NCBI RefSeq assembly: GCF_002209355.2
Contig: NZ_CP106855.1
Coordinates: forward strand, 3,534,001 to 3,598,000
Reading direction: 5' to 3'
Origin: Bdellovibrio sp. SKB1291214
GTDB lineage: Bacteria > Bdellovibrionota > Bdellovibrionia > Bdellovibrionales > Bdellovibrionaceae
Length of the DNA: 64,000 bases
Shown: positions 1 through 64,000 of the stretch, piece by piece
How positions within the stretch are numbered: the stretch's first letter is position 1
Layout: the number at the start of each line of letters is the position of its first letter
Notes under the pieces: generated by a model
What the model was told of the DNA's origin: nothing
Seen by the model: the letters and a program-made list of their open reading frames with translations, nothing else
Database searches by the model: none
Made by a program: the position numbers and the translations under genes

Positions 1-902
1 ATTTCTTTATCGATCGAGCGAGCCACAACATCACGAGGAGCAAGCGATGCCAACTTGTGATATTTTTGCATGAACGGTTCGCCCTTGGCGTCGATCAGAA
101 CTCCGCCTTCGCCGCGCAAAGCTTCCGAAATCAAAAAGTTGCGAGAACTTGGATGGAAAAGACATGTCGGATGGAATTGCATGAACTCTAGATTTGCAAT
201 CCGCGCACCCACTCGGTAAGCCATAGCGATCCCATCGCCCGTGGCACCGCTCCAGTTTGAAGTGTAGAGATAAACTTTGCCAGCGCCGCCTGTGGCAAGA
301 ACTGTGTTTTTTGCTACAAAAGTGTGCACTTCGCCGGAGTTTTTATCCAACGCATACGCTCCGATGCACGTGACCGGGTTCATGTCGTTGGGATCAACTT
401 CTTTGTTCACGATCAGGTCGATGGCATTAAAACGTTCCATCAAAGCGATGTTCGAATTTTCACGAACGCGCGCTAAAAGAGTGCGATGAATTTCTAAACC
501 TGTTTGATCTTCGAAATGCAAAATGCGTCGAAAACTGTGTCCGCCTTCACGCGTCAAATCAATTTCATCAGTTTCTTCTCCGCCTTTTTTGCGAAGGTCG
601 AAATGAACGCCCCAGTTTAGTAAATCTTCAATGCGATCAGGGGCTTGATGAACATAGTTAGAAACTACAGTTTCCTTGCAAAGTCCTGCTCCGGCCACCA
701 AAGTATCCTGAATGTGGGCTTCGAAGCTGTCTTCGCCCGACATAACGGCGGCGATCCCACCTTGTGCCATGGAGGAGTTGGTATCGGTCATTTTTTCTTT
801 GGCTAAGACGATAACTTTACCTTGAGAAGCCATTTTCAGAGCTAAAGCAAGGCCGGCAGAGCCAGAGCCGATAATCAAAACTTCACTGCTGTGAGTACTC
901 AT
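1..902 (-). CDS. nadB: L-aspartate oxidase, 5' part (gene runs off the left edge)
   Basis: This is the first 300 codons of an FAD-dependent L-aspartate oxidase, which makes iminoaspartate in the first step of de novo NAD synthesis in the cytosol. The translation begins MSTHSSEVLIIGSG and shows the FAD dinucleotide-binding GxGxxG at residues 12-17. It then has the SSMAQGGIAAV stretch and the REGGHSFRRI and TGGAGKVYLYTSN motifs typical of the NadB/SdhA flavoprotein family. EALRGEGG near the left edge also fits. Families of this kind run to about 530 residues, so roughly 230 are missing outside the window. It is divergent from the histidine kinase gene. SdhA or FrdA is less likely given the start and the lack of the usual succinate-dehydrogenase spacing. 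Confidence 0.93.
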   Translation of the reverse strand, partial: MSTHSSEVLIIGSGSAGLALALKMASQGKVIVLAKEKMTDTNSSMAQGGIAAVMSGEDSFEAHIQDTLVAGAGLCKETVVSNYVHQAPDRIEDLLNWGVHFDLRKKGGEETDEIDLTREGGHSFRRILHFEDQTGLEIHRTLLARVRENSNIALMERFNAIDLIVNKEVDPNDMNPVTCIGAYALDKNSGEVHTFVAKNTVLATGGAGKVYLYTSNWSGATGDGIAMAYRVGARIANLEFMQFHPTCLFHPSSRNFLISEALRGEGGVLIDAKGEPFMQKYHKLASLAPRDVVARSIDKE

Positions 903-1017
903 AATGCTGCCTTTCTAGTGCCTTTTAGTGGCTTTGGCAAAGGAGTCTTGCTTGATTCTTACCAAATTCTAAAACTACAATGAAAAAGATATCTTAGGCA
1001 TGTTTGGAGGGGCGTCA

Positions 1018-3183
1018 GTGAAAGTGAAACTACTAGTCGTGTTGATCGCAGTGGCGGCGCTATTTATCGGTGCGGTCTTGTGGCGCACAGATAGCTTCGT
1101 GTATGGCGATCGCATGAGTTGGGTTGAAGCTCAAACCCGAACTCAAGTAAGTTCAATTTCTCGTTCCTTGGGTGGCGAACTAAAATCTTTGCAAAGAGTC
1201 GTGGCGACTTTCAACGCCGATAACTTCCAAAAAAATAAAATCAACTGGTCAACGATCGCGCCGTATTATGCGGTGGTTTCATTGACGGTGAATGGCTCAA
1301 CTCTTGAGCCACAGGTTTTGATCACCAAAGATAATTCCAAAGCTTCGAACTGGAACAACGCTTTCGTAAAAGCGGCAATTGGGAATATCGAAAATCGTAC
1401 CAATGATTTGAAATTTTTCGTAAAGCCTTTTCAAGATACCAATCGTGGCAGATACGTCGCGGTGGTTTTACTTGAAGGTACTCGCGGTTATGCATTGTTC
1501 AGCTCAGGAGAGATTTTCCAATCGCAAATTGATTCCGAGCGAGGGGGGCTGAGTTCTTTCTCGATCGTGACGACAAATGGTCTGACAGTGGGCCACACGA
1601 TTCCCGAGTACTTGGGAACGGTGATGCGCGACGATCCAATGTTTAAGGAGATCGCGAAAAGCGGAGCTACTCACGGTGGGGGAGTTGTCAATGCGAACGC
1701 CAACCAAAAACTTTATGGAATGTACGAGCAAATTCCACAAACCAATCTTTGGGTTCTTAGCTCTGCACCAGTAAATGAAGCCTTGAAGGGTCGTACTGGT
1801 TTGTGGTGGCAGTTCTTGTTAATGGGTATGGGCTTGGTGCTGGTCGGTATTGCCGCCGTTCTATGGGTTGTTACTCCTGCTGAAAGCAAAATTGAAAAAC
1901 TTGAAATTGATTTAGTCGAAGCCCAAAAGAAAGCTTCTGCGGCCCCGCCAGTTGAAAAAACCGTGGTGGCGGATCCCGAAACAGCACAAAACGAAAAGGT
2001 TCAAACATCGATGCGTGTGGCTTCAGCTTTGGCGCACGAAATGCGCGGACCCTTAAGTTCAATTTTGGGATATTCACAAATGATTTTAGCCAAGCATCCG
2101 CAAGGTGAGATTGTTGAAAATACCGACTCAATTTTGCGTGAAACACGTGCGGCTCGTGAAATTCTAAATAAGCTTTTGGGTTACGCAGGCGAAGAAATCA
2201 AAGAGAAAAATTCCATGAAGGTCGAAGGGCCTTTGGCTCGAGCGCTAAAAAACATGGAAGGCGAGTTGCAAAACAAAGGCGTTAAACTAGTTCGCAATCT
2301 TCAAGAGACAGCCGCTTTGGATTTGCATGCTGATGCTTTAACGAAAGCTTTTGAAAACATCATTACCAATTCCGTCGAAGCGATGGAACGCATGCCGAAA
2401 AAAGAATTAAAGATTGATCTTTTCGAAGATACTTCTGGCATCCATCTTTCTTTCGAAGATTCTGGGGAAGGGATTGACTCGAGCAATCTGCCAAAGATCT
2501 TTGATCCGTTCTTTACGACGCGCTCTTTTAAAAATCACATGGGCTTGGGGCTGTCCGCTGCTTTCGGTGTTTTGAAAGAACACAATGCGGAAGTAAAAGT
2601 GACGTCAGAACGTGGCTTTGGTGCGAAGGTGATGATCATCTTTAAAAAACAAGCGTCGGTTAGCGTGTTAAAGGCACCGACGGTTGCCGATGAAAAAACA
2701 CCGATCCCTGTGCCCCTGGCAGCTCCAGCTTCTGCTCCAGAGAAAATTGAAATTCAGGGCGAGATTCTGCAGCTGAAAGACGAGTCTCCTCATCGCGAAG
2801 AAGCTGAAGTGGAATTCTTGGAGGTCAAAATGCAATCTTCTGTTGGCAACCATTCTCCGCTGGATGTGAACATCGATAAGTTATTGGATATGAATGATGA
2901 GCCAACAGTTGTTGCTGTATCAGATCGTAAAAAAGAAGAATCTCCGGTCGATGAAATGAAGGTCGACGAAAATATTTCCGTCACAAATCCACCTGATTTG
3001 GATTTTGTTGATAACGCAATTTCTGAGGAAAGAACAGTTATCGCTGCGGCAACTCCGTTGGATGATGAACTCACTCCAGTAAACTTAATCAATGCTCCAA
3101 CAGCCGTCGCTCCAGCTCGTAAAGAAAAATCTAAGTTGGACGGTTATCAGGTTGAAATTCGCAGACCTGGAAAGAGGACGTAA
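1018..3183 (+). CDS. Membrane-bound sensor histidine kinase with long acidic tail
   Basis: The product has an N-terminal membrane segment (about residues 3-22), a periplasmic sensing region of about 240 residues, and a second membrane segment near 261-284. The kinase core follows: H-box ALAHEMRGP with the phospho-accepting His near 340, N-box NIITNSVEAME near 449, G1 DSGEGID near 481 and G2 GLGLS near 510. Residues after about 543 form an acidic, low-complexity tail with no recognised domain. I chose GTG at 1018 because GGAGG lies at 1006-1010, seven bases upstream; an in-frame ATG at 1000 would place that Shine-Dalgarno inside the gene. It abuts the degenerate receiver/GGDEF gene, its probable partner. 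Confidence 0.85.
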   Translation: MKVKLLVVLIAVAALFIGAVLWRTDSFVYGDRMSWVEAQTRTQVSSISRSLGGELKSLQRVVATFNADNFQKNKINWSTIAPYYAVVSLTVNGSTLEPQVLITKDNSKASNWNNAFVKAAIGNIENRTNDLKFFVKPFQDTNRGRYVAVVLLEGTRGYALFSSGEIFQSQIDSERGGLSSFSIVTTNGLTVGHTIPEYLGTVMRDDPMFKEIAKSGATHGGGVVNANANQKLYGMYEQIPQTNLWVLSSAPVNEALKGRTGLWWQFLLMGMGLVLVGIAAVLWVVTPAESKIEKLEIDLVEAQKKASAAPPVEKTVVADPETAQNEKVQTSMRVASALAHEMRGPLSSILGYSQMILAKHPQGEIVENTDSILRETRAAREILNKLLGYAGEEIKEKNSMKVEGPLARALKNMEGELQNKGVKLVRNLQETAALDLHADALTKAFENIITNSVEAMERMPKKELKIDLFEDTSGIHLSFEDSGEGIDSSNLPKIFDPFFTTRSFKNHMGLGLSAAFGVLKEHNAEVKVTSERGFGAKVMIIFKKQASVSVLKAPTVADEKTPIPVPLAAPASAPEKIEIQGEILQLKDESPHREEAEVEFLEVKMQSSVGNHSPLDVNIDKLLDMNDEPTVVAVSDRKKEESPVDEMKVDENISVTNPPDLDFVDNAISEERTVIAAATPLDDELTPVNLINAPTAVAPARKEKSKLDGYQVEIRRPGKRT

Positions 3184-4671
3184 TTGGATATTCGCGAACA
3201 TAGCTCTCAATTTACGGTTTATGTATTCACATCCGATGTGGATCAAGGTGCTGCTATGAAAGTTTATCTTTCACAAGCAGGTTACGACGCGTACTTCATC
3301 CAAGACCCCGAGCAACTTGAACAGCGTTTGAAAGACACTCCTCCGCATCTGTTGGTATTTTCAACAGCGACCCTGGCAGGGGCGTTGAGTGATTTTGTGG
3401 TTCATGTGCAAAAGATCAACGACGATATTCGTTACATCGCAATTTCAAGTTTGAGCCAATTTGAAATATTGAAACAGTATGAAACTTTCGGGTTCATGGA
3501 TGTTATTTCTGATGAAAGCGCAGCCCTTGAATCCCGAGTGTTGTGGGCTGTGGATCGTGCTTGTGAAAAGCTTTATCTGACTTTTCAAAATGAACAAATC
3601 TTCGAGGACCTCGAGGCGACTAAAAAGCAGCTGGAAGATGTTCATGCAGCAGCCGTGAAAAGCATGGAACATCAAGAGCAGGAGGCAGCACGCCCCGCTT
3701 TCCCAATGCGCATTGCGGATTACCGTTCTGCCCAAAGCAAGGAAGACATGATCCAAAGATTCCTAAATGGAATTTCCGGTTCACGTTGTTTGTTTTTTAA
3801 ATTTCTTCCCAGCGTTCGCAGTTTCGTGGCCACTCATGCAAATGGTATCGATGCCGCGCAAATTCAAGGTGTGGGGTCACAACTGACCTCTGACGAGATG
3901 AAAGATCTTGGGTCGTTGTTAGCAATGGGACTTATTCCAGAAAAATTCTCGTCCATGCTGGTTGAAGCTTTTCATCTGAATCCTCCAAAAGCTATTCCAG
4001 TCTATGCGAACGCCCATTTGGAAGGGCTTTTCGTATATTCAGGAGGCATGGATAAAAAAGCTATTGAGCAATTAAACGATGAATACACTCTGTTTAATCT
4101 TTGTTATTCACATTTTGTTTTGGAAAAGAAAGTCGATGCACTAGAGGTCCAAGATTTTGTGACCGAGCTCTATAATCGCAATCACTATATCAAAATTCTA
4201 GATGAAGAAGTCGCGCGTGCGCGTCGTTTGAAGCAACCCTTGGCTGTTGTAAAGATAGCTATGGATGATTTTTATGAGATTGAATCATCTTTGGGTGAAG
4301 CGGTGAGAGATGAGTTGCTTAAATCACTCGCAACGGTCATAGCAAAATCCAGTCGCACGAACGATACGAATTTTAGAACAGCGGCCAATGAAATGACGAT
4401 GGTTCTGCCTCACTGTTCGAAAAAGGGCGCAGCTTTAAGAGCTGAGCGAGTTCGTCGTGTGGTGGAGGGCAGTTCGTTCCTTGATAAGGGAATGAAGGTT
4501 TCTATCAGCCTCGGGGTGAGCGAGTACCCAACGCTGTGTGATTCTGCCAAAACGTTGGATGAAACGGCGGTCAAGGCATTGACCCATATCGCGGACAAGG
4601 GCGGAAACAAAATCTGTTTGTATAAAGCCCCTGAAAGCCACAAGCCTGAATTCGAAATTCCGGCTGAATAG
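3184..4671 (+). CDS. Pseudo-receiver plus degenerate GGDEF protein
   Basis: Residues 1-130 look like a receiver fold, but the position expected to hold the phosphorylated Asp reads LVFSTATL, with Ser near 59. A helical linker and a middle region of unknown type follow. Residues about 325-485 match the GGDEF fold (TELYNRNHYIKIL at its start, SISLGVSEYP near its end). The signature motif is AANEM at 400-404 instead of GGDEF, and the first metal-binding Asp of DxDxF is Ala. Diguanylate cyclase activity is therefore not expected; a c-di-GMP/GTP-independent scaffold or signalling role is inferred. The start is TTG directly after the kinase stop, with GAGG in the kinase 3' end. It is co-transcribed with the kinase. 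Confidence 0.75.
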   Translation: MDIREHSSQFTVYVFTSDVDQGAAMKVYLSQAGYDAYFIQDPEQLEQRLKDTPPHLLVFSTATLAGALSDFVVHVQKINDDIRYIAISSLSQFEILKQYETFGFMDVISDESAALESRVLWAVDRACEKLYLTFQNEQIFEDLEATKKQLEDVHAAAVKSMEHQEQEAARPAFPMRIADYRSAQSKEDMIQRFLNGISGSRCLFFKFLPSVRSFVATHANGIDAAQIQGVGSQLTSDEMKDLGSLLAMGLIPEKFSSMLVEAFHLNPPKAIPVYANAHLEGLFVYSGGMDKKAIEQLNDEYTLFNLCYSHFVLEKKVDALEVQDFVTELYNRNHYIKILDEEVARARRLKQPLAVVKIAMDDFYEIESSLGEAVRDELLKSLATVIAKSSRTNDTNFRTAANEMTMVLPHCSKKGAALRAERVRRVVEGSSFLDKGMKVSISLGVSEYPTLCDSAKTLDETAVKALTHIADKGGNKICLYKAPESHKPEFEIPAE

Positions 4672-4685
4672 GATTAGTATTTTCA

Positions 4686-5870
4686 ATGGAAATGTTTCGT
4701 AAAACCTTTGCAGAAATTAACTTAGACAACCTGACACATAATATTCGTGTCTTGCAGAAAGCATTTCCGCAAAGATTCCTTTGTCCGATGGTAAAAGCAA
4801 ACGGCTATGGTCACGGTGACGTGAAGCTTGCTTTGCATTTGGAAAAATTAGGAATTGAAAACCTGGGTGTTTGTTTGATTGAAGAAGGATTGCTTCTTCG
4901 TCACAACGGCGTGAAGGCAAATATTTTGGTCTTCCGCGGATTTGATAAAAAGGGTGCAAAAGCGATCATCGAAAATAACATGACAGCCGTCGTAAGTTCT
5001 TGGGAGCAAATTGAGGCCCTTGAGCAAGTGGCGGATAAAAAAGTCAGTGTGCATGTGAAGTTTGATACAGGGATGAACCGTTTGGGCTTCCGCACTGAAG
5101 AAGCGCAAAAAGTTTTTGATCGTCTTAATAATCACCCAAAAATTGAAGTGAAGGCCGTGTGCACTCACTTATATATCGGTGAAAATGCAGACGAGGTTGA
5201 TCAGACCAGTGCACATCAATTGCAACGTTTAAATAAAATCTCAGAAATCTTCAAATCGATGAATGTGTTTTGTCATGCATTGAATAGCTCCGGCATTTTG
5301 AATCTGATGCAGATGCAAAAGGACGGGGTCAACGACGCCAGTCATCCATTGATGATGCAAAAATGGGGTATCAGACCAGGTCTCATGATTTATGGTTATA
5401 GTTCATTGGGACGTCCTGATGTGGGCGACTTGAAGCCGGTGATGACTCTAAAATCTGTAGTGAACACGTTCCGCGATGTGAAAGCCGGGGAAACAGTTTC
5501 TTACGGGGCAAGATGGACGGCGAAACGCGACTCGGTCGTAGCCGTTGTTTCGATCGGTTACGGTGACGGTTATCATCGTCTGCTATCTAATCAATCCCAT
5601 GTTCTGTTTAAAGGACAGAAAGCTCCGATTACAGGGACTGTGTGCATGGATTATTTGATGGTCGATGTCACTGACATCGTTCAAGGTCAGGATCTGAAAT
5701 CTTTAAATGCTCAAATCGATCAAGAAGTTATTTTGTTCGGGTGGGATAAATCCAATCATTTACTTTCGGCTGATGAGCTGGCGCGAAAAGCTCATACTAT
5801 ATCCTACGAAATGCTTACAAGTGTCGGGGAGCGCGTGCCACGTGTTTATGTGGGCGGGGAGAAACGATGA
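4686..5870 (+). CDS. alr: Alanine racemase
   Basis: This PLP enzyme interconverts L- and D-alanine for peptidoglycan synthesis. The PLP-lysine motif MVKANGYGHG has its Lys near residue 37, and the second catalytic base Tyr lies in SYGARW near 273. VSIGYGDGYHR and TGTVCMDYLMVDV are the usual C-terminal domain motifs. The length of 394 residues is normal for the family (about 360-390). The 3' end overlaps mlaE by four bases (ATGA), so alr is translationally coupled to the lipid-transport genes, an arrangement that links two envelope functions. Confidence 0.96.
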   Translation: MEMFRKTFAEINLDNLTHNIRVLQKAFPQRFLCPMVKANGYGHGDVKLALHLEKLGIENLGVCLIEEGLLLRHNGVKANILVFRGFDKKGAKAIIENNMTAVVSSWEQIEALEQVADKKVSVHVKFDTGMNRLGFRTEEAQKVFDRLNNHPKIEVKAVCTHLYIGENADEVDQTSAHQLQRLNKISEIFKSMNVFCHALNSSGILNLMQMQKDGVNDASHPLMMQKWGIRPGLMIYGYSSLGRPDVGDLKPVMTLKSVVNTFRDVKAGETVSYGARWTAKRDSVVAVVSIGYGDGYHRLLSNQSHVLFKGQKAPITGTVCMDYLMVDVTDIVQGQDLKSLNAQIDQEVILFGWDKSNHLLSADELARKAHTISYEMLTSVGERVPRVYVGGEKR

Positions 5871-6703
5871 GTTCTCAAAGTCTTGTGCAAAAATCAGCGA
5901 TGGTGGTTTCATGGATCGGTGCTTCGGTTATCGATCTCTTTAAAAATCTGATCGAAGAAATCGGCAGAATTATGCTGTTCTTTAATGAAAGCGTCCGACT
6001 GATTTTCGCCAAGCCTTCAAGATTCCCTGAAATTATTAAGCACATGGAATTCATCGGAAACCAATCCATCTGGATCATCTGCTTAACAGGTGGCTTTACG
6101 GGGTTGGCTTTGTCGATGCAAATCTATCTGGGCTTTAAAATGTTTAATGCTGTGAATATGGTGGGACCGGTTGTTGCTCTGGGGATCACGCGTGAGTTAG
6201 GACCCGTGTTGACGGGATTGATCGTGGCTGCCCGTGCGGGTGGTGCGATGGCTGCGCGTTTGGGCACAATGCGTGTGAATGAACAAATCGATGCCCTTGA
6301 AGTCATGGGAGTGAATACCAAGCAGTATTTGATTTCCCCGCGATTGATTGCGGCGTTCATATGTATGCCATTATTGACGGCGGTTTTTGACTTCGTTGCC
6401 ATGATGGGCAGCTGGTTTTTATGTGTGCGAATTGTCCAACTGGATGAAGCGATCTTTTGGCAAAAAATTCGTGACATGATTGAAGTCAAACATATCAATG
6501 AAGGTCTTTTCAAAGGTGCCGTGTTTGGAATCTTCTTTGCTTTAATCTGTACCTATCGTGGTTTCAATACAACGGGTGGTGCTAAAGGCGTAGGTGAAGC
6601 GACCAATCAGGGCGTCGTTCAGAGCATGGTTATGATTATCGTTCTGGATTATTTCCTGACGAATTTGATCCGCATTTACTACAGTGTGATGGGGATTTCA
6701 TAA
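5867..6703 (+). CDS. mlaE: MlaE-family ABC transporter permease
   Basis: This is the inner-membrane permease of an MCE-type lipid transporter. The stretch GPVVALGITRELGPVLTGLIVAARAGGAMAARL, here cited only by its parts (TRELGPVLTGL, AARAGGAMAA), is diagnostic of the MlaE/YrbE family. It is followed by LGTMRVNEQIDALEVMG. Five or so hydrophobic segments are present and the length of 278 residues is usual. The ATG overlaps the alr stop, and the stop overlaps the mlaF start by one base (TAATG), so alr, mlaE, mlaF and the MCE gene form one coupled series. Confidence 0.95.
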   Translation: MSSQSLVQKSAMVVSWIGASVIDLFKNLIEEIGRIMLFFNESVRLIFAKPSRFPEIIKHMEFIGNQSIWIICLTGGFTGLALSMQIYLGFKMFNAVNMVGPVVALGITRELGPVLTGLIVAARAGGAMAARLGTMRVNEQIDALEVMGVNTKQYLISPRLIAAFICMPLLTAVFDFVAMMGSWFLCVRIVQLDEAIFWQKIRDMIEVKHINEGLFKGAVFGIFFALICTYRGFNTTGGAKGVGEATNQGVVQSMVMIIVLDYFLTNLIRIYYSVMGIS

Positions 6704-7467
6704 TGTTTAAACAGCCTGCGGTACAAATTAAAGATTTGAAAAAGACCTTCGACGGCAACGATTTCATTCTTAAAGGAATCAATTTAGAAATTCCAAAAGG
6801 CAGCTTAACCGCCATCATTGGTTTTTCTGGGACTGGTAAAAGTGTGATGTTGAAGCACTTGTTAGGTTTGTATAAACCGACATCTGGTTCCATCGAGGTT
6901 TTAGGACAAGATTTAAATCAGATGAGCGAAGACGAGTTGACTCGTTTCCGTCAAAAATTCGGAGTTCTGTTCCAATCGGCAGCTTTGTTTGATGACATGT
7001 CGGTATTGGAAAACGTTTGTTTTCCACTGTTTGAACATCGCCGCGATCTGAAGGAATCACAGGTCCTTCGTATAGCCGAAGACAAGCTTCATCAGGTAGG
7101 ATTAGACCCTAAGCACTACAAAAAACTTCCCAGCCAAATCTCGGGCGGTATGCAGAAAAGGACGGGTCTAGCGCGAGCGCTCGCCCTAGATCCAGAAATT
7201 TTGATATACGACGAACCTACTACGGGATTAGATCCCATTCTGACTGAAATGGTTGATAATTTGATACTGGAGACCCATAAGCAACGGAATGGGCAATTGA
7301 CCTCAATTATGGTATCGCATGATTTGTCCGCCGCGTTTAGAATTGCGGATCATATCGCGATGTTAGATAGTGGCAGGGTTTTGTTATTCGGGACTCCAGA
7401 GGACTTCTTCAAAACCGATATTGAATTGGTTAAGAAGTTCGTGAACAAAGGGATGAAACATCAATGA
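6703..7467 (+). CDS. mlaF: MlaF-family ABC transporter ATPase
   Basis: This cytoplasmic ATPase drives the MlaE permease. Walker A GFSGTGKS starts near residue 39, the ABC signature SGGMQKR near 146, and Walker B with catalytic Glu is LIYDEPTTGLD near 166. SGGMQKR is the variant typical of MlaF/MKL rather than the general SGGQ. At 254 residues the length is normal. It lies between mlaE and the MCE gene with one-base and four-base overlaps. Confidence 0.95.
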   Translation: MFKQPAVQIKDLKKTFDGNDFILKGINLEIPKGSLTAIIGFSGTGKSVMLKHLLGLYKPTSGSIEVLGQDLNQMSEDELTRFRQKFGVLFQSAALFDDMSVLENVCFPLFEHRRDLKESQVLRIAEDKLHQVGLDPKHYKKLPSQISGGMQKRTGLARALALDPEILIYDEPTTGLDPILTEMVDNLILETHKQRNGQLTSIMVSHDLSAAFRIADHIAMLDSGRVLLFGTPEDFFKTDIELVKKFVNKGMKHQ

Positions 7468-8831
7468 ATTGGCTTCGCGCTGCCGAGTTTAAAGTAGGTC
7501 TATTAGTGATCGTCGTTGGATCATTGATTGCCGTTATGTCCATGCAGGTGAGCGAAGATCCTTCCTACCTTGGTCGTTCAAAAAAAGCTTGGTTCCTCAT
7601 TCCAAATGCAGGTGGATTGGTTAAAAACTCAGCCATCCGTTCGGCAGGTATTCCAGTGGGTGTGATCAAAGACATCCGTTTGCAAGATGGCCAGGCTCGC
7701 GTTGATATCACTGTAAAATCTGATGTTCCTATGACAACTTCCGCAGCCATCGAAATCAAAGCTCAAGGTATCTTGGGAGATGCGCATATCGAAGTTTACC
7801 CAGGCTCTCCCACAGATCCTCCACTTCCAGATAATTCTCAGATCCTAAATGTTAAAGCTGGCGGCTCCCTTGAAAACCTAATGGCTCAAGTGGGTGAAGT
7901 GACAGCATCGTTGAAAGTCGTTGCCAAAAACTTGGAAGAGGCCACGTCACAAGACGGCACTCGCAACCATGTTCTGGGTCGTATTGTTAAAAACGTAGAA
8001 ACTTTGACAAGAGACCTGGCGCAAATGACGACAGAGAACAAAGAAAAGATCGGCGACATCGTGGATGAAGTTCACGATATCACGAGCAGTCTGCGTGAGG
8101 TTATGACAGACAACAGCGATACAGGGATTAAAAAAACTTGGGCTCGCTTGTCTCAAACCATGAAGAACCTGGATGAAATCACCGGTAAGATTAATCGCGG
8201 TGAAGGTACGATTGGTAAACTTATCAGCGATGAAGCGACTGCTGAAAAAGTTGAAAACGCGATCGACGGTGTCAATGACATGATCGGTGGTGCAAACCGT
8301 ATCGAAACGGCCTTCGATTTCAAAACAGAATACTTGGGTGAAGTTGGAAATTGGAAAACCACTGTGGGTGTAAAGATTCAACCTGGTTTGGATCGTTATT
8401 ATTACCTAGCCGTTGTGGATGATCCGGTGGGTGTCGTGGAAACGACCCGCTTCCAATACTCTGGAACTCCTCCGCAAAATTCCGGCGAATACTACGAAAA
8501 GAAAACTTACGAAAACAAATTGAAATTCACATTGTTGTTCGCCAAAAACTTTTGGGATCTCACTCTTAAAGGGGGTGTGATTGAAAACGGTGGCGGCTTC
8601 GGCGTGGATTATTACTTCTTCCGTCGTAAAATGCGTGCGACTGTAGAAGCCTTCGACTTTACTCGTACAAATTTGCGCGGTTCTTTGAGCTATTTCTTCT
8701 ATCGCGGACTTTATGTGAATGCCGGATGGAATGATGCGTTCAATAAAAACGATGCAAGCTCTGGCTTCGTGGGTGGCGGTCTATATTTGACCAACGACGA
8801 CTTAAAACTGCTCCTCACGAAGGGGCTATAA
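7464..8831 (+). CDS. mlaD: MlaD-like MCE protein with C-terminal beta-rich domain
   Basis: A single N-terminal membrane segment (about residues 10-30) anchors the protein, and an MCE domain follows at about 35-120 (NAGGLVKNSAIRSAGIPVG, then AQGILGDAHIEVYPG). Residues 125-260 are predicted helical or coiled coil. The last 180 residues alternate short polar turns with amphipathic strands rich in Tyr, Phe and Gly (for example LRGSLSYFFYRGLYVNAGW), a pattern like an outer-membrane beta-barrel. E. coli MlaD is only about 183 residues, so this protein could reach across the periplasm alone. Transport direction cannot be read from sequence. It ends the alr-mla coupled series. Confidence 0.85.
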   Translation: MNWLRAAEFKVGLLVIVVGSLIAVMSMQVSEDPSYLGRSKKAWFLIPNAGGLVKNSAIRSAGIPVGVIKDIRLQDGQARVDITVKSDVPMTTSAAIEIKAQGILGDAHIEVYPGSPTDPPLPDNSQILNVKAGGSLENLMAQVGEVTASLKVVAKNLEEATSQDGTRNHVLGRIVKNVETLTRDLAQMTTENKEKIGDIVDEVHDITSSLREVMTDNSDTGIKKTWARLSQTMKNLDEITGKINRGEGTIGKLISDEATAEKVENAIDGVNDMIGGANRIETAFDFKTEYLGEVGNWKTTVGVKIQPGLDRYYYLAVVDDPVGVVETTRFQYSGTPPQNSGEYYEKKTYENKLKFTLLFAKNFWDLTLKGGVIENGGGFGVDYYFFRRKMRATVEAFDFTRTNLRGSLSYFFYRGLYVNAGWNDAFNKNDASSGFVGGGLYLTNDDLKLLLTKGL

Positions 8832-8834
8832 AGT

Positions 8835-10583
8835 ATGTCGGTTGAGGTTTCAAATACAGATAAAGTATGGCTGATTAAATCCTCAACCAGGATTTTAGGG
8901 CCCTTTTCTGTAGACGAAGTTGCGATCCTTTTAAAATCTCGCCAAGTTTCAATTATCGATGAAATCCGTCTTCCTTCGGGCCGATGGAGTTATATTCGTG
9001 AAAACCAACGTTTTATGGACATCGTTCGTGCCATTCGTGAAGAGCAAGACAACTCTCCCGAAAACACGATGACTCAATCGATACCCCATAATACGAATTT
9101 CACTAAAACAGAACCTACGGGTGATTCCTACGAACAAACTATTACCCCGACACCGACAATGCCTCCTCAAATGAAGGATGTTTCAGCGGCTTCAGAAAGA
9201 CCTGTGAACAGATCTTCGATTCCAGCTGCGGGGGTTAGCTATGGAACGTCCAATGATGCCCGTGTGCAAGATAAAATTCGTCAGCAGTCTAATGTCCTTC
9301 GTTGGGGCGTGATTGGCCTGGCTGCGATTGCGGTGGTTGCTATTTACGTAACTCTTGGAAACCGAGATGCTGCTCACTCTGGAAATTATGACGAGCTAAT
9401 CTCTCGCGCGATTCGATATAAAAGTGTAGGCCTTTACGAGAAATCTTTGGCTTCTTACAAAGCCGCCGCTTCCATGAAGGAGCCTGATTTGGATACTCAA
9501 ATCCAAATGGCTCCAGTAATGATTTCTGAAGATCGCCAAACTTTGCAGGGACGTCGAATTTTAGAAAAAGCCATTGTCCAAGAAAGTCGTCAGCGTTCTG
9601 AATTAGTCGATGCTTATTTAGGTATCGCTGTTTCCTATATGATGGACGGCGACCTTAAAGAGGCCGAAAATACTTTGCAAAAAGCGATCGGTCACGAGCC
9701 CTTTAACATAGCAGCTCGTTTAAACTTGGCTATCGTTGAAATGAAAAAAGGGAACTATAAAGAGGCCATGCACAAGTTCGAGCATGTGTTGTCAAAAGAA
9801 CCTTACAATGTGATGGCGTTGTATGGTCGCTCGATGGCGGCTATGGAAGTGGCCAAGCATTCTTCTGATCTTGGATTTTTAAAACCGTTGGTTTCTGATC
9901 TGCAAACCGCTTTGACTAAAACTCATTTGTTGCGTCAGGAACTGAGCCTCTTCATGATCTATGCCTATAATTTGCTAGGTGATGTCGATGCGATGAACCA
10001 AGCAATCGTGAAGTTTTTAAGTGAGCCACCCGCGACATCAACATTGTACACTCATTCGTTGAGCGTTGATTGGCGCTTTACTCAGTGGGATTACTTGGAA
10101 AAATACTGCGCTGAAGTTTACAGCAAAAGCGTTCCATCGGCAGAACTAAAAGCCGTTCGTGCATCGTGTTTGATGGAAGTCAATCGCGACACAGATGCAG
10201 ACAAATTATTGCGTGAAGCAGTGACGGAAGGCCCAAGAGATCCTTATGTTCTGGTTGCACAGGCTGCTTATTTGAAAAAGACGGGCCGTGCGCCAGAAGC
10301 TTTAGCCGTATTGAAAATGCCTGAACTTATGACCTTGCCAGTTCGGGATCGTATGATGGGTGATATTTGTGTCACGACTCACGACGTGAATTGTGCGCAA
10401 ACGGCCTTCACAAAATTGTACGAAAGAAATAACACAAGCGCCCCGGCACTTTATGGTTTGGCGTGGGTGGTAATAAAACGTAAAGATCGCAATGCCGCTT
10501 ATAATTATGTCCGGGCGGGCCTGCAATCAGAACCCACTTTCATACCTCTGTTAGAGATGAGGGACCAACTGGAGGCTGATTAA
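8835..10583 (+). CDS. GYF_2 domain, membrane segment and TPR repeat protein
   Basis: Residues about 9-65 form a GYF_2-like domain (VWLIKSSTRILGPFSVDEV, then SGRWSYIRE). A Pro/Thr-rich linker leads to one membrane segment near 154-176. The remaining 400 residues are helical TPR-type repeats (for instance YKEAMHKFEHVLSKEPYNVMALYG), probably periplasmic. GYF_2 domains occur in gliding-motility and trafficking proteins of delta-type bacteria, so a protein-interaction role is inferred, not shown. The gene starts three bases after the MCE gene stop and overlaps the lipoprotein gene by one base, which ties it to the envelope operon. Confidence 0.8.
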   Translation: MSVEVSNTDKVWLIKSSTRILGPFSVDEVAILLKSRQVSIIDEIRLPSGRWSYIRENQRFMDIVRAIREEQDNSPENTMTQSIPHNTNFTKTEPTGDSYEQTITPTPTMPPQMKDVSAASERPVNRSSIPAAGVSYGTSNDARVQDKIRQQSNVLRWGVIGLAAIAVVAIYVTLGNRDAAHSGNYDELISRAIRYKSVGLYEKSLASYKAAASMKEPDLDTQIQMAPVMISEDRQTLQGRRILEKAIVQESRQRSELVDAYLGIAVSYMMDGDLKEAENTLQKAIGHEPFNIAARLNLAIVEMKKGNYKEAMHKFEHVLSKEPYNVMALYGRSMAAMEVAKHSSDLGFLKPLVSDLQTALTKTHLLRQELSLFMIYAYNLLGDVDAMNQAIVKFLSEPPATSTLYTHSLSVDWRFTQWDYLEKYCAEVYSKSVPSAELKAVRASCLMEVNRDTDADKLLREAVTEGPRDPYVLVAQAAYLKKTGRAPEALAVLKMPELMTLPVRDRMMGDICVTTHDVNCAQTAFTKLYERNNTSAPALYGLAWVVIKRKDRNAAYNYVRAGLQSEPTFIPLLEMRDQLEAD

Positions 10584-11308
10584 TGAATCAGCCTTTTGTG
10601 CTTTTCATCCTGAGTGGCTTATTAGTTTTGAGCGGTTGTTCAAAAGATCCGGGCTATCATCGCGAAGAATATAAAACGATTAAATTCGAAGATGTTCCTC
10701 CTGATTTGAAAATTCCCACAAAGGCGTGGGAGTTGCTTTCTTTCAAAGAGATCGCGGCACACAGTGATGAGCACGGAGAGAAAAAAGAAGGCAGCGGTGA
10801 GGGCGGTCACGGCGGTGGCGGCGAAGGCGGCGAGAAAAAAGGTGGGGCAAAGGAAATCGTATTTTCCGATGTAACCGTTTTCTTGGTTGATAAAAATCCC
10901 GGCATCTTAAAACAAGAAGCTTTGAAATTCGAACTGCCTCGTGGTGGTGGCGAAATCAACCTCTCTGAATATTTGAGTGAACGTCAGGGTTCATTTTACG
11001 TCGGCTTTGAATTTCCAGCTTTTACCGAGGCCAAGCAGTCAAAGGTTCTTTTCGTCAGCCGGGCACGCAAACGTCGCTTGGGCGAATCCGTGTACGGAGC
11101 TGGATGCAATCAAGTTTTAGATATCACAACGAAGTTCAACCTAGCGATGCAAAAGGAAGGCCTTAAGGTCAATACAACTCGCGAAAGGCACTTAAGCGTG
11201 TTGGGTGGAACGTTCTTGTTTTCAGCCGAAAAAGGCGACACGATTTACGTGGCACAAGTTTCCTTCGTAGATCCAGAGCACAAAAACCTTTTCTGTGAGG
11301 CGCCCTGA
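10583..11308 (+). CDS. Lipoprotein with Gly/His/Glu-rich loop, function unknown
   Basis: The N-terminus has a lipoprotein signal peptide ending LVLSGC, so the lipidated Cys is residue 19. Residues about 60-92 form a low-complexity segment rich in Gly, Glu, Lys and His that could be a flexible linker or bind metal. The rest has no domain I recognise; it contains one Cys pair-like set (C near 174 and 238). Overlaps of one base on both sides (TAATG and TGATG) couple it to the TPR gene upstream and to the nuclease gene downstream. Confidence 0.8.
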   Translation: MNQPFVLFILSGLLVLSGCSKDPGYHREEYKTIKFEDVPPDLKIPTKAWELLSFKEIAAHSDEHGEKKEGSGEGGHGGGGEGGEKKGGAKEIVFSDVTVFLVDKNPGILKQEALKFELPRGGGEINLSEYLSERQGSFYVGFEFPAFTEAKQSKVLFVSRARKRRLGESVYGAGCNQVLDITTKFNLAMQKEGLKVNTTRERHLSVLGGTFLFSAEKGDTIYVAQVSFVDPEHKNLFCEAP

Positions 11309-12270
11309 TGGATAAAAAAACGATTCAGAGTCTGCAAGACAAGGACCCTGTCGATTCTCTTTTCTTAGTAAAAGAAAAAACGGTGGGCATCGGTAAGAAC
11401 GGCCGTGCATTTATGGGCCTGCAATTAGGGGATGCCACAGGAACAATCGACGCTCGTCTGTGGGACCGCGTGGAAGAGTTATCTCGTCAGTTCGAAACTG
11501 GCGACATTCTTAAAATCAAAGGTCAGATTCAGTTGTTTCAAAATCGCAAGCAATTGGTGATTCATCGTCTTGAAAAGGTCGACAGTTCCACTGTGAACTT
11601 CGAAGACTTTATTCCTAAGGCATCCCAAGACACTGAGGACATGTTTGCACAACTCATTCACTTGGTGCGCAGCATGCGCAATGATCACTTAAAGCAATTG
11701 GTTTTAGACACTTTGGAAGATCCAGAAATCCGCCCCCGCGTTTTGCGTGCTCCGGCCGCAAAATCCATTCACCACGCGTGGGTGGGAGGATTGCTGGAAC
11801 ACATTCTTTCAATATGCAAAATCATGGATTTCATGGGAACGCATTACCCGTTCTTGAATCGTGATTTGTTGCTTTTCGGTGCCATATTTCATGATATCGG
11901 AAAAATTTGGGAGCTTTCTTATGATAACGGAGTCTCCTATACGGATCGCGGTCGTCTCTTGGGACATATGCAGATTGCCTGTGAATTAATAGATAAAAAA
12001 TCTGCTCGCATCCTGGGATTTAGTGAAGAGTTGCGGGATATTTGTAAGCATATAATCTTGAGTCATCATGGTAAGTTGGAGTACGGTTCTCCCAAGCGTC
12101 CAAAGTTTTTGGAAGCAATGTTGATCGCGATGGTTGATGATCTTGACAGTAAAGTCGCGACTTTGAAAACCATTATCGATGGAGAGCGCGCCTCTGGCGA
12201 AAAGTGGTCTCGTTATAACGAGCTTTTTGATCGCTATTTCCTGCTTGATGATTTGAATGAGAAATATTGA
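11308..12270 (+). CDS. YhaM-like 3'-5' exoribonuclease (OB fold plus HD domain)
   Basis: An OB-fold nucleic-acid-binding domain occupies about residues 18-95 ([17 protein letters not shown] is typical). An HD phosphohydrolase domain follows, with the metal-binding pair at His195-Asp196 in FHDIGK and conserved [11 protein letters not shown] and [12 protein letters not shown] motifs. This architecture and the length of 320 residues match the YhaM/CbfI family of RNA-degrading enzymes of Firmicutes and delta-type bacteria. The start overlaps the lipoprotein stop, and the stop overlaps the next ATG. Confidence 0.88.
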
Positions 12271-12791
12271 TGTTTGATTTATGGAAGCGCTTTAAATCTT
12301 TATTAGACACCTACAAAGCTTACGATCCAGCGGCGAAATCGTTATGGGAAATCGCTTTGTTGTATCCGGGACCTAAGGCGTTGGTGATGCATCGTTTGGC
12401 GCATGTTTTATACAAGGCTCATTTCTATTTTCTGGCGCGCTTGGTGGCCGAGCTTTCACGATGGATGACCGGTATCGAAATTCACCCGGGCGCGACGTTG
12501 GGACATCGTTTGGTTATCGATCATGGTTTTGGCGTTGTAATCGGTGAAACGGCGATCGTCGGCGATGACTGCATTATCTTTCATGGTGTCACGTTAGGTG
12601 GCATTAAATTCGATCCCGTGAAACGCCATCCTACAGTGGGTAACAAAGTGATGATTGGAACGGGAGCAAAAATCCTGGGACCTATCAACATTGGTGACGG
12701 TGCCATGATTGGTGCAAATTCCGTGGTGGTCAAAGATGTTCCAGCTGGTGCCACGATGGTTGCACCTCTTGCAGGTCAGTTAAAGTCCTAA
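12270..12791 (+). CDS. cysE: Serine O-acetyltransferase
   Basis: This enzyme acetylates L-serine with acetyl-CoA as the first step of cysteine synthesis. The left-handed beta-helix is shown by [24 protein letters not shown] and [25 protein letters not shown], which I cite only as motifs of the hexapeptide family; the catalytic His-Asp region is IDHGFG. At 173 residues it is the short EpsC-like type without the long N-terminal helical extension of E. coli CysE. I used ATG at 12270, which overlaps the upstream TGA, rather than TTG three bases earlier. Confidence 0.92.
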
Positions 12792-12810
12792 GCGCCAACA
12801 AGGAGTTCGA

Positions 12811-13269
12811 ATGAGATCATTGGAATCCTGGTTTTCAGAATACAGCGAGAGTCATCAAAACCGAAAAAACAAAATCATTCATAAAATCTGCGTTCCCCTG
12901 ATCTTCTTTACAGTCGTGGGTTTGCTGCTGCAGATCCCAGTTCAGATGGGACCAGTCCGTTTGGGAGAGGCGTTTATCGCCTTGGCATTAGGATGGTACT
13001 CAACTCTGGGGCCTAAACCGTTCGTGATTATGATCGGGCAGTTGGTAATCTGCTATGTCTTGTTGTACTTGCTGGGTATGGCTCTTCACCCGCAGTGGCC
13101 TTGGCTGATCGGCCTTTTCGTAGTGGCTTGGATTGGACAGTTTTATGGTCACCAGCTTGAGGGCAAGCGGCCTTCATTTCTAAAAGATCTTCAATTCCTG
13201 CTGATAGGACCCTTGTGGGTTTTAAAGGATGTTTTCTTTAAAGAGCAAAAAAAAAGCCCTCCGCTTTAG
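12811..13269 (+). CDS. Mpo1-like (DUF962) membrane protein
   Basis: The protein opens with SEYSESHQNRKNKIIHKICVP and ends with FYGHQLEGKRPSFLKDLQFL, each a hallmark of the DUF962/YGL010w family; the motifs carry the conserved His residues of the fungal Fe(II)-dependent 2-hydroxy fatty acid dioxygenase Mpo1. Three or four hydrophobic segments place it in the membrane. Enzyme activity in bacteria is inferred from the family only. AAGGAG lies at the proper distance before the ATG. Its stop codon lies in the loop of a hairpin at 13256-13276. Confidence 0.85.
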   Translation: MRSLESWFSEYSESHQNRKNKIIHKICVPLIFFTVVGLLLQIPVQMGPVRLGEAFIALALGWYSTLGPKPFVIMIGQLVICYVLLYLLGMALHPQWPWLIGLFVVAWIGQFYGHQLEGKRPSFLKDLQFLLIGPLWVLKDVFFKEQKKSPPL

Positions 13270-13276
13270 GGAGGGC
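13247..13276 (-). terminator. Rho-independent terminator for the small minus-strand gene
   Basis: A 7-bp GC-rich stem (GCCCTCC with GGAGGGC, loop of 7) is followed on the minus strand by nine T residues (A-run at 13247-13255). It begins 13 bases after the stop of the 37-codon gene. On the plus strand only CTTT follows, so the DUF962 gene may use it weakly. Confidence 0.85.
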
Positions 13277-13288
13277 CTTTGAGCCTAC

Positions 13289-13402
13289 TTACCAAGCGGC
13301 AAGGCGGCGGCGACGGTTTTTCTTACGGACCGGAGTAGCAGTACTTGTACTTTCCAGTTGTGTATTGGCCGTAGGAGCCGTTTCTAATTCTACCTGTTTC
13401 AT
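13289..13402 (-). CDS. Small basic protein, 37 residues, unknown
   Basis: An ATG at 13402 is preceded by AAAGGAG nine bases upstream and opens a 37-codon frame beginning MKQVELETAPTAN. The middle is rich in Thr, Ser and Ala, and the C-terminal third is strongly basic, ending RKKNRRRRLAAW. A strong terminator starts just after the stop. Ribosome site, frame and terminator together support a real gene. The Arg/Lys tail suggests nucleic-acid or membrane contact, but no family is recognised. A 15-codon frame (MEEYLNHLGQIGLSD) lies just upstream at 13432-13479 on the same strand and could be a leader peptide; that is weaker. Confidence 0.65.
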   Translation of the reverse strand: MKQVELETAPTANTQLESTSTATPVRKKNRRRRLAAW

Positions 13403-13550
13403 AGCCGAACTCCTTTCGTGCTAGTTTCAGTCACTCAAGCCGATTTGGCCCAAGTGGTTTAGGTACTCCTCCATTGTCTCAGAGCCACAGAGCGTCAAGC
13501 GACATCTTTAATATTAGTTTTCGATCATGAAACCGAAATGCAAATGGCCG

Positions 13551-13572
13551 ACAGCCTATTGCAATAGGCTGT
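13551..13572. repeat. Perfect 22-bp palindrome
   Basis: The half-site ACAGCCTATTG is followed directly by its exact reverse complement CAATAGGCTGT. It lies 22 bases past the stop of the minus-strand gene at 13595-13951 and about 150 bases upstream of the small basic-protein gene. No T-run follows on either strand, so it is not a standard terminator; an operator or mRNA-end hairpin is possible. Confidence 0.7.
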
Positions 13573-13594
13573 GATTCATGGCGTCATATAGGGC

Positions 13595-13951
13595 TTATTT
13601 TACACAGGTGGCTTCACTAAAAACGCGATAATCACCCTTATTTTCGGCAACCGACCACTTTCCTTCTTTGCGAATCAGAATTCGGGGGATGCCCGCCAAA
13701 GAGGACATGGGAACCCAACCTTCTTGGAGATCGGCATCCATGGCGTGTAGCTGTTTTCGGGAGCCGTCCTTATTTTGCTCGATCAGCTCCAGCAAACCCT
13801 GCTGCTTGAGGGCCGAGTTTTCTTGGATGGTGATGCTTTTTAAGTCAGGCTGCTCGATATTTTTGCAGTAGAGAAGCGTCTTGGTCCTGGCTTGCGTTAG
13901 CGCAGGAACCGATAAAATCGATATGACGGTAAGTTTTGTAAGACGCTTCAT
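13595..13951 (-). CDS. Small secreted protein, unknown
   Basis: The 118-residue product begins MKRLTKLTVISILSVPALTQA, a clear Sec signal peptide, so the mature protein of about 97 residues is probably periplasmic. It has two Cys (near 29 and 116) that could form a disulfide. No domain is recognised. It is divergent from rpsD and stands alone. GGAG-like sequence (TGGAGG is on the other strand) is weak, so the start rests on the signal peptide. Confidence 0.7.
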   Translation of the reverse strand: MKRLTKLTVISILSVPALTQARTKTLLYCKNIEQPDLKSITIQENSALKQQGLLELIEQNKDGSRKQLHAMDADLQEGWVPMSSLAGIPRILIRKEGKWSVAENKGDYRVFSEATCVK

Positions 13952-14087
13952 GGAGGTTGCATTAGCAAAGGGTTTGTGGAATGTTGAGTGAAAATCACGA
14001 CATATGGAAATACGACAAGGACTGACGTAATACCGGTGTTGTTAGGTTATACCGCGGCAAAAAAGTATAACATAAGGATTTATAAGT

Positions 14088-14714
14088 ATGAAAAGAACAG
14101 GTAAAGAAGCTCGCTTCAAAAAACAACGTCGTCTTATGACTGAACTACCAGGCTTGGGTAAAGCTGGTGCTTTGGAAAGAAGACCATATCCTCCAGGTCA
14201 ACACGGTCAACGCCGTCGTAAGTACTCTGAGTTCGGTTTGCAACTTGAAGAAAAACAAAAAGTTCGCATCCACTACGGACTACGTGAAGAGCAATTCCGC
14301 CGTATCATCGGTAAAGCTCAAAAATCTTCTAACACGAACTGGGTTGAGTCTTTGGTAAACCTTTTGGAAAAACGTTTGGATAACGTTGTATTCCGTCTTG
14401 GTTTTGCACAATCTATCCCTGCAGCAAAACAATTGGTATCTCACGGTAAAGTTTTGTTGAACGGTAAGAAAGTAAACATCGCTTCTCAAATCATCAAAGT
14501 TGGTGACGTAGTTTCTTTGAAACCAGAAGCATACACTAACCAAGTATACATGGCTGCTAAACAAGCTCCTCGTCTTCCACTTCCTTCTTTCATGACTAAA
14601 GAAGAAAAAGGTGGCGTTGAGACTGGCCGCTTGATCGATGAACCAAACATGGAAGCAGTTCCATTCTCATTCGATCCAGGTCTAGTGATCTCTTACTACT
14701 CTCTTCGTGGCTAA
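14088..14714 (+). CDS. rpsD: 30S ribosomal protein S4
   Basis: S4 is a primary 16S rRNA-binding protein of the small subunit. The start MKRTGKEARFKKQRRL, the RRPYPPGQHGQRRRKYSEFG segment and the S4 RNA-binding domain (RLDNVVFRLGFAQSIPAAKQLVSHG) are all present; the length of 208 is normal. No Cys cluster is present, so it is the zinc-independent form. Codon use is strongly biased, as for other highly expressed genes. It stands alone rather than in an rpsM-rpsK-rpoA operon. A TATAAC -10-like element lies at 14066-14071 and AAGG precedes the ATG. Confidence 0.97.
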   Translation: MKRTGKEARFKKQRRLMTELPGLGKAGALERRPYPPGQHGQRRRKYSEFGLQLEEKQKVRIHYGLREEQFRRIIGKAQKSSNTNWVESLVNLLEKRLDNVVFRLGFAQSIPAAKQLVSHGKVLLNGKKVNIASQIIKVGDVVSLKPEAYTNQVYMAAKQAPRLPLPSFMTKEEKGGVETGRLIDEPNMEAVPFSFDPGLVISYYSLRG

Positions 14715-14744
14715 TCCTACGGATCAGAAAAGTAAAATTGAAAA

Positions 14745-14769
14745 GGGAGCTTTCGAGCTCCCTTTTTTT
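14745..14769 (+). terminator. Rho-independent terminator of rpsD
   Basis: A perfect 7-bp stem GGGAGCT/AGCTCCC is closed by a TTCG tetraloop and followed by seven T residues, 30 bases after the rpsD stop. Confidence 0.93.
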
Positions 14770-14791
14770 ATGTCCGAATTGTTCTTCGAAC

Positions 14792-15565
14792 TTAGTGTTG
14801 GGCTTTTTGTTTTTTTGAGTCGTCGTTCTTCGACATTAGAACCACCGCCAAAACCGTTCCGGTCAATACCAAGCCTGTGGCGACAACGCCGTATTTTACC
14901 ACCGCTTCGTCGCGCAGAGTTTTGCTGGATTGGCGCACTCGTCTCATGGTGTTTTCGAATTCAAACTTTCCGATATAATAAATTTCAAAAGGCACAACGT
15001 TGCCAGCTCCATCACGCAGTCCATTTTTAAAGATCGCTTGAGCCATCTCATAAGGGGAGTAGTACTTCGACTTGTTGTCGCCGATATAAAGATCCCCAGC
15101 TTTCGCCATGGCTTCACAGGCGGTCTTAGCGCAACTAATGCCGTAGGTATCATCCATCTTTTTTAAGACATCGTTGTTAAGAGACGTCTTTTTAACTTTG
15201 ATCACGATGCCGGTTTCAAGCTCGGCCATATGATCATGAACGGTGGTTTTCTGACCCAAGAGTGTGCCGTCCACACGAACCTTCCCATTCACCAAATAGG
15301 CGTGACCAAAGGGCGCGATACCCAATAAAAGATCGTCAGTTTTTCCAAGGACTTCTTCGACTGTAAATTCGCGTTTGTCAGTGTGGACGTGACGATAGGT
15401 AATATTCACGCCGGGTGCGGCTTCCGCATATCTTTGCTCAAATTCAGGGAGGTTGTTAAAAACATTTTCGCAGGTGCTTGTGGCGTGGGCCAGGGAGCTG
15501 GAAATGGAAAGAACTCCCACCATGAGCCAAGACGTAAACCTGATGTTCTTTCTCAATACCAACAA
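14792..15565 (-). CDS. Secreted protein, possible permuted papain-like (LRAT/NlpC-type) core
   Basis: The 257-residue product has a signal peptide ending near residue 28 (SLAHA) and a C-terminal hydrophobic helix (about 226-245) followed by a basic tail, so it is probably anchored with its bulk in the periplasm. An order of GHAYLV (His88) before SCAKTAC (Cys145, Cys150) resembles permuted NlpC/P60 or LRAT-like hydrolases, but this is a weak resemblance. The start is TTG at 15565 behind GGGAG; no ATG lies nearby in frame. It sits alone, convergent with rpsD. Confidence 0.65.
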   Translation of the reverse strand: MLVLRKNIRFTSWLMVGVLSISSSLAHATSTCENVFNNLPEFEQRYAEAAPGVNITYRHVHTDKREFTVEEVLGKTDDLLLGIAPFGHAYLVNGKVRVDGTLLGQKTTVHDHMAELETGIVIKVKKTSLNNDVLKKMDDTYGISCAKTACEAMAKAGDLYIGDNKSKYYSPYEMAQAIFKNGLRDGAGNVVPFEIYYIGKFEFENTMRRVRQSSKTLRDEAVVKYGVVATGLVLTGTVLAVVLMSKNDDSKKQKAQH

Positions 15566-15692
15566 GGGGTCTCCCTTTTGCGCATCCCCTGTATAGGCGT
15601 TAGACAGCCGAAGCCCTTCAAATCGAAGGATTTCGCTCTTAGGATTCGCTTAGTTTCTGGTTTTATAGAGAGCAACAGCCGGGCCAAATTTT

Positions 15693-18239
15693 TTACTGGC
15701 GACGGCGGCCTTTTGCCTCGGGAGTACCATCAGCAGGGTCTTCCGGCCACTGGTGTTTTGGGTACTTGATTCGCAGTTCTTTGCGCACTTCTTGGTAGCC
15801 GTTTTTCCAAAAACTTTCCAGATTGGCAGTCACTTGCACAGGACGGAAATTGGGGCCCAACAGGTGAAATGTCAGAGGTGTTTTTCCAAATAAAACCTTT
15901 GGTGTTTCCATCATTCCAAAGACCTCTTGGATGCGCACTTCAAGGTACGGGGCTTTATCAGAGGGATAGATAACTTTAATGTGGCTGCCGCTGGGAACCG
16001 TGATGCGGGCAGGAAGTTCCTTATTCAGCGCACGAATAAATTCAGGGGGAAATACATTTTCAAAAAAGAAAACGAGATCTTTGTCAAAGACGGCCTGCAG
16101 TTTCTTTTCCCCCATGCTGGCTTGAGCGAAAGCTTCCAGCTTCCACTCGCTCATCTGTGATTCTGTCAGTTCAATCTCAGACGTGATCGTACCGTTTTCA
16201 GTGTGACGACGCCAGAACTCTACACGCTCCCACCACTCAGCGAGTTTTTCATTGTTCTTAAGAACCAGCTCCCATTTTTCTACAAGGACTTGAGGAAGTT
16301 TTGCTTCAACTTCATCAGGGGATGCAGGCAATAAAGAGGGTTCCTCCAGTGGCAATCCAAAAAGAGATTTGTATTCACGAACAAAAAACTGACCTTTTTC
16401 TTCAATGAAAGTGAGATCGCGGTTTTTTTGAATCTCTTCTTTAAAGTGAGAAAGAATGAATTCCTTCGAAAATCCACAGGCAAGGCTTACGATGGTTTCT
16501 GCATCGCTGCTGCCTTCAACGCCATTAAGGGCGACAAAAAAGTCAGACGTTTTCACCAAAGAATCCTGTTGCAGCTTTACTCCACGGCCTCCGACCATCA
16601 GGGCACGATCTGATTGACCACGGCGACGGCACAAGCGATCTGGAAAGGCGCGCAGTAAAAGCGTGCGCATTTCTGTTTCTTGCGATTCGGGTTTGGTGTT
16701 TTTCGCAGGCCCCAGTTTTTTTGCCAAAGATAAAATTTGCGACGCTGATTGTGAAACCGTTTGTAAGGCGATAAATCCCGCTTCGCGGGGAGCTTTACCG
16801 GATTTTTTGAACTGTTGAAGCAGTTCCAGGCGAACGGTCAGATCGCATTCTGTTTTGTCGCCCAGAAAAGAACTGACAGATTCACGACGAATGAAATCAC
16901 GCTCCTGAAGAATGGCAGCAAGCTCCGATCCTAATTCAAGAGAGTTTCTTTCTGCCGCAACCAACATAAGTTTGGCTAAGCGTACGGGCAAAGGAAAGTG
17001 CAGAATTTTTCTGCCAAGGTCAGTGATTTTACCGTTGCTATCCAAAGCTCCTGATAGTTTTAAATATTGCGTGGCTTTTTCGATGGCAACAGGGGCCGGT
17101 TTTTCGAACCACGAGAACTTTTGAAAATCACTTACTCCTTGAGCCGCCAGAAACAACAGGCTTTCTGTTAAATCCACGCGTTGGATCTCGGCCACTTCGC
17201 TTTTTAAAAACGAATGCTCATCAATCTTGGTCCACATCTTATACGCAAAACCAGGGAATTGACGGGCGGCGCGACCTGCGCGTTGAATTGCGCTCGATAA
17301 ACTGATTCGACCTAATTCAAGACGAGAAAATCCCGTGCGATAATCTTGCTTCATATTTTTAGCAAGACCCGTGTCGATCACAGTATTTACGCCGTCCAAG
17401 GTCACTGAGGACTCCGCGATATTTGTGGAAAGAATAATTCTTTGACGAGGCCCTCTTTGCAAAGCTTTGCGTTGGTCTTCCAAATTAAGTGAACCATGCA
17501 GTGGAATCAGATCAATATTTCTTCCCGCAGCCCAGTCTTCTAAGACGTTCTTAGCACGTTCGATTTCACCCACGCCTGGAAGGAATACTAAAACATCTTT
17601 ATCAGTTTTGCCGGCGGCCTCGCGAACAAGTTGCGCCAAGCTGTCAAAGAACGAAGGAAAGGTTTGTAAAACCTGGGAATTCTTTTGATAGATAATTTCC
17701 AAATCAAAGAGTTTTCCTGGAACGCTGACGATGGGGGAGTGCCCCAGATAGGCAGATATTTTTTCTGCCTCCAGAGTTGCGGACATCACCAAAAGTTTGA
17801 TATCGCGACCTAGCTCTTGCAGCTCGCGAATCAGCCCCAGGGAAAGATCCACGTGCAAAGAACGTTCATGGAATTCATCCAGAATAATTAAATCGACATC
17901 AGATAATTCGGGATCGTCCAACATTTGCCGCGCTAAAAGCGCTTCGGTCATAAAAATCAAACGTGTTTTATCGGAGGTTTTATTGGCAAAGCGAACTTGA
18001 TAGCCGACTTCTTCACCGATGTTCCAACCGTTTTCTTCAGCGATACGATGGGCTGCTGCAATCGCAGCCATACGACGAGGCTCCAGAACGATGATCTTAC
18101 CTTTTACGATATCAAGCAGGGCGGGTGGCAGGCGCGTGGTTTTACCTGCGCCCGGTGCCGCCGTCAAAACCAGATTCTGACCTCGCAGCATCTGATCTTT
18201 GATAGAAGGTATAAAATCATCAACTGGAAGATGGCTCAT
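15693..18239 (-). CDS. hrpB: ATP-dependent helicase HrpB
   Basis: This DEAH/RHA-type helicase has motif I AAPGAGKTT (about residues 27-35), motif II DEFH near 122 (Phe in place of the usual Ala or Val), motif III SATL, and motif VI QRAGRAAR. The length of 848 residues and the C-terminal HrpB region (PSGSHIKVIYPSDKAPYLEVRIQEVFG, cited by its parts PSGS and VRIQE) match the HrpB family. Its cellular role is not well defined; other DEAH proteins act on RNA. It overlaps rsmI by four bases, so the two are coupled. Confidence 0.94.
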   Translation of the reverse strand: MSHLPVDDFIPSIKDQMLRGQNLVLTAAPGAGKTTRLPPALLDIVKGKIIVLEPRRMAAIAAAHRIAEENGWNIGEEVGYQVRFANKTSDKTRLIFMTEALLARQMLDDPELSDVDLIILDEFHERSLHVDLSLGLIRELQELGRDIKLLVMSATLEAEKISAYLGHSPIVSVPGKLFDLEIIYQKNSQVLQTFPSFFDSLAQLVREAAGKTDKDVLVFLPGVGEIERAKNVLEDWAAGRNIDLIPLHGSLNLEDQRKALQRGPRQRIILSTNIAESSVTLDGVNTVIDTGLAKNMKQDYRTGFSRLELGRISLSSAIQRAGRAARQFPGFAYKMWTKIDEHSFLKSEVAEIQRVDLTESLLFLAAQGVSDFQKFSWFEKPAPVAIEKATQYLKLSGALDSNGKITDLGRKILHFPLPVRLAKLMLVAAERNSLELGSELAAILQERDFIRRESVSSFLGDKTECDLTVRLELLQQFKKSGKAPREAGFIALQTVSQSASQILSLAKKLGPAKNTKPESQETEMRTLLLRAFPDRLCRRRGQSDRALMVGGRGVKLQQDSLVKTSDFFVALNGVEGSSDAETIVSLACGFSKEFILSHFKEEIQKNRDLTFIEEKGQFFVREYKSLFGLPLEEPSLLPASPDEVEAKLPQVLVEKWELVLKNNEKLAEWWERVEFWRRHTENGTITSEIELTESQMSEWKLEAFAQASMGEKKLQAVFDKDLVFFFENVFPPEFIRALNKELPARITVPSGSHIKVIYPSDKAPYLEVRIQEVFGMMETPKVLFGKTPLTFHLLGPNFRPVQVTANLESFWKNGYQEVRKELRIKYPKHQWPEDPADGTPEAKGRRRQ

Positions 18240-18892
18240 ACAGGATAAACAAGAAGCATGAACTCTGCTTTTTCGAATGGAACGTTTTTTGCAATTTGAT
18301 CGATGGTGCCTTCAAGATTGAGTTCGTTTTCTTGAGACAAATTTAAAGATAAAAGCATACGGCGTGATGGGAAATGCGTTTGCATGTCGGCGATCATTTT
18401 TTTCAAGCGATAGGGAGTATCCATTAAAATGATAGCGCGTTTTTCTTTGGTCAATTCTCGCAAAGCTTTACCACGAGCTTCCGTTTCTGCAGGAACAAAT
18501 CCGCGGAATACAAACTCGTCCAAACGTTGACCGCTTAGGGACAGCAGACCCATCAACGCGGAAGCACCCAATACTGATTTAACTTCGATATTTTTTTGAC
18601 GGCACAGGCGAACCAAGTCAGCACCCGGATCACAAAATCCAGGAGTTCCGCAGTCCGTGACCAGGGCCACCATTTTTTGTTGGCAGATTGGAACCAGCGC
18701 AGCCTTGTCATCAGGAGTGGAGTGTTCATCCAAAACCTCATAGGATTTTCCAGTGATACCGTGAGCCCGCAAAAGTTTAGAAGCTTCCTTCGTACTTTCA
18801 CAGATAACAACTTCGCAGTCCTTTAGGATTTGCAAAGCGCGTAGAGATATCTCACTGGTATCACCGATCGGTGTCGCTACAAGGTACAACAT
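18236..18892 (-). CDS. rsmI: RsmI-like 16S rRNA 2'-O-ribose methyltransferase
   Basis: The tetrapyrrole-methylase fold is shown by LVATPIGDTSEISLRAL at the start, DCGTPGFCDPGADLV and FRGFVPAE. In E. coli RsmI methylates C1402 of 16S rRNA. At 218 residues it is shorter than the usual 280, lacking the C-terminal extra domain, and it reads STKEASKLL where others have EDTR...LL, so it is a divergent relative such as an SAM-dependent methyltransferase of the RsmI group. It lies directly between the HAD gene and hrpB. Confidence 0.82.
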   Translation of the reverse strand: MLYLVATPIGDTSEISLRALQILKDCEVVICESTKEASKLLRAHGITGKSYEVLDEHSTPDDKAALVPICQQKMVALVTDCGTPGFCDPGADLVRLCRQKNIEVKSVLGASALMGLLSLSGQRLDEFVFRGFVPAETEARGKALRELTKEKRAIILMDTPYRLKKMIADMQTHFPSRRMLLSLNLSQENELNLEGTIDQIAKNVPFEKAEFMLLVYPV

Positions 18893-19621
18893 CTAAGAGT
18901 TCCTTTGATTCAAAACAAAATTCATAATTCTTGGAAGGTCAGGAGGTGGTTCTGCCTTGCCAGAGTGGGTGCTGTCAAAAAAAATACTTTCGACATGTGG
19001 GCATTTTGCTCCCATCAGGTTTAGAATCACCGGCTCGTTGTCGAAAAAGAAAACTTTTGCATAGTGTTTGCGAGAATCTGCCAGAAACCAGTCGGTTTTA
19101 TATTCAGCATCGTCCATGGACTTATCGGGCTTCACATAAAGCACCGAGCGTTCATTCAAAGGCAAATTCCATTGTTTCAATTGTGCCGTGGTTCCCGGCT
19201 CCATGCGATGCACATCGCGGCCCGTAAGATACGCAACATCCGCACCTGCTTTTAGTACCAGATGTACGTAATCCAAAGCGCCTTCGTTGGGCCTGTCGAA
19301 TTTCAAATACTCATTTGAAAAGAAATTCTTTTTCCAATACGTGGCTACGGCTTCTTGAAATTCAGGATGATGTCCATCCAACCCAGCTCTTTGCAATGCA
19401 TTGGTGAATCCCCAATCCGTGTGTGCTGTTTTAATTTTGTTAAAACAAGCCACTTGCTCAGGAAAACGCTTTTGATTTTCAGGCTCTGCGGCGAAATCCA
19501 TCAAGATCTTTTCAATACGAGGGCTGACATCAAATAAAGTCGAGTCCAAGTCGAAAACAACGAGGCATTTTTTACCCTCGGAAACTAGTCTCTGAATGTT
19601 GACAAGGATTTGATCGATCAT
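18893..19621 (-). CDS. HAD-superfamily hydrolase
   Basis: HAD motif I is VFDLDSTLFD (nucleophile Asp near residue 24), motif II is YLTGRD, and motif IV is KVFFFDNEP. These support an Mg-dependent phosphatase of 242 residues. A large cap region lies between motifs I and II. The substrate is not evident. The stop abuts the rsmI start with no gap, so it heads a three-gene run with rsmI and hrpB. It is divergent from the phn-type importer. Confidence 0.85.
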   Translation of the reverse strand: MIDQILVNIQRLVSEGKKCLVVFDLDSTLFDVSPRIEKILMDFAAEPENQKRFPEQVACFNKIKTAHTDWGFTNALQRAGLDGHHPEFQEAVATYWKKNFFSNEYLKFDRPNEGALDYVHLVLKAGADVAYLTGRDVHRMEPGTTAQLKQWNLPLNERSVLYVKPDKSMDDAEYKTDWFLADSRKHYAKVFFFDNEPVILNLMGAKCPHVESIFFDSTHSGKAEPPPDLPRIMNFVLNQRNS

Positions 19622-19709
19622 GGGGCCATCGTAGCTGTTAGGGTCCAGTTAAGGCAAAGACTTTGTTAACAGTGAACAAGTCCTTTTATAGAATGTTCGT
19701 GGGGGTTGA

Positions 19710-20594
19710 ATGAAGCTTCTTTTATTTTTGTGCGTCTTTAGTATTGCTGGCTGTAATCTCAAAAAAGCTGCTTTGGGAACTGCAGAAAATCCAATTAAAT
19801 TTCATCTGGTGCCTTCTGTGGATGCCAGAGTGCTTGCAGATAATTCCAAACTTTTAAAAGAGTACTTAGAAAAATCAACGCCCTATAAATTCGAAATCAC
19901 TATTCCTCAATCCTTCGTCGCTGTTGTGGAATCATTCGGAACGAGCAGAGCTGATGTGGCCGCAATAAATACCTACGGTTACTATATGGCGCACAAATCT
20001 TACGGTGTCGAAGCCAGATTAACAGTTATTCGCTATGGATTAGGAACTTACCAGTCTCAATTCCTAGCTCGCAGCTCAAGTGGCATTAAATCTCTTAAAG
20101 ACTTCCAGAGTAAAAAGATGGCCTTCGTAGACCCTGCATCGATGTCTGGATACCTTCTGCCGCTGAAAACTTTGAAAGATAAAAAGATTGAGCCCAAAGA
20201 AACTGTGTTTGCTATGAATCACGATGCCGTTGTGTCGATGATTTATCAGGGGCAAGTCGACGGGGGGGCCACTTACTACAGTCCTCCACAAGAGGGACAA
20301 ATCGAAGACGCACGTCGTTTGGTAAAGATGCAGTATCCTGACGTTGAACAAAAAGTAAAAATTGTAGAACTGTCCGAACCAATTCCCAATGATCCTATCG
20401 TGTTTCGTAAGGACATGCCTGAGGCGATGAAAGAAAAAATCATCGATGTGTTATTGCAGTGGGTAGCAACTCCTGAGGGACGAAAATCTTTGGATTTGAT
20501 GTTGGGTGCAACTAATTTAAAGAAATCCACCGATGCAGACTATGACAGTGTCCGGGAAATGCTTAAACAAATGCTTCCAGCGGAAAAACAATGA
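19710..20594 (+). CDS. phnD: PhnD-like phosphonate/phosphite-binding lipoprotein
   Basis: The signal peptide ends SIAGC with the lipidated Cys at residue 15, so the protein is tethered and catches ligand in the periplasm. The body matches the PhnD/SsuA/transferrin-like fold: KFHLVPSVDAR, VAAINTYGYYMAH, KKMAFVDPASMSGYLLP, and GQVDGGATYY. The ligand (phosphonate, phosphite or another oxyanion) cannot be read. It leads a phnD-phnC-phnE operon with four-base overlap to phnC. No C-P lyase gene is nearby. Confidence 0.88.
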   Translation: MKLLLFLCVFSIAGCNLKKAALGTAENPIKFHLVPSVDARVLADNSKLLKEYLEKSTPYKFEITIPQSFVAVVESFGTSRADVAAINTYGYYMAHKSYGVEARLTVIRYGLGTYQSQFLARSSSGIKSLKDFQSKKMAFVDPASMSGYLLPLKTLKDKKIEPKETVFAMNHDAVVSMIYQGQVDGGATYYSPPQEGQIEDARRLVKMQYPDVEQKVKIVELSEPIPNDPIVFRKDMPEAMKEKIIDVLLQWVATPEGRKSLDLMLGATNLKKSTDADYDSVREMLKQMLPAEKQ

Positions 20595-21370
20595 GTGTCC
20601 CATTTCTTTCGGTTAAAAATTTAAACAAAACTTATCCCAACGGGATGCAGGCGCTTCGTGGCGTAAGCTTTGATGTTCACAAGGGCGAATTCTTAGTGGT
20701 TATTGGCTTAAGTGGATCCGGCAAATCTACGCTGATGCGTTGTCTGAATCGGTTGCAGGCCCCCACTAGCGGAGAAATCGTTTTCGATGGCACCGACATC
20801 GGTAAGCTTCATAAGGTGGAGCAGATCCGCTTATTACGGCGTAAGATGGGGATGATCTTTCAACATTTCAATTTGATTCCTCGTCAAAGCGTCTTGAAAA
20901 ATGTTTTGATGGGAATTTTGGGAACAAAAAAAACGTTGCCGAGCTTATTCGGAATGTTTTCGTCACAAGAAAGAGCCGAGGCACTTAAGAACTTAAAGCT
21001 AGTCGGTATATCTGAAAAAGCCCATCTGCGTGCAGATCAGTTATCGGGAGGACAAAAGCAGCGGGTGGCGATTGCTCGTGCTCTGATGCAGAGTCCTTCC
21101 TTGTTGCTGGCAGATGAGCCTGTGGCTTCCTTAGACCCGGCGACATGTCATGTGGTCATGGATTATCTTAAAAAGATTAATCAAGAGATGGGGCTTACCG
21201 TCGTGGCCAATCTGCATTTTCTTTCCTTAGTCAGAAAATATGCAACGCGTGTGATTGCCTTAAAAGATGGTGAGATAGTTTTTCAAGGTAAACCTGAAGA
21301 GATCACCCAGGAATGGTTTCAGAAAATTTATGGAGAAGGGACTCAAGATGTTGCGCCGGATATTTTTTGA
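20591..21370 (+). CDS. phnC: PhnC-like ABC transporter ATPase
   Basis: Walker A GLSGSGKST starts near residue 38, the Q-loop and signature LSGGQKQR are intact, and Walker B is LLLADEPVASLDP. FQHFNLIPRQSVLKNVL is the segment typical of PhnC. The length of 259 is normal. It energises the PhnE permease. It overlaps phnD by four bases and phnE by 23 bases. Confidence 0.93.
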   Translation: MSVPFLSVKNLNKTYPNGMQALRGVSFDVHKGEFLVVIGLSGSGKSTLMRCLNRLQAPTSGEIVFDGTDIGKLHKVEQIRLLRRKMGMIFQHFNLIPRQSVLKNVLMGILGTKKTLPSLFGMFSSQERAEALKNLKLVGISEKAHLRADQLSGGQKQRVAIARALMQSPSLLLADEPVASLDPATCHVVMDYLKKINQEMGLTVVANLHFLSLVRKYATRVIALKDGEIVFQGKPEEITQEWFQKIYGEGTQDVAPDIF

Positions 21371-22355
21371 TGCCTTCAGCGCCGCTTTTTTGCTTTGTTC
21401 AGCAACGGTCGCACTTTTCATATCAAACGAAGATCAACTTTTGAACTTAAGCAATGACCTGCTTTATGTAAGCATCTTTTTGCTTATCGGTGTGGCGCTG
21501 GCCTGGGGTCTTAATCGATCTCGGGTTCGAACTCTGGGTGGATTGTTATTTGATCACACTCCGCCTAAAGAGCAATCATCATGGTACTGCAGCTTTTGGG
21601 GCTGGCAGCTGGTCGTTTTACTGCTGGTTTCTTTTGCGGTCGCACTGGTAAAGACCGAGTTTTCTTTAATAGAGCTTTTGGACCAAAATGGATTTGCTGG
21701 AGCCGTTAGATTATTCAAAGGACTTTTCAATCCCAATTGGGAAGTTTTGCCCAGAGCTGTTTTGAATATTATCGAAACCATCTTTATGGCATTCTTAGCA
21801 ACAAGCATTGCGATTCCATTTGCGTTTGTCTTAAGTTTTTTCTGTGCGAAAAATATCATGCGCGGACCGGTCGCTTATGCCTTTTATCTGGCCTTAAGAA
21901 CTTTTTTAAACGTTACAAGATCCATCGAGGCTTTGATTTGGGCGATCATTTTTTCTGTGTGGGTCGGAATAGGTCCTTTCGCAGGAATGCTCGCCTTAAT
22001 GATTCATTCTGTGGCCTCCTTAGCAAAACAATATTCTGAAATGGTAGAAGCGGTGGAAGACGGCCCCATCGAAGCAATTGAATCAACGGGGGCCAACAAA
22101 CTGCAAACGGTCTGGTATGCGATTGTCCCTCAAGTGGTTCTGCCGTATATTTCATTTACAGTCTATCGATGGGATATCAATGTGCGCATGGCAACAGTGA
22201 TTGGTCTTGTCGGAGGCGGTGGGATTGGCACTATGCTAATTCAGTATCAAGGACAAGCGATGTGGCGCGAAGTGGGATGTATCATTGCCGTGATTGCGGT
22301 GGTGGTTTGGGCTCTAGATCTTGCCTCTGCTCATATTCGAGAAGCCTTGAAATAG
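21348..22355 (+). CDS. phnE: PhnE-like ABC transporter permease
   Basis: The protein has several membrane segments and the family loop EAVEDGPIEAIESTGA followed by VVLPYISFTVYRWDINVR. The ending VGGGGIGTML is also typical of PhnE. I chose ATG at 21348 because GAAGGG lies seven bases upstream; an in-frame ATG at 21330 lacks a ribosome site. The N-terminus carries two extra hydrophobic segments relative to short PhnE proteins (335 versus about 260 residues). Confidence 0.9.
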   Translation: MLRRIFFDAFSAAFLLCSATVALFISNEDQLLNLSNDLLYVSIFLLIGVALAWGLNRSRVRTLGGLLFDHTPPKEQSSWYCSFWGWQLVVLLLVSFAVALVKTEFSLIELLDQNGFAGAVRLFKGLFNPNWEVLPRAVLNIIETIFMAFLATSIAIPFAFVLSFFCAKNIMRGPVAYAFYLALRTFLNVTRSIEALIWAIIFSVWVGIGPFAGMLALMIHSVASLAKQYSEMVEAVEDGPIEAIESTGANKLQTVWYAIVPQVVLPYISFTVYRWDINVRMATVIGLVGGGGIGTMLIQYQGQAMWREVGCIIAVIAVVVWALDLASAHIREALK

Positions 22356-22367
22356 AAAGAGGACATC

Positions 22368-22772
22368 ATGGGTGAATTTGGTTCTTATAAAGTTTTGATT
22401 CGTGAACCGCATATTGATTCTTATGGGCACGTGAACAATGCGATGTACTTATCCCTCTATGAGGAAGCCCGTTGGGAAGCTATCACGCCGCGTGGGTTTG
22501 GCTTTCATGATGTTCATCGCCTGCAACAAGGCCCGGTGATTCTAGAAGTAAACATCAAGTTTATGAAAGAGATCAAACTTCGCGAAACAATCACCATCAC
22601 TTCTAGCATTCTTGATTATGAAGGCAAGATTGGTCACATGAAGCAACAGATGATCAAAGATGATGGATCTGTTGCCAGTGAAGCGGTTTTTACATTTGGT
22701 CTGTTTGATCTGAAAGCACGTAAGATGATTCTTCCAACTCCGGAATGGAAGAAAGCTTGCGGTCTGGAATAG
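22368..22772 (+). CDS. YbgC/FadM-like acyl-CoA thioesterase (hotdog fold)
   Basis: The hotdog-fold motif HIDSYGHVNNAMYLSLYEEARWE (Asp near 17, GHVNN, then the helix with EEAR) marks a 4-hydroxybenzoyl-CoA thioesterase-type enzyme. It hydrolyses an acyl-CoA of unknown chain. GAGGA precedes the ATG. It begins 12 bases after phnE, so it may be co-transcribed. The last 83 bases overlap the 3' end of the opposite-strand hydrolase gene. Confidence 0.87.
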   Translation: MGEFGSYKVLIREPHIDSYGHVNNAMYLSLYEEARWEAITPRGFGFHDVHRLQQGPVILEVNIKFMKEIKLRETITITSSILDYEGKIGHMKQQMIKDDGSVASEAVFTFGLFDLKARKMILPTPEWKKACGLE

Positions 22773-23658
22773 AATCGTGATTCAGGTGATTTATCATCGC
22801 AGCGGTCATCTGCTGCCATCGTGTTCGGCCAACGGACGCAGGATCAATCATCATATGGTGAAATAAAGAACGCCAGCTGAATGGTCTTTTACGCACGATA
22901 AATGGAGTCCATCGGTCCAATTTGTGGACGGCCATGTAAGTGCGCAATCCCGAAGGACTTATCAACTCATCTCGGGGATCGTAAAATAATAGAGTGGGTA
23001 CATTGATAGCTCGAGGGTTTGTGTGCTTGGCGACAAAGTCAGCAATCTTAAATGTCGCTAGATAAGCTGAAACCGGGGTTCCGATTGAATTCGCCGAATA
23101 GTTTTCTCTTTTAGTCAGATTAGGAATGATCGTAAGCGGATTTAACGTATTTAAAATTCTTAAAATAAACGGAGTTCTGCGAATGGAAAGAGCGGGTGCA
23201 AACAGCACCATCTTATCATATCGAACCTGATTATATTTGCTCGCAACAGCGACCCCCATCACTCCACCTAAAGAGTAACCTACATAATAAAGTGGCATGC
23301 CATAACGGTCCGCTCTTTCATTAGCAAGGCAGTACGCACGTAGCGTATCCCGCTCCCACATGTCTGCTGTCACAATCTTAAAGATATTAATATTGTTATT
23401 GTGACCAGCCAGCTGCAGACGTAATACATCCACGCCATCGTTGCGTAAGACATCTTCGATAGTCGACATACGTAGCGGATTCACGTTGAGACCATGAACG
23501 ACGATCGCGACGCCTCGGGCGGGCTGATAGGGGGACAAGCGCCAGGTCGTGTGAGAGTCGCTTCCCTTCAGCAGTGCGGGACAAGTACCGGCGAATGTCT
23601 CAAAAGGCAGAAAACTAAAGAATGATAATGACAGTGTGAAAAGGAGCGCTTTTCCCAT
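22690..23658 (-). CDS. Secreted alpha/beta hydrolase
   Basis: A signal peptide (residues 1-23, ending TFAG) sends it to the periplasm. The alpha/beta hydrolase core shows VVHGLNVNP as the oxyanion region, nucleophile elbow GYSLG with Ser129, the acid Asp in FYDPRDELISP and a late His in FHHMMIDP. The length is 322. It is likely a lipase or esterase; the substrate is unknown. The 3' end overlaps the thioesterase gene by 83 bases in convergent orientation. Confidence 0.83.
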   Translation of the reverse strand: MGKALLFTLSLSFFSFLPFETFAGTCPALLKGSDSHTTWRLSPYQPARGVAIVVHGLNVNPLRMSTIEDVLRNDGVDVLRLQLAGHNNNINIFKIVTADMWERDTLRAYCLANERADRYGMPLYYVGYSLGGVMGVAVASKYNQVRYDKMVLFAPALSIRRTPFILRILNTLNPLTIIPNLTKRENYSANSIGTPVSAYLATFKIADFVAKHTNPRAINVPTLLFYDPRDELISPSGLRTYMAVHKLDRWTPFIVRKRPFSWRSLFHHMMIDPASVGRTRWQQMTAAMINHLNHDSIPDRKLSSIPELEESSYVLSDQTDQM

Positions 23659-23727
23659 GTTTCAATTCCCCCAAAGAATTTGCATCTAAGATTAATCCTA
23701 AGGAAAGGAACCAAAAAATTTAATGAG

Positions 23728-23782
23728 TCAGAATATGTATTCTGAGCGTCTAGGTTAGATGGAACCGGCCCTTGGGCTGGTT
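23728..23782. repeat. Two adjacent hairpins in a 306-base spacer
   Basis: TCAGAATA-TG-TATTCTGA at 23728-23745 is a perfect dyad. AACCGGCC/GGCTGGTT at 23763-23782 is a second, with one G.U pair. Both are far upstream of the GYF/PilZ gene and just behind the hydrolase promoter. No T-run follows the second. The rest of the 23659-23964 spacer is AT-rich and holds the sigma-28-like promoter. Confidence 0.5.
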
Positions 23783-23913
23783 GGATGATCGCTGTTTCAT
23801 TTGGAGAAACACGAAATCCTATTTATTGTCTATTAGATCCCATTGGACATTGTGCAAAAGTTCGACGAAAAATCCCGGAACAAATTTGTTTAAATTGTCT
23901 AATATCCGACAGT

Positions 23914-23940
23914 TAAGTCATAAGTTTTTTGCGCCGATAC
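23914..23940 (+). promoter_or_regulatory. Sigma-28 (FliA)-like promoter
   Basis: TAAG at 23914-23917 and GCCGATAC at 23933-23940 are separated by exactly 15 bases; the FliA consensus is TAAA-N15-GCCGATAA. A transcript would begin near 23947, just before AAGGAG at 23949-23954 and the ATG at 23965, giving a very short leader. This links the GYF/PilZ gene to flagellar control, by inference. Confidence 0.65.
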
Positions 23941-23964
23941 TTTAATCCAAGGAGCACTGAACAA

Positions 23965-24765
23965 ATGGGAAAACAGTATTATCTATCGAACAACGGCACT
24001 CATATTGGACCTTACTCTTTGGAAGTTGTCCTACAGAAAATCGAATCCCATGAGCACCAATGGACGGATTATGTCTATGATGAAACGATCGGTGACTGGG
24101 TTATGTTAATGGAGCATCCTGAATTTTCAGCGAAAGTTTCAACAAAACCGGCAGCTCGACCAGACGCAGTTCCTTCTAAACAGGAGGCTGGCGCTGAGAC
24201 TATGAAGGATAAAGAATGGTTTATCCTGAAAGAAGGCAATAATTACGGTCCTTTTTCTCCAGTTGAAGTTGTCCAAATGCTTCAAGAAAAGACTCTATTT
24301 GAATACGACTATATCTGGCACTCGCGCATGGCTAATTGGTCTCGCGTAGCTGAAGTGGAAGAATTTTCTCCAGATAAAATCCGCGCGATGAAACAATCTT
24401 CTGACACAGGTTTAGCAGAAATCTTTTTCCGTCGTCGCCATGCTCGCGCTGCTTACGGTGCAAGTTTGATCGTTCATAACAACAAAACAGTATTCCGTGG
24501 ACAAGCACTGGAAATCAGTGCAGGTGGTGCGGGCGTGATGATTGATAACCCAAATTTGCAGCCAGGCCAGTCCTTGTTCCTGCATTTCCAACCAGGCGAC
24601 GGTGTTCCACCGTTCAATGCTGTCTGCCAAATCGTAAGCAAACAGTTCATCAAAGATTTAGCTCCAAGAGGAACAGACGCAGTAAGATACGGCGTAAAAT
24701 TCACGACGGTAAGTCAATCGGTACGTGAGAGTATTAAAAACTTCACGACGGCTAAGGCCGCTTAA
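23965..24765 (+). CDS. Double GYF_2 and PilZ domain protein
   Basis: Two GYF_2 domains lie at about residues 3-50 (YYLSNNGTHIGPYSLEVVL) and 83-130 (WFILKEGNNYGPFSPVEVV). A PilZ domain follows at about 150-262: RRRHAR, then EISAGGAGV, fitting the RxxxR and DxSxxG c-di-GMP-binding motifs with Glu in place of Asp. The start is ATG at 23965 because AAGGAG lies ten bases upstream; a longer frame from 23929 would overlap the promoter -10. No signal or membrane segment is seen, so it is cytosolic. It may couple c-di-GMP to a protein complex of the motility machinery. Confidence 0.87.
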   Translation: MGKQYYLSNNGTHIGPYSLEVVLQKIESHEHQWTDYVYDETIGDWVMLMEHPEFSAKVSTKPAARPDAVPSKQEAGAETMKDKEWFILKEGNNYGPFSPVEVVQMLQEKTLFEYDYIWHSRMANWSRVAEVEEFSPDKIRAMKQSSDTGLAEIFFRRRHARAAYGASLIVHNNKTVFRGQALEISAGGAGVMIDNPNLQPGQSLFLHFQPGDGVPPFNAVCQIVSKQFIKDLAPRGTDAVRYGVKFTTVSQSVRESIKNFTTAKAA

Positions 24766-24809
24766 CAGCAAGTAAGGTCGGCACTCCGACGAGGTCGGCC
24801 TGCTGATTT
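24755..24809. terminator. Possible weak terminator between convergent genes
   Basis: AGGCCG at 24755 can pair with CGGCCT at 24796, with an inner GTCGG-CACT-CCGAC hairpin at 24777-24790, and five T residues follow at 24807. The stem is interrupted, so this is a low-confidence call. Confidence 0.3.
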
Positions 24810-24838
24810 TTAAGATTTAAATAACAGTGGCAGAAGGT

Positions 24839-26674
24839 CTATGACTTTTCTGCCACTTCCATTTTTGTGGTATCAGATTCAGAAGAATCCGCGATCAGAG
24901 GCGATTTCGCGCCGGCAGAGGCAAACTGATAGTACATACCTTTAGCTTCCATGAGCTCGGCATGAGAGCCTACTTCCATCACTTCACCTTGGCTCAAGAC
25001 TACAATGCGATCGCACTGTTCAATCGTTGAAAGGCGGTGTGCGATGATAATACTTGTACGGCCTTTAGTAATTTCCCGAGTCGCATCCTGAATGATGTGC
25101 TCACTTTCAGAGTCAATATTTGCCGTGGCTTCATCCAGGATTAAAATGTCAGGGTTAAAGGCAAGAATACGTGCAAAAGCGATCAGCTGACGTTCGCCCA
25201 CGGAAAGGTTTGCACCACGCTCATCCACGGGGCTATTCATATCGCGACCTGTTCGCTTTAATAACCCCATGTATCCGGTTTTTTCGCAGGCTCTGGTGAT
25301 TTGCTCATCTGAAATTCGTGGATCGCCCAAACCAATATTATTACGAATGGTCCCGCGGAAGATAAAATTATCTTGTTGAACCACGCCGACGTGGTGGCGG
25401 ATTTCCTCGCGGGCGATTCTTTCGATCGGAAGGCCATCCACGAAAATAGAATCTTCGGGGGCATCATAAAAACGCTGAAGCAATGAAATGAATGTCGACT
25501 TACCACTGCCTGTGCGTCCGACCAAAGCGATGGATTCACCCGGCTTGAAGTGTAAGTTAACGTTTTTCAGAACCAGGGGCAGGTTGTCCTCATAGCGGAA
25601 ATTCAAATTGCGAATTTCCAAGTCTCCACGGAAAGCATCTGGCTTTCGTAGGCTCTCAAGCTCGTGTTCCTTCGGCTCATCCATCAGAGTGAAAATGCGT
25701 TCAGCACTTGTCAGGGAATTTTGAAATTGTTGGTATTTCTCCAAAATTTCACGCAGAGGTGGGATGAAGTCCTGAATGTTCATCAAAAACGCGATCAAAG
25801 AACCAATCGCGATAGAGTTTTCAGCACTCATCACCCCGCCGAAGTATAACGCCGAAGTGATCGTAACCGCATTGAACAGATTCATAATCGGTTGCATCAG
25901 GGCGTAGGCATAGATCGAACGCATATTGGTATCGCGATAATCCGTGGATAAAAGAGCAAATCGCTCTTTATTGCGGCGAACACGGTTATAGAGCTGAACC
26001 ACCTTAATGCCATTCAAGTTTTCCGCCAAGAAGGCGTTTATCACAGACAGCTTTTTTTTCTGTTCATGCAGAATCACCCGGATTTTATTAGATAAATAAA
26101 ACGATGCTCCAATAAATACCGGTGCCAAAAACAATGAAACCAAAGTCAGCTTCCAAGATATTAGGCACAATGCTACGACCACGGACAGAATGACAATAAA
26201 CTGGGTAAAGACCGTGATCACACCTTCAGTGAAAAGTTCACCCAAGGCTGCCACGTCGTTAGTAAGTCTTGTAACAATACGTCCCGTGGGAGTTTTGTTA
26301 AAGAACTGGAGGGGCAGTCTTTGTACGTGATTCATCAAATCTTCACGTAAGTGGAAAAGCATGCGATTTCCGAACAGCTGGAATAAAAAGTTATTTGAAA
26401 ATGAAAAACAAGTGCGCAGGATTTCTAATCCCAAATACGCAAAAGCCACTTGGGTGAAAAGTTCGTAGTTCTTACCCTTTACTCCGTGATCGATAGCATA
26501 ACCAATCAGGGTGGGCACCAGGCGCGCGACAGCAGCCCCGCCGAATACTGCAAAAACGGCAGCAAATAACAGACGTTTTTCACGGCGAGCATAAGGCCAT
26601 AATCTTTTAAAAAGAACAGCATAGGTAACCTTGGTTTTAACCAGGTCTTCGTTCATGAAGTTATCATTATTCAT
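24839..26674 (-). CDS. ABC exporter half-transporter, canonical ATPase (MdlB-like)
   Basis: Six membrane segments precede a nucleotide-binding domain with Walker A GRTGSGKST, signature LSVGERQ and Walker B LILDEATANID with catalytic Glu. The H-loop is IIAHRLST. The length is 611. It overlaps the partner half-transporter gene by eight bases. The Val-containing signature is known in MdlB-type proteins and would face the degenerate Walker B of the partner, so the pair is probably a heterodimer with one active ATP site. Substrate is unknown; lipid or drug export is typical of the family. Confidence 0.92.
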   Translation of the reverse strand: MNNDNFMNEDLVKTKVTYAVLFKRLWPYARREKRLLFAAVFAVFGGAAVARLVPTLIGYAIDHGVKGKNYELFTQVAFAYLGLEILRTCFSFSNNFLFQLFGNRMLFHLREDLMNHVQRLPLQFFNKTPTGRIVTRLTNDVAALGELFTEGVITVFTQFIVILSVVVALCLISWKLTLVSLFLAPVFIGASFYLSNKIRVILHEQKKKLSVINAFLAENLNGIKVVQLYNRVRRNKERFALLSTDYRDTNMRSIYAYALMQPIMNLFNAVTITSALYFGGVMSAENSIAIGSLIAFLMNIQDFIPPLREILEKYQQFQNSLTSAERIFTLMDEPKEHELESLRKPDAFRGDLEIRNLNFRYEDNLPLVLKNVNLHFKPGESIALVGRTGSGKSTFISLLQRFYDAPEDSIFVDGLPIERIAREEIRHHVGVVQQDNFIFRGTIRNNIGLGDPRISDEQITRACEKTGYMGLLKRTGRDMNSPVDERGANLSVGERQLIAFARILAFNPDILILDEATANIDSESEHIIQDATREITKGRTSIIIAHRLSTIEQCDRIVVLSQGEVMEVGSHAELMEAKGMYYQFASAGAKSPLIADSSESDTTKMEVAEKS

Positions 26675-28430
26675 GATTCACCTCGTGACCTTGGATGCTT
26701 ACGGTTTTTTGAAATGTAGGGCTCACTTTTAAAACTTCCTGATATGTTCCAAGTGCTTCAACTTCACCATCGCGCAGAATTAATAGCTTATCGACCGTTT
26801 TTAAGGACGACAGACGATGAGCAACGATAATCCTGCTAAAATCACTTTTGTTTTTGCTAAGCTCATTTTCGATGGCCTTTTCTGTACGAGTGTCCACGGC
26901 ACTTAAAGAGTCATCCAAAATTAATACGGGTGTTTTCATGATAAGGCCGCGGGCAATCGTTAAACGTTGCTTTTGTCCACCGGAAAGATTCACACCACGT
27001 TCGCCCAGCTGAGATTCAAGTTGATGAGGCAGAGCTTGAACCTCACGGGTGAGATCTACTGTTTCTGTCATTCGCAAAACGTCCACATCGGAAGCTCTTT
27101 CAGGTAAGCCAAAGCTGACATTTTCGGAAATGCTTTCACTAAATAGGAAGGCCTCTTGGGGAACTAATAAGAATGTTTTACGCAAGGATTCCTGGGTAAT
27201 GTCTTCAATGCGATGGCCATTCACTAAAATTTCACCCTCGGAAAGCGGGTAGAGTCTTGTCATCAAATGCAACAGTGTGGTTTTACCCGCGCCAACGGGT
27301 CCCATGATCCCCAAGCTTTCGCCAGCTTTCAATGTAAAGGACACATTCTTAAGAGCATAAACCGTACTGCTTTGATGTTTGTACGAAACGTTTTTGAATT
27401 CCAACGTTTCAAATTTGGAGAGTTCGATTTTTCCATTATCTGGAATATCGGTTTCAGTCTGCAAAACCTCTTTGATGCGATCAAAGGAAGCATAACCCTT
27501 TTGCATCATTGATACGCCCATGCCTAAGGCTGTCATCGGCCAGACCATTTTTTGGATATAGCGCTGGAACATAAAGAATGTTCCGATAGAAACCGTTCCG
27601 GCGTACAGGTCATCCTTCGCGATGAATAATAAGATCACGCAACCAGAGGTCACGCCAAACTCCATCACCGGAACGAAAAGAGCATCGACCTTTGCAACTT
27701 TATTGCAGGCTTTTTCAAAAGCAGAGCTAACGCCGTTGTAAAGCTGGGTGCGATTGTCTTCCTGAGCAAAGCTTTTGATGACGCGAATCCCGCCAATGGA
27801 TTCTTGAGCGACTCCAGTAAGCTCAGAAAAACGATCTTGCTGAATTTTATAGTTCGTATGAATCAGCTTCATGACCCGAGCTATCATGAATGGTACCAAT
27901 GGTAGGAAGATCAACACCTTCCATGTCCACGCCCAATTTTTCATAATCATGATCGGTAAAACGATCGCAATAATAATTACGCCGTCAGCTAAAATCAAAA
28001 GACCTGGGCCGACGGCTTGACGGAAGGATTGAACGTCGTTGGTCAACAGGCTCATCAATTCACCGACCTGATTTTTGTGAAAGAAATTAGGTCCCAGTGA
28101 AGTTAAATGGCGGAATATTTTTTGACGGATGTGTTCGGCTGCGTAGGTATGAAATTTCCCAAAAAAAGCACGCCATCCCAAGCGAGTTGCGGCAAGACCT
28201 GCCATGATCATCGCAAACATAAGACAATTCTTAGTAATGGTAGACATCGACATTTGCGCTTCGATATCATCAATAATTTGTCCCATCACTAATGGGTAAA
28301 TTCCATCCAAAAAGTTTGTGAACAATAAAAAGATCATTCCCAGGCTGAACGCACGAGGATTGTTTTTTATATAAAATAATAAAGGACGCTTATATAGAAG
28401 GGCATTTTCTGAAGAGTGCATCGACGACAA
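26667..28430 (-). CDS. ABC exporter half-transporter, degenerate ATPase (MdlA-like)
   Basis: Six membrane segments precede an ATPase domain with Walker A GPVGAGKTT and intact signature LSGGQKQR. Walker B reads LILDDSLSAVD, where the catalytic Glu is replaced by Asp; this is the mark of the non-hydrolysing partner in heterodimeric exporters such as MdlAB, BmrCD and TM287/288. The length is 587. It is the promoter-proximal gene of the pair and divergent from the XRE regulator gene, which may control it. Confidence 0.92.
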   Translation of the reverse strand: MSSMHSSENALLYKRPLLFYIKNNPRAFSLGMIFLLFTNFLDGIYPLVMGQIIDDIEAQMSMSTITKNCLMFAMIMAGLAATRLGWRAFFGKFHTYAAEHIRQKIFRHLTSLGPNFFHKNQVGELMSLLTNDVQSFRQAVGPGLLILADGVIIIAIVLPIMIMKNWAWTWKVLIFLPLVPFMIARVMKLIHTNYKIQQDRFSELTGVAQESIGGIRVIKSFAQEDNRTQLYNGVSSAFEKACNKVAKVDALFVPVMEFGVTSGCVILLFIAKDDLYAGTVSIGTFFMFQRYIQKMVWPMTALGMGVSMMQKGYASFDRIKEVLQTETDIPDNGKIELSKFETLEFKNVSYKHQSSTVYALKNVSFTLKAGESLGIMGPVGAGKTTLLHLMTRLYPLSEGEILVNGHRIEDITQESLRKTFLLVPQEAFLFSESISENVSFGLPERASDVDVLRMTETVDLTREVQALPHQLESQLGERGVNLSGGQKQRLTIARGLIMKTPVLILDDSLSAVDTRTEKAIENELSKNKSDFSRIIVAHRLSSLKTVDKLLILRDGEVEALGTYQEVLKVSPTFQKTVSIQGHEVNHE

Positions 28431-28472
28431 CTCTAATGAATATCGGCATAGCCGACAAGGGAATTGCGTCAG

Positions 28473-28489
28473 GTACTAATATACAGTAC
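28473..28489. promoter_or_regulatory. Inverted repeat in the exporter/regulator divergent region
   Basis: GTACT-N7-AGTAC lies 21 bases before the regulator start and 43 bases from the exporter start. Its place fits an operator for either gene. Confidence 0.4.
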
Positions 28490-28509
28490 TCTACTTCTTG
28501 GAGGCTGGT

Positions 28510-29244
28510 ATGTCGCAAATAGATCAGTTTTTGGCATCTTTGAAACGTGCTCTTAAGGCAAAAAACGTTCTTTACCGTGATTTGGCGAAACCGCTAAATT
28601 TGAGCGAATCCAGCGTTAAGCGCATCCTATCCAGCAAAAGCCTTAGCCTGGAGCGTTTAGAAGAAATTTGTCGTGTAGCGGATATTAGTTTTTCCGAGGT
28701 TGTAAAGTCGGCGAACCTTGAAGATAACAATCAAATCTATTTGCTAACGGATGAACAAGAACGCGCTTTAGCCGAGAATGCGCGATTGCTGCATTACTAT
28801 ATGTTGCTGCATGACGAACGCACGCCGCAAAAGATCGAGAAAGAATATCAAATCAGTAAAGCTGAAGCGCAAAAGTATCTGTTTCAGTTGGATCGCTTGA
28901 ATTTGATCGAGCTTCATCCTCGGGACAAAGTGAAATTTAAGCGCAGTGGATTTTTGCGATTCCGCAGGGACGGACCAATTGGTCGCGCCTTGTTTGAACA
29001 AATGAAATCCACGTATTTGAGTTACGATTTCAAGCCTGAAGACTTCGTACGCTTTACGCTGATCAAAATCAGTCCTGCCACATTGGCGAAGTACAAAGGC
29101 AAACTTGAAAAGCTAGCTATGGAAATGCAAGAGGACTCACGTTTTGATTCCGAACACAACACGGCCACGGTTGATGCAGGTGTTCTAATGGCTTATCGAC
29201 CGTGGACGTATTCCTATATGGGCGCCATTAAAAAGAAGGAATAG
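28510..29244 (+). CDS. XRE-type helix-turn-helix regulator
   Basis: Residues about 4-58 form a Cro/C1-type HTH: VLYRDLAKPLNLSESSVKRIL, then LSLERLEEICRVA. The C-terminal 180 residues form an uncharacterised region seen in Bdellovibrio-type regulators (my impression); it has no known ligand-binding motif. The start is ATG at 28510 with GGAGG at 28500-28504; the TTG at 28498 overlaps that site. The gene is 244 residues long and divergent from the ABC exporter. Confidence 0.82.
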   Translation: MSQIDQFLASLKRALKAKNVLYRDLAKPLNLSESSVKRILSSKSLSLERLEEICRVADISFSEVVKSANLEDNNQIYLLTDEQERALAENARLLHYYMLLHDERTPQKIEKEYQISKAEAQKYLFQLDRLNLIELHPRDKVKFKRSGFLRFRRDGPIGRALFEQMKSTYLSYDFKPEDFVRFTLIKISPATLAKYKGKLEKLAMEMQEDSRFDSEHNTATVDAGVLMAYRPWTYSYMGAIKKKE

Positions 29245-29330
29245 CCCCCAGACTTTGTTTTATTCCCAGAGTGGTGGTGTGTTGGTGGTCCTTCGTTGCC
29301 GTTGATCACCACCTTTGCAAAGCTCAGATC

Positions 29331-30137
29331 ATGAGACTCTTGTACTGTATTTTAAAGACGCTATTCGTTTCGATTCTATTTCTGAACGGAGCAACGGCCG
29401 CGACAGCGCCGAATTCCATGTTCAATCGCAAAACAACCACCGGCCAAAATTTGTATCAGGCTCTGTTAGCCCAGGGTGTTCCCGAGGAACCTCTTAATTT
29501 AACATTTCGAATGTTTGATTATAATTATGGACGTATTCCCAATACCAAAACCGCCGTTATCGTGGACTACACAGAAATATCTACGAGCAAGCGTTTGTAC
29601 TTTCTGCATCTAGACTCGGGCTTAGCAGAAAGATTCTATGTATCTCACGGAATTAACTCAGGCGTTTTGGAAACCCGCAGTTTTTCCAACTTGATGGACT
29701 CCTGGAAAAGCTCTTTGGGTTTCTATTTTGCTAAGGGAACTTATAACAGCGCTAAGAATGGCCCTTCTTTAAAGCTTGAAGGGATTGATCGCAGTAATGA
29801 CAACGCCAAAGACCGACTGATTGTGCTTCACGGAGCAAAATATGTCGGGGATGAATTCATCCAACGAAATGGTCGTCTGGGATGGAGCCAAGGATGTTTT
29901 GCCGTGGCACCAGAAGTCTTGCCTGTTTTACTTAATTCTCTTCAGGGTGGAAGTTTGCTGCTGTCTTATCACAAGGATCTATGGAGATACGCTCGGCAAT
30001 ATCCGAGTGAGCAGGAGGTGATGGGGAACGAGGTGGTGCCGTCGGGTGTGAACACCAGAATCACACCGGAGGAGCAAGTGGATCCGGGACCTGCTGATGG
30101 TTCGCAGTTTGGTGAACTACTTAGCTTTAACTTCTAG
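29331..30137 (+). CDS. Secreted murein L,D-transpeptidase-like protein (YkuD_2)
   Basis: A signal peptide (MRLLYCILKTLFVSILFLNG) is followed by a domain with VLHGAKYV and GWSQGCFAV, the His and Cys motifs of the YkuD_2 (L,D-transpeptidase catalytic-domain family). These enzymes build or trim 3-3 crosslinks in peptidoglycan. I chose the ATG at 29331 since it begins the signal peptide; the longer frame would add 20 residues without a ribosome site. The final 21 bases overlap the TetR gene 3' end in convergent orientation. Such enzymes are notable in predators that remodel prey and self walls; that role is inference. Confidence 0.83.
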   Translation: MRLLYCILKTLFVSILFLNGATAATAPNSMFNRKTTTGQNLYQALLAQGVPEEPLNLTFRMFDYNYGRIPNTKTAVIVDYTEISTSKRLYFLHLDSGLAERFYVSHGINSGVLETRSFSNLMDSWKSSLGFYFAKGTYNSAKNGPSLKLEGIDRSNDNAKDRLIVLHGAKYVGDEFIQRNGRLGWSQGCFAVAPEVLPVLLNSLQGGSLLLSYHKDLWRYARQYPSEQEVMGNEVVPSGVNTRITPEEQVDPGPADGSQFGELLSFNF

Positions 30138-30788
30138 TGCCGTCGCGATGCCGTTAATAAAGACGTTAAGTTTTGTTTTGATTGCATTCACATCATTGCC
30201 CATCAGGATGCGATCAAAGAACATCGCTCCGTGGAAGTAAGTATCGAATACTTCCATCATCGTCTGAAGATCGACATCTTTTTGAATCAATCCTTGGGCC
30301 TTCAAAACTTCTAAGCGAGCAATGACAAGTGGAATATATTGATTAATAGGCGCGACTTCTCTGATGCGTTTTAAAAACTTAGGATCGACAAGACATTGGC
30401 CCAGTACGATTTTAAAAAACTCCTCGTCCTTTTGGCAATGATGAATAAACATAGAGTCCACGAGTGCGCTCAGTTCTTCACGTGCAGTTGCTTGAGGCGG
30501 ATAGAGAAGTTCTTCATGAACTTTTTCTTTAATATGCGTTTCAATTAAGGCGAACAGAAGACCCATTTTGCCGTCAAAATAGCGGCCTATAAGTGATTCG
30601 TTGACCTTGGCTTTGTCAGCGATCATGCGAGTTGTAGCGCCCTTAAAGCCGTGTTTAGCAAAGATATCTTCAGCAGCTTGGAGCAGGCGTTCTTCGGATG
30701 CGGATCTATCTCTTTTTTTTGACTTAGATCGAGTCACGGTCTCTTTTTGATCCGTAGTTTTCGATTTTAGCAGAGAGGTGTCTCCCAT
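30117..30788 (-). CDS. TetR-family repressor
   Basis: The N-terminal HTH (LLQAAEDIFAKHGFKGATTRMIADKAKVNESLIGRYF, cited by its parts AEDIFAKHGF and IADKAKVNESLIGRYF) is typical of TetR. The C-terminal 150 residues are helical and would bind a ligand. A basic Ser/Lys/Arg-rich stretch (KSKKRDRS) precedes the HTH. It is divergent from the TolC/RND operon, which it probably represses, and two dyads lie between them. Confidence 0.9.
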   Translation of the reverse strand: MGDTSLLKSKTTDQKETVTRSKSKKRDRSASEERLLQAAEDIFAKHGFKGATTRMIADKAKVNESLIGRYFDGKMGLLFALIETHIKEKVHEELLYPPQATAREELSALVDSMFIHHCQKDEEFFKIVLGQCLVDPKFLKRIREVAPINQYIPLVIARLEVLKAQGLIQKDVDLQTMMEVFDTYFHGAMFFDRILMGNDVNAIKTKLNVFINGIATALEVKAK

Positions 30789-30881
30789 TTTGAACTCCTA
30801 AATAATTACTCTAAATCACTCTAAACGCATGAATATACTTGTTAATACTTAATGTATCATAAAAAGCGAATGTTCACAAGT

Positions 30882-30893
30882 AAGTAATTGCTT
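30882..30893. promoter_or_regulatory. Near-palindromic operator candidate 1
   Basis: AAGTAATTGCTT matches its reverse complement at ten of twelve positions and overlaps the -35 of the efflux promoter. It shares AAGTAA with candidate 2. Confidence 0.45.
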
Positions 30894-30920
30894 GAGTACT
30901 TCCAAAAAATGCCGTAAAAG
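30892..30920 (+). promoter_or_regulatory. Sigma-70-like promoter of the efflux operon
   Basis: TTGAGT at 30892 and TAAAAG at 30915 are separated by 17 bases. Both flank the two dyads and the promoter lies 45 bases before the TolC-like gene. Confidence 0.45.
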
Positions 30921-30924
30921 TATG

Positions 30925-30942
30925 TAAGTAAGTGATTACTTA
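30925..30942. promoter_or_regulatory. Operator candidate 2 (TAAGTAA-N4-TTACTTA)
   Basis: Seven-base arms form a perfect dyad with a four-base centre, just downstream of the -10. Its position fits a TetR operator blocking transcription. Confidence 0.6.
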
Positions 30943-30965
30943 TCTGTGAGATCAGGAGAGACCCC

Positions 30966-32420
30966 ATGATGAACCAGGGTGGAGCTAAGAACGAGAGATG
31001 TTTTGTACTACGAGCTGCGATGGCATTCTTGCTAATTGGCATCGCTGCAGCGAAGGCACAAGGCGTGACTTTAAATCAGTATCTTGAACAGGTGAAAACC
31101 GACAGTGCTAGTTATAAAGGTCAATCGATGGCTGCTGAAGGTAATAACCTTGAGGCGCGCGAAGCAGATTTGTTATTCACTCCCAAACTTTTTGCAGAGT
31201 TCAATACAGGTCATGATGGCAAGCCAAGCCAACCTAAAATGTATGATCGTGTGAACACTGAAACTTATATGTTAGGAGTTTCCCAACAGTTCGATTTCGG
31301 TTTGCAAAGCAAATTGTATTATCAAATGCAAAAGACGACGTTCGACAATGCAGGCTCTGCTTTCACGATGTCTAAATACTGGGATGCGACTCCGAAGCTT
31401 GAGTTATCAATGCCAGTTTGGGGTAACGGTTTCGGGCGTACCGCTCAAGCTAACGAAGAACTTCTTCGAGCGGGGAACTATGCAGAACAATACCAAGCTT
31501 CTTATCAGTCCACGGCATTTCTTGCGCAAGCAGAAGCTGCATACTGGAAGCTTTCTGCATGGTCTGATGTCGTAAAAATTCAAGAGACGGCGTCTAAATC
31601 CGCGCAAGACATTTTGAATTACGTGAATCGTAAAAGAGGCATGAATCTGGGAGAGCAAGCTGACGTCGTTCAAGCAAGAGCTTTGGTTGAAGGCCGCGGA
31701 CTTGAGTTGCAGATGGCTCGCAATGAGCAGCGCGAAGCGCTTCGTAATTTCAATAAATTCCTGAACAGACCAGCGACGACACCTGTCGACGGGCTGGAGA
31801 CAGTTCCTTACGCAGAGCTTGAAAAAATCACTGTGCCGCAATCTCGTCCGGGGGAGCGTTACGATGTGAAAGCGACGCAAGCGCAATTGCAAACTGCGAA
31901 AGCAAACGCAATGATCGCGAAGGAACGCAATCGTCCAACTCTAGATATCTATGCAAATTATGCCTTGAATGGTCGTGATGACAGCTACAGCGAAGCGATG
32001 AAAAATGCTGGATATACAGATACAGACACTGGTTATATCGGCATGCGTTTCAATATGCCTTTGAACTTCGGTGCTGCGGGTGACGCTAAAGCCGGTGCAG
32101 ATAAAAGTGTTAGAGCTGCGGAATACAACCGTGAATATGCTCTTTACGCTCAAGAGCAAGACTGGATTAATCTGACTCAAAATCTAACAGACGCGCGTGA
32201 TAACTTAGTTCTGCTAGGTAAAATCGAACAAGCGCAAAAAACAAAATTGGACGTGGAAAGAACACGTCTTCGTCAGGGACGAACAACAACATATCAAGTG
32301 TTGTTGTTCGAGCAAGATTACTCTGCAGCGGCTTTGAACCGCGTGAAATCTGCTGCCAATATCCTTGGCCTTCAATCGCAAATCAAACTTTACCAAGCCT
32401 CTCCTGAGGAAGGGAAATAG
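30966..32420 (+). CDS. TolC-like outer-membrane efflux protein
   Basis: A signal peptide ending near residue 33 (AKAQG) precedes a two-repeat helical body typical of the outer membrane efflux family. The repeats show YRKRGMNLGEQADVVQARALVEG-like and RTRLRQGRTTTYQVLLFEQDYSAA patterns (cited by short parts). The length of 484 residues is usual. AGGAG lies nine bases before the ATG. The RND pump starts two bases after the stop. Many Gln and Ala fit the periplasmic helices. Confidence 0.9.
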   Translation: MMNQGGAKNERCFVLRAAMAFLLIGIAAAKAQGVTLNQYLEQVKTDSASYKGQSMAAEGNNLEAREADLLFTPKLFAEFNTGHDGKPSQPKMYDRVNTETYMLGVSQQFDFGLQSKLYYQMQKTTFDNAGSAFTMSKYWDATPKLELSMPVWGNGFGRTAQANEELLRAGNYAEQYQASYQSTAFLAQAEAAYWKLSAWSDVVKIQETASKSAQDILNYVNRKRGMNLGEQADVVQARALVEGRGLELQMARNEQREALRNFNKFLNRPATTPVDGLETVPYAELEKITVPQSRPGERYDVKATQAQLQTAKANAMIAKERNRPTLDIYANYALNGRDDSYSEAMKNAGYTDTDTGYIGMRFNMPLNFGAAGDAKAGADKSVRAAEYNREYALYAQEQDWINLTQNLTDARDNLVLLGKIEQAQKTKLDVERTRLRQGRTTTYQVLLFEQDYSAAALNRVKSAANILGLQSQIKLYQASPEEGK

Positions 32421-32422
32421 TC

Positions 32423-35400
32423 ATGAGCTTACCTAAAATTTCCATCAGCAGACCGATTTTCATTACCTGCGTGACGATTGCAATCGTCGTCGTGGGTTGG
32501 GCGGGCTACAAGTCCATGCCGGTTGATTTGTTCCCAGACGTTTCTGTTCCCGTTGTCACAGTTCAGACAACATATAAAGGTGCGGGTCCTTCCGAGATCG
32601 AAACTCTGGTTTCTCGTCCTCTTGAGGATGAGATCAGTACGATCTCTGGTATTAAACGTATGACTTCCAAAAATATGGAAGGTGTTTCGCAAGTTATCGT
32701 CGAGTTCGTATCGTCTGTGGACTCGAAATACGCGGAACAACAAGTGCGTGATAAAGTGAATGTCGCGAAACCGAAACTTCCTGATGAAGTTGATGACCCC
32801 GTTATCAAAAAGTTTGACCCGTCGGATACTCCTATCTTGATGGTTGCGCTTTCTTCTAAAGGAACAATCGGGGATGCGGCTCTTTATGATATCGCCGATC
32901 AAATGATCAAACCTCGCTTGGAACAAGTAAACAACGTGGGTGCGATCGATATCCTGGGTGGTCGTAAAAGAGAAATCCACGTTCTTTTGGATCGTAACAA
33001 ACTAAGAAATCGCGAAATCTCCGTAACTCAAGTGGCCTCTCAAGTAGGTGCCATGGGTCAGAATATTCCATCTGGTAAAGTTAACCAAGGTGGTAAAGAG
33101 CTTACATTCCGTGGTTTGGGTGAGTTCAGAAACACTAATGACGTTGCTGATACTTTGGTAAATCTTTACGGAAACGAAGTTCCAACACGCGTTTCTGACT
33201 TGGGTGTGGTTAAAGACACTCTTGAAGACGAAGCATCGCGTGCTTATGTAAATGGTGAAAAAGCGATCTTCTTGCAAGTTTACCGTCAATCCGGTTCGAA
33301 CACTGTAAAAGTGGCGGAAGACGTTATTAAGCAGATGGAAAAAATCCGTCCCGAACTAGCTAAGATGGAGGGTGCTCCTGAAATCAAACTAGTTACGAAT
33401 GCTTCCCAAAAAATTAAAGACAATCTTTATGACGTGAATGAGACAATCATCATCGCGATCATTTTGACGGTCTTAACGGTATTCTTCTTCTTGGGTTCTG
33501 CGCGTACGACATTGATCACAGCGGTTTCGTTACCGGTATCGTTGATCGGTGCCTTCATGTTGATGAAACTGGCAGGGTTCTCGTTGAATATCGTATCGAT
33601 GTTGGCGTTGACGTTGGCCGTAGGTCTTTTGGTCGACGATGCCATCGTTGTCGTGGAAAATATCTATCGTCGTATGCAATTGGGCGAAAACTCTCTGGTG
33701 GCGGCGGAAAAAGGAACTGTCGAGATTCAAATGGCCGTTATGGCGATCTCTTTGGTTGTTATCGCCGTATTCGTTCCAGTAGGGACGATGTCAGGTACAA
33801 TCGGTCAGTTCTTGAAACAATTCGGTTTCACGATTGTGTTCTCGATGATCATTTCTTGGTTCGTCGCGATGACAATCATCCCGATGTTGACTGCTTACTT
33901 TGCAGGTGAAGGTCACGGCGGTCACGGTGCTGGTGGTGATCACAAACCAAAAGGTATCTATGATCATACGTTGGGTCGCTTGGTTCGTGGTTTCGACCGC
34001 TTCCAATCGATGCTTGAGAAATACTACGAAAAACTTCTTCGTGTAACTTTGCGCCATCCAATCATGACGATTGTGGCGACATTGATGATCTTCTTCTTGT
34101 CTATTTATACAGTGACGAAGGTTCCAGGAACTTTCATCCCAGATGATGACTCAGGAGAAATCACAGTTACTTTGGAAATGACTCCGGGTACAAGCTTGGA
34201 TGGTATGCAAGAAGTTGCCAGCAAGATCGATAAGATCATGCACGATGACGCAGCCATCGATTATACAACGATGATCGTTGGTACTATTTATGGTGAGTCG
34301 AATAAAGCAAGCTTCTATGTAAGAATGAAAGATGAAAAAGGCAGAATGAAAACGGAAGCTTTCCGTGATCATTTACGTCAAAAATTTGCAGACTTCGCGT
34401 TCGCAAATCCAGTTGTTAAAAAATACGACTCGACGGGTGGTATGGCTCAACAGCCATTCGTGATGAACATCATCTCTCCAGATCCAAAAGATCTAGAGTC
34501 ATCAGCGACGAAATTGCTAGAGACCTTGAAAAAAGATCCGCGCTTTAAAGACGTGGACTCGAATTACCGCCCTGGTAAGCCAGAAATGCAAGTCGAGTTG
34601 AAACCGGGCGCTGCAAAAGCATACGGTATCAATACTTCAACAATGGGTGCCGAGCTTCGTGCACAAGTTGAAGGGATGACACCAGCTAAGTTCCGTGAAA
34701 AAGGTCGTGAGTATGAAGTGCGCGTCCGCCTAGTGGAAAATCAGCGTGATTTGAAACAGACATTTAATGATGTCTATGTTCCAAACGTGAATCGTAAGTT
34801 GGTTCGCTTGAAAGACGTTGCGAACGGTGAGTTGTCGTCAGGCCCAGCTTCGATCGATCGTATGGACCGTGGTCGCTATATCCAAATCACTGCGGGTCTT
34901 GCCCAAGGCGTAGGTGTAAGTACGGTCATCGCTGACGTAGCAAAGTGGACTTCAGAAGGCGGTCAAGCGGCGTTCCCATCAAGCGTTCGTTATAACTTTG
35001 GTGGTGATGCCGAAAACCAACAAGAGCTTGCAGGATCAACAGTGATGGCATTGGGCTTTGCCGTGATGTTCATCTACTTGATTCTGGCGTCACTTTACGA
35101 ATCATTCATTACGCCCATCACAATCATGGTGGCTTTACCACTTGCTCTATGTGGTGCGTTCCTTGGATTGTTCTTGGCAAATCAAATGCTTTCGATGTTT
35201 GCGATTTTCGGTTTCTTCATGCTGATAGGCGTGGCAGGTAAGAATGGTATCTTGCTTGTCGATACGACGAATCAGTTGATGGCGACGGGAATGTCTAGAT
35301 CTGAAGCTCTAGTTCAAGCAGGTAAAACACGTCTTCGTCCGATCTTGATGACATCCTTTGCGTTGATCGCTGGTACCTTACCAGTGGCGATCGGCATGAA

Positions 35401-35650
35401 TGCAGCGTCAAGAACACGTACTTCTATGGGTGTGGCAATTATCGGTGGTATGATTTCATCGACAATTCTAACCCTGATTGTGGTACCGGCTGTATTCACA
35501 TACGTAGATCGTTTTAGAATCTGGGCTAACAAGCTTGGCAGTAAATTGACTTCTGCCTCTAAAGAAGAAACGTCTCACGAGGAAGCCACGGCTGGCGCAC
35601 CACGCGAAAGTGGAGTCAGTGACTATGCCGTTACAGCACCCGAAAAGTAG
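32423..35650 (+). CDS. RND (HAE-1 type) efflux pump
   Basis: The 1075-residue inner-membrane transporter has the two repeated halves of the family. TM4 carries GLLVDDAIVVVENIYRRM, with the proton-relay Asp pair, and TM10 region carries GVAGKNGILLVD with the relay Lys. The N-terminus ISRPIFITCVTIAIVV and VPVVTVQTTYKGAGPSEIETLVSRPLE (cited by short parts) are also typical. A Gly/His-rich insert GEGHGGHGAGGDH lies at the cytosolic loop near residues 493-505. Most RND operons include a membrane fusion protein; none is here. Confidence 0.95.
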   Translation: MSLPKISISRPIFITCVTIAIVVVGWAGYKSMPVDLFPDVSVPVVTVQTTYKGAGPSEIETLVSRPLEDEISTISGIKRMTSKNMEGVSQVIVEFVSSVDSKYAEQQVRDKVNVAKPKLPDEVDDPVIKKFDPSDTPILMVALSSKGTIGDAALYDIADQMIKPRLEQVNNVGAIDILGGRKREIHVLLDRNKLRNREISVTQVASQVGAMGQNIPSGKVNQGGKELTFRGLGEFRNTNDVADTLVNLYGNEVPTRVSDLGVVKDTLEDEASRAYVNGEKAIFLQVYRQSGSNTVKVAEDVIKQMEKIRPELAKMEGAPEIKLVTNASQKIKDNLYDVNETIIIAIILTVLTVFFFLGSARTTLITAVSLPVSLIGAFMLMKLAGFSLNIVSMLALTLAVGLLVDDAIVVVENIYRRMQLGENSLVAAEKGTVEIQMAVMAISLVVIAVFVPVGTMSGTIGQFLKQFGFTIVFSMIISWFVAMTIIPMLTAYFAGEGHGGHGAGGDHKPKGIYDHTLGRLVRGFDRFQSMLEKYYEKLLRVTLRHPIMTIVATLMIFFLSIYTVTKVPGTFIPDDDSGEITVTLEMTPGTSLDGMQEVASKIDKIMHDDAAIDYTTMIVGTIYGESNKASFYVRMKDEKGRMKTEAFRDHLRQKFADFAFANPVVKKYDSTGGMAQQPFVMNIISPDPKDLESSATKLLETLKKDPRFKDVDSNYRPGKPEMQVELKPGAAKAYGINTSTMGAELRAQVEGMTPAKFREKGREYEVRVRLVENQRDLKQTFNDVYVPNVNRKLVRLKDVANGELSSGPASIDRMDRGRYIQITAGLAQGVGVSTVIADVAKWTSEGGQAAFPSSVRYNFGGDAENQQELAGSTVMALGFAVMFIYLILASLYESFITPITIMVALPLALCGAFLGLFLANQMLSMFAIFGFFMLIGVAGKNGILLVDTTNQLMATGMSRSEALVQAGKTRLRPILMTSFALIAGTLPVAIGMNAASRTRTSMGVAIIGGMISSTILTLIVVPAVFTYVDRFRIWANKLGSKLTSASKEETSHEEATAGAPRESGVSDYAVTAPEK

Positions 35651-36908
35651 TGAAAAGAAAATAGTCGTTATTATTGGTGGAGGTTTCGCGGGATTTAATG
35701 CCGCGAAATCTCTGGCCAACAAAAAAGAAGTTCATGTCATTCTGATTGATCGACGCAATCACCATCTGTTCCAACCACTTTTATATCAGGTTGCAACCGC
35801 AGGTTTAAATCCCTCTGACATCGCTGTTCCTATCCGTGCACGTTTTGCTAAAGCAGAAAACGTGGAAATTCACATGGGAGCGGTAGAAAAAATAAATCTT
35901 TCCGAAAAATTTATTAGCACAGATCATGGTGATCTGGCTTACGATTATCTGATCGTCGCCACCGGGGCTCAGCACAGCTATTTTGCAAACCCTGAATGGG
36001 AAGAGTATGCACCCGGTTTGAAAACTCTGGAACAAGCAACTGAAATTCGCCGACGTATTCTATCCGCCTTTGAAGAGGCTGAAAATGAAATCGATCCAGT
36101 AAAACAAAAGTCGCTGTTGAATTTCGTTGTCGTCGGTGCAGGACCAACAGGTGTTGAACTTGCGGGAGCTATCGCGGATATTGCGCGAACTGTTTTAGTG
36201 AAGGACTTTAATCATATTAATCCTGCTAGCGCGCGTGTTTTGCTTGTTGAGGCGGGACCAAAAATTTTGGCTTCATTCAACGAGAAGCTTTCCCAGCGTG
36301 CGTACCGGGATTTACAAGAGCTGGGTGTTGAGATCCGGTTGTCTTCGCGTGTTGAGAAAATAGATGAAAACGGAGTGACAGTCGCAGGAGAATTTATCCC
36401 CTCGCGTTCCGTTTTTTGGGCAGCTGGCGTACAGGCGTCGCGTATGAGTTTTACTCCCGAAGTTGCGAAAGATCGAGCTGGCAGAGTGATTGTGCGCAAG
36501 GATTTCTCAATTGAGAATCATCCAGACACTTTTGTGATCGGAGATATGGCGCATTTCGAACTTTCGCAAAATAATTTGTTACCAGGATTAGCTCCCGCTG
36601 CGATTCAAGCTGGAAAGTTTGTCGCAAATGTGGTACTCCAAAGTATCAACGGGCAAGTACGCAGTTCGTTCAAGTATCTTGATAAAGGTCAAATGGCCAC
36701 TATCGGAAAAAGGAAAGCGATTGCCCAGTATAACTCACTCAGAATGACTGGAGTCATTGCCTGGTTAGCTTGGTTATTCGTTCACGTTCTATACCTGATC
36801 GGATTCAAGAACAGAATTTCCGTAATGGCTGAGTGGACGTGGAGTTATATCTTCTCCAAGCGTGGAGCACGTTTAATTACCTCAAGAGATTGGAAGCTGC
36901 AGAAATAA
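35625..36908 (+). CDS. ndh: Type II NADH:quinone oxidoreductase (NDH-2)
   Basis: Two dinucleotide-binding motifs are present: GGGFAGFNAAKS (FAD, near residues 16-27) and VVVGAGPTGVELAGAI (NADH, near 170-185). The HHLFQPLLYQVATAGLNPSDIA segment and VLYLIGFKNR at the C-terminus are typical of Ndh. The enzyme transfers electrons to quinone without pumping. I chose ATG at 35625 with GGAG at 35612-35615 rather than GTG at 35610. It starts 26 bases inside the RND gene, so it is likely in that operon. The genome also has complex I genes nearby. Confidence 0.93.
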   Translation: MPLQHPKSSEKKIVVIIGGGFAGFNAAKSLANKKEVHVILIDRRNHHLFQPLLYQVATAGLNPSDIAVPIRARFAKAENVEIHMGAVEKINLSEKFISTDHGDLAYDYLIVATGAQHSYFANPEWEEYAPGLKTLEQATEIRRRILSAFEEAENEIDPVKQKSLLNFVVVGAGPTGVELAGAIADIARTVLVKDFNHINPASARVLLVEAGPKILASFNEKLSQRAYRDLQELGVEIRLSSRVEKIDENGVTVAGEFIPSRSVFWAAGVQASRMSFTPEVAKDRAGRVIVRKDFSIENHPDTFVIGDMAHFELSQNNLLPGLAPAAIQAGKFVANVVLQSINGQVRSSFKYLDKGQMATIGKRKAIAQYNSLRMTGVIAWLAWLFVHVLYLIGFKNRISVMAEWTWSYIFSKRGARLITSRDWKLQK

Positions 36909-36977
36909 GATAAAACAAACGAATTAAAATTTTAATTGTAACAATAATAGAAGCAAATAACTACCCAGGAGACGAAA

Positions 36978-37502
36978 ATGGCGAAATTATTTATTCAGGA
37001 TTTGCCGACAGAACAAGAGTTAAAAGCTTCTTGCGGAGATCTGCACACGGAAGATGTAGATGCAGGAATTCTTCACTCCAACCTTCTTTTTATGAAGGTG
37101 GCAAACGAGCTGGACAATCACTTTGAAGGTGTACTTTCCAAGTACAGTCTTTCCAGCGGACGATTCACTCTTCTTTATATGCTAAGAAATGCTCCAGAGG
37201 GTTTAAGCCCATCTGCGTTGGCATCCATGGCGGGTGTGACACAAGCGACGATTTCGGGCTTGTTAAACAATATGGAAAAGAATGAATTGATCGTGAGAGA
37301 GACCCACGTCAAGGACGGTCGTTCTTTTGTAATCAAGTTGACTGCAAAAGGCGACAGCACTTTGAAAGAGATTTTCCCACAATGGTATCCACGTGTGAAA
37401 AGCTTTTGGGAGCAACAGTTCTCTAAAGAGCAACTGATAGCTTTCAAAGCGACACTCGAGGAAATGATCAAAAAAACTGAAGTCCTAGCGACTGAAGGAT
37501 AG
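36978..37502 (+). CDS. MarR-family regulator
   Basis: A winged helix is shown by LSPSALASMAGVTQATISGLLNNMEKNELIVRETHVKDGR (cited by parts LSPSALASMAGVTQATIS and DGRSFVIKLTAKG). The length is 174. Helices at both ends make the dimer interface. AGGAG lies before the ATG. It follows NDH-2 by 69 bases and may be in the same unit, or control the NDH-2/efflux genes. Confidence 0.9.
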   Translation: MAKLFIQDLPTEQELKASCGDLHTEDVDAGILHSNLLFMKVANELDNHFEGVLSKYSLSSGRFTLLYMLRNAPEGLSPSALASMAGVTQATISGLLNNMEKNELIVRETHVKDGRSFVIKLTAKGDSTLKEIFPQWYPRVKSFWEQQFSKEQLIAFKATLEEMIKKTEVLATEG

Positions 37503-37505
37503 ATC

Positions 37506-37566
37506 GGTCCCTTGGACCCTGGTCTGTAAAATCGCGCAAGGCCCTGATAGGAAACACAGGGCCTTG
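37506..37566 (+). terminator. Tandem hairpins after the MarR gene
   Basis: GGTCC-CTT-GGACC at 37506-37518 is followed by a perfect 10-bp stem CAAGGCCCTG/CAGGGCCTTG at 37537-37566 with a 10-base loop. Only TTGC follows, so termination may need Rho or the structure alone. Confidence 0.6.
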
Positions 37567-37660
37567 TTGCAATCCAACACACTTTTCAACACATTCTGAC
37601 GAGCGACCTGATTGGGAATAGAATTTAGGTGGAGACCTATTTCATTATTCGGAGGTTGTT

Positions 37661-38059
37661 ATGGCGTCGAATTCAGTGCAAGACAGCGAAACCGCGAAAT
37701 GTATTAAAGCCTGTATGAATTGCACCAAAGCGTGTATGGAAGCCCTTCATTATCTTTTGCAACAAGGGGTTTCAGGCAAAAATGTCTCTGTTCTGCAAAT
37801 GTGTGCAGAGGCGTGTCAGCTTTCATCAAAAATGATGTTGGCAGAGCTAGAGTTTCATCACCAGGCCTGTGAGCTATCCTTTGAACTCTCAACAGCTTGT
37901 GCCGCGATCTGTGCGTCCTATGACGATCCTTTGATGCAAAGATGCGCTGAAGCTTGTCGTCACTGTTCGGAAACTTGCCGTGGTATGGCAGGGATGACAG
38001 TGCATATGAAGGGGACAGCAAAGGACCTACGCAGCACTTTGCCGTCCACTCGTTTATAA
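37661..38059 (+). CDS. Cys-rich four-helix copper-storage-like protein (DUF326)
   Basis: The 132-residue protein has 13 Cys spaced on helices: CIKACMNCTKAC (14-25), CAEAC (48-52), C70, CAAIC (80-84), CAEACRHCSETC (95-106). This matches the Csp3/DUF326 family that stores Cu(I) inside a four-helix bundle. No signal peptide is present, so it is cytosolic. GGAGG lies nine bases before the ATG. A short dyad AGGT-N4-ACCT lies upstream at 37627-37638. The stop overlaps the stop of the DUF2063 gene by six bases in convergent orientation, placing copper storage next to the MNIO operon. Confidence 0.87.
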   Translation: MASNSVQDSETAKCIKACMNCTKACMEALHYLLQQGVSGKNVSVLQMCAEACQLSSKMMLAELEFHHQACELSFELSTACAAICASYDDPLMQRCAEACRHCSETCRGMAGMTVHMKGTAKDLRSTLPSTRL

Positions 38060-38818
38060 CAGGATGATATCGTCGATAATGCCGGTTCTCATCAAGATGT
38101 GAAACAGCTTCTTGTTGTCGGCTGGCGAGATCACTTCAGAAAAGCCTGAAAGCGCTTGAGAAATACTTTTGCCTTTGCGCAGATCTAGAATCACTTCTGC
38201 ATGAGTGGGATCGATAGGTTCCACCATAAGTTCTTTATCTTTTTTATAGATCAATACGCTCTCCGGTTTATTCCAGTCGATATCTTCGTACATGTAACGT
38301 GGCTCTTTTCGATGTGCCCACAGTGAAGTCACTGAATACATGCTTTGGAATATACCCATCGCTTCAATAAATGATATGCGGAAGTTATTCGAGTGGATCA
38401 CGTCATGGACATTTTCGACAGGAACGGGATCTGGAGTGGCGGCATTGTTTACTTCTTTTAAAAGCCACTCGAATTGCGCTAAATCCTGTAAAAACGGAAT
38501 ACCGCGAGTTTTCGCCGTCGCTCCCAAATACTCGGGAAAATTGGCTCCGTACTCTGACAGTCGAAAACTAACAGCAGGTTGGGATTCGATATATCGCCCC
38601 GTCAGCTCGTGAAAAAGATCAGGTCCCAATACCCAGGCGAAAGTTTCATAAGTGCGGGCCAATGCGCCAGCTAACTTTGAATAATAGATGTCGTGATATA
38701 TTTCGAAACCCTGTTCTAAAGGAATATTGCCGACGGGACGCATGCCTTGCAGGACCTGGTCGGATACTACATTGAACATTCCTGACTTAAACAAATGCTG
38801 AGCTTCGCTGGTTTTCAT
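38054..38818 (-). CDS. DUF2063 partner protein of the MNIO enzyme (BufC-like)
   Basis: The N-terminal half matches DUF2063 (IYHDIYYSKLAGALARTYE, then VLGPDLFHELTGRYI, LSEYGANFPEYL, and a Leu-rich helix QDLAQFEWLLKEV). In MNIO gene clusters this family works with the DUF692 enzyme and holds the peptide substrate through a winged-helix RRE-like C-terminal domain. The C-terminal part (about 170-254) is compatible with that. The start overlaps the MNIO gene by 32 bases with GGAG upstream. The length of 254 is usual. Confidence 0.85.
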   Translation of the reverse strand: MKTSEAQHLFKSGMFNVVSDQVLQGMRPVGNIPLEQGFEIYHDIYYSKLAGALARTYETFAWVLGPDLFHELTGRYIESQPAVSFRLSEYGANFPEYLGATAKTRGIPFLQDLAQFEWLLKEVNNAATPDPVPVENVHDVIHSNNFRISFIEAMGIFQSMYSVTSLWAHRKEPRYMYEDIDWNKPESVLIYKKDKELMVEPIDPTHAEVILDLRKGKSISQALSGFSEVISPADNKKLFHILMRTGIIDDIILL

Positions 38819-39641
38819 TATTGTTCTCCAAGATAAAAGAGGCTTTGATCACTTCCATTTCGAGATCGCTAAAATCGGGAATATTGCGCTGTCTTTCAAT
38901 TCCGACCGGCAGATGTCGGATATAAGGTGCCACGATTTTGAATAGATCCCAGACAGGTCTGGTCACCTCAGACGCTTTCCTGTCCAACCAATGTGATTCC
39001 GTTTCGGTAGGCCCCGATAAATGAACTTGTACGACTTGATTCAGTGGCAAACTTTGCAATTGTTTGCGCGGACAGAATCCATGGTTCATTGCATTTACGT
39101 AGAGAGCACCGAGATCTAATACCAATCCGCATCCGGTGGCGCGTGCAAGTTCACTCAGGAATTCAAACTCGCTTTGATCACTGTGAGCATAGTTCACATA
39201 GGTCGCTATGTTCTCAAGGGCGATGGATGTTTTAAGCTGGTTCTGAACAGAATCAATATTATTGCTTACCAGTTGCATAGTTTCTTGATTTAAAGGAAGT
39301 GGCAAAAAACTATGCATGTTGTGAGTACTAACACCGGTCCAGCAAAGATGATCTGAAACGACGAATGGTTCCACTCGTTCAATCAAATTTCGCAATTCTT
39401 GAATATAGGTGGCATCAACCCCATCCGGATTGCCGATATTTAAGTGAGACCCATGTAAAGCAATGGGATAGTCATGGCGAAGTTTTTTTAACACTTCCAT
39501 GGAACGGCTCAGGGGAGACATATAATCTTCACTGGAAGCTTCAAACCATGTGACGTCTGTCAAAGGCTGTTGTTCTAAAAAAGAAAAATGGGAAGGGTTT
39601 AAGCCCATTCCCACTTTGAAGTTTGATGTTTGATACTTCAT
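38787..39641 (-). CDS. MNIO-family (DUF692) enzyme, divergent metal site
   Basis: The TIM-barrel family shows clearly: GMGLNPSHF, WFEASSEDYM (Glu38), ALHGSHLNIG (His63), VSDHLCWTGV (Asp97, His98), LENIATY (Glu143) and NHGF (His187). In this family multinuclear iron modifies Cys in peptides (MbnB, bufferin BufB). Three positions differ from the usual family pattern as I recall it: DVNN is D176-L-G-A179, HLAGH is HLSGP (Pro211), and DTH is DRK (Lys222). The enzyme may use fewer irons or be inactive. It overlaps YceI by four bases (ATGA) and DUF2063 by 32. No DUF2282 precursor is adjacent. Confidence 0.83.
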   Translation of the reverse strand: MKYQTSNFKVGMGLNPSHFSFLEQQPLTDVTWFEASSEDYMSPLSRSMEVLKKLRHDYPIALHGSHLNIGNPDGVDATYIQELRNLIERVEPFVVSDHLCWTGVSTHNMHSFLPLPLNQETMQLVSNNIDSVQNQLKTSIALENIATYVNYAHSDQSEFEFLSELARATGCGLVLDLGALYVNAMNHGFCPRKQLQSLPLNQVVQVHLSGPTETESHWLDRKASEVTRPVWDLFKIVAPYIRHLPVGIERQRNIPDFSDLEMEVIKASFILENNNENQRSSAFV

Positions 39642-40237
39642 TTGGCTTTTCCTGGTACGATGGCTTCGCCTTCGATTTCCACGTCAACATTGTCACCAAC
39701 CACGACGCCTCCTGTTTCAAGTGCTTTATTCCACACCAAGCCGAAATCTTTTCTGTTTAGTTTGGTTTCGATTTCAAATCCGATGCGGCGATTGCCCATG
39801 GGGTCTGTGACGGCACCTTTGTAATCCACATCCAGTGTCACATCTTTTGTCACGCCATGAATAGTGACCTTGCCTTGAACTTTTTTGGGTTTGGCCGTGT
39901 CGTATTCCGTTTTGCTGCTTTTGAATTCAATTGCTGGAAACTTGGCGACGTCTAAGAAATCAGGACTTTTTAAATGTTTATCGCGATCGGCTTGATTGGT
40001 GTTTATAGAATCCGCTTGGATTTTTACAACCACGTTATCCAGTTTTTGAGACTTTTCATCAAAATCGAAACTGCCTTCGAATTTGGTGAATGATCCTTTT
40101 ACTTTTGAAACCACCATGTGGGGTACTTTGAAAGTAACGCTTGTGTGGGCAGGGTCAATGTTGAATTTTGCGGCCCAGGCAGGGGTTGATAGAAATGCAG
40201 TTAGGATCAAGAGAGTTTGGACTCTTTTGTAGTGCAT
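39638..40237 (-). CDS. Secreted YceI-family lipid-binding protein
   Basis: A signal peptide (MHYKRVQTLLILTAFLSTPAWA) leads to a YceI beta-barrel of about 178 residues (FNIDPAHTSVTFKVPHM, then GSFTKFEGSFDFDEKS and VKGKVTIHG-type strands). Family members bind isoprenoid or quinone tails in the periplasm. The start is ATG at 40237 with GAGG upstream, not the longer in-frame start. It has no Cys, so it is not a modified-Cys precursor. It heads the coupled MNIO operon. Confidence 0.9.
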   Translation of the reverse strand: MHYKRVQTLLILTAFLSTPAWAAKFNIDPAHTSVTFKVPHMVVSKVKGSFTKFEGSFDFDEKSQKLDNVVVKIQADSINTNQADRDKHLKSPDFLDVAKFPAIEFKSSKTEYDTAKPKKVQGKVTIHGVTKDVTLDVDYKGAVTDPMGNRRIGFEIETKLNRKDFGLVWNKALETGGVVVGDNVDVEIEGEAIVPGKAK

Positions 40238-40335
40238 GAATACCTCGCTTTTTTGTTTTTTGTTTATGGTTTTATGGGAGAGGGGAATGGGCAAATTACC
40301 AATCAGAAAACGCAGCCTAGAATGCTGAATTACAC

Positions 40336-40422
40336 ACCCGCGGTTCACCAAGTCCGTCAGCCCCGAATCAGTCTGTCGTGTACCCGCAGCCTGCCTCGCG
40401 GCTGTCGCCCCTGGGTGACTTC
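40336..40422. other. GC-rich structured block in an AT-rich 288-base spacer
   Basis: The spacer 40238-40525 is AT-rich except for this block. It holds CAGCC at 40387 pairing with GGCTG at 40400 and ACCC at 40382 with GGGT at 40413. No gene or tRNA is supported. A small structured RNA or a remnant is possible. Confidence 0.35.
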
Positions 40423-40505
40423 GTTTTTAATTCGCAATCCATGCTTTTGGATTTCATCGAACCTTCCTTTTTTACTTTTGAATTTTGTGGTATATTTGGG
40501 GTAGT

Positions 40506-40523
40506 TGCTATAAATGGGATAGT
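40506..40523 (+). promoter_or_regulatory. Dyad TGCTAT-N7-ATAGT at the HxlR promoter
   Basis: It covers the -10-like TATAAA just before the HxlR start at 40526. The same motif occurs, inverted, at 41438-41455 before the SnoaL-like gene. Confidence 0.5.
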
Positions 40524-40525
40524 TT

Positions 40526-40930
40526 ATGAGTAAAGTGGATGATTTTTTTGAAGAGCGGATCGAGGGGATGATTTCTAAGATCCGTAGGAAGCCTTTGTTC
40601 GATGAGACTTGTATTTTTAGTCTTGGGGCGCGGTTGCTTGGGGATAAGTGGACTATTATTATTTTGGTTATTTTGATGGAAGGGAAGAAGCGCTATAGCG
40701 AGTTGCAGCGACAGATTCCTACGATATCTCCCAAGATGTTGGCGCAAACTCTTAAGAAGCTTGAACAGTTGGATTTGGTGAAGCGTCAGGTGTATCCTGA
40801 AGTACCTCCGCGAGTTGAGTATGAGCTGACTTCGTTTGGTAAAAGTGTTCGACCGGCAATTACCATATTGTGTGAGTGGTCGGTAGAGCATGACTCTAAA
40901 ATCCGCCGGGTTGCTAAAAATGTAGAATAA
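40526..40930 (+). CDS. HxlR-family winged-helix regulator
   Basis: The family signature is C29 followed by SLGARLLGDKWTIIILVIL and YSELQRQIPTISPKMLAQTLKKLEQLDLV. A PPRVEYELTSFG wing is present. The lone N-terminal Cys just before the HTH is the redox-sensing type known in YodB/HypR relatives. The length is 134. It is convergent with the SnoaL-like gene and shares a dyad with it; regulation of that gene and itself is inferred. Confidence 0.9.
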   Translation: MSKVDDFFEERIEGMISKIRRKPLFDETCIFSLGARLLGDKWTIIILVILMEGKKRYSELQRQIPTISPKMLAQTLKKLEQLDLVKRQVYPEVPPRVEYELTSFGKSVRPAITILCEWSVEHDSKIRRVAKNVE

Positions 40931-40957
40931 AAAAAGGGCAGCGAGAGCTGCCCTTTT
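40929..40957. terminator. Bidirectional terminator between HxlR and SnoaL-like genes
   Basis: A perfect 7-bp stem GGGCAGC/GCTGCCC with a GAGA loop is flanked by seven A and four T residues, so it can stop both convergent transcripts. Confidence 0.9.
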
Positions 40958-40960
40958 ACT

Positions 40961-41410
40961 TTAAAGCGTGGCGATAGCGCCTTGATAGTTGTTGTTTTCT
41001 CCAAGCGCAGTCATGGCTACGAGTGGATCCCAGAAATCTTTGTAGCGTGTGATTTTTCCGTCTTTGGTGTAGACCAGTGAGATGTAGGTCTGATTGTAAG
41101 GGTTGCCATTGGCCAGCATGTGCCCTTTCGCGGTGAACTCTGCCACGACCAGTTCTGGGTCTTCAGTTAAATGAAAAGTCGGCTTCGAGAATTCCAGTTT
41201 GATGGTTTCTGGGAAGTGTCGCATGTATTCACGGATCATGGCCTTGCCTTCAACTTGTCCTGGATAGACCGGCAATTTAAAAGGGAATTCTAGCACTCCA
41301 TCCTCCGCCCACAGATTCACCCACTCATCTACTTTGCCGGATGAGAGATTATCTAAATGGGCTTGAAATGTGTTTTGTGCTTGTTGTCTGAGTTCTTCTT
41401 TGGTTTTCAT
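40961..41410 (-). CDS. SnoaL/NTF2-like small protein
   Basis: The 149-residue alpha+beta fold of the NTF2-like superfamily is supported by VDEWVNLWAEDGVLEFPF, VEGKAMIREYMRHFP and VVAEFTAKGHMLANGNPYNQTY (cited by parts). Such proteins often act as isomerases or in ketone metabolism; activity is unknown. No signal peptide. Its promoter carries the HxlR dyad. Confidence 0.82.
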   Translation of the reverse strand: MKTKEELRQQAQNTFQAHLDNLSSGKVDEWVNLWAEDGVLEFPFKLPVYPGQVEGKAMIREYMRHFPETIKLEFSKPTFHLTEDPELVVAEFTAKGHMLANGNPYNQTYISLVYTKDGKITRYKDFWDPLVAMTALGENNNYQGAIATL

Positions 41411-41437
41411 GATGTAACGCCTTTCTTTTAGTTTGTT

Positions 41438-41455
41438 ACTATCTAAAAGATAGCA
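41438..41455 (-). promoter_or_regulatory. Dyad ATAGT/TGCTAT before the SnoaL-like gene
   Basis: On the minus strand it reads TGCTAT-N7-ATAGT, the same spaced motif as at the HxlR promoter, and lies 28 bases before the SnoaL-like start. The inner bases extend the arms to CTATCT/AGATAG. Confidence 0.5.
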
Positions 41456-41495
41456 TCATTTTTGAATTTGAGAAGATCGCACTATTTTGTGCCTG

Positions 41496-41513
41496 ACTTT
41501 CCAAAAGGAAAGT
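41496..41513. repeat. Perfect inverted repeat ACTTTCC-AAAA-GGAAAGT
   Basis: Seven-base arms and a four-base centre lie between the SDR gene stop and the SnoaL-like promoter. No T-run follows, so an operator is more likely than a terminator. Confidence 0.45.
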
Positions 41514-41594
41514 AATGAAGCGGTTTTGATTTGGCGGCGTCGCCCGGGAAATTATTTTTTTACCAGACGCGCCAAAAGGACTAGCGCTTTGCTA

Positions 41595-42476
41595 TTAGTA
41601 GTTTTCTTGAATGTCGGTTAATAGGTCTGTTTGGGTTGGTCTCCAGTTTAAAATATCTTGAGTCAGTTTGTTAGAGGTAGGGGCATGAAGGGAGGCGAAG
41701 TGGGTGAACCAAGTGAAGTGGGCTTCGGCCTCTTGTCGTGATTTGCTGACTACCGGAAGGTTTAGTTTTTTGCCGATGAGTTCAGCTATTTGTTTGAAAG
41801 ATATTTCTTCCGCTATTGCATGGTAATTAGCTTGTTTGGCTCCTTTTTCTAGGGCCAGTCTGTAAAGGACTGCTGCATCTAAGCGGTGGATGGCAGGCCA
41901 TTTGTTTTCGCCATCTTCAATGTAGGCCGAGACACCTTTTTCTTTTGCCAAACCAATGAGTACAGGTACGAAGCCCTTATCGCCTTTGCCATGCACTGAT
42001 GGAGCCAAGCGAACAACCGAAGTTCTTACTCCTTGTATTGCCACGTTTTGTGCGGCTTCTTCAGAGGCTGCTCGGGGGTGTCCCGTCGGACCAAATATTG
42101 GCATGTCTGATTCTAAGGCCCTACGCCCTGGCGTCAGTATCGCTGCACCAGAGGTTATCACTAAAGGACGATCCGTCCCCTTAAGGACCGTACCTAGTGT
42201 TTCGATAACGGCACGATCAGTTTCACAGTTTTCTTTAAATTTTGAAAAGTCGTGGTTGAATGCTGTGTGAATGACACCATCAGATTTTTCAGCGCCAGAT
42301 TTGATGGAGTTCAAATCATAGATATCACCCAGGTGAACTTCAGCTCCTGCGGTTTTAAGTTGGGATGCACCTGCTTCTGATCTGGCAAGGCCGAGGACCT
42401 TGTGGCCTGACTTTAGTAGTTCTTGAACGACGACGGAGCCTACAAAACCTGTGGCGCCTGTTACAAATACTTTCAT
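41595..42476 (-). CDS. NAD(P)-dependent SDR/epimerase
   Basis: An extended short-chain reductase begins MKVFVTGATGFVGSVVV with the nucleotide-binding GxxGxxG (residues 7-13). The catalytic Tyr-x3-Lys motif is not clear, as in atypical NmrA-like or epimerase members. The substrate is unknown. The start is ATG at 42476 with GAGG upstream, four codons inside the longest frame. It is divergent from the AraC regulator, which probably controls it. Confidence 0.83.
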   Translation of the reverse strand: MKVFVTGATGFVGSVVVQELLKSGHKVLGLARSEAGASQLKTAGAEVHLGDIYDLNSIKSGAEKSDGVIHTAFNHDFSKFKENCETDRAVIETLGTVLKGTDRPLVITSGAAILTPGRRALESDMPIFGPTGHPRAASEEAAQNVAIQGVRTSVVRLAPSVHGKGDKGFVPVLIGLAKEKGVSAYIEDGENKWPAIHRLDAAVLYRLALEKGAKQANYHAIAEEISFKQIAELIGKKLNLPVVSKSRQEAEAHFTWFTHFASLHAPTSNKLTQDILNWRPTQTDLLTDIQENY

Positions 42477-42541
42477 AACTGACCTCATTTATGTTTAAGT
42501 TCGTTCTTACAATTTATCAGGTGTGTGGATATCGTAAATTC

Positions 42542-42557
42542 CCAAAGGTCCAAAGGT
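42542..42557. repeat. Tandem 8-bp repeat CCAAAGGT in SDR/AraC spacer
   Basis: Two head-to-tail copies of CCAAAGGT lie between the divergent genes. CCAAAAC follows at 42571. Direct repeats suit an AraC-type binding site. Confidence 0.45.
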
Positions 42558-42624
42558 ATTGCCTAATCGTCCAAAACCGGGATAGTGATTTGTGACGGTG
42601 CGGATTTTGGTTTAAAATTGAGAT

Positions 42625-43512
42625 ATGAAAGACCTGGCTTCGCAGCTCTTAAAAGCGTTCAATGACTACGGCCCTCCGGAAGGGACTCATCCGACACCTG
42701 TTACAGGGGTATATTGCACAAAAATATCTCAGGATCGTCCCAAATCGAAACTTCGTTGGCGAGCTTGTTTGGGAATTGTGGTGCAGGGCTGTAAGGAAAT
42801 CGTTTTAGGGCGCAGTGTTTATCGTGCGGAACTTTCGCATTTTACCGCGACACCCTTTGAATTGCCTGTAACTAGTCGCGTGCCTGTGCAATCCAAAGAC
42901 AAACCTTTTTTGGCGATCCTTATTGAAATCAATCCGCAATTATTGACGGAAGTGGCTGCTCAAATGAGTCATGATTTTTTAAATGAAAAGGATGATACAC
43001 CAAGAGCCCTTTTTGCAGGCGAAGCCGATGAGCAGATGTTGGAAGCGGCTCTGCGCTTAACGAAGCTTTTCATCAAGCCTGAGGATGCGACGGTTGTGGG
43101 CCCATTGATAGTTCGCGAGATTCTTTATTATCTGCTTAAAACATCTCAAGGATCCGCGATTCGCCAGGTGGTTTCTTCAGGAAGCAAAATGCATCAAGTT
43201 TCGAAAGCATTGTTTCAGTTGAAATCTGATTTGCACCAGCCCATTGATGTGAACGAGCTGGCTAAGGTGGCAAGCATGAGTCGTTCTGCTTTTTTCAAAC
43301 ACTTTAAAGAAGTGACGGCAATGAGTCCGATACAATATCAAAAGCGGTTGCGACTTTTAGAAGCAAAACGTCTGATGATGGATGAAAATGAAACGGCGGA
43401 AAGTTCTGCTTTTAAAGTGGGCTATAAAAGTGCCTCTCAATTCAGTCGCGAATATTCGCGGATGTTTGGTAAGGCTCCTCTGAAGGATGTGACCGCTTTA
43501 AAAAAGAGATAA
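42625..43512 (+). CDS. AraC-family regulator
   Basis: The N-terminal 180 residues match the AraC_N cupin region. Two C-terminal HTH motifs are at about 205-290: VNELAKVASMSRSAFFKHFKEVTAMSPIQYQKRLRL (cited by parts DVNELAKVASMSRSAFF and AFKVGYKSASQFSREYSRMFG). The length is 295. It is divergent from the SDR gene. Confidence 0.9.
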   Translation: MKDLASQLLKAFNDYGPPEGTHPTPVTGVYCTKISQDRPKSKLRWRACLGIVVQGCKEIVLGRSVYRAELSHFTATPFELPVTSRVPVQSKDKPFLAILIEINPQLLTEVAAQMSHDFLNEKDDTPRALFAGEADEQMLEAALRLTKLFIKPEDATVVGPLIVREILYYLLKTSQGSAIRQVVSSGSKMHQVSKALFQLKSDLHQPIDVNELAKVASMSRSAFFKHFKEVTAMSPIQYQKRLRLLEAKRLMMDENETAESSAFKVGYKSASQFSREYSRMFGKAPLKDVTALKKR

Positions 43513-43540
43513 AAAAAAGGGAGCTCAATGAGCTCCCTTT
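43511..43540. terminator. Bidirectional terminator between AraC and protease genes
   Basis: An 8-bp stem GGGAGCTC/GAGCTCCC with a short AAT loop is flanked by eight A and three T residues. It ends the minus-strand protease gene strongly and the AraC gene more weakly. Confidence 0.85.
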
Positions 43541-43565
43541 GGTGGTTTTAGCGGTGGTTCTGAAA

Positions 43566-44987
43566 TTAGAATTTCAAAAGGGCGCCAACATCCAATTTAC
43601 CATTAGATGTTACTTTGCCGTTCAAAGCTGGGATTGGTTTTGCAGAACCCAAGATCGCAGCTTTAACGTCTTGCCAAGATTTCTCTGGGTGAGCTGACCA
43701 GTAAAGAGCTGCTGCACCGGCAACGTGTGGAGTGGCCATTGAAGTCCCATCCCAAGTTGCTTTAAAACCGTATTTATCGATTACGATATCAGAATAGTTG
43801 TTAAACACCGTCGTCGAGAAAACAACAACGCCTGGTGCGCCGATATCTACAGAACGATTGCCCCAGTTCGAGAATGAGCCCAATTGGTCTTTAGCATCGA
43901 TAGCTGCCACAGAGATGATGATGTCGTGTGGATAGCTTGATGGGTAAGCTGGTGCTGCGTCGTTATCGTTGTCATAGCCGACACCTTTGTGACCGTTACC
44001 AGCCGCTGCGATGAACAAAACACCTTTGTCTTGTGCAAACTGAACTGCATCACGAAGAGCTTTATTCTCTGCGCCTGCATTTGGATCTTCACCTTCAGAA
44101 CCCCATGAGTTGCTCATGATTTTTGCGCCGTTGTTCACTGCATAGTTGATCGCTTTGATCGCGTCGGCCGTTGTGCCTTGGCCTTTTTCAGAGATGAAAC
44201 GCAAAGACATGATTTTCACGCCTGGTGCAACGCCTGCGATACCTTTGCCGTTATTGTTGCGGGCAGCAACGTTACCAGCGCAGTGAGTCCCGTGACCTGG
44301 GTTGCCACCTTTGAAAAGGATATCAAGTGGCTCCATAGAAAGGTCATAAGGTTTGTTGTCATTAGATACAAAGTCCCAACCAATAGTGTCATCGATGTAG
44401 CCGTTGCCATCATCGTCGATACCGTTGTTAGCGATCTCTTTTGGATTTCTCCAAAGATTTGGAAGGAGGTCTTCGTGGGTATAGTCTACGCCCGTGTCGA
44501 TCACCGCGACAACAACATCTGGAGAACCCTGAGTGACTTTCCAAGCTTCAACCACACCAATGTTGTTCATGCCCCATTGTTTATTGAACAATGGATCTGC
44601 GCCCGTAGTTGCTTGCGGAGCGTCAGGGATTTCTGGGTTGTCTTTAATCGCCAGAACTTGTGGTTCTGGGTTACGGCGCAACATTTTTGCCAAAGCAGCT
44701 CTGCGCAAAGGATCTTGGATGCGATAGTCTTCCATCAAGTGAATCGGATAGTTCGGTTGCACATACTCAACCGCTGGATTTTTCGCCAAAGTGTTGAAAC
44801 TCATAGATTTGGGCGCTTGAACACGAACTAGATTTTCCGTGATTTTTTCTGTTTTCGCGCCTGAAATTTCGACGTTGTCGAAGCCAGGTGCCAGTTTAAT
44901 GAGCAAATCTTGTGTTTTGTGTTGAGCTTGAGCACCCAAAGCAAAAGCGAGAATGGCAGAAGAGGCGAATACAGCCATCTTAGTCAT
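43566..44987 (-). CDS. Secreted subtilisin-family (S8) serine protease
   Basis: A signal peptide (residues 1-21, ending AQAQ) and a propeptide of about 100 residues precede the catalytic domain. The triad is Asp164 (AVIDTGVDYTHEDL), His232 (GHGTHCAGNV) and Ser416 (GTSMATPHVAGA), with oxyanion Asn331. The domain carries a Ca-binding-like DDDGNGYIDD at 191-200. The length of 473 fits a fervidolysin-like subtilase. It stands alone and is a candidate exoenzyme for prey or peptide degradation; that role is inferred. Confidence 0.95.
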   Translation of the reverse strand: MTKMAVFASSAILAFALGAQAQHKTQDLLIKLAPGFDNVEISGAKTEKITENLVRVQAPKSMSFNTLAKNPAVEYVQPNYPIHLMEDYRIQDPLRRAALAKMLRRNPEPQVLAIKDNPEIPDAPQATTGADPLFNKQWGMNNIGVVEAWKVTQGSPDVVVAVIDTGVDYTHEDLLPNLWRNPKEIANNGIDDDGNGYIDDTIGWDFVSNDNKPYDLSMEPLDILFKGGNPGHGTHCAGNVAARNNNGKGIAGVAPGVKIMSLRFISEKGQGTTADAIKAINYAVNNGAKIMSNSWGSEGEDPNAGAENKALRDAVQFAQDKGVLFIAAAGNGHKGVGYDNDNDAAPAYPSSYPHDIIISVAAIDAKDQLGSFSNWGNRSVDIGAPGVVVFSTTVFNNYSDIVIDKYGFKATWDGTSMATPHVAGAAALYWSAHPEKSWQDVKAAILGSAKPIPALNGKVTSNGKLDVGALLKF

Positions 44988-45028
44988 GAAAAACTCCTTT
45001 CAAACAATCCTTGTTATGTGGTTACGCA

Positions 45029-45043
45029 GTCGAGTTTCTCGAC
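45029..45043. repeat. Hairpin GTCGAG-TTT-CTCGAC upstream of nuo
   Basis: A perfect six-base stem lies in the 247-base spacer 44988-45234 between the protease promoter and nuoB. No T-run follows. I could not assign a firm -10/-35 for nuo. Confidence 0.45.
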
Positions 45044-45234
45044 GGACGTTGAGTCGAAATTTAAGTGTGTGAGCATTCGAGAGGAGAATCAATTTCAATT
45101 GGAGATCTGCACGCATTTAGCTTGGCGCGTTGAAGTTTATCAGACGCGGGTTTACAATGAGTATCTAGTTGTCAGGACTACGGTTTTTCGTTAGTTACTT
45201 AATGATAGCTAATTGAAATTGCAGAGGTGTATTT

Positions 45235-45783
45235 ATGCACAAAGATCAAGTGCAAGGTTCCGCGCTCGGAACTCAAGCAGCAGACGATCAGTCGAGAGAC
45301 ATTGCGTTCACTACGAAGCTCGATCACATCGTTGCTTGGGGACGCAAAAATTCATTGTGGCCAATGCCGTACGGTACTGCTTGTTGCGGTATCGAATTCA
45401 TGTCGGTGATGGGACCGAAATATGACCTTGCTCGTTTCGGAGCAGAGGTTGCACGTTTCTCTCCTCGTCAAGCAGACTTACTTGTGGTTGCGGGTACGAT
45501 CACTGAAAAGATGGCGCCAGTCATCGTTCGTATCTACCAACAAATGCTTGAGCCAAAATACGTAATCTCCATGGGTGCATGTGCAAGCTCAGGTGGCTTC
45601 TATCGTGCGTATCACGTTCTTCAAGGTGTTGATAAAGTCATCCCTGTCGACGTCTACATCCCAGGTTGCCCTCCAACACCAGAAGCGGTGATGGATGGTA
45701 TTATGGCTTTACAAAAAATGATCGGCGATCACACTCCACGCCCGTGGAAAGACAACTGGAAGAGCCCATATGAGCAAGCTTGA
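45235..45783 (+). CDS. nuoB: NADH:quinone oxidoreductase subunit B
   Basis: NuoB carries iron-sulfur cluster N2, the last step before quinone. The ligand motifs are [16 protein letters not shown] and IPGCPP. The length is 182. A GAGG ribosome site precedes the ATG. The 3' end overlaps nuoC/D by 14 bases. It is the first gene of the run, with no nuoA before it. Confidence 0.97.
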
Positions 45784-47452
45784 TACACTAAAACAAAACC
45801 TAGCGGGTCGCTTCAACACTGCGAACTTCAAGTTCTACAACGCCATCGGCGATGACATCATTGAAGCTCCAAAAGAAGACGTTCCTAAACTTTTGATGTA
45901 CTTGAGAGAATCAGGTTCATTCGACTTCTTGATGGACGTTTGCGGAGTGGACTATCCAACTCGCGAAAAACGTTTTGATGTTGTCTATAACTTGTTCTCT
46001 TCAAAGGACAACACTCGCTTGCGTATCAAAGCGCAAGTAGGTGAAGGCGAGTCGATCGGTACAGCAATTCCAGCTTACCGTGGTGCGGACTGGTTCGAGC
46101 GCGAAGCTTACGACATGTTCGGTATCAAATTCGAAGGTCACATGAACCTTCGCAGAATTTTGACTCACCACCAATTCGTTGGACATCCTCTTCGTAAAGA
46201 TTACGAGGCAGACCAACAACAATCTTGTACAGCTTCTTTGCCAATTCATTTCAATAACGAACCGGGTGAACCAGGTGATGTATTGAATGATAAATATGTT
46301 CCTTTGAACATCGGTCCTGCCCATACAGCGATGCACGGTACTCTTCGTGTTATGGCTGAAATGGACGGGGAGACAATCGTTCGTTGTAACAACGAAATCG
46401 GTTACCTTCACCGCTGCTTCGAAAAAATGGCAGAGACTCACCCATACAACCAAGTGATTCCATACACAGACCGTTTGAACTACTGCTCAGCTCCAATGAA
46501 TAACATTGGTTACTGTAAAGCGGTTGAGCGCGTATTGGGTGTTGAAATTCCGCCTAAAGCTCAAGCAATGCGTATCATCCTTGCCGAGCTTTCTCGTGTT
46601 ATCGACCATACGATTGCAATCGGTACTGGTGCGATGGACTTGGGTGCTTTGACTTCATTCTTCTATATGTTCGGTTTGCGTGAGCAAGTTTATACTTTGT
46701 TCGAAAAACTTTGCGGTGCTCGCCTGACGGTTTCTATGACTCGCGTAGGTGGTATGGCTCAGGACGCGCCGGAAGGCTGGTTCGACGAGGTCTTAGCTCT
46801 TTGTAAAGAGCTTCGCCGTGGAACGGATGAGATGGCGGGAATGGTTGTTGATAATAAAATCTTCATCCAACGTACTCGTGGTGTTTGCCCTGTTTCTGCT
46901 GCTGATGCTATTCAATGGGGTTACACAGGTCCCATGCTTCGCGCTTCTGGCGTGAACTTGGATTTGCGTAAAGCCAATCCATACTATGGATATGACCAAT
47001 TGGATTTCGATATTCCAGTAGGTACGACGGGCGATATCTATGACCGTTACTTGGTTCGTTTCGAAGAAATGCGCCAATCTATCCGTATTATTGAACAAGT
47101 TTGTAAGAACGTACCAGCGGGCGATTACACGATTCGCGATAAAGGTATCGTTCTTCCAGAGAAAAAAGACGTTTACGGTAACATCGAGGGTTTGATGAAC
47201 CACTTCATGCTTGTGATCAAAGGTCTTCGTCCACCAGTGGGCGAAGTTTACGATGCAACAGAGGCAGCGAATGGTGAATTGGGCTTCTATTTGGTGAGCG
47301 ATGGCTCTGCCAACCCATACCGTTTGAAAGTTCGTCCACCATGTTTCGCAATCTATCAGTCTTTCCCGACTGTTGTTAAAGGCGCGATGTTGGCGGATGC
47401 GATTGCGACAGTCGCTTCGATGAATCTTATCGCCGGCGAACTAGATCGCTAA
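45770..47452 (+). CDS. nuoCD: NADH:quinone oxidoreductase fused subunits C and D
   Basis: Residues 1-155 match NuoC ([19 protein letters not shown], then [14 protein letters not shown] and [17 protein letters not shown]). From about 180 the sequence is NuoD ([15 protein letters not shown], then [16 protein letters not shown] and [13 protein letters not shown]). The fusion in one 560-residue chain is known in E. coli and in Bdellovibrio-type bacteria. The subunits form the junction near the quinone pocket. It is strongly codon-biased. Confidence 0.97.
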
Positions 47453-47469
47453 TTTAGAGGGTAATAACG

Positions 47470-47943
47470 ATGTTTAAACTTTCTGAACAAGGCTTGGCTA
47501 ACGTTAATAAAGAACTTGCTCGCTACGAAGCGAAAGAGTCTGCGATTATTCCAAGTCTTTATATTGCTCAAAAAGAAAATAATGGCTTCATCACGCCAGA
47601 TATTATCCGTCACTTGTCTCAAGTTATGGATATTCCAGAAGCGCGTATCAATGAAGTTTTCAAATTCTATACAATGTTCAATCAAGAACCTGTCGGTAAA
47701 TACCACGTTCAAGTTTGCACGAATATTTCTTGTGCTCTTGAAGGCGGTCGTGAAATGGCCAGCCACATCTGTAAAGAGTTGGGCGTTAAGCTTAACGAAG
47801 TGACAGCTGATGGCCGCTTTACAGTATCTAAAGTTGAGTGCTTGGGTTCATGTGGAACTGCTCCAATGATGCAAGTGAATGACACTTATCATGAAAAGCT
47901 AACTCCAGAGTCTGCAATGAACTTGTTGAGAGGTATGAGATAA
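47470..47943 (+). CDS. nuoE: NADH:quinone oxidoreductase subunit E
   Basis: The 157-residue thioredoxin-like subunit carries the [2Fe-2S] cluster N1a. Ligands are CTNISC and CLGSCGTAP. It lies 17 bases after nuoCD, with AGAGGG upstream of the ATG, and overlaps nuoF by one base. Confidence 0.96.
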   Translation: MFKLSEQGLANVNKELARYEAKESAIIPSLYIAQKENNGFITPDIIRHLSQVMDIPEARINEVFKFYTMFNQEPVGKYHVQVCTNISCALEGGREMASHICKELGVKLNEVTADGRFTVSKVECLGSCGTAPMMQVNDTYHEKLTPESAMNLLRGMR

Positions 47944-49235
47944 TGGCTGAATCAAAAGTTCTTACAGAATTCTATCATTTACCAGAGTACCAAACTCTTG
48001 CAGGTTACAAAGCTAAAGGCGGTTACGAAACTTTGCCCAAAGCTTTGAAAATGCAACCGCAACAAATCATCGACGAAGTAAAGGCTTCTGGTCTTCGTGG
48101 TCGTGGTGGTGCGGGCTTTCCGACGGGAATGAAATGGGGCTTCTTGCCGAAAAATGGCGAACCTCGTTACCTACTTTGCAACGCCGATGAAGGTGAACCA
48201 GGTACTTTCAAAGATCGTATGATGATGGAGCGCGCTCCTCACCAATTGATCGAAGGTATGATTATCTCTGCTTTCGCAGTGGGTTCACACAAAGGTTACA
48301 TCTATGTGCGCGGTGAATACGTATTCCCTATCGAATGCCTGAACAAAGCGATCAAAGAAGCTTACGATGCAGGTCTTTTGGGTAAAAACATTTTGGGTTC
48401 AGGTTTTGACTTTGACCTCGATGTTTACCGTGGTGCTGGTGCTTATATTTGCGGCGAAGAAACGGGTATGATTTCTTCTTTGGAAGGTCTTAAAGGCCAA
48501 CCAAAATTGAAACCTCCATTCCCAGCTGTTCAAGGTTACTTGCGTAAGCCTACAATCGTGAACAACGTTGAAACGCTGGCAGCCGTAACTTACATCGTTA
48601 AAGATGGTGCGCAAACTTATCGTAAATTCGGAACTGAAAAATCAGCGGGAACTAAATTGTTCTCTGTATCCGGAAACGTTGTTAAGCCAGGTAACTACGA
48701 AGTACCACTTGGTTATCCTTTGATTGATCTTATCAATAACGAATGCGGTGGTATGAAGCCAGGTCGTAAATTGAAAGCAATCATCCCGGGCGGATCGTCT
48801 GCTCCGGTTTTGACAGCTGAAGAAGTTATGAAAGCGAATCTTGATTACGAATCACTTGCAGGATTGGGCACAATGCTTGGTTCCGGCGCAGTTATCGTGA
48901 TGGATGACTCTCAATGTATGGTTGATATGTTGGGTGTTTTGACTCACTTCTATGCTCACGAATCATGCGGTCAATGTACTCCATGCCGTGAAGGTACTGG
49001 TTGGTTGAACAAGATCCTTCATTCGATCTTGGAAGGTCGTGGCCGTCTTCAGGATATCGATTTGTTGGTTAAAGTTGCTGATAACATGAAAGGTAAAACT
49101 ATCTGCGCTCTTTCAGACGCTGCTGCTTTACCGGTTCTAAGTTTCGTAACTAAGTTTAGAGATGAATTTGAATTCTACGTTCGTGAAGGACGTTCGAAAG
49201 TAAAAGGAACGACATATGCCGAAATGCACCATTAA
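47943..49235 (+). CDS. nuoF: NADH:quinone oxidoreductase subunit F
   Basis: This subunit binds NADH and FMN and carries [4Fe-4S] cluster N3. GLRGRGGAGFPTGMKW is the NADH/FMN region, and ESCGQCTPCREGT plus a later Cys hold N3. The length of 430 is usual. It overlaps nuoG by 20 bases. Confidence 0.97.
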   Translation: MAESKVLTEFYHLPEYQTLAGYKAKGGYETLPKALKMQPQQIIDEVKASGLRGRGGAGFPTGMKWGFLPKNGEPRYLLCNADEGEPGTFKDRMMMERAPHQLIEGMIISAFAVGSHKGYIYVRGEYVFPIECLNKAIKEAYDAGLLGKNILGSGFDFDLDVYRGAGAYICGEETGMISSLEGLKGQPKLKPPFPAVQGYLRKPTIVNNVETLAAVTYIVKDGAQTYRKFGTEKSAGTKLFSVSGNVVKPGNYEVPLGYPLIDLINNECGGMKPGRKLKAIIPGGSSAPVLTAEEVMKANLDYESLAGLGTMLGSGAVIVMDDSQCMVDMLGVLTHFYAHESCGQCTPCREGTGWLNKILHSILEGRGRLQDIDLLVKVADNMKGKTICALSDAAALPVLSFVTKFRDEFEFYVREGRSKVKGTTYAEMHH

Positions 49236-50793
49236 TGGCAAAGAAGTCGAAGTAAAAGAAGGCACGTCGATTATCGAGGCGATGCAACAGTCGGGCGATC
49301 GTATCGCTCACTATTGCTGGCACCCAGGGTTGAGTGTGGCCGGTGTTTGCCGTCTGTGCATGGTGGAGATCGAAGGAAATCCACGTGTACAAATCGCATG
49401 TAACACAATGGTTACTGAAGGCATGAAAATCAATAACACGTCTGAAAAAGTAAAAGACGCTGTTAAGTGGGGTCTCGACTTCCACTTGATCAACCATCCT
49501 TTGGATTGTCCTATCTGTGACCAAGCCGGTGAGTGCGGATTGCAAGACCAATACATGGAGTACGGTAAGTACGATCCAGAAATGGCCGAGCACAAGCAAA
49601 AGAAACACAAGGTTGTCGATCTTGGTCCAACAGTTGTCTTGGACTCTGAACGTTGCATCCTGTGCTCTCGTTGTGTTCGTTTCACTGAAGAAGTTTCTAA
49701 AACAAACGAACTTGGTTTGTTCAACCGTGGTGACCGTACTGAAATCGGTACTCACGATGGTATGCCTTTGGATAACAAGTATTCTTTGAATACTGTGGAT
49801 ATCTGCCCAGTGGGTGCATTGACTTCCAAAGACTTCCGTTTCCGTCAGCGCGTTTGGTATCTAAAAGATGGCGACAGCGTATGTAACGGTTGCTCAACGG
49901 GTTGTAACATTAAAGTGTACTACAATAAGGAAGGTCTCTTCCGTATTAAACCTGTTTACAACGAACAGGTGAATGGTCACTGGATGTGCGACAACGGTCG
50001 TAACGCTTATAAATTCGTAAACCGTGAAGCGCGTATCCTTAAAGGTATGGTTCACAGTTCTGCTGGCTGGACAGAAATGGCTCCAGGTGCAGCTGCGAAG
50101 GCGGCACATGAAGTTTTAAAAAATACTTCTGGCGATGCTTTGGCGTTGGTTTTGACAGCTCAATACACTGTTGAAGAGTATGAAGCGATCTTCAAAACAT
50201 TCGTTGAAGAATTCAAAACTAAAAAAGTATTCTTCTGGATCAACAACAAAGAAACTTTCGACAGCTTTGACGGATTGCTATCTCGCGGAGATAAAAATCC
50301 GAACACTAAAGGCCTTCTGAAAGTAATGGAAAAATACGGTATCACGGCGACTTGGAATGATTTGTCTGCAGGTCTTTCAAACGGTTCCATCAAAACTGTT
50401 GTCGTAGCCGGTCCAGAAAACCAGGTCGTTTTCCCTGAATACAACGACAAGTTGAAAGAGCTTTCCAAAGCTCAAAACTTGATCTGGATGCAATCAGGTA
50501 AAAACGAAGCGTTGTCTGCTTTGACGGGTAATGTTTGGATCATTCCAATGAAAACATTCGTTGAAAAAGACGGTACATTCGTCAATTACTCGGGTCTTGA
50601 ACAAAAGATCAAAAAAGTAACTAACGTTGTTTCTGAGGCTCTAACTTTGACGGAAGCGACTTTGTTGATGTCTGGTAAAAACTTGGCGATGCCTGTGACA
50701 GCTCCATTTATGCCAAACAACCAACGTCCTGACCAAGTTGAGTTGGAACATCGTAAGAAGAACGAGTTTGTGTTCAGAAGAGGTAGCCTATGA
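49216..50793 (+). CDS. nuoG: NADH:quinone oxidoreductase subunit G
   Basis: NuoG is the largest peripheral subunit, with several Fe-S clusters. The [2Fe-2S] ligands lie in HYCWHPGLSVAGVCRLC, and further motifs are CDQAGECGLQ, CILCSRCVRF and CNGCSTGC. The protein is 525 residues, against about 900 in E. coli, so most of the C-terminal molybdopterin-oxidoreductase-like region is shortened. AAGGA lies seven bases before the ATG. Confidence 0.94.
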   Translation: MPKCTINGKEVEVKEGTSIIEAMQQSGDRIAHYCWHPGLSVAGVCRLCMVEIEGNPRVQIACNTMVTEGMKINNTSEKVKDAVKWGLDFHLINHPLDCPICDQAGECGLQDQYMEYGKYDPEMAEHKQKKHKVVDLGPTVVLDSERCILCSRCVRFTEEVSKTNELGLFNRGDRTEIGTHDGMPLDNKYSLNTVDICPVGALTSKDFRFRQRVWYLKDGDSVCNGCSTGCNIKVYYNKEGLFRIKPVYNEQVNGHWMCDNGRNAYKFVNREARILKGMVHSSAGWTEMAPGAAAKAAHEVLKNTSGDALALVLTAQYTVEEYEAIFKTFVEEFKTKKVFFWINNKETFDSFDGLLSRGDKNPNTKGLLKVMEKYGITATWNDLSAGLSNGSIKTVVVAGPENQVVFPEYNDKLKELSKAQNLIWMQSGKNEALSALTGNVWIIPMKTFVEKDGTFVNYSGLEQKIKKVTNVVSEALTLTEATLLMSGKNLAMPVTAPFMPNNQRPDQVELEHRKKNEFVFRRGSL

Positions 50794-51314
50794 GCGTAAT
50801 GCAAAATAACTCCGAAAAGTCCAAATGGTACTTGCCGGGGATTTTAGGTGGCTTGTCCGTAACCATGAAACACATGGTTGGCAATCTTGTGAACCGCAAA
50901 AAAATGATGACTTTGAATTACCCGGAACAAAAGTACGACTATTCTCCGCGTTTTAAAGGTAATCACGTTTTGACAGTTAAAAAAGACGGTTCACTTCGTT
51001 GCACAGCTTGTATGTTGTGCGCGACGAACTGTCCTGCTGAATGTATCAAAATCGTGGCAGCTGAACATAACGACCCATTCGTTGAGAAGTTCCCGATTTC
51101 TTATGAGATCGATATTCTTCGTTGCGTATTCTGCGGTTATTGTGAAGAAGCTTGTCCGGTAGACGCGATCCGCTTGGGCCCTGAGTGGCAAACTCCAGCG
51201 GTGAACGGTGGTCAGTTCATTTACGACATCAACCACTTGGCGTACCGTCCCAACCTTAAGGGTGGTATCCAGACTCACGTTGATGACGAAGAACGCCACA
51301 AACAGGGTATTTAG
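50790..51314 (+). CDS. nuoI: NADH:quinone oxidoreductase subunit I
   Basis: Two [4Fe-4S] motifs, CTACMLCATNCP and CVFCGYCEEACP, hold clusters N6a and N6b that pass electrons to NuoB. The 174-residue length is usual. It overlaps nuoG by four bases. In most operons nuoH lies between nuoG and nuoI; here it does not. The operon ends here. Confidence 0.96.
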   Translation: MSVMQNNSEKSKWYLPGILGGLSVTMKHMVGNLVNRKKMMTLNYPEQKYDYSPRFKGNHVLTVKKDGSLRCTACMLCATNCPAECIKIVAAEHNDPFVEKFPISYEIDILRCVFCGYCEEACPVDAIRLGPEWQTPAVNGGQFIYDINHLAYRPNLKGGIQTHVDDEERHKQGI

Positions 51315-51339
51315 TTTTTAACGGTTAAGAATAGAAAAA

Positions 51340-51365
51340 GCCACCATCGAGGTGGCTTTTTTTTT
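51340..51365 (+). terminator. Rho-independent terminator of the nuo operon
   Basis: A perfect 6-bp stem GCCACC/GGTGGC with a five-base loop, flanked by A and T runs, is followed by nine T residues, 26 bases after the nuoI stop. Confidence 0.93.
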
Positions 51366-51515
51366 AAATGTACGTCCTTAGTTTCTCCATCCTGGGTCAG
51401 CAAACACAGTTACTGATATGGAAATATAGTTCTATGGAAGGTCTATTTCCCTGAAATTAGAAATTCGATTTTCATTTTTTGAAATCAAACGGTACCCTTT
51501 GAATAAGGGGGTTCT

Positions 51516-51923
51516 ATGAAAAGCATCTTTATCGGTTTTTTGCTAAGTCTTCTTCCTCTTACTTTATTTGCTCAGGCGCAAATTGAAATCAGCTCCGTGC
51601 AACCTGAAGATCAAATGATCGAACCGTCAGGCGATCAGTATTACAATTATAATTTCGGTTCTACGTTTGTGAACTCTCGCAAGTATGTGGACTTTACCGT
51701 GACTTCGGTGGGGGATGAGCCTCTCGAGCTTAAAAAGCTAGCGATTGCTGGTGGATTTGTTTTCGATGCTCAGACGAATTGCCCGGACTCATTGCCGGTG
51801 GGAGAAAAGTGCATCGTTCGCACATTCTTCTGGCCGCGTGAAAAGAAAATGTATTCTGGTCGTTTGTATATGGTATTTGCTCACGGTCGTTCGATCGTGA
51901 ACCTTGCTGGCCGCGGAATTTAA
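51516..51923 (+). CDS. Small secreted HYDIN/choice-of-anchor-like protein
   Basis: A signal peptide (residues 1-19, ending LFAQA) precedes one Ig-like strand-rich domain of the kind found in HYDIN/ASPM-like surface proteins: FTVTSVGDEPLELKKLAIAGGFVF, then C-x13-C and a final beta strand GRLYMVFAHG. The two Cys probably form a disulfide. The 135-residue size is a single domain. Function is unknown; an adhesive or structural role is inferred from related folds. Confidence 0.75.
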   Translation: MKSIFIGFLLSLLPLTLFAQAQIEISSVQPEDQMIEPSGDQYYNYNFGSTFVNSRKYVDFTVTSVGDEPLELKKLAIAGGFVFDAQTNCPDSLPVGEKCIVRTFFWPREKKMYSGRLYMVFAHGRSIVNLAGRGI

Positions 51924-51942
51924 TTCTGCGGCTTTTGGGAAT

Positions 51943-52551
51943 TTACTCTTCGGTCTGAATTAGATTTTCATCTTGGTCTTTTCCGGTTAAAGCCGCTCGA
52001 AACAATGGCTTATAAATCGGAAACGCCCCCGCAAGTTTTGATTCATACAAAACAATTTCATTCACGTGAATCTTGCCAAAACTTTTGCGTTTAAATGGTG
52101 AAATCATATCTTTCACACTTTTTGGATTGCGCAGGCGAGCGATCGTCAAATGCGGAATGAAATCGCGCTTATCAATAAAGCTTAGCAGATTGCGTTCTTT
52201 CAAGATTGCATCAAGTCGGTCTTTGAATTCCCCCAAAGCTTTTTTGTTCTGCACACCCAGCCACAAAGTACGTGCATCGTGCTCCGAGGAAAAGGCACTC
52301 ACGTCATCAATCTTCAAATCAAAGGGCTTTGTCTGTTCACATGCATCTTGCAAAGCTTGGCTTAAGGCGGGGATGCTGTCTTCGGATGTTTCACCCAAAA
52401 AGCTCACGGTGATATGGAAATTTTCCGGAGGAACCCATTTAATCACCAGTTCTTTTTGATCGGCATTGATTTTCAATTTTTTGTAGGTCGGCAAGAAACT
52501 TGTCGCAAGTGGATCGGTCGCGTTCAAAGCAAAGAACAGGCGTTTATTCAT
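51943..52551 (-). CDS. thpR: RNA 2',3'-cyclic phosphodiesterase (2H family)
   Basis: The two catalytic HxTx motifs are HITVSFLG (near residue 46) and HLTIARL (near 136). The family (LigT/ThpR) opens 2',3'-cyclic phosphates of RNA. The start KRLFFALNATDP is typical. The length of 202 is a little longer than the usual 180. It ends with a charged tail. Confidence 0.93.
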   Translation of the reverse strand: MNKRLFFALNATDPLATSFLPTYKKLKINADQKELVIKWVPPENFHITVSFLGETSEDSIPALSQALQDACEQTKPFDLKIDDVSAFSSEHDARTLWLGVQNKKALGEFKDRLDAILKERNLLSFIDKRDFIPHLTIARLRNPKSVKDMISPFKRKSFGKIHVNEIVLYESKLAGAFPIYKPLFRAALTGKDQDENLIQTEE

Positions 52552-52634
52552 GATTTCATTTTAGCAGATATTCCCAGTTCACCAAGACGTATTATTGAAT
52601 GGCCTGATAAACTAACGTTATCGGGAGAAAAGCC

Positions 52635-52940
52635 ATGATTGTGATGACATCCAAGATTCAGGTGAAAGCTGAAAAAGAACGAGAGTTTGTTGGTCTGGCC
52701 GCCATCGTCGTCAATCCAGCTCGTGCAGATAAAGGTTGTATGAGTTTTGAATTTTTCGAAGACCCACTAGAGCCAGGTGTGTTCATGTTTATTGAGACCT
52801 GGAAAAGTTGGGAAGACCTGCACGCTCACTTAGAGCAAGGATACACCAAGGATTTTTATGCGGCATTGCCTAAGTTCGCAGTGATACCACCCACCATCAC
52901 GACTTATGAATCGCGTGGTGGGCAGCCAATGACACTTTAG
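52635..52940 (+). CDS. ABM-domain monooxygenase-like protein
   Basis: The 101-residue antibiotic-biosynthesis-monooxygenase fold is shown by IVMTSKIQVKAEKEREFVGL at the start and YEFFEDPLEPGVFMFIETW with AHLEQGYTKDFYA (cited by parts). The family includes YgiN and heme-degrading enzymes; here only the fold is assigned. A ribosome site GGGAGA precedes the ATG. Confidence 0.86.
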   Translation: MIVMTSKIQVKAEKEREFVGLAAIVVNPARADKGCMSFEFFEDPLEPGVFMFIETWKSWEDLHAHLEQGYTKDFYAALPKFAVIPPTITTYESRGGQPMTL

Positions 52941-52957
52941 GGGAGGGGCCCCATTTT

Positions 52958-53983
52958 TTAAGGCTTATTATCGGGAGGGACTGACTTATCCTGCGGCGTC
53001 GCAGGAGGAGCTGATTTAGGAGGGATCAAAAGCGATAACGCAATTGAACCACCTATGAAAACCGCAATCACTGCTAAAGAAATTCCAATTGGGAAGTGAC
53101 CATCAAATACTTTATTCAACCAAGTCATCTTTAAGCCCACAAAGATCAACGTGAACGCCAAACCATATTTCAGTAGGTGGAACTTATCGACCACGCCCGC
53201 AAGAAGGAAGTAGAGCGATCTAAGACCTAAAATGGCAAAGATATTCGACGTGAAAACGATCATGGGTTCTTTGGTCACGGCAAAAATAGCGGGGACGCTA
53301 TCCACAGCAAAGATCACGTCAGTGAATTCCAAGAACACCAACGCCACAAAAAGTGGTGTCGCGTACAGCAGTCCATTTTCCTTAATAAAGAAATGGTCTT
53401 CATGCATACGATCGGCCACACGAATGTGCTTACGCATAAATTTGATCAACCAGTTTTTAGAAGGATCAGGAGCATGTTCGCTGGAGAACATCATCTTCAC
53501 ACCAGTGATGATTAAGAACACGCCAAAAATCAGAACCACCGCTTGGTACTGCATCAAGACGGATCCCAGAGCGATAAAGATTGCACGGAAGATCAAGGCT
53601 CCAATGATACCAAAGAAAAGGACTCTGTGCTGATACTGTGCTGGGACACCAAAGAACCCGAACACCACCACAAAGACAAAGATATTATCGACCGATAGGG
53701 ATTTTTCGATCACGTAACCTGTCAGGAACTCCAGTCCTACCTGATTTGCAATCGCTTGGTCGCCAAATTTATAATAGGTATAGCCATACAGGAGGCCGTT
53801 AAATACCAGGGCTAAAGAAATCCAGGCCACCGACCAAGCGGTGGCTTCTTTAAATCCAACGGTGTGAGAGTGCTTGTGAAAAACACCTAGATCCAGGGCA
53901 AGCATACCGATGACGAATCCAAGGAAGGCAAGGTAAAACCACCAGTATTCTGCAAAGGGAAAAAGTAACGTAGTTTGGTCCAA
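52958..53983 (-). CDS. TerC/Alx-family membrane protein
   Basis: Eight or so membrane segments and the family motifs GYVIEKSLSVDNIFVF and LEFTDVIFAVDSVPAIFAVT are present, each carrying conserved acidic residues that likely bind metal. Members export or handle manganese (Alx) or are linked to tellurite resistance. The 341-residue length is normal. The start is TTG at 53983 with TAGGAG upstream. It is divergent from the LysR gene. I found no manganese riboswitch (yybP-ykoY) upstream. Confidence 0.93.
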   Translation of the reverse strand: MDQTTLLFPFAEYWWFYLAFLGFVIGMLALDLGVFHKHSHTVGFKEATAWSVAWISLALVFNGLLYGYTYYKFGDQAIANQVGLEFLTGYVIEKSLSVDNIFVFVVVFGFFGVPAQYQHRVLFFGIIGALIFRAIFIALGSVLMQYQAVVLIFGVFLIITGVKMMFSSEHAPDPSKNWLIKFMRKHIRVADRMHEDHFFIKENGLLYATPLFVALVFLEFTDVIFAVDSVPAIFAVTKEPMIVFTSNIFAILGLRSLYFLLAGVVDKFHLLKYGLAFTLIFVGLKMTWLNKVFDGHFPIGISLAVIAVFIGGSIALSLLIPPKSAPPATPQDKSVPPDNKP

Positions 53984-54088
53984 AAAAATCTCCTAACCAG
54001 CTGTTGAGAAGGTCCACCTGATGCTAAAGCAGACTTAATTCCACTAGTTTATATAACTTTTAATCTTCTGAAAAATAGATAAACTGTA

Positions 54089-54105
54089 ATAAGTTATTCG
54101 CTTAT
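54089..54105. promoter_or_regulatory. Inverted repeat ATAAG-N7-CTTAT before the LysR gene
   Basis: It lies 15 bases before the LysR start. A related AAGTTATATAAACT occurs toward the TerC side at about 54044-54057. The place fits an autoregulatory site. Confidence 0.4.
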
Positions 54106-54120
54106 AACGAAGAGGTTCCT

Positions 54121-55029
54121 ATGGCGGTCAAGACAACAACTCAAGATTTTCAATGGCTTAACTATCACCACCTGCATTATTTCTTTACGATTGCGCAGGA
54201 AGGCAGCATCGCCAAAGCAGCCGAGAAATTGAAAATTGGCCAACCCACTCTTAGTACTCAATTGAAACAGCTGGAAGAGTCTTTAGGGAAGCCTCTTTTT
54301 GAAAGAAGTAAACAGCGCCTGCATTTGACAGAAGCCGGGCGCATTGCTTTTGAATACGCACAGCAAGTATTCAGCCTGGGCTCCGAAATGGTGGAAGTTC
54401 TGCAGGATCGTTTGCAGAACAATCGTGTTCATGTGCAAATCGGGGCGCTAGATAGCGTGCCAAAGGACATCACGCACAAAGTGATCATGCAGGCTTATAA
54501 AGCGGGGAACTGCAATGTCTCGGTCGTCGAAGGATCGGGTGATCAGCTGTTGCGCGAGCTTGAAAATCACCATGTGGATTTGCTTCTTTCAAATTATGCA
54601 CCCTCCACCGATTTTCAATCAGTGTATGCGAAGTCTATAGCAAAATTGCCGGTCGTAGTTTGTGCTTCGGAAAAATTTAAACATCTTAAAAAAAACTTTC
54701 CACAAAGTTTAGAAGGCCAACCCTTTGTGATCCCGACAGTTCACAGTAAATTGCGTCGCGAAATCGATCACTATTTTAAGGTTCACAGAATCAAAGTTGA
54801 TCAGGTCGCTGAAATTCAGGACACGAGTTTGCAAACCTTGTTGGGAGCCGAGGGGGTAGGATTGATTCCCGTGGCCGATGCGGTGGCAAAGAAACTTACC
54901 AAAGATGGCAAATTGATTGTTCTGGGAACGATGAAAGGTGTCTACGAGGAAATCTGGTTAATGGCTGCAAATCGCAAGATCGAAAATACAATTGCTGCCC
55001 AGGTAATGAAAGAATTTACTCTGACTTGA
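54121..55029 (+). CDS. LysR-family regulator, NhaR-like
   Basis: The N-terminal HTH reads LHYFFTIAQEGSIAKAAEKLKIGQPTLSTQLKQLEE (cited by part EGSIAKAAEKLKIGQPTLST) and is preceded by WLNYHHL, as in NhaR. The C-terminal effector domain of about 200 residues is intact. The length is 302. It is divergent from the terC gene, so control of ion homeostasis is plausible. The stop abuts the stop of the following minus-strand gene. Confidence 0.9.
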   Translation: MAVKTTTQDFQWLNYHHLHYFFTIAQEGSIAKAAEKLKIGQPTLSTQLKQLEESLGKPLFERSKQRLHLTEAGRIAFEYAQQVFSLGSEMVEVLQDRLQNNRVHVQIGALDSVPKDITHKVIMQAYKAGNCNVSVVEGSGDQLLRELENHHVDLLLSNYAPSTDFQSVYAKSIAKLPVVVCASEKFKHLKKNFPQSLEGQPFVIPTVHSKLRREIDHYFKVHRIKVDQVAEIQDTSLQTLLGAEGVGLIPVADAVAKKLTKDGKLIVLGTMKGVYEEIWLMAANRKIENTIAAQVMKEFTLT

Positions 55030-55491
55030 TTATTCGCAAATAGCTTTCAAAACACGGAAAGAAACAAATTCATACGGGGTCATTTTACTCGGCAGCGAGA
55101 ACTGCAATTGGTTCCAAGATTGAGCTTCTGTTTCCTCAACGTTTTCAATACCAGCATCCGTCAGTAAACCATTCAAGGCCTTGGCGCATTCGTGTTTATT
55201 AGCCTTTTTAATCGTAGCACGATCCAAAGCCACGATCAGGTCCACCAACTCTGAAGATTCTGCATCATAAGATTTGTTGGTCAAAGAGGCTTCTCCGATT
55301 TGATCAGCTCGCATAATAACCAGCTGCTTAAATTCTTTTGCCAATGCCATCTTCTGAGTTTTACTTGTAGAAGCTTCGATCGCCGTCACTGATTTTTCAA
55401 TCAGATTCTTAGAATAAGAATCGTTCAAAGCCCATGAAGCTGATGGAGCAAAAACCGCGATAGAGATTAGGGTCGTGATTAGTTTAAGCAT
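55030..55491 (-). CDS. Secreted protein, unknown
   Basis: The 153-residue product has a signal peptide (MLKLITTLISIAVFAPSASWA). Three or four amphipathic helices follow, with two Cys near the C-terminus (C near 118 and C152) that could form a disulfide. No family is recognised. The start overlaps the end of the lytic-transglycosylase-like gene by 13 bases, so the pair is one operon. Confidence 0.7.
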   Translation of the reverse strand: MLKLITTLISIAVFAPSASWALNDSYSKNLIEKSVTAIEASTSKTQKMALAKEFKQLVIMRADQIGEASLTNKSYDAESSELVDLIVALDRATIKKANKHECAKALNGLLTDAGIENVEETEAQSWNQLQFSLPSKMTPYEFVSFRVLKAICE

Positions 55492-56903
55492 GAGCCTCCC
55501 GCCGCACCATGTTCGACCAAGTCGATTTTGGTTTGGATTTTCGCATAATAACCCGCAGTTTCTTTGATACGAGCCTTAGAGCCAGCATTACCTTTATTAG
55601 GATAAGTGCGAGCGTATTCTTTTAATTCCTCAAGGAAAGTATCGGCATTTGTTACTTTCTTTTTTGCGTATTTGGTCGTTAACAGCTTAGTGAGTGGCGT
55701 TTTCAAACCAGCATAGCCTGTATTATGGGACCAGATCATAGTGGCGCGTTTGATCTTAGCCATTTCATTGCTGGATAAAGCAAATTTAGCTTTCATTTTT
55801 TCATCGTCAAAAACACTGCTGTCAAAATAGTCCTTGGCCTCTTTAAGAGCAGCGTAAGTGTAGATCATGTTAGTAACGGGGTTTCCTTCATTGATGGAAA
55901 CACGGTCACAAGTTTTCCCTGAACTCATAAGTTTGTCTTCTTTTAAAAACTCTGTCGCAAGCTTTTGGCAGCGAGAATCAGGATGAGTCAGCAAGAACTC
56001 TTCAGTTTCGGAAATCATTTTATTCACAGCATTGATAGCAGGGGAGGTGAACTGACCGATACCACCTGCACCCGTTTTAGATGTGATATTGATATGGAAG
56101 CCGGACTCCACAGAGATCATACCGAACACCGCTAGGATGTTCTGCTTTTGAGCAGCTGCAGATTCACCTTCACCGATGTAAGTCTTCATACATTGGGAAA
56201 CGACTTCGAACGTGTTATTCACCAGAGTAAAGTATTTTTCGCTGACGCAAGGACGTGCAGGAGCATTCTTAGCATTTCCGCCAGAGCATGTTTTATAATT
56301 TACGACCGGGCCTGATGAGGGACTCTGTAAGAACATCGCAGTTTCGATACAAACGGGACGAACCATCGGTTTTTTAGAGATGGGAGTTCTGATCAAGGCA
56401 CCCAAATAAGATCTACTGAGTTTCTTTCTCTCCAAAGCTTCTTCCAAATAGTCGTCTTTATCAGAACATTGGTTGAAACGCATAGACGCCACTTCACTCG
56501 CCACCGAGCAATTTGTGCAAGCTACGGTTTCGTTTTTATCGCCTTTGCTATAAGCCAGGATCTCGTTCACTTTATTCATTTTTTCGACTTGTTTAACAGC
56601 GTTCGTGTTCAAAGATGCAGTCGCATCTTTTGAAACTGGTGGCTTTTTAGAAACTGTCGCAGCTTGTGTGGGAAGGTTCGCTTTCTTTACTGAAACCGTT
56701 TTAGCTTTCACCGCAGTTTGAGTCTTTTTTGCGGGCGTTTTATCGATGATTTCAAGAGGATAGATTTTTTCTACGTATTTATCTGTTTTAGAAGCTAGCT
56801 CAGTCACTTCAAATAAATGATTATCTGACGAGGCAATCATCATGATTCCGCATGTGGCAAACAAGCTGGCTTTCAATAAGTAGGCTGAAATATTCATTTG
56901 CAT
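55479..56903 (-). CDS. Secreted lytic-transglycosylase-like protein
   Basis: A signal/anchor sequence at 7-25 precedes a Lys/Thr/Ala-rich linker to about 110, then a domain with ISVESGFH (catalytic Glu266) and GAGGIGQFTSPA, matching the lysozyme-like SLT fold, and later MIWSHNTGYAG. Ten or so Cys suggest disulfides. It is likely to cut peptidoglycan in the periplasm or outside. The start is ATG at 56903 with GAGGAG upstream. The longer frame lacks that site. Confidence 0.78.
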   Translation of the reverse strand: MQMNISAYLLKASLFATCGIMMIASSDNHLFEVTELASKTDKYVEKIYPLEIIDKTPAKKTQTAVKAKTVSVKKANLPTQAATVSKKPPVSKDATASLNTNAVKQVEKMNKVNEILAYSKGDKNETVACTNCSVASEVASMRFNQCSDKDDYLEEALERKKLSRSYLGALIRTPISKKPMVRPVCIETAMFLQSPSSGPVVNYKTCSGGNAKNAPARPCVSEKYFTLVNNTFEVVSQCMKTYIGEGESAAAQKQNILAVFGMISVESGFHINITSKTGAGGIGQFTSPAINAVNKMISETEEFLLTHPDSRCQKLATEFLKEDKLMSSGKTCDRVSINEGNPVTNMIYTYAALKEAKDYFDSSVFDDEKMKAKFALSSNEMAKIKRATMIWSHNTGYAGLKTPLTKLLTTKYAKKKVTNADTFLEELKEYARTYPNKGNAGSKARIKETAGYYAKIQTKIDLVEHGAAGGSCLN

Positions 56904-57016
56904 GATTCTCCTCAGCTTTTTCAGGAGCAAGATGGCTGCCAAAATGGAACATGTGTTTTCAGTGACTTATGCTGGATGAAGCTGTCTCAATCTGAGACTT
57001 TCGCGGAGGGTGACGT

Positions 57017-57051
57017 AAAGTGTCCTGACTCTGACAGAATCAGAACACTTT
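57017..57051 (-). repeat. Imperfect hairpin after the PilZ-methyltransferase gene
   Basis: AAAGTGT pairs with ACACTTT around an inner TGAcTCT/AGAaTCA stem with two mismatched steps, 11 bases beyond the minus-strand stop at 57063. No T-run follows, so its role as a terminator is uncertain. Confidence 0.45.
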
Positions 57052-57062
57052 ATTGATAGAAT

Positions 57063-58532
57063 CTACTTCTGGATTACGATGAAAAGGTTTACGCCCAAAG
57101 GCTCTTTTTCAACCCACATCTTCGAGCCAAGGCCTTCGAAAACTCGCATCAAATCTGCCTCGGTACGATAGATCAATGTCCAATCCAAGAAAAGCTCAAG
57201 GAACGGCCCATATTTGTAGTTATCAGCACAGAAATTTCCAATGATAATTTTGCCACCAGGTTTTACAGCATCGAGCATTCTTTCCGCCGTACGGCGAGCA
57301 ATCGGCTCGGTGAAATAGTCAAACAAACCTGCAGTGTAAATCATGTCATAGTCTTTTTCAGGAAAGCCCTGAGCGATAATATTGCGAATCGCTAGGTTGC
57401 TAAACTTGAAATTAAATCCTGACTGCATTTTGCGATCAATCGTATGCAATTGGCGGTGAGCATGTTTTAAAGATTCTTCGTCCTGGTCCACACATGTAAA
57501 TTCAGCATCGCGCCCGATAAAGGCTGCAGAATTTTGTAAAAAGATCTGTTGTTCTTTCGCGGGGCCGCTGGCGATAGACATTAATTTCAACGTTTGATTC
57601 GAAGGCGTCTCTTGGAACAATTCTTTAATCTTTTTCGCTAAGTATTGACCACGGTTTCGTACCGCTGTGCCAGAAGCGTCTTCGACAAAGTATTTGTGGA
57701 TACATTGATCGTACAATGTTTTGCCAACGACTTCGTCACGGTAAAGCTGATTCATCATTTCATAGTCGCCGGCATATCCACGGGGTTTATGATAGGCGCG
57801 ATGAGCGAACGGGGCACCCCATAGCAAAGGACCCATTTGTTCACGAGCAAAAGTCATTGCCCATTTTAATTCAAACTTATTCATGCCCTTCATCAAACTT
57901 GGAATTAGCGGATAGGAGGGGCTGAGTGCTGCATTCATATACTTCGCAAAGGCCTCGGCCACCGTCTTACGGAATTCCATTTCCTTGTGGAAATCGTTCA
58001 AGGGCTTTTGTTCTTCGATGCGATCAATCTTTGGTTTCAAAGTGGCTAGGAAATCACGAAGCTCGTAAACGAAGACTTTAAATTCCATCGGAAGTTGCGC
58101 CACACCACGAGCATAAGCCGATTGTTCTTCCATCACCAGATGAGCTGCTTCATTGGCTTTAATTATTTCCACGTTTAAGGGCTCATTCATCACGTCTAAA
58201 CCAATGATGATGGTATCTTGACCTTTGTCATCCACCAGGCGCTCTGACTGCGCCCAGCGTACCTGCAGCTTCTGTAAAGTGATTTCCTTAAACATGACAT
58301 CACATTCAGTGGTAATGTGAGCTTTAAAGTACTGTTGCACCAGTGGAAGCTCTTCTGGCTCCACGATCACAGAGCAACCAAAGATGCTAACGTCGTGAAT
58401 GGCTGCCTTATAACCACCAAAGGATAGGAAGCATGACTTAGGAGTGATCGTAGTGCGATCTTGTCTAATAGAACGTTGTTGCGCCTTTTTTTCGACGCTG
58501 AAGCTTTCTTGCTGTAACGCGGATTCACCCAT
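57063..58532 (-). CDS. PilZ domain fused to a SAM methyltransferase
   Basis: Residues about 15-125 look like a PilZ domain (QDRTTITPKSCFLSFGG, then DVSIFGCSVIVEPE) with a divergent c-di-GMP motif. From about 200 the chain matches the long methyltransferases related to PhcB, with KPRGYAGDYEMMNQLY, a SAM-binding motif LMSIASGPAKEQQ, acidic FTCVDQDEESL and DMIYTAGLFDYF. PhcB methylates 3-hydroxy fatty acids in quorum sensing, so the target may be a fatty acid; this is by similarity from memory. AGGAGG precedes ATG 58532, so I used that start (489 residues). Confidence 0.78.
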   Translation of the reverse strand: MGESALQQESFSVEKKAQQRSIRQDRTTITPKSCFLSFGGYKAAIHDVSIFGCSVIVEPEELPLVQQYFKAHITTECDVMFKEITLQKLQVRWAQSERLVDDKGQDTIIIGLDVMNEPLNVEIIKANEAAHLVMEEQSAYARGVAQLPMEFKVFVYELRDFLATLKPKIDRIEEQKPLNDFHKEMEFRKTVAEAFAKYMNAALSPSYPLIPSLMKGMNKFELKWAMTFAREQMGPLLWGAPFAHRAYHKPRGYAGDYEMMNQLYRDEVVGKTLYDQCIHKYFVEDASGTAVRNRGQYLAKKIKELFQETPSNQTLKLMSIASGPAKEQQIFLQNSAAFIGRDAEFTCVDQDEESLKHAHRQLHTIDRKMQSGFNFKFSNLAIRNIIAQGFPEKDYDMIYTAGLFDYFTEPIARRTAERMLDAVKPGGKIIIGNFCADNYKYGPFLELFLDWTLIYRTEADLMRVFEGLGSKMWVEKEPLGVNLFIVIQK

Positions 58533-58660
58533 GAATGTCCTCCTGACGTTCAAAATTCAACGAGGGGTATTCTTGGTATATTAAATAAAAATTTAATTAG
58601 TAGAAATGGCGGGTAACATTTACTAGACCTAAATCTATAAATGTTTTGTTCGATAAAAAT

Positions 58661-58689
58661 AAAAAAGCCCGCTTTTCAGCAGGCTTTTT
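58661..58689 (-). terminator. Rho-independent terminator of the desaturase gene
   Basis: GCC-C-GC/GC-A-GGC with a six-base loop is flanked by A6 and T5, 22 bases beyond the desaturase stop on the minus strand. A stretch of T on that strand follows the stem. Confidence 0.8.
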
Positions 58690-58710
58690 CGTACTTATGT
58701 AATCAAATTT

Positions 58711-59817
58711 CTAAACAGAGCGAAGGTGAAGCTTCCACAACTTCATGCCCATTTGGAATTCTAAGTGGGCAACTTCTAGCTCGCGCTTAATTTCTGCAAG
58801 CTTGTGATCGTAGGCTTCTTTCAACTCTTCACGTTTGCGTACTGCGTCCGCTTTGAATTGCTCGTAGTCTTCACGAAGCTTTTTGATCTTCGCCTGAGCT
58901 TCGATGATTTTTTCTCTCATCACATTTAGGTGTTCTTCAGCGAAGCCCACTTTTGTAAGCTCTGCGGACTCTGCTTGCAAACGAGCTTTCAAAATTTCTA
59001 CGTTGGAGATTTGGCGAAGTTTATATGCCAAGCCCATGACGTTCAAAGTTTGAATAACCCATTTTGTTGGATCCCAGTGATACCATTTGATCCCGTTACG
59101 ATAGTCGATTTGAAACTTATGGTGGAAGTTATGATAACCTTCACCGTGAGTTAGAACCGCTACAAACCAAGAATCACGCGCTGAAATCTCTTTCGAGTAA
59201 GTTTGTTTGCCCAAAGTATGGCACAAAGAATTGACGAAGAATGTTGATTGCTGAGTTAAGAAAATTCTCAAACCACCAGCGATAACCAAACCACCCATCC
59301 ATGAGCCCATAGCCGCGCCAATCAAAGTGGGAACAACAAAGCCCGTAGCGAACGCCAACCAACCGTAATATTTGTGTTGGAACTCAACCATCCAATCCTT
59401 TTGAAGATCTGGAGCATGGATTTTTTGATCTACGGAGTCCTTAAAGAACATCCAGCCCATATGGGCGTACCAGAAGCCTTCATTGATATTGTAAGGGTCT
59501 TTTTCACCATCGATATGTGTATGGTGGCGGCGGTGATCCGAAGACCATTTCAATGCAGACCCTTGAAAGGCAGAAGCACCGATCAAAAGAAAGATCGCTT
59601 TAGCAACGGGATGCGCATCGTAGCTTTTATGTGAAAACAAACGGTGGTAACCAGCCGTGATGCTCAAATTAGTAGCAGCGGCGAAAACTAGTGCAAAAAG
59701 GGCAATACCCCACTCGAAGCCGTGCATATAGAAGTAAATCGGCATCAGGATGAACGTGATTAGCGGGTTCAATGTCAGGAACAACGCTACCGACCATTCA
59801 ATTCTTTTCTTTGTCAT
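58711..59817 (-). CDS. Acyl-CoA/acyl-lipid delta-9-type desaturase with coiled-coil tail
   Basis: The three His boxes HRLFSH (58-63), HRRHH (95-99) and HNFHH (229-233) hold the di-iron site that inserts a double bond in an acyl chain. Four membrane segments surround them. Residues about 275-358 form a highly charged helix with long heptad-like runs, ending GMKLWKLHLRSV; ordinary desaturases lack it. The 368-residue length reflects this addition. It is divergent from the gene at 60060. Confidence 0.93.
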   Translation of the reverse strand: MTKKRIEWSVALFLTLNPLITFILMPIYFYMHGFEWGIALFALVFAAATNLSITAGYHRLFSHKSYDAHPVAKAIFLLIGASAFQGSALKWSSDHRRHHTHIDGEKDPYNINEGFWYAHMGWMFFKDSVDQKIHAPDLQKDWMVEFQHKYYGWLAFATGFVVPTLIGAAMGSWMGGLVIAGGLRIFLTQQSTFFVNSLCHTLGKQTYSKEISARDSWFVAVLTHGEGYHNFHHKFQIDYRNGIKWYHWDPTKWVIQTLNVMGLAYKLRQISNVEILKARLQAESAELTKVGFAEEHLNVMREKIIEAQAKIKKLREDYEQFKADAVRKREELKEAYDHKLAEIKRELEVAHLEFQMGMKLWKLHLRSV

Positions 59818-60059
59818 TTGTACCTCTCACTAAAAATCTATCAGAATGGCAATCTTTTCGATACATAATTCCCCTTAGCGCCAACGAGTGTCGCGTCCTG
59901 AATCACCATTTAAGACTGGGTTGGAGCGCCTTGTTAAGAGCGAGTTCAACCACATTCGATCTGCCCGATAGATGAAAGTTAATTATTTTTTATAAACCGC
60001 AGGGAAATCAGACTTTTGTCCCAAAGTCATTTGGCAAAATTGATGTTAGCGTCATTGAT

Positions 60060-61046
60060 ATGTACATCGATGTTGTGCGACCGGAAACTTGGGATGAGTT
60101 GAATGATTCTTTAAAAACCCAGATTGGATTAGCTGATCCTTTGCGCGTGCGCGTTTTCAAGGGACTGGCACATGCGGTTTTTGAAATTGCTCAGGGAAGC
60201 GCGCAATTCATGGCGCATAAAAAGTCGATTGGCTTTATCAAGGGTCAGACCCCCGTTTTTGAAAACTTACTGCCTTACTATTATAAAGAAACTTACGAAG
60301 TAAATATCATGTCACACCTGCAGTTGGAGGATGTGAAAGCTTGGGCTGATGGTTTAAAAAAAGACACTAACTTTGTGGTGTTTGCCGAAGACCATCCCGT
60401 GACAGGGGAGCTATATCCCTTTGTCGATGAGCTTGATAAAGTTCTGAATGAAAAAAGAATCTATGCGTTCCGCATTTCTCACTCACGCCATTTTCACCAT
60501 AAAACAGATATGCGCCCTTACTCTGTGCGCTTGTGCTCCTATTCAGGAAATCTGGCCGTTGCTGTTTTAGGTGAAAGATTCCGTTGTCCGCCGATGATGG
60601 TGCAAAATATGGAATGGAATCAAGGGGATGTTTCTCAGGAGCTAATGCTCTCTCAAGAAGGGCGTAAATTGAATGAGTCCCTTGTGAGTTCTTTTGAAGC
60701 TTCCTTAGCTGACATTGCACAACCTTACTTTTCTTCTGGGAAAGCACGTCTATTTGATCGTGCGGTCTTAGTTTTTAAAGATGTCAGTGCCGAGGCCTTA
60801 CTGGAAAAAACCTTTGCGAAACTGAGTCTTTCCAGCGCCGAAGGGTGGGGAATGGCTGATAGTACGAATATGTGCCATTGGTCAGATATGAAGATGTTTT
60901 CGAACTGGTGGGAGCCAGCTCCAAGCCTTGAAAGTCTCCGTGGGCTTGTGATTGCCAGCCCTACGATCCTGGAGAATCCTCAGTTTGCCAGCGCACTTCG
61001 CGAAAGTTACCAAGAACTGCTTGAAGAGCAGTCTTGGAACGTTTAG
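60060..61046 (+). CDS. Unknown protein upstream of recO
   Basis: The 328-residue product has no signal or membrane segment. I recognise no family. The stretch AEDHPVTGELYPFVDEL with a nearby ISHSRHF resembles the centre of fold-type I PLP enzymes, where a spacer before the catalytic Lys would follow, but that Lys is not evident, so it may be an inactive relative. It starts ten bases before recO and is probably co-transcribed. The 242-base region 59818-60059 upstream holds the divergent promoters, with no clear motif. Confidence 0.6.
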   Translation: MYIDVVRPETWDELNDSLKTQIGLADPLRVRVFKGLAHAVFEIAQGSAQFMAHKKSIGFIKGQTPVFENLLPYYYKETYEVNIMSHLQLEDVKAWADGLKKDTNFVVFAEDHPVTGELYPFVDELDKVLNEKRIYAFRISHSRHFHHKTDMRPYSVRLCSYSGNLAVAVLGERFRCPPMMVQNMEWNQGDVSQELMLSQEGRKLNESLVSSFEASLADIAQPYFSSGKARLFDRAVLVFKDVSAEALLEKTFAKLSLSSAEGWGMADSTNMCHWSDMKMFSNWWEPAPSLESLRGLVIASPTILENPQFASALRESYQELLEEQSWNV

Positions 61047-61055
61047 ATATGGGGC

Positions 61056-61655
61056 ATGTCCCAAGCTAAAGATAAATTCATTATATTGCGTAAAATGAAG
61101 TACGGAGAGTCCGATTTGATTTTGCATGCAATTTCTCCGCAAGGAGAGAAGTTATCTTTCATGGCTCGTGGTGCTCTAAAAAGCAAAAAACGTTTTGGTG
61201 GTGGCATCCTTGAGCCCACGCATTTCGTTAACTTTACATATAAAGAGGGCGTGGCCGAAGGCAAGATGCACACTCTTCAGGAAGCTTCTTTGATCAATGA
61301 TTTTCCCGGTATCCGCCAGGATTACGATCATCTGGAATTTGCCCTTCATGTTTTGGACTGTGTAGCCAAAGTTTCCCAAGAGGGAGATAAGCACTCCGAC
61401 TTTTTATTCAATCTTTTGGGACATACCTTAAAGTCGATCGAAATCGCGCAAGATGTTCTGATTTTGAAAATGCATTTCTATCTGCGCTTCATGCTTCAGC
61501 AGGGTGTGATTCAACCAGAACCGTGGATGGCGCCCTTCTTAAAAACGAATCTTGCTGATACAAATACTCTGCTGCCATATCGTCAAATCGTCGACGAGGA
61601 ACTAAACAACGTCGAAAACATGGTACGACACTATATTGCTCACGCCGTTATCTAG
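61056..61655 (+). CDS. recO: DNA repair protein RecO
   Basis: The N-terminal OB fold is shown by FIILRKMKYGESDLILHAISPQGEKLSFMARGALKSKKRFGGGILEP (cited by its parts KYGESDLIL and ARGALKSKKRFGGGILEP). RecO helps load RecA at gaps in the RecFOR pathway. The length of 199 is shorter than the usual 230-250, and a C-terminal zinc-finger of some RecO proteins is absent. Confidence 0.88.
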   Translation: MSQAKDKFIILRKMKYGESDLILHAISPQGEKLSFMARGALKSKKRFGGGILEPTHFVNFTYKEGVAEGKMHTLQEASLINDFPGIRQDYDHLEFALHVLDCVAKVSQEGDKHSDFLFNLLGHTLKSIEIAQDVLILKMHFYLRFMLQQGVIQPEPWMAPFLKTNLADTNTLLPYRQIVDEELNNVENMVRHYIAHAVI

Positions 61656-61659
61656 TCGG

Positions 61660-61688
61660 CTGAACCTTTTTGACCAGCCTTGGTTCAG
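61660..61688. repeat. Hairpin between convergent recO and xer genes
   Basis: CTGAACC at 61660 pairs with GGTTCAG at 61682 around a 15-base loop. No T-run follows; it may end both transcripts weakly. Confidence 0.35.
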
Positions 61689-61706
61689 TGGGTGGTTCGC
61701 GTTCTG

Positions 61707-62597
61707 CTATTTTCCTTTGCCTAGGGGGTGGAGGGCCTCCATGGTTCGGGCGAGTTGGTCGATTCCGAGGTGAGTGTATTTTTCTGTGGCTTGCAGGCTT
61801 TCGTGGCCCAGCATCTCTTGCAGTGTACGTAAGTTTGCTCCGCTGGAGAGAAGGTGAGTGGCGAAGCTGTGTCTTAAGGCGTGGGGATGCAACGGTTTTA
61901 AAAGTCCTGCGCGTTGACCACTTTGGCGAACCATTTCATATGCAGTTCTTTGTACCAATGGTTCTTCGCCAAAGACGTAGTCATTAAACCCGCATTCTTT
62001 TTTCCATCTTTGCAGTGCTTGCACCGTCATACTGGGGAGGGCGACAACTCGCTCTTTATTTCCCTTACCCATCACGCGCAAAGTTTTCTGTGGAATCTGC
62101 ACGGAATCCCAGCGCAAGTTGCAAGCCTCGCTAATACGCAGTCCGCCTCCGTACAAGAGCAAGAACAAAACTTTCTCTTTCAAGGGGGCTGCATCCTTAC
62201 CATCAAATGTGTGCAGCACCGCTAACGCTTCATCAACACTTAGAAAGTGGGGGAGTTTTCGGGGTACTTTCGGGCAAGTCACCTGCAGGGAAAGGTCTCT
62301 TTCCAGAAGGTCTTCCACGACGTAGGCCCAGTGAAAAAAGCTCTTCAGAGTCGCTGCTTTTCGGTTCCTTGAGGCCAAGGAAAGTGTTGCCCAGCGGTTG
62401 AATGCAGCCCTAACTGCCCCCATCAACTCGGCCTCTGAATATGAGGTTTGCTTCGATTGTGAGGATTTATCCAATTCGAAAGCCTGCTGCAAATCGAGGG
62501 TATAGTGCTTGATTGTGAGGGGGGAGGCTGACTTTATAAAAGTCATATATTTCAGATATTTATCTATGTTTTCGGAGAGCTTAAACAACTTGCTCAT
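61707..62597 (-). CDS. xerC: XerC/XerD-type tyrosine recombinase
   Basis: The catalytic set is present: Arg in YGGGLRISEACNLRW, HALRHSFATHLL with His and Arg, GHESLQATEKYTHL with His and the nucleophilic Tyr. The N-terminal SAM-like domain contains SPLTIKHYTLDL. The 296-residue size fits chromosomal Xer recombinases that resolve dimers at dif, rather than phage integrases. The start is ATG at 62597; a GTG two codons upstream is possible. Confidence 0.92.
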   Translation of the reverse strand: MSKLFKLSENIDKYLKYMTFIKSASPLTIKHYTLDLQQAFELDKSSQSKQTSYSEAELMGAVRAAFNRWATLSLASRNRKAATLKSFFHWAYVVEDLLERDLSLQVTCPKVPRKLPHFLSVDEALAVLHTFDGKDAAPLKEKVLFLLLYGGGLRISEACNLRWDSVQIPQKTLRVMGKGNKERVVALPSMTVQALQRWKKECGFNDYVFGEEPLVQRTAYEMVRQSGQRAGLLKPLHPHALRHSFATHLLSSGANLRTLQEMLGHESLQATEKYTHLGIDQLARTMEALHPLGKGK

Positions 62598-62783
62598 AAG
62601 CACCCTAAAGTACCGGCTCCGGTCATGGCGGATAAAAAAAATATAACGCCATGCATTTTTTTTATTGAAAAAGGTACAGGACTAAGGTTATAACTCAATG
62701 CGTCGGGAGCGTCTCACACTGAGTCATTCAAAATGAGACAGCGCCCAAAACTATTTAGAAGAACGTTACCGAAAGGTGGAGCC

Positions 62784-63839
62784 ATGAACGATAACAATTC
62801 TACGATCCTGCCCTCTTCTCAGAATGCTAACCAAATCATGTGGAATACAAACACAACTTCCAAAGTGATGGAAAACAAGACCATCGTCTACCAATCCGAA
62901 GTTATGGGTAACTTGATGAAGATGATCGACCGCGTAGCTCCTTCTGCGGCAAACATCTTGGTACTTGGTGAGTCAGGTACTGGTAAAGAGTTGATCGCTC
63001 GTTCAATCCACGAACGTTCAAACCGTAAAAACAAACCATTCATCGCGATCAACTGCGGCGCTCTTCGTGAAACTTTGCTTGAGTCTGAGTTGTTCGGTCA
63101 CGAAAAAGGTTCATTCACTGGTGCTTACAACCGTAAAATCGGTTTGGCTGAAGCAGCTAACGGCGGGACATTGTTCCTAGATGAAATCGGTGAACTTGAT
63201 CCAGCTATCCAAGCAAAACTTTTGCGCTTCATCCAAGAAGGCGAAATGTTCCGCGTAGGTGGCAAAGAGCCAATCAAAGTAGACATCCGTTTGATCTGTG
63301 CGACGAACCGTGAGTTGGACCAAGAAGTTGTTCGCGGTAACTTCCGTGAAGACTTGTTCTATCGTATCAACACGATCGTAGTAAGTGCTCCGCCACTTCG
63401 TCGTCGTAAGGAAGACATCCCTTCATTGGTGAATCACTTCCTTAATAACTCTCAACATGCATACTTGAACCGCGGTCGTTCAGTTTCTGAAGACGCGATG
63501 AAAGTTTTGATGAAATACGAATGGCCAGGTAACATCCGTGAACTTCAAAACGTATGTGAGCGCCTTCAGATTTTGTCTGACGGTCACATGATCATGTTGA
63601 ACGATCTTCCAGAGAACATCAGAAACCCTGAGACTCAAAAAGACGTGATCGAATACGATCCAAACATGACTTTGCATGATCTTGAAAAACGTTACATCTT
63701 GAAGGCTCTTCAGCACTTCGGTGGTAACAAAACTCAAGCTGCTAACAACTTGGGTATCACGATCAAGACACTTTATAACAAACTTCATGAGTACGGCGAG
63801 TTCGAAAAATTCGCAGTTCACACGAAACCAGTGAAGTAG
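62784..63839 (+). CDS. Sigma-54-dependent transcription activator without receiver domain
   Basis: The AAA+ core has Walker A GESGTGKE, the sigma-54 loop GSFTGA (Ser in place of the first Ala of GAFTGA) and Walker B GGTLFLDEIGE. The C-terminal Fis-type HTH is NKTQAANNLGITIKTLYNKL. Only about 45 Asn/Thr-rich residues precede the core, so the receiver or sensor domain is missing. The start is ATG at 62784 with AAGG upstream. Codon use resembles the highly expressed nuo and rpsD genes. It may be constitutively active or controlled by a partner. Confidence 0.92.
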   Translation: MNDNNSTILPSSQNANQIMWNTNTTSKVMENKTIVYQSEVMGNLMKMIDRVAPSAANILVLGESGTGKELIARSIHERSNRKNKPFIAINCGALRETLLESELFGHEKGSFTGAYNRKIGLAEAANGGTLFLDEIGELDPAIQAKLLRFIQEGEMFRVGGKEPIKVDIRLICATNRELDQEVVRGNFREDLFYRINTIVVSAPPLRRRKEDIPSLVNHFLNNSQHAYLNRGRSVSEDAMKVLMKYEWPGNIRELQNVCERLQILSDGHMIMLNDLPENIRNPETQKDVIEYDPNMTLHDLEKRYILKALQHFGGNKTQAANNLGITIKTLYNKLHEYGEFEKFAVHTKPVK

Positions 63840-63848
63840 TCTGTTTAC

Positions 63849-63867
63849 ACTCCGGCTCTGCCGGAGT
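63849..63867 (+). repeat. Perfect hairpin before the terminator
   Basis: ACTCCGGC-TCT-GCCGGAGT lies ten bases after the activator stop. No T-run follows. It forms a tandem with the terminator at 63895. Confidence 0.6.
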
Positions 63868-63894
63868 AACTCTCCAAAATTCAAATAACGTTCT

Positions 63895-63944
63895 AAGGCC
63901 TGTCGGGGTTCCTCTCTCTTCCCTCGACAGGCCTTTTCTTTTTC
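63895..63944 (+). terminator. Rho-independent terminator of the sigma-54 activator gene
   Basis: An 11-bp stem AAGGCCTGTCG/CGACAGGCCTT, extended by GGG/CCC beyond one bulged base, and a T-rich run (TTCTTTTT) follow the stop of the activator. The last 56 bases of the window hold nothing I can assign. Confidence 0.85.
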
Positions 63945-64000
63945 CCTTAGGGAACTGTTGCCTGGCGGCGGAGATTGTCTCTGTTTAAGACATAGACACC

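Follow-up and report, generated by a model that had tools for sequence, protein, structure and literature searches.

We analysed a window of 64,000 nucleotides from the genome of Bdellovibrio sp. SKB1291214, a single contig of 3,681,188 bp that carries one MNIO gene. On the reverse strand of the window, an operon of three overlapping genes begins with a secreted protein of the YceI family (39638-40237; PF04264, 166.8 bits), which has 199 aa, no cysteine and, as judged by eye, a Sec-like signal peptide. It is followed by a BufB-like MNIO with a degenerate iron site (38787-39641; PF05114, 258.9 bits) and by a DUF2063 partner protein of the BufC/PME-like kind (38054-38818; PF09836, 52.9 bits, above the cut-off). 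The YceI stop and the MNIO start share an ATGA overlap of 4 bp (39638-39641), which leaves no room for a small open reading frame between them, and the MNIO and DUF2063 genes overlap by 32 bp. On the forward strand, a gene for a Csp3-like protein of 132 aa with 13 cysteines (37661-38059) converges on the DUF2063 gene with a 6-bp overlap; we regard it as a neighbour rather than as a member of the operon. Gene order and overlaps are as described in an earlier note on this DNA. On the side of YceI, genes for an HxlR regulator, a SnoaL-like protein, an epimerase-like protein and a 295-aa protein (40526-43512; Pfam and synteny) lie between the operon and a homologue of S8-type proteases (43566-44987, reverse strand), which marks the flank conserved across Bdellovibrio. 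The four intervening genes are not found at the corresponding place in the compared species.

The ancestral product of such an operon is a secreted cysteine-containing peptide, the cysteines of which are oxidised by the MNIO with the help of the DUF2063 protein. Six-frame searches for the BufA2 precursor, with the NF050166 profile and with our own alignment of 12 precursors, covered 119 related genomes and returned many matches in other genera, mostly beside an MNIO gene. Among the 24 Bdellovibrio genomes, BufA2 was found only in G005 and G020; neither search detected it in the remaining 22, the window genome among them. In both carriers, a small gene located exactly between YceI and MNIO, at the position of the ATGA overlap in the window, is BufA2 (68 bits with NF050166 for the G005 protein, cut-off 60). 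With the DUF2282 profile (PF10048), no match in the window genome or any other searched genome of Bdellovibrio exceeded the cut-off; a 40-aa match in G006 was sub-threshold (18.4 bits) and was taken as chance. An HvfA-like profile had no match in the window genome and, within Bdellovibrio, only cross-matched the BufA2 proteins of G005 and G020. Positive controls were detected in each of these precursor searches. The absence of the precursor is real and derived: no BufA precursor was found in the operon or elsewhere in the genome by the NF050166, A1, PF10048 and A3 searches. The earlier note had reported that no DUF2282 precursor is adjacent, and the genome-wide result extends this observation. 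Overall, the MNIO-DUF2063 pair is kept without BufA2 in 17 of the 24 Bdellovibrio genomes, and BufA2 is kept in 2.

Common flanking genes show that the operon occupies the same locus throughout Bdellovibrio. The side with the S8 protease is common to the Bdellovibrio loci, with the exception of G020, and the gene p484 forms the other flank in most of these loci and in the outgroup G035. MarR and Csp genes beside an RND pump are common to the window-clade members G000, G011, G012 and G022 as well as to G005 and G020, and in G010 a fragment of the Csp gene follows the operon at the end of a contig. A tree of gyrB only left the placement of G005 open; in a concatenated tree of five genes, which include genes linked to the locus, the BufA2-bearing G005 is the sister of the window clade (96.5/99). 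Given that the outgroup G035 also carries BufA2, the simplest reading of these trees is that BufA2 was lost at least twice within Bdellovibrio, with MNIO and DUF2063 retained each time; a transfer of the operon from one species to another is possible as well. The presence of the DUF2063 partner and the derivation from an operon with BufA2 at this locus, as indicated by synteny and trees, uphold the assignment of the operon to the bufferin type that the earlier note had made.

The states of the locus in living species can be arranged as a series of decay, a comparison that does not in itself prove the order of events. The operon is complete in G005 and G020. BufA2 is lost and the iron-site signature intact in 11 species, whereas in the 5 species of the window clade BufA2 is lost and the iron site is broken. 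G017 has lost BufA2 and YceI together with six of the ligand positions. In G008, DUF2063 stands alone at the locus (L246, 4597-5346) and no MNIO was found in the genome, and in G004 and G015 the locus no longer holds any gene of the operon. Neither G013 nor G016 has an MNIO in its genome, and the locus itself was not found there. G015 harbours, in an unrelated cluster, tandem genes for divergent MNIOs of 266 and 388 aa (L044, 5193-7156), one with an intact and the other with an altered signature.

The position of YceI at the head of the operon is old. Among 80 MNIO loci from GTDB genomes, the order YceI-BufA2-MNIO(-DUF2063) occurs in 16, which belong to Bdellovibrionales and their relatives, to one member of Spirochaetia and, in eight cases, to Omnitrophota. 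YceI lies within 3 kb of the MNIO in 18 of the 80, the remaining 2 being Bdellovibrio loci without BufA2; since the choice of the 80 loci was based on similarity to the MNIOs of Bdellovibrio, this fraction should not be taken as a rate for the family as a whole. Since YceI also leads operons that contain BufA2, in several phyla, it is the gene that usually heads BufA2 operons and does not stand in for the precursor, contrary to the suggestion of the earlier note that it leads in place of the missing peptide. No paper among those retrieved in our literature searches mentioned YceI together with an MNIO, or YceI in Bdellovibrio; its recurrence at the start of BufA2 operons in different phyla is what the scan of GTDB loci adds. 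Several other arrangements were seen in these loci. Fusion of MNIO with DUF2063 is frequent in the eight Omnitrophota loci, and fused proteins of 508-617 aa are encoded 3' of YceI and BufA2 in L170, L183, L194, L206, L207 and L217. In G104 (L010, 466-885), a secreted protein of 139 aa with repeats that look YHS-like by eye is encoded between YceI and two copies of BufA2. MNIO-DUF2063 pairs of Spirochaetia and Leptospirales (L171, 1758-3322; L177, 2989-4520) have an intact signature and, upstream, a gene for 406-489 aa, with no small cysteine-rich open reading frame.

In the alignment, the iron-site signature of the window MNIO reads HHEDAHDKEQ, compared with HHEDNHDHED in all 94 BufB-like MNIOs from outside Bdellovibrio. 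The latter form is also kept in 13 Bdellovibrio genomes. In the window clade the pattern is HHEDAHDKE with Q, I or H as the last residue, G010 shows additional losses (HHEDANNKEE), and the signature of G017 is HSTDARDRDK. In TglH, Fe1 and Fe2 are bound by H71, H107, E151, D184, H216 and E258, and Fe3 by D184, N187, D229 and H231 (PMC10880893). The first set aligns to H63, H98, E143, D176, H207 and E249 of the window protein, where all 6 are kept; the second aligns to D176, A179, D220 and K222, so that the two aspartates are kept, the Fe3-ligand asparagine is replaced by alanine (codon 179, 39105-39107, reverse strand) and the Fe3-ligand histidine by lysine (codon 222, 38976-38978, reverse strand). 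Two residues after the last ligand, Q251 (38889-38891, reverse strand) replaces the aspartate that is catalytic and essential in VcMbnB, D240; mutants of D240 and Asn168 lose activity or protein (PMC8888699). With residue numbering matched via 3bww, positions 179 and 222 correspond to HvfB N175 and H244, and the site-3 mutants N175A, D242A and H244A of HvfB each lose all activity (PMC13419390). Because two Fe3 ligands are changed and HvfB loses its activity when mutated at either of these positions, we predict that the window MNIO cannot make a bufferin or turn cysteine into thiooxazole. It has probably, though not certainly, lost all catalysis. Altered catalysis is possible, given that the Fe1 and Fe2 ligands are all kept and that some site-3 mutants of homologues retain low activity: this is the case for the Fe3-ligand mutant H231A of TglH, and the equivalent mutants of MbnB are described as reduced in activity rather than inactive (PMC13419390).

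A179 and K222 are identical in all 5 members of the window clade and position 251 varies. This constancy would fit, weakly, a new constraint, weakly because the clade is invariant at 120 of the 284 columns anyway. Most of the more divergent MNIOs of the order retain the signature, and two further ones differ at some of its positions, namely one in G029 and one of the tandem pair of G015. A genome of another family of the same order, G090, encodes an MNIO with the signature HHQDSRDRTS, next to which lie a gene for a short DUF2063-like protein, on the downstream side, and no precursor (L041, 6119-7460); this is a third degenerate MNIO, besides those of the window clade and G017. The MNIO tree grouped G017 with the window clade (83/90); this grouping was dropped, since G017 shifts to the base, in agreement with the species tree, when the active-site columns are masked. 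Both the five-gene tree and the MNIO tree with masked columns place G017 away from the window clade, so that two separate losses of the same two Fe3 positions are probable. The DUF2063 tree was not used because of its poor resolution.

The genes of the operon evolve faster in the window clade than in the species with an intact signature, with median distances relative to gyrB of 12.7 versus 2.6 for MNIO, 14.4 versus 6.1 for DUF2063 and 10.2 versus 3.4 for YceI. The dN/dS of MNIO is 0.13 in the window clade, a value from one unsaturated pair, versus 0.01-0.04 elsewhere. No stop or frameshift was found in the MNIO or DUF2063 genes of the clade, despite synonymous sites that are near saturation between most species. 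Constraint on the operon is thus relaxed but still purifying. Structure models predict that both folds are kept: that of the window MNIO (pLDDT 84.5) matches TglH and 3bww with Z scores of 27-28, and that of the DUF2063 protein (pLDDT 85.0) resembles NGO1945 (3dee) and TglI.

The 13-Cys protein is related to copper-storage proteins of the Csp3 group, with phmmer matches to 3lmf (1.7e-10) and to Csp3 5fig (2.5e-8); its match to PF03860 (DUF326), at 16.9 bits, is below the cut-off of 20.4. It has fewer cysteines than a typical Csp3, and no signal peptide is evident by eye. Csp is present in 23 of the 24 Bdellovibrio genomes, mostly far from the MNIO, and adjoins the operon in 7. It is also present in G008, G013 and G016, all of which lack an MNIO. 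The adjacency is a derived arrangement, p484 being the flank in common with the outgroup. The earlier note had proposed the cysteine-rich protein as a substrate or metal partner and had named the adjacency across Bdellovibrio as the check; with 7 of 24, conserved adjacency is largely wanting. Because of this distribution, Csp is better viewed as a neighbour and unlikely to be an MNIO substrate. Some features do fit such a role, namely the convergent overlap, the relation of the family to copper, and the adjacency common to the window clade, G005 and G020; taken with the evidence above, a part for Csp as substrate or metal partner is highly improbable.

Collectively, these results make it probable that the window contains a derived bufferin-2 operon, which has lost BufA2, has a degenerate MNIO iron site, and persists as a pair of genes under weak constraint. 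From an ancestral order YceI-BufA2-MNIO(BufB)-DUF2063(BufC), the BufA2 gene was, as the comparison among species shows, deleted in the lineage of the window, joining YceI directly to MNIO. The next step would have been the loss from the MNIO, visible in the sequence, of two Fe3 ligands and of the aspartate after the last ligand. Judging from the published mutants of homologues, the enzyme is predicted to be thereby unable to convert cysteine to thiooxazole. The MNIO and DUF2063 proteins, which retain the Fe1/Fe2 ligands and the DUF2063 fold, respectively, most likely persist as a non-catalytic or altered complex beside their ancestral partner YceI. Because some species keep only DUF2063 or nothing, the pair may be dispensable in the long term.

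A rival reading is that of a pure relic, an operon without function that drifts towards loss. The graded losses across the genus, from BufA2 through the iron site, YceI and MNIO to the whole operon, and an MNIO rate 12.7 times that of gyrB speak for it; we consider it unlikely in view of the unbroken frames and a dN/dS far below 1. A precursor that has been relocated in the genome, or has become unrecognisable, and is still modified by the MNIO is another possibility; in its favour, the frames are intact in 17 genomes without BufA2, 11 of them with the full signature, and the 5 of these 11 that were scored all pass the BufB cut-off. However, the searches with BufA2, our own alignment, DUF2282 and HvfA-like profiles match nothing above cut-off in Bdellovibrio beyond G005 and G020, and the MNIOs of the window clade have lost Fe3 ligands and the catalytic-type aspartate, so that we hold such a precursor to be distinctly unlikely. 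YceI itself might have become the substrate of the pair, with a modification other than that of cysteine: it is the only other constant member of the operon, is secreted like bufferin, overlaps the MNIO gene, is kept in 18 of the 19 Bdellovibrio loci of this type that bear an MNIO, and is absent from those identified loci in which the MNIO has disappeared. It is nonetheless free of cysteine in nearly all species, leads the operon also where BufA2 is present, stands in the window beside a broken iron site, and has extra copies away from the MNIO in most genomes; we find this very unlikely. A tentative proposal, possible but doubtful, is that the pair was repurposed after the loss of bufferin: an intact BufB-type enzyme would act on an unrecognised substrate, possibly YceI, in the 11 species, and the enzyme of the window clade would have taken on a new role, either without catalysis, as a pseudoenzyme, or as a diiron enzyme of altered kind.

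The derived operon that we favour shares with bufferin-2 (BufA2-BufB-BufC) the locus, the MNIO, the DUF2063 partner, the order and the overlaps, as well as the YceI leader of many of the BufA2 operons examined. It differs in the absence of BufA2 and in its MNIO, which lacks two Fe3 ligands and the catalytic-type aspartate and scores 263.5 bits against the BufB equivalog (NF050167, cut-off 310), whereas the enzymes of the BufA2-bearing G005 and G020 reach 319 and 340. Within the wider MNIO family (MbnB/TglH/ChrH), the window protein has the PF05114 match, the TIM-barrel fold and the Fe1/Fe2 ligands, without the full Fe3 set. HvfABC, which produces oxazolin in Haemophilus, has in common the MNIO with a DUF2063/RRE partner, and its iron site maps residue by residue via 3bww; unlike HvfABC, the window lacks HvfA and has natural substitutions of the kind that inactivates HvfB. 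In adjamnio-II and -III, the MNIO likewise has no adjacent precursor gene, but the upstream gene there encodes a peptidyl-tRNA hydrolase-like or an HExxH protein (PMC12452194), whereas in the window it is YceI and the loss of the precursor is traceable; text searches found no iron-ligand loss in these two groups. The 13-Cys protein, although related to Csp3 copper-storage proteins, merely adjoins the operon.

Genome mining of MNIO enzymes assumes that each has a peptide to modify, and the operon described here illustrates that a match to an MNIO is not proof of a RiPP. Bdellovibrio offers a traceable series of species in which the peptide would have been lost first and the enzyme kept, with separate losses of its iron site in at least two lineages. 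The MNIOs of the window clade and of G017 may serve as natural variants at the disputed third iron site. The 11 species with an apparently intact bufferin maturase and no recognisable bufferin raise the question of the role of this enzyme in predatory bacteria. If the pair has indeed been repurposed, it would represent a non-RiPP function for the MNIO enzyme family.
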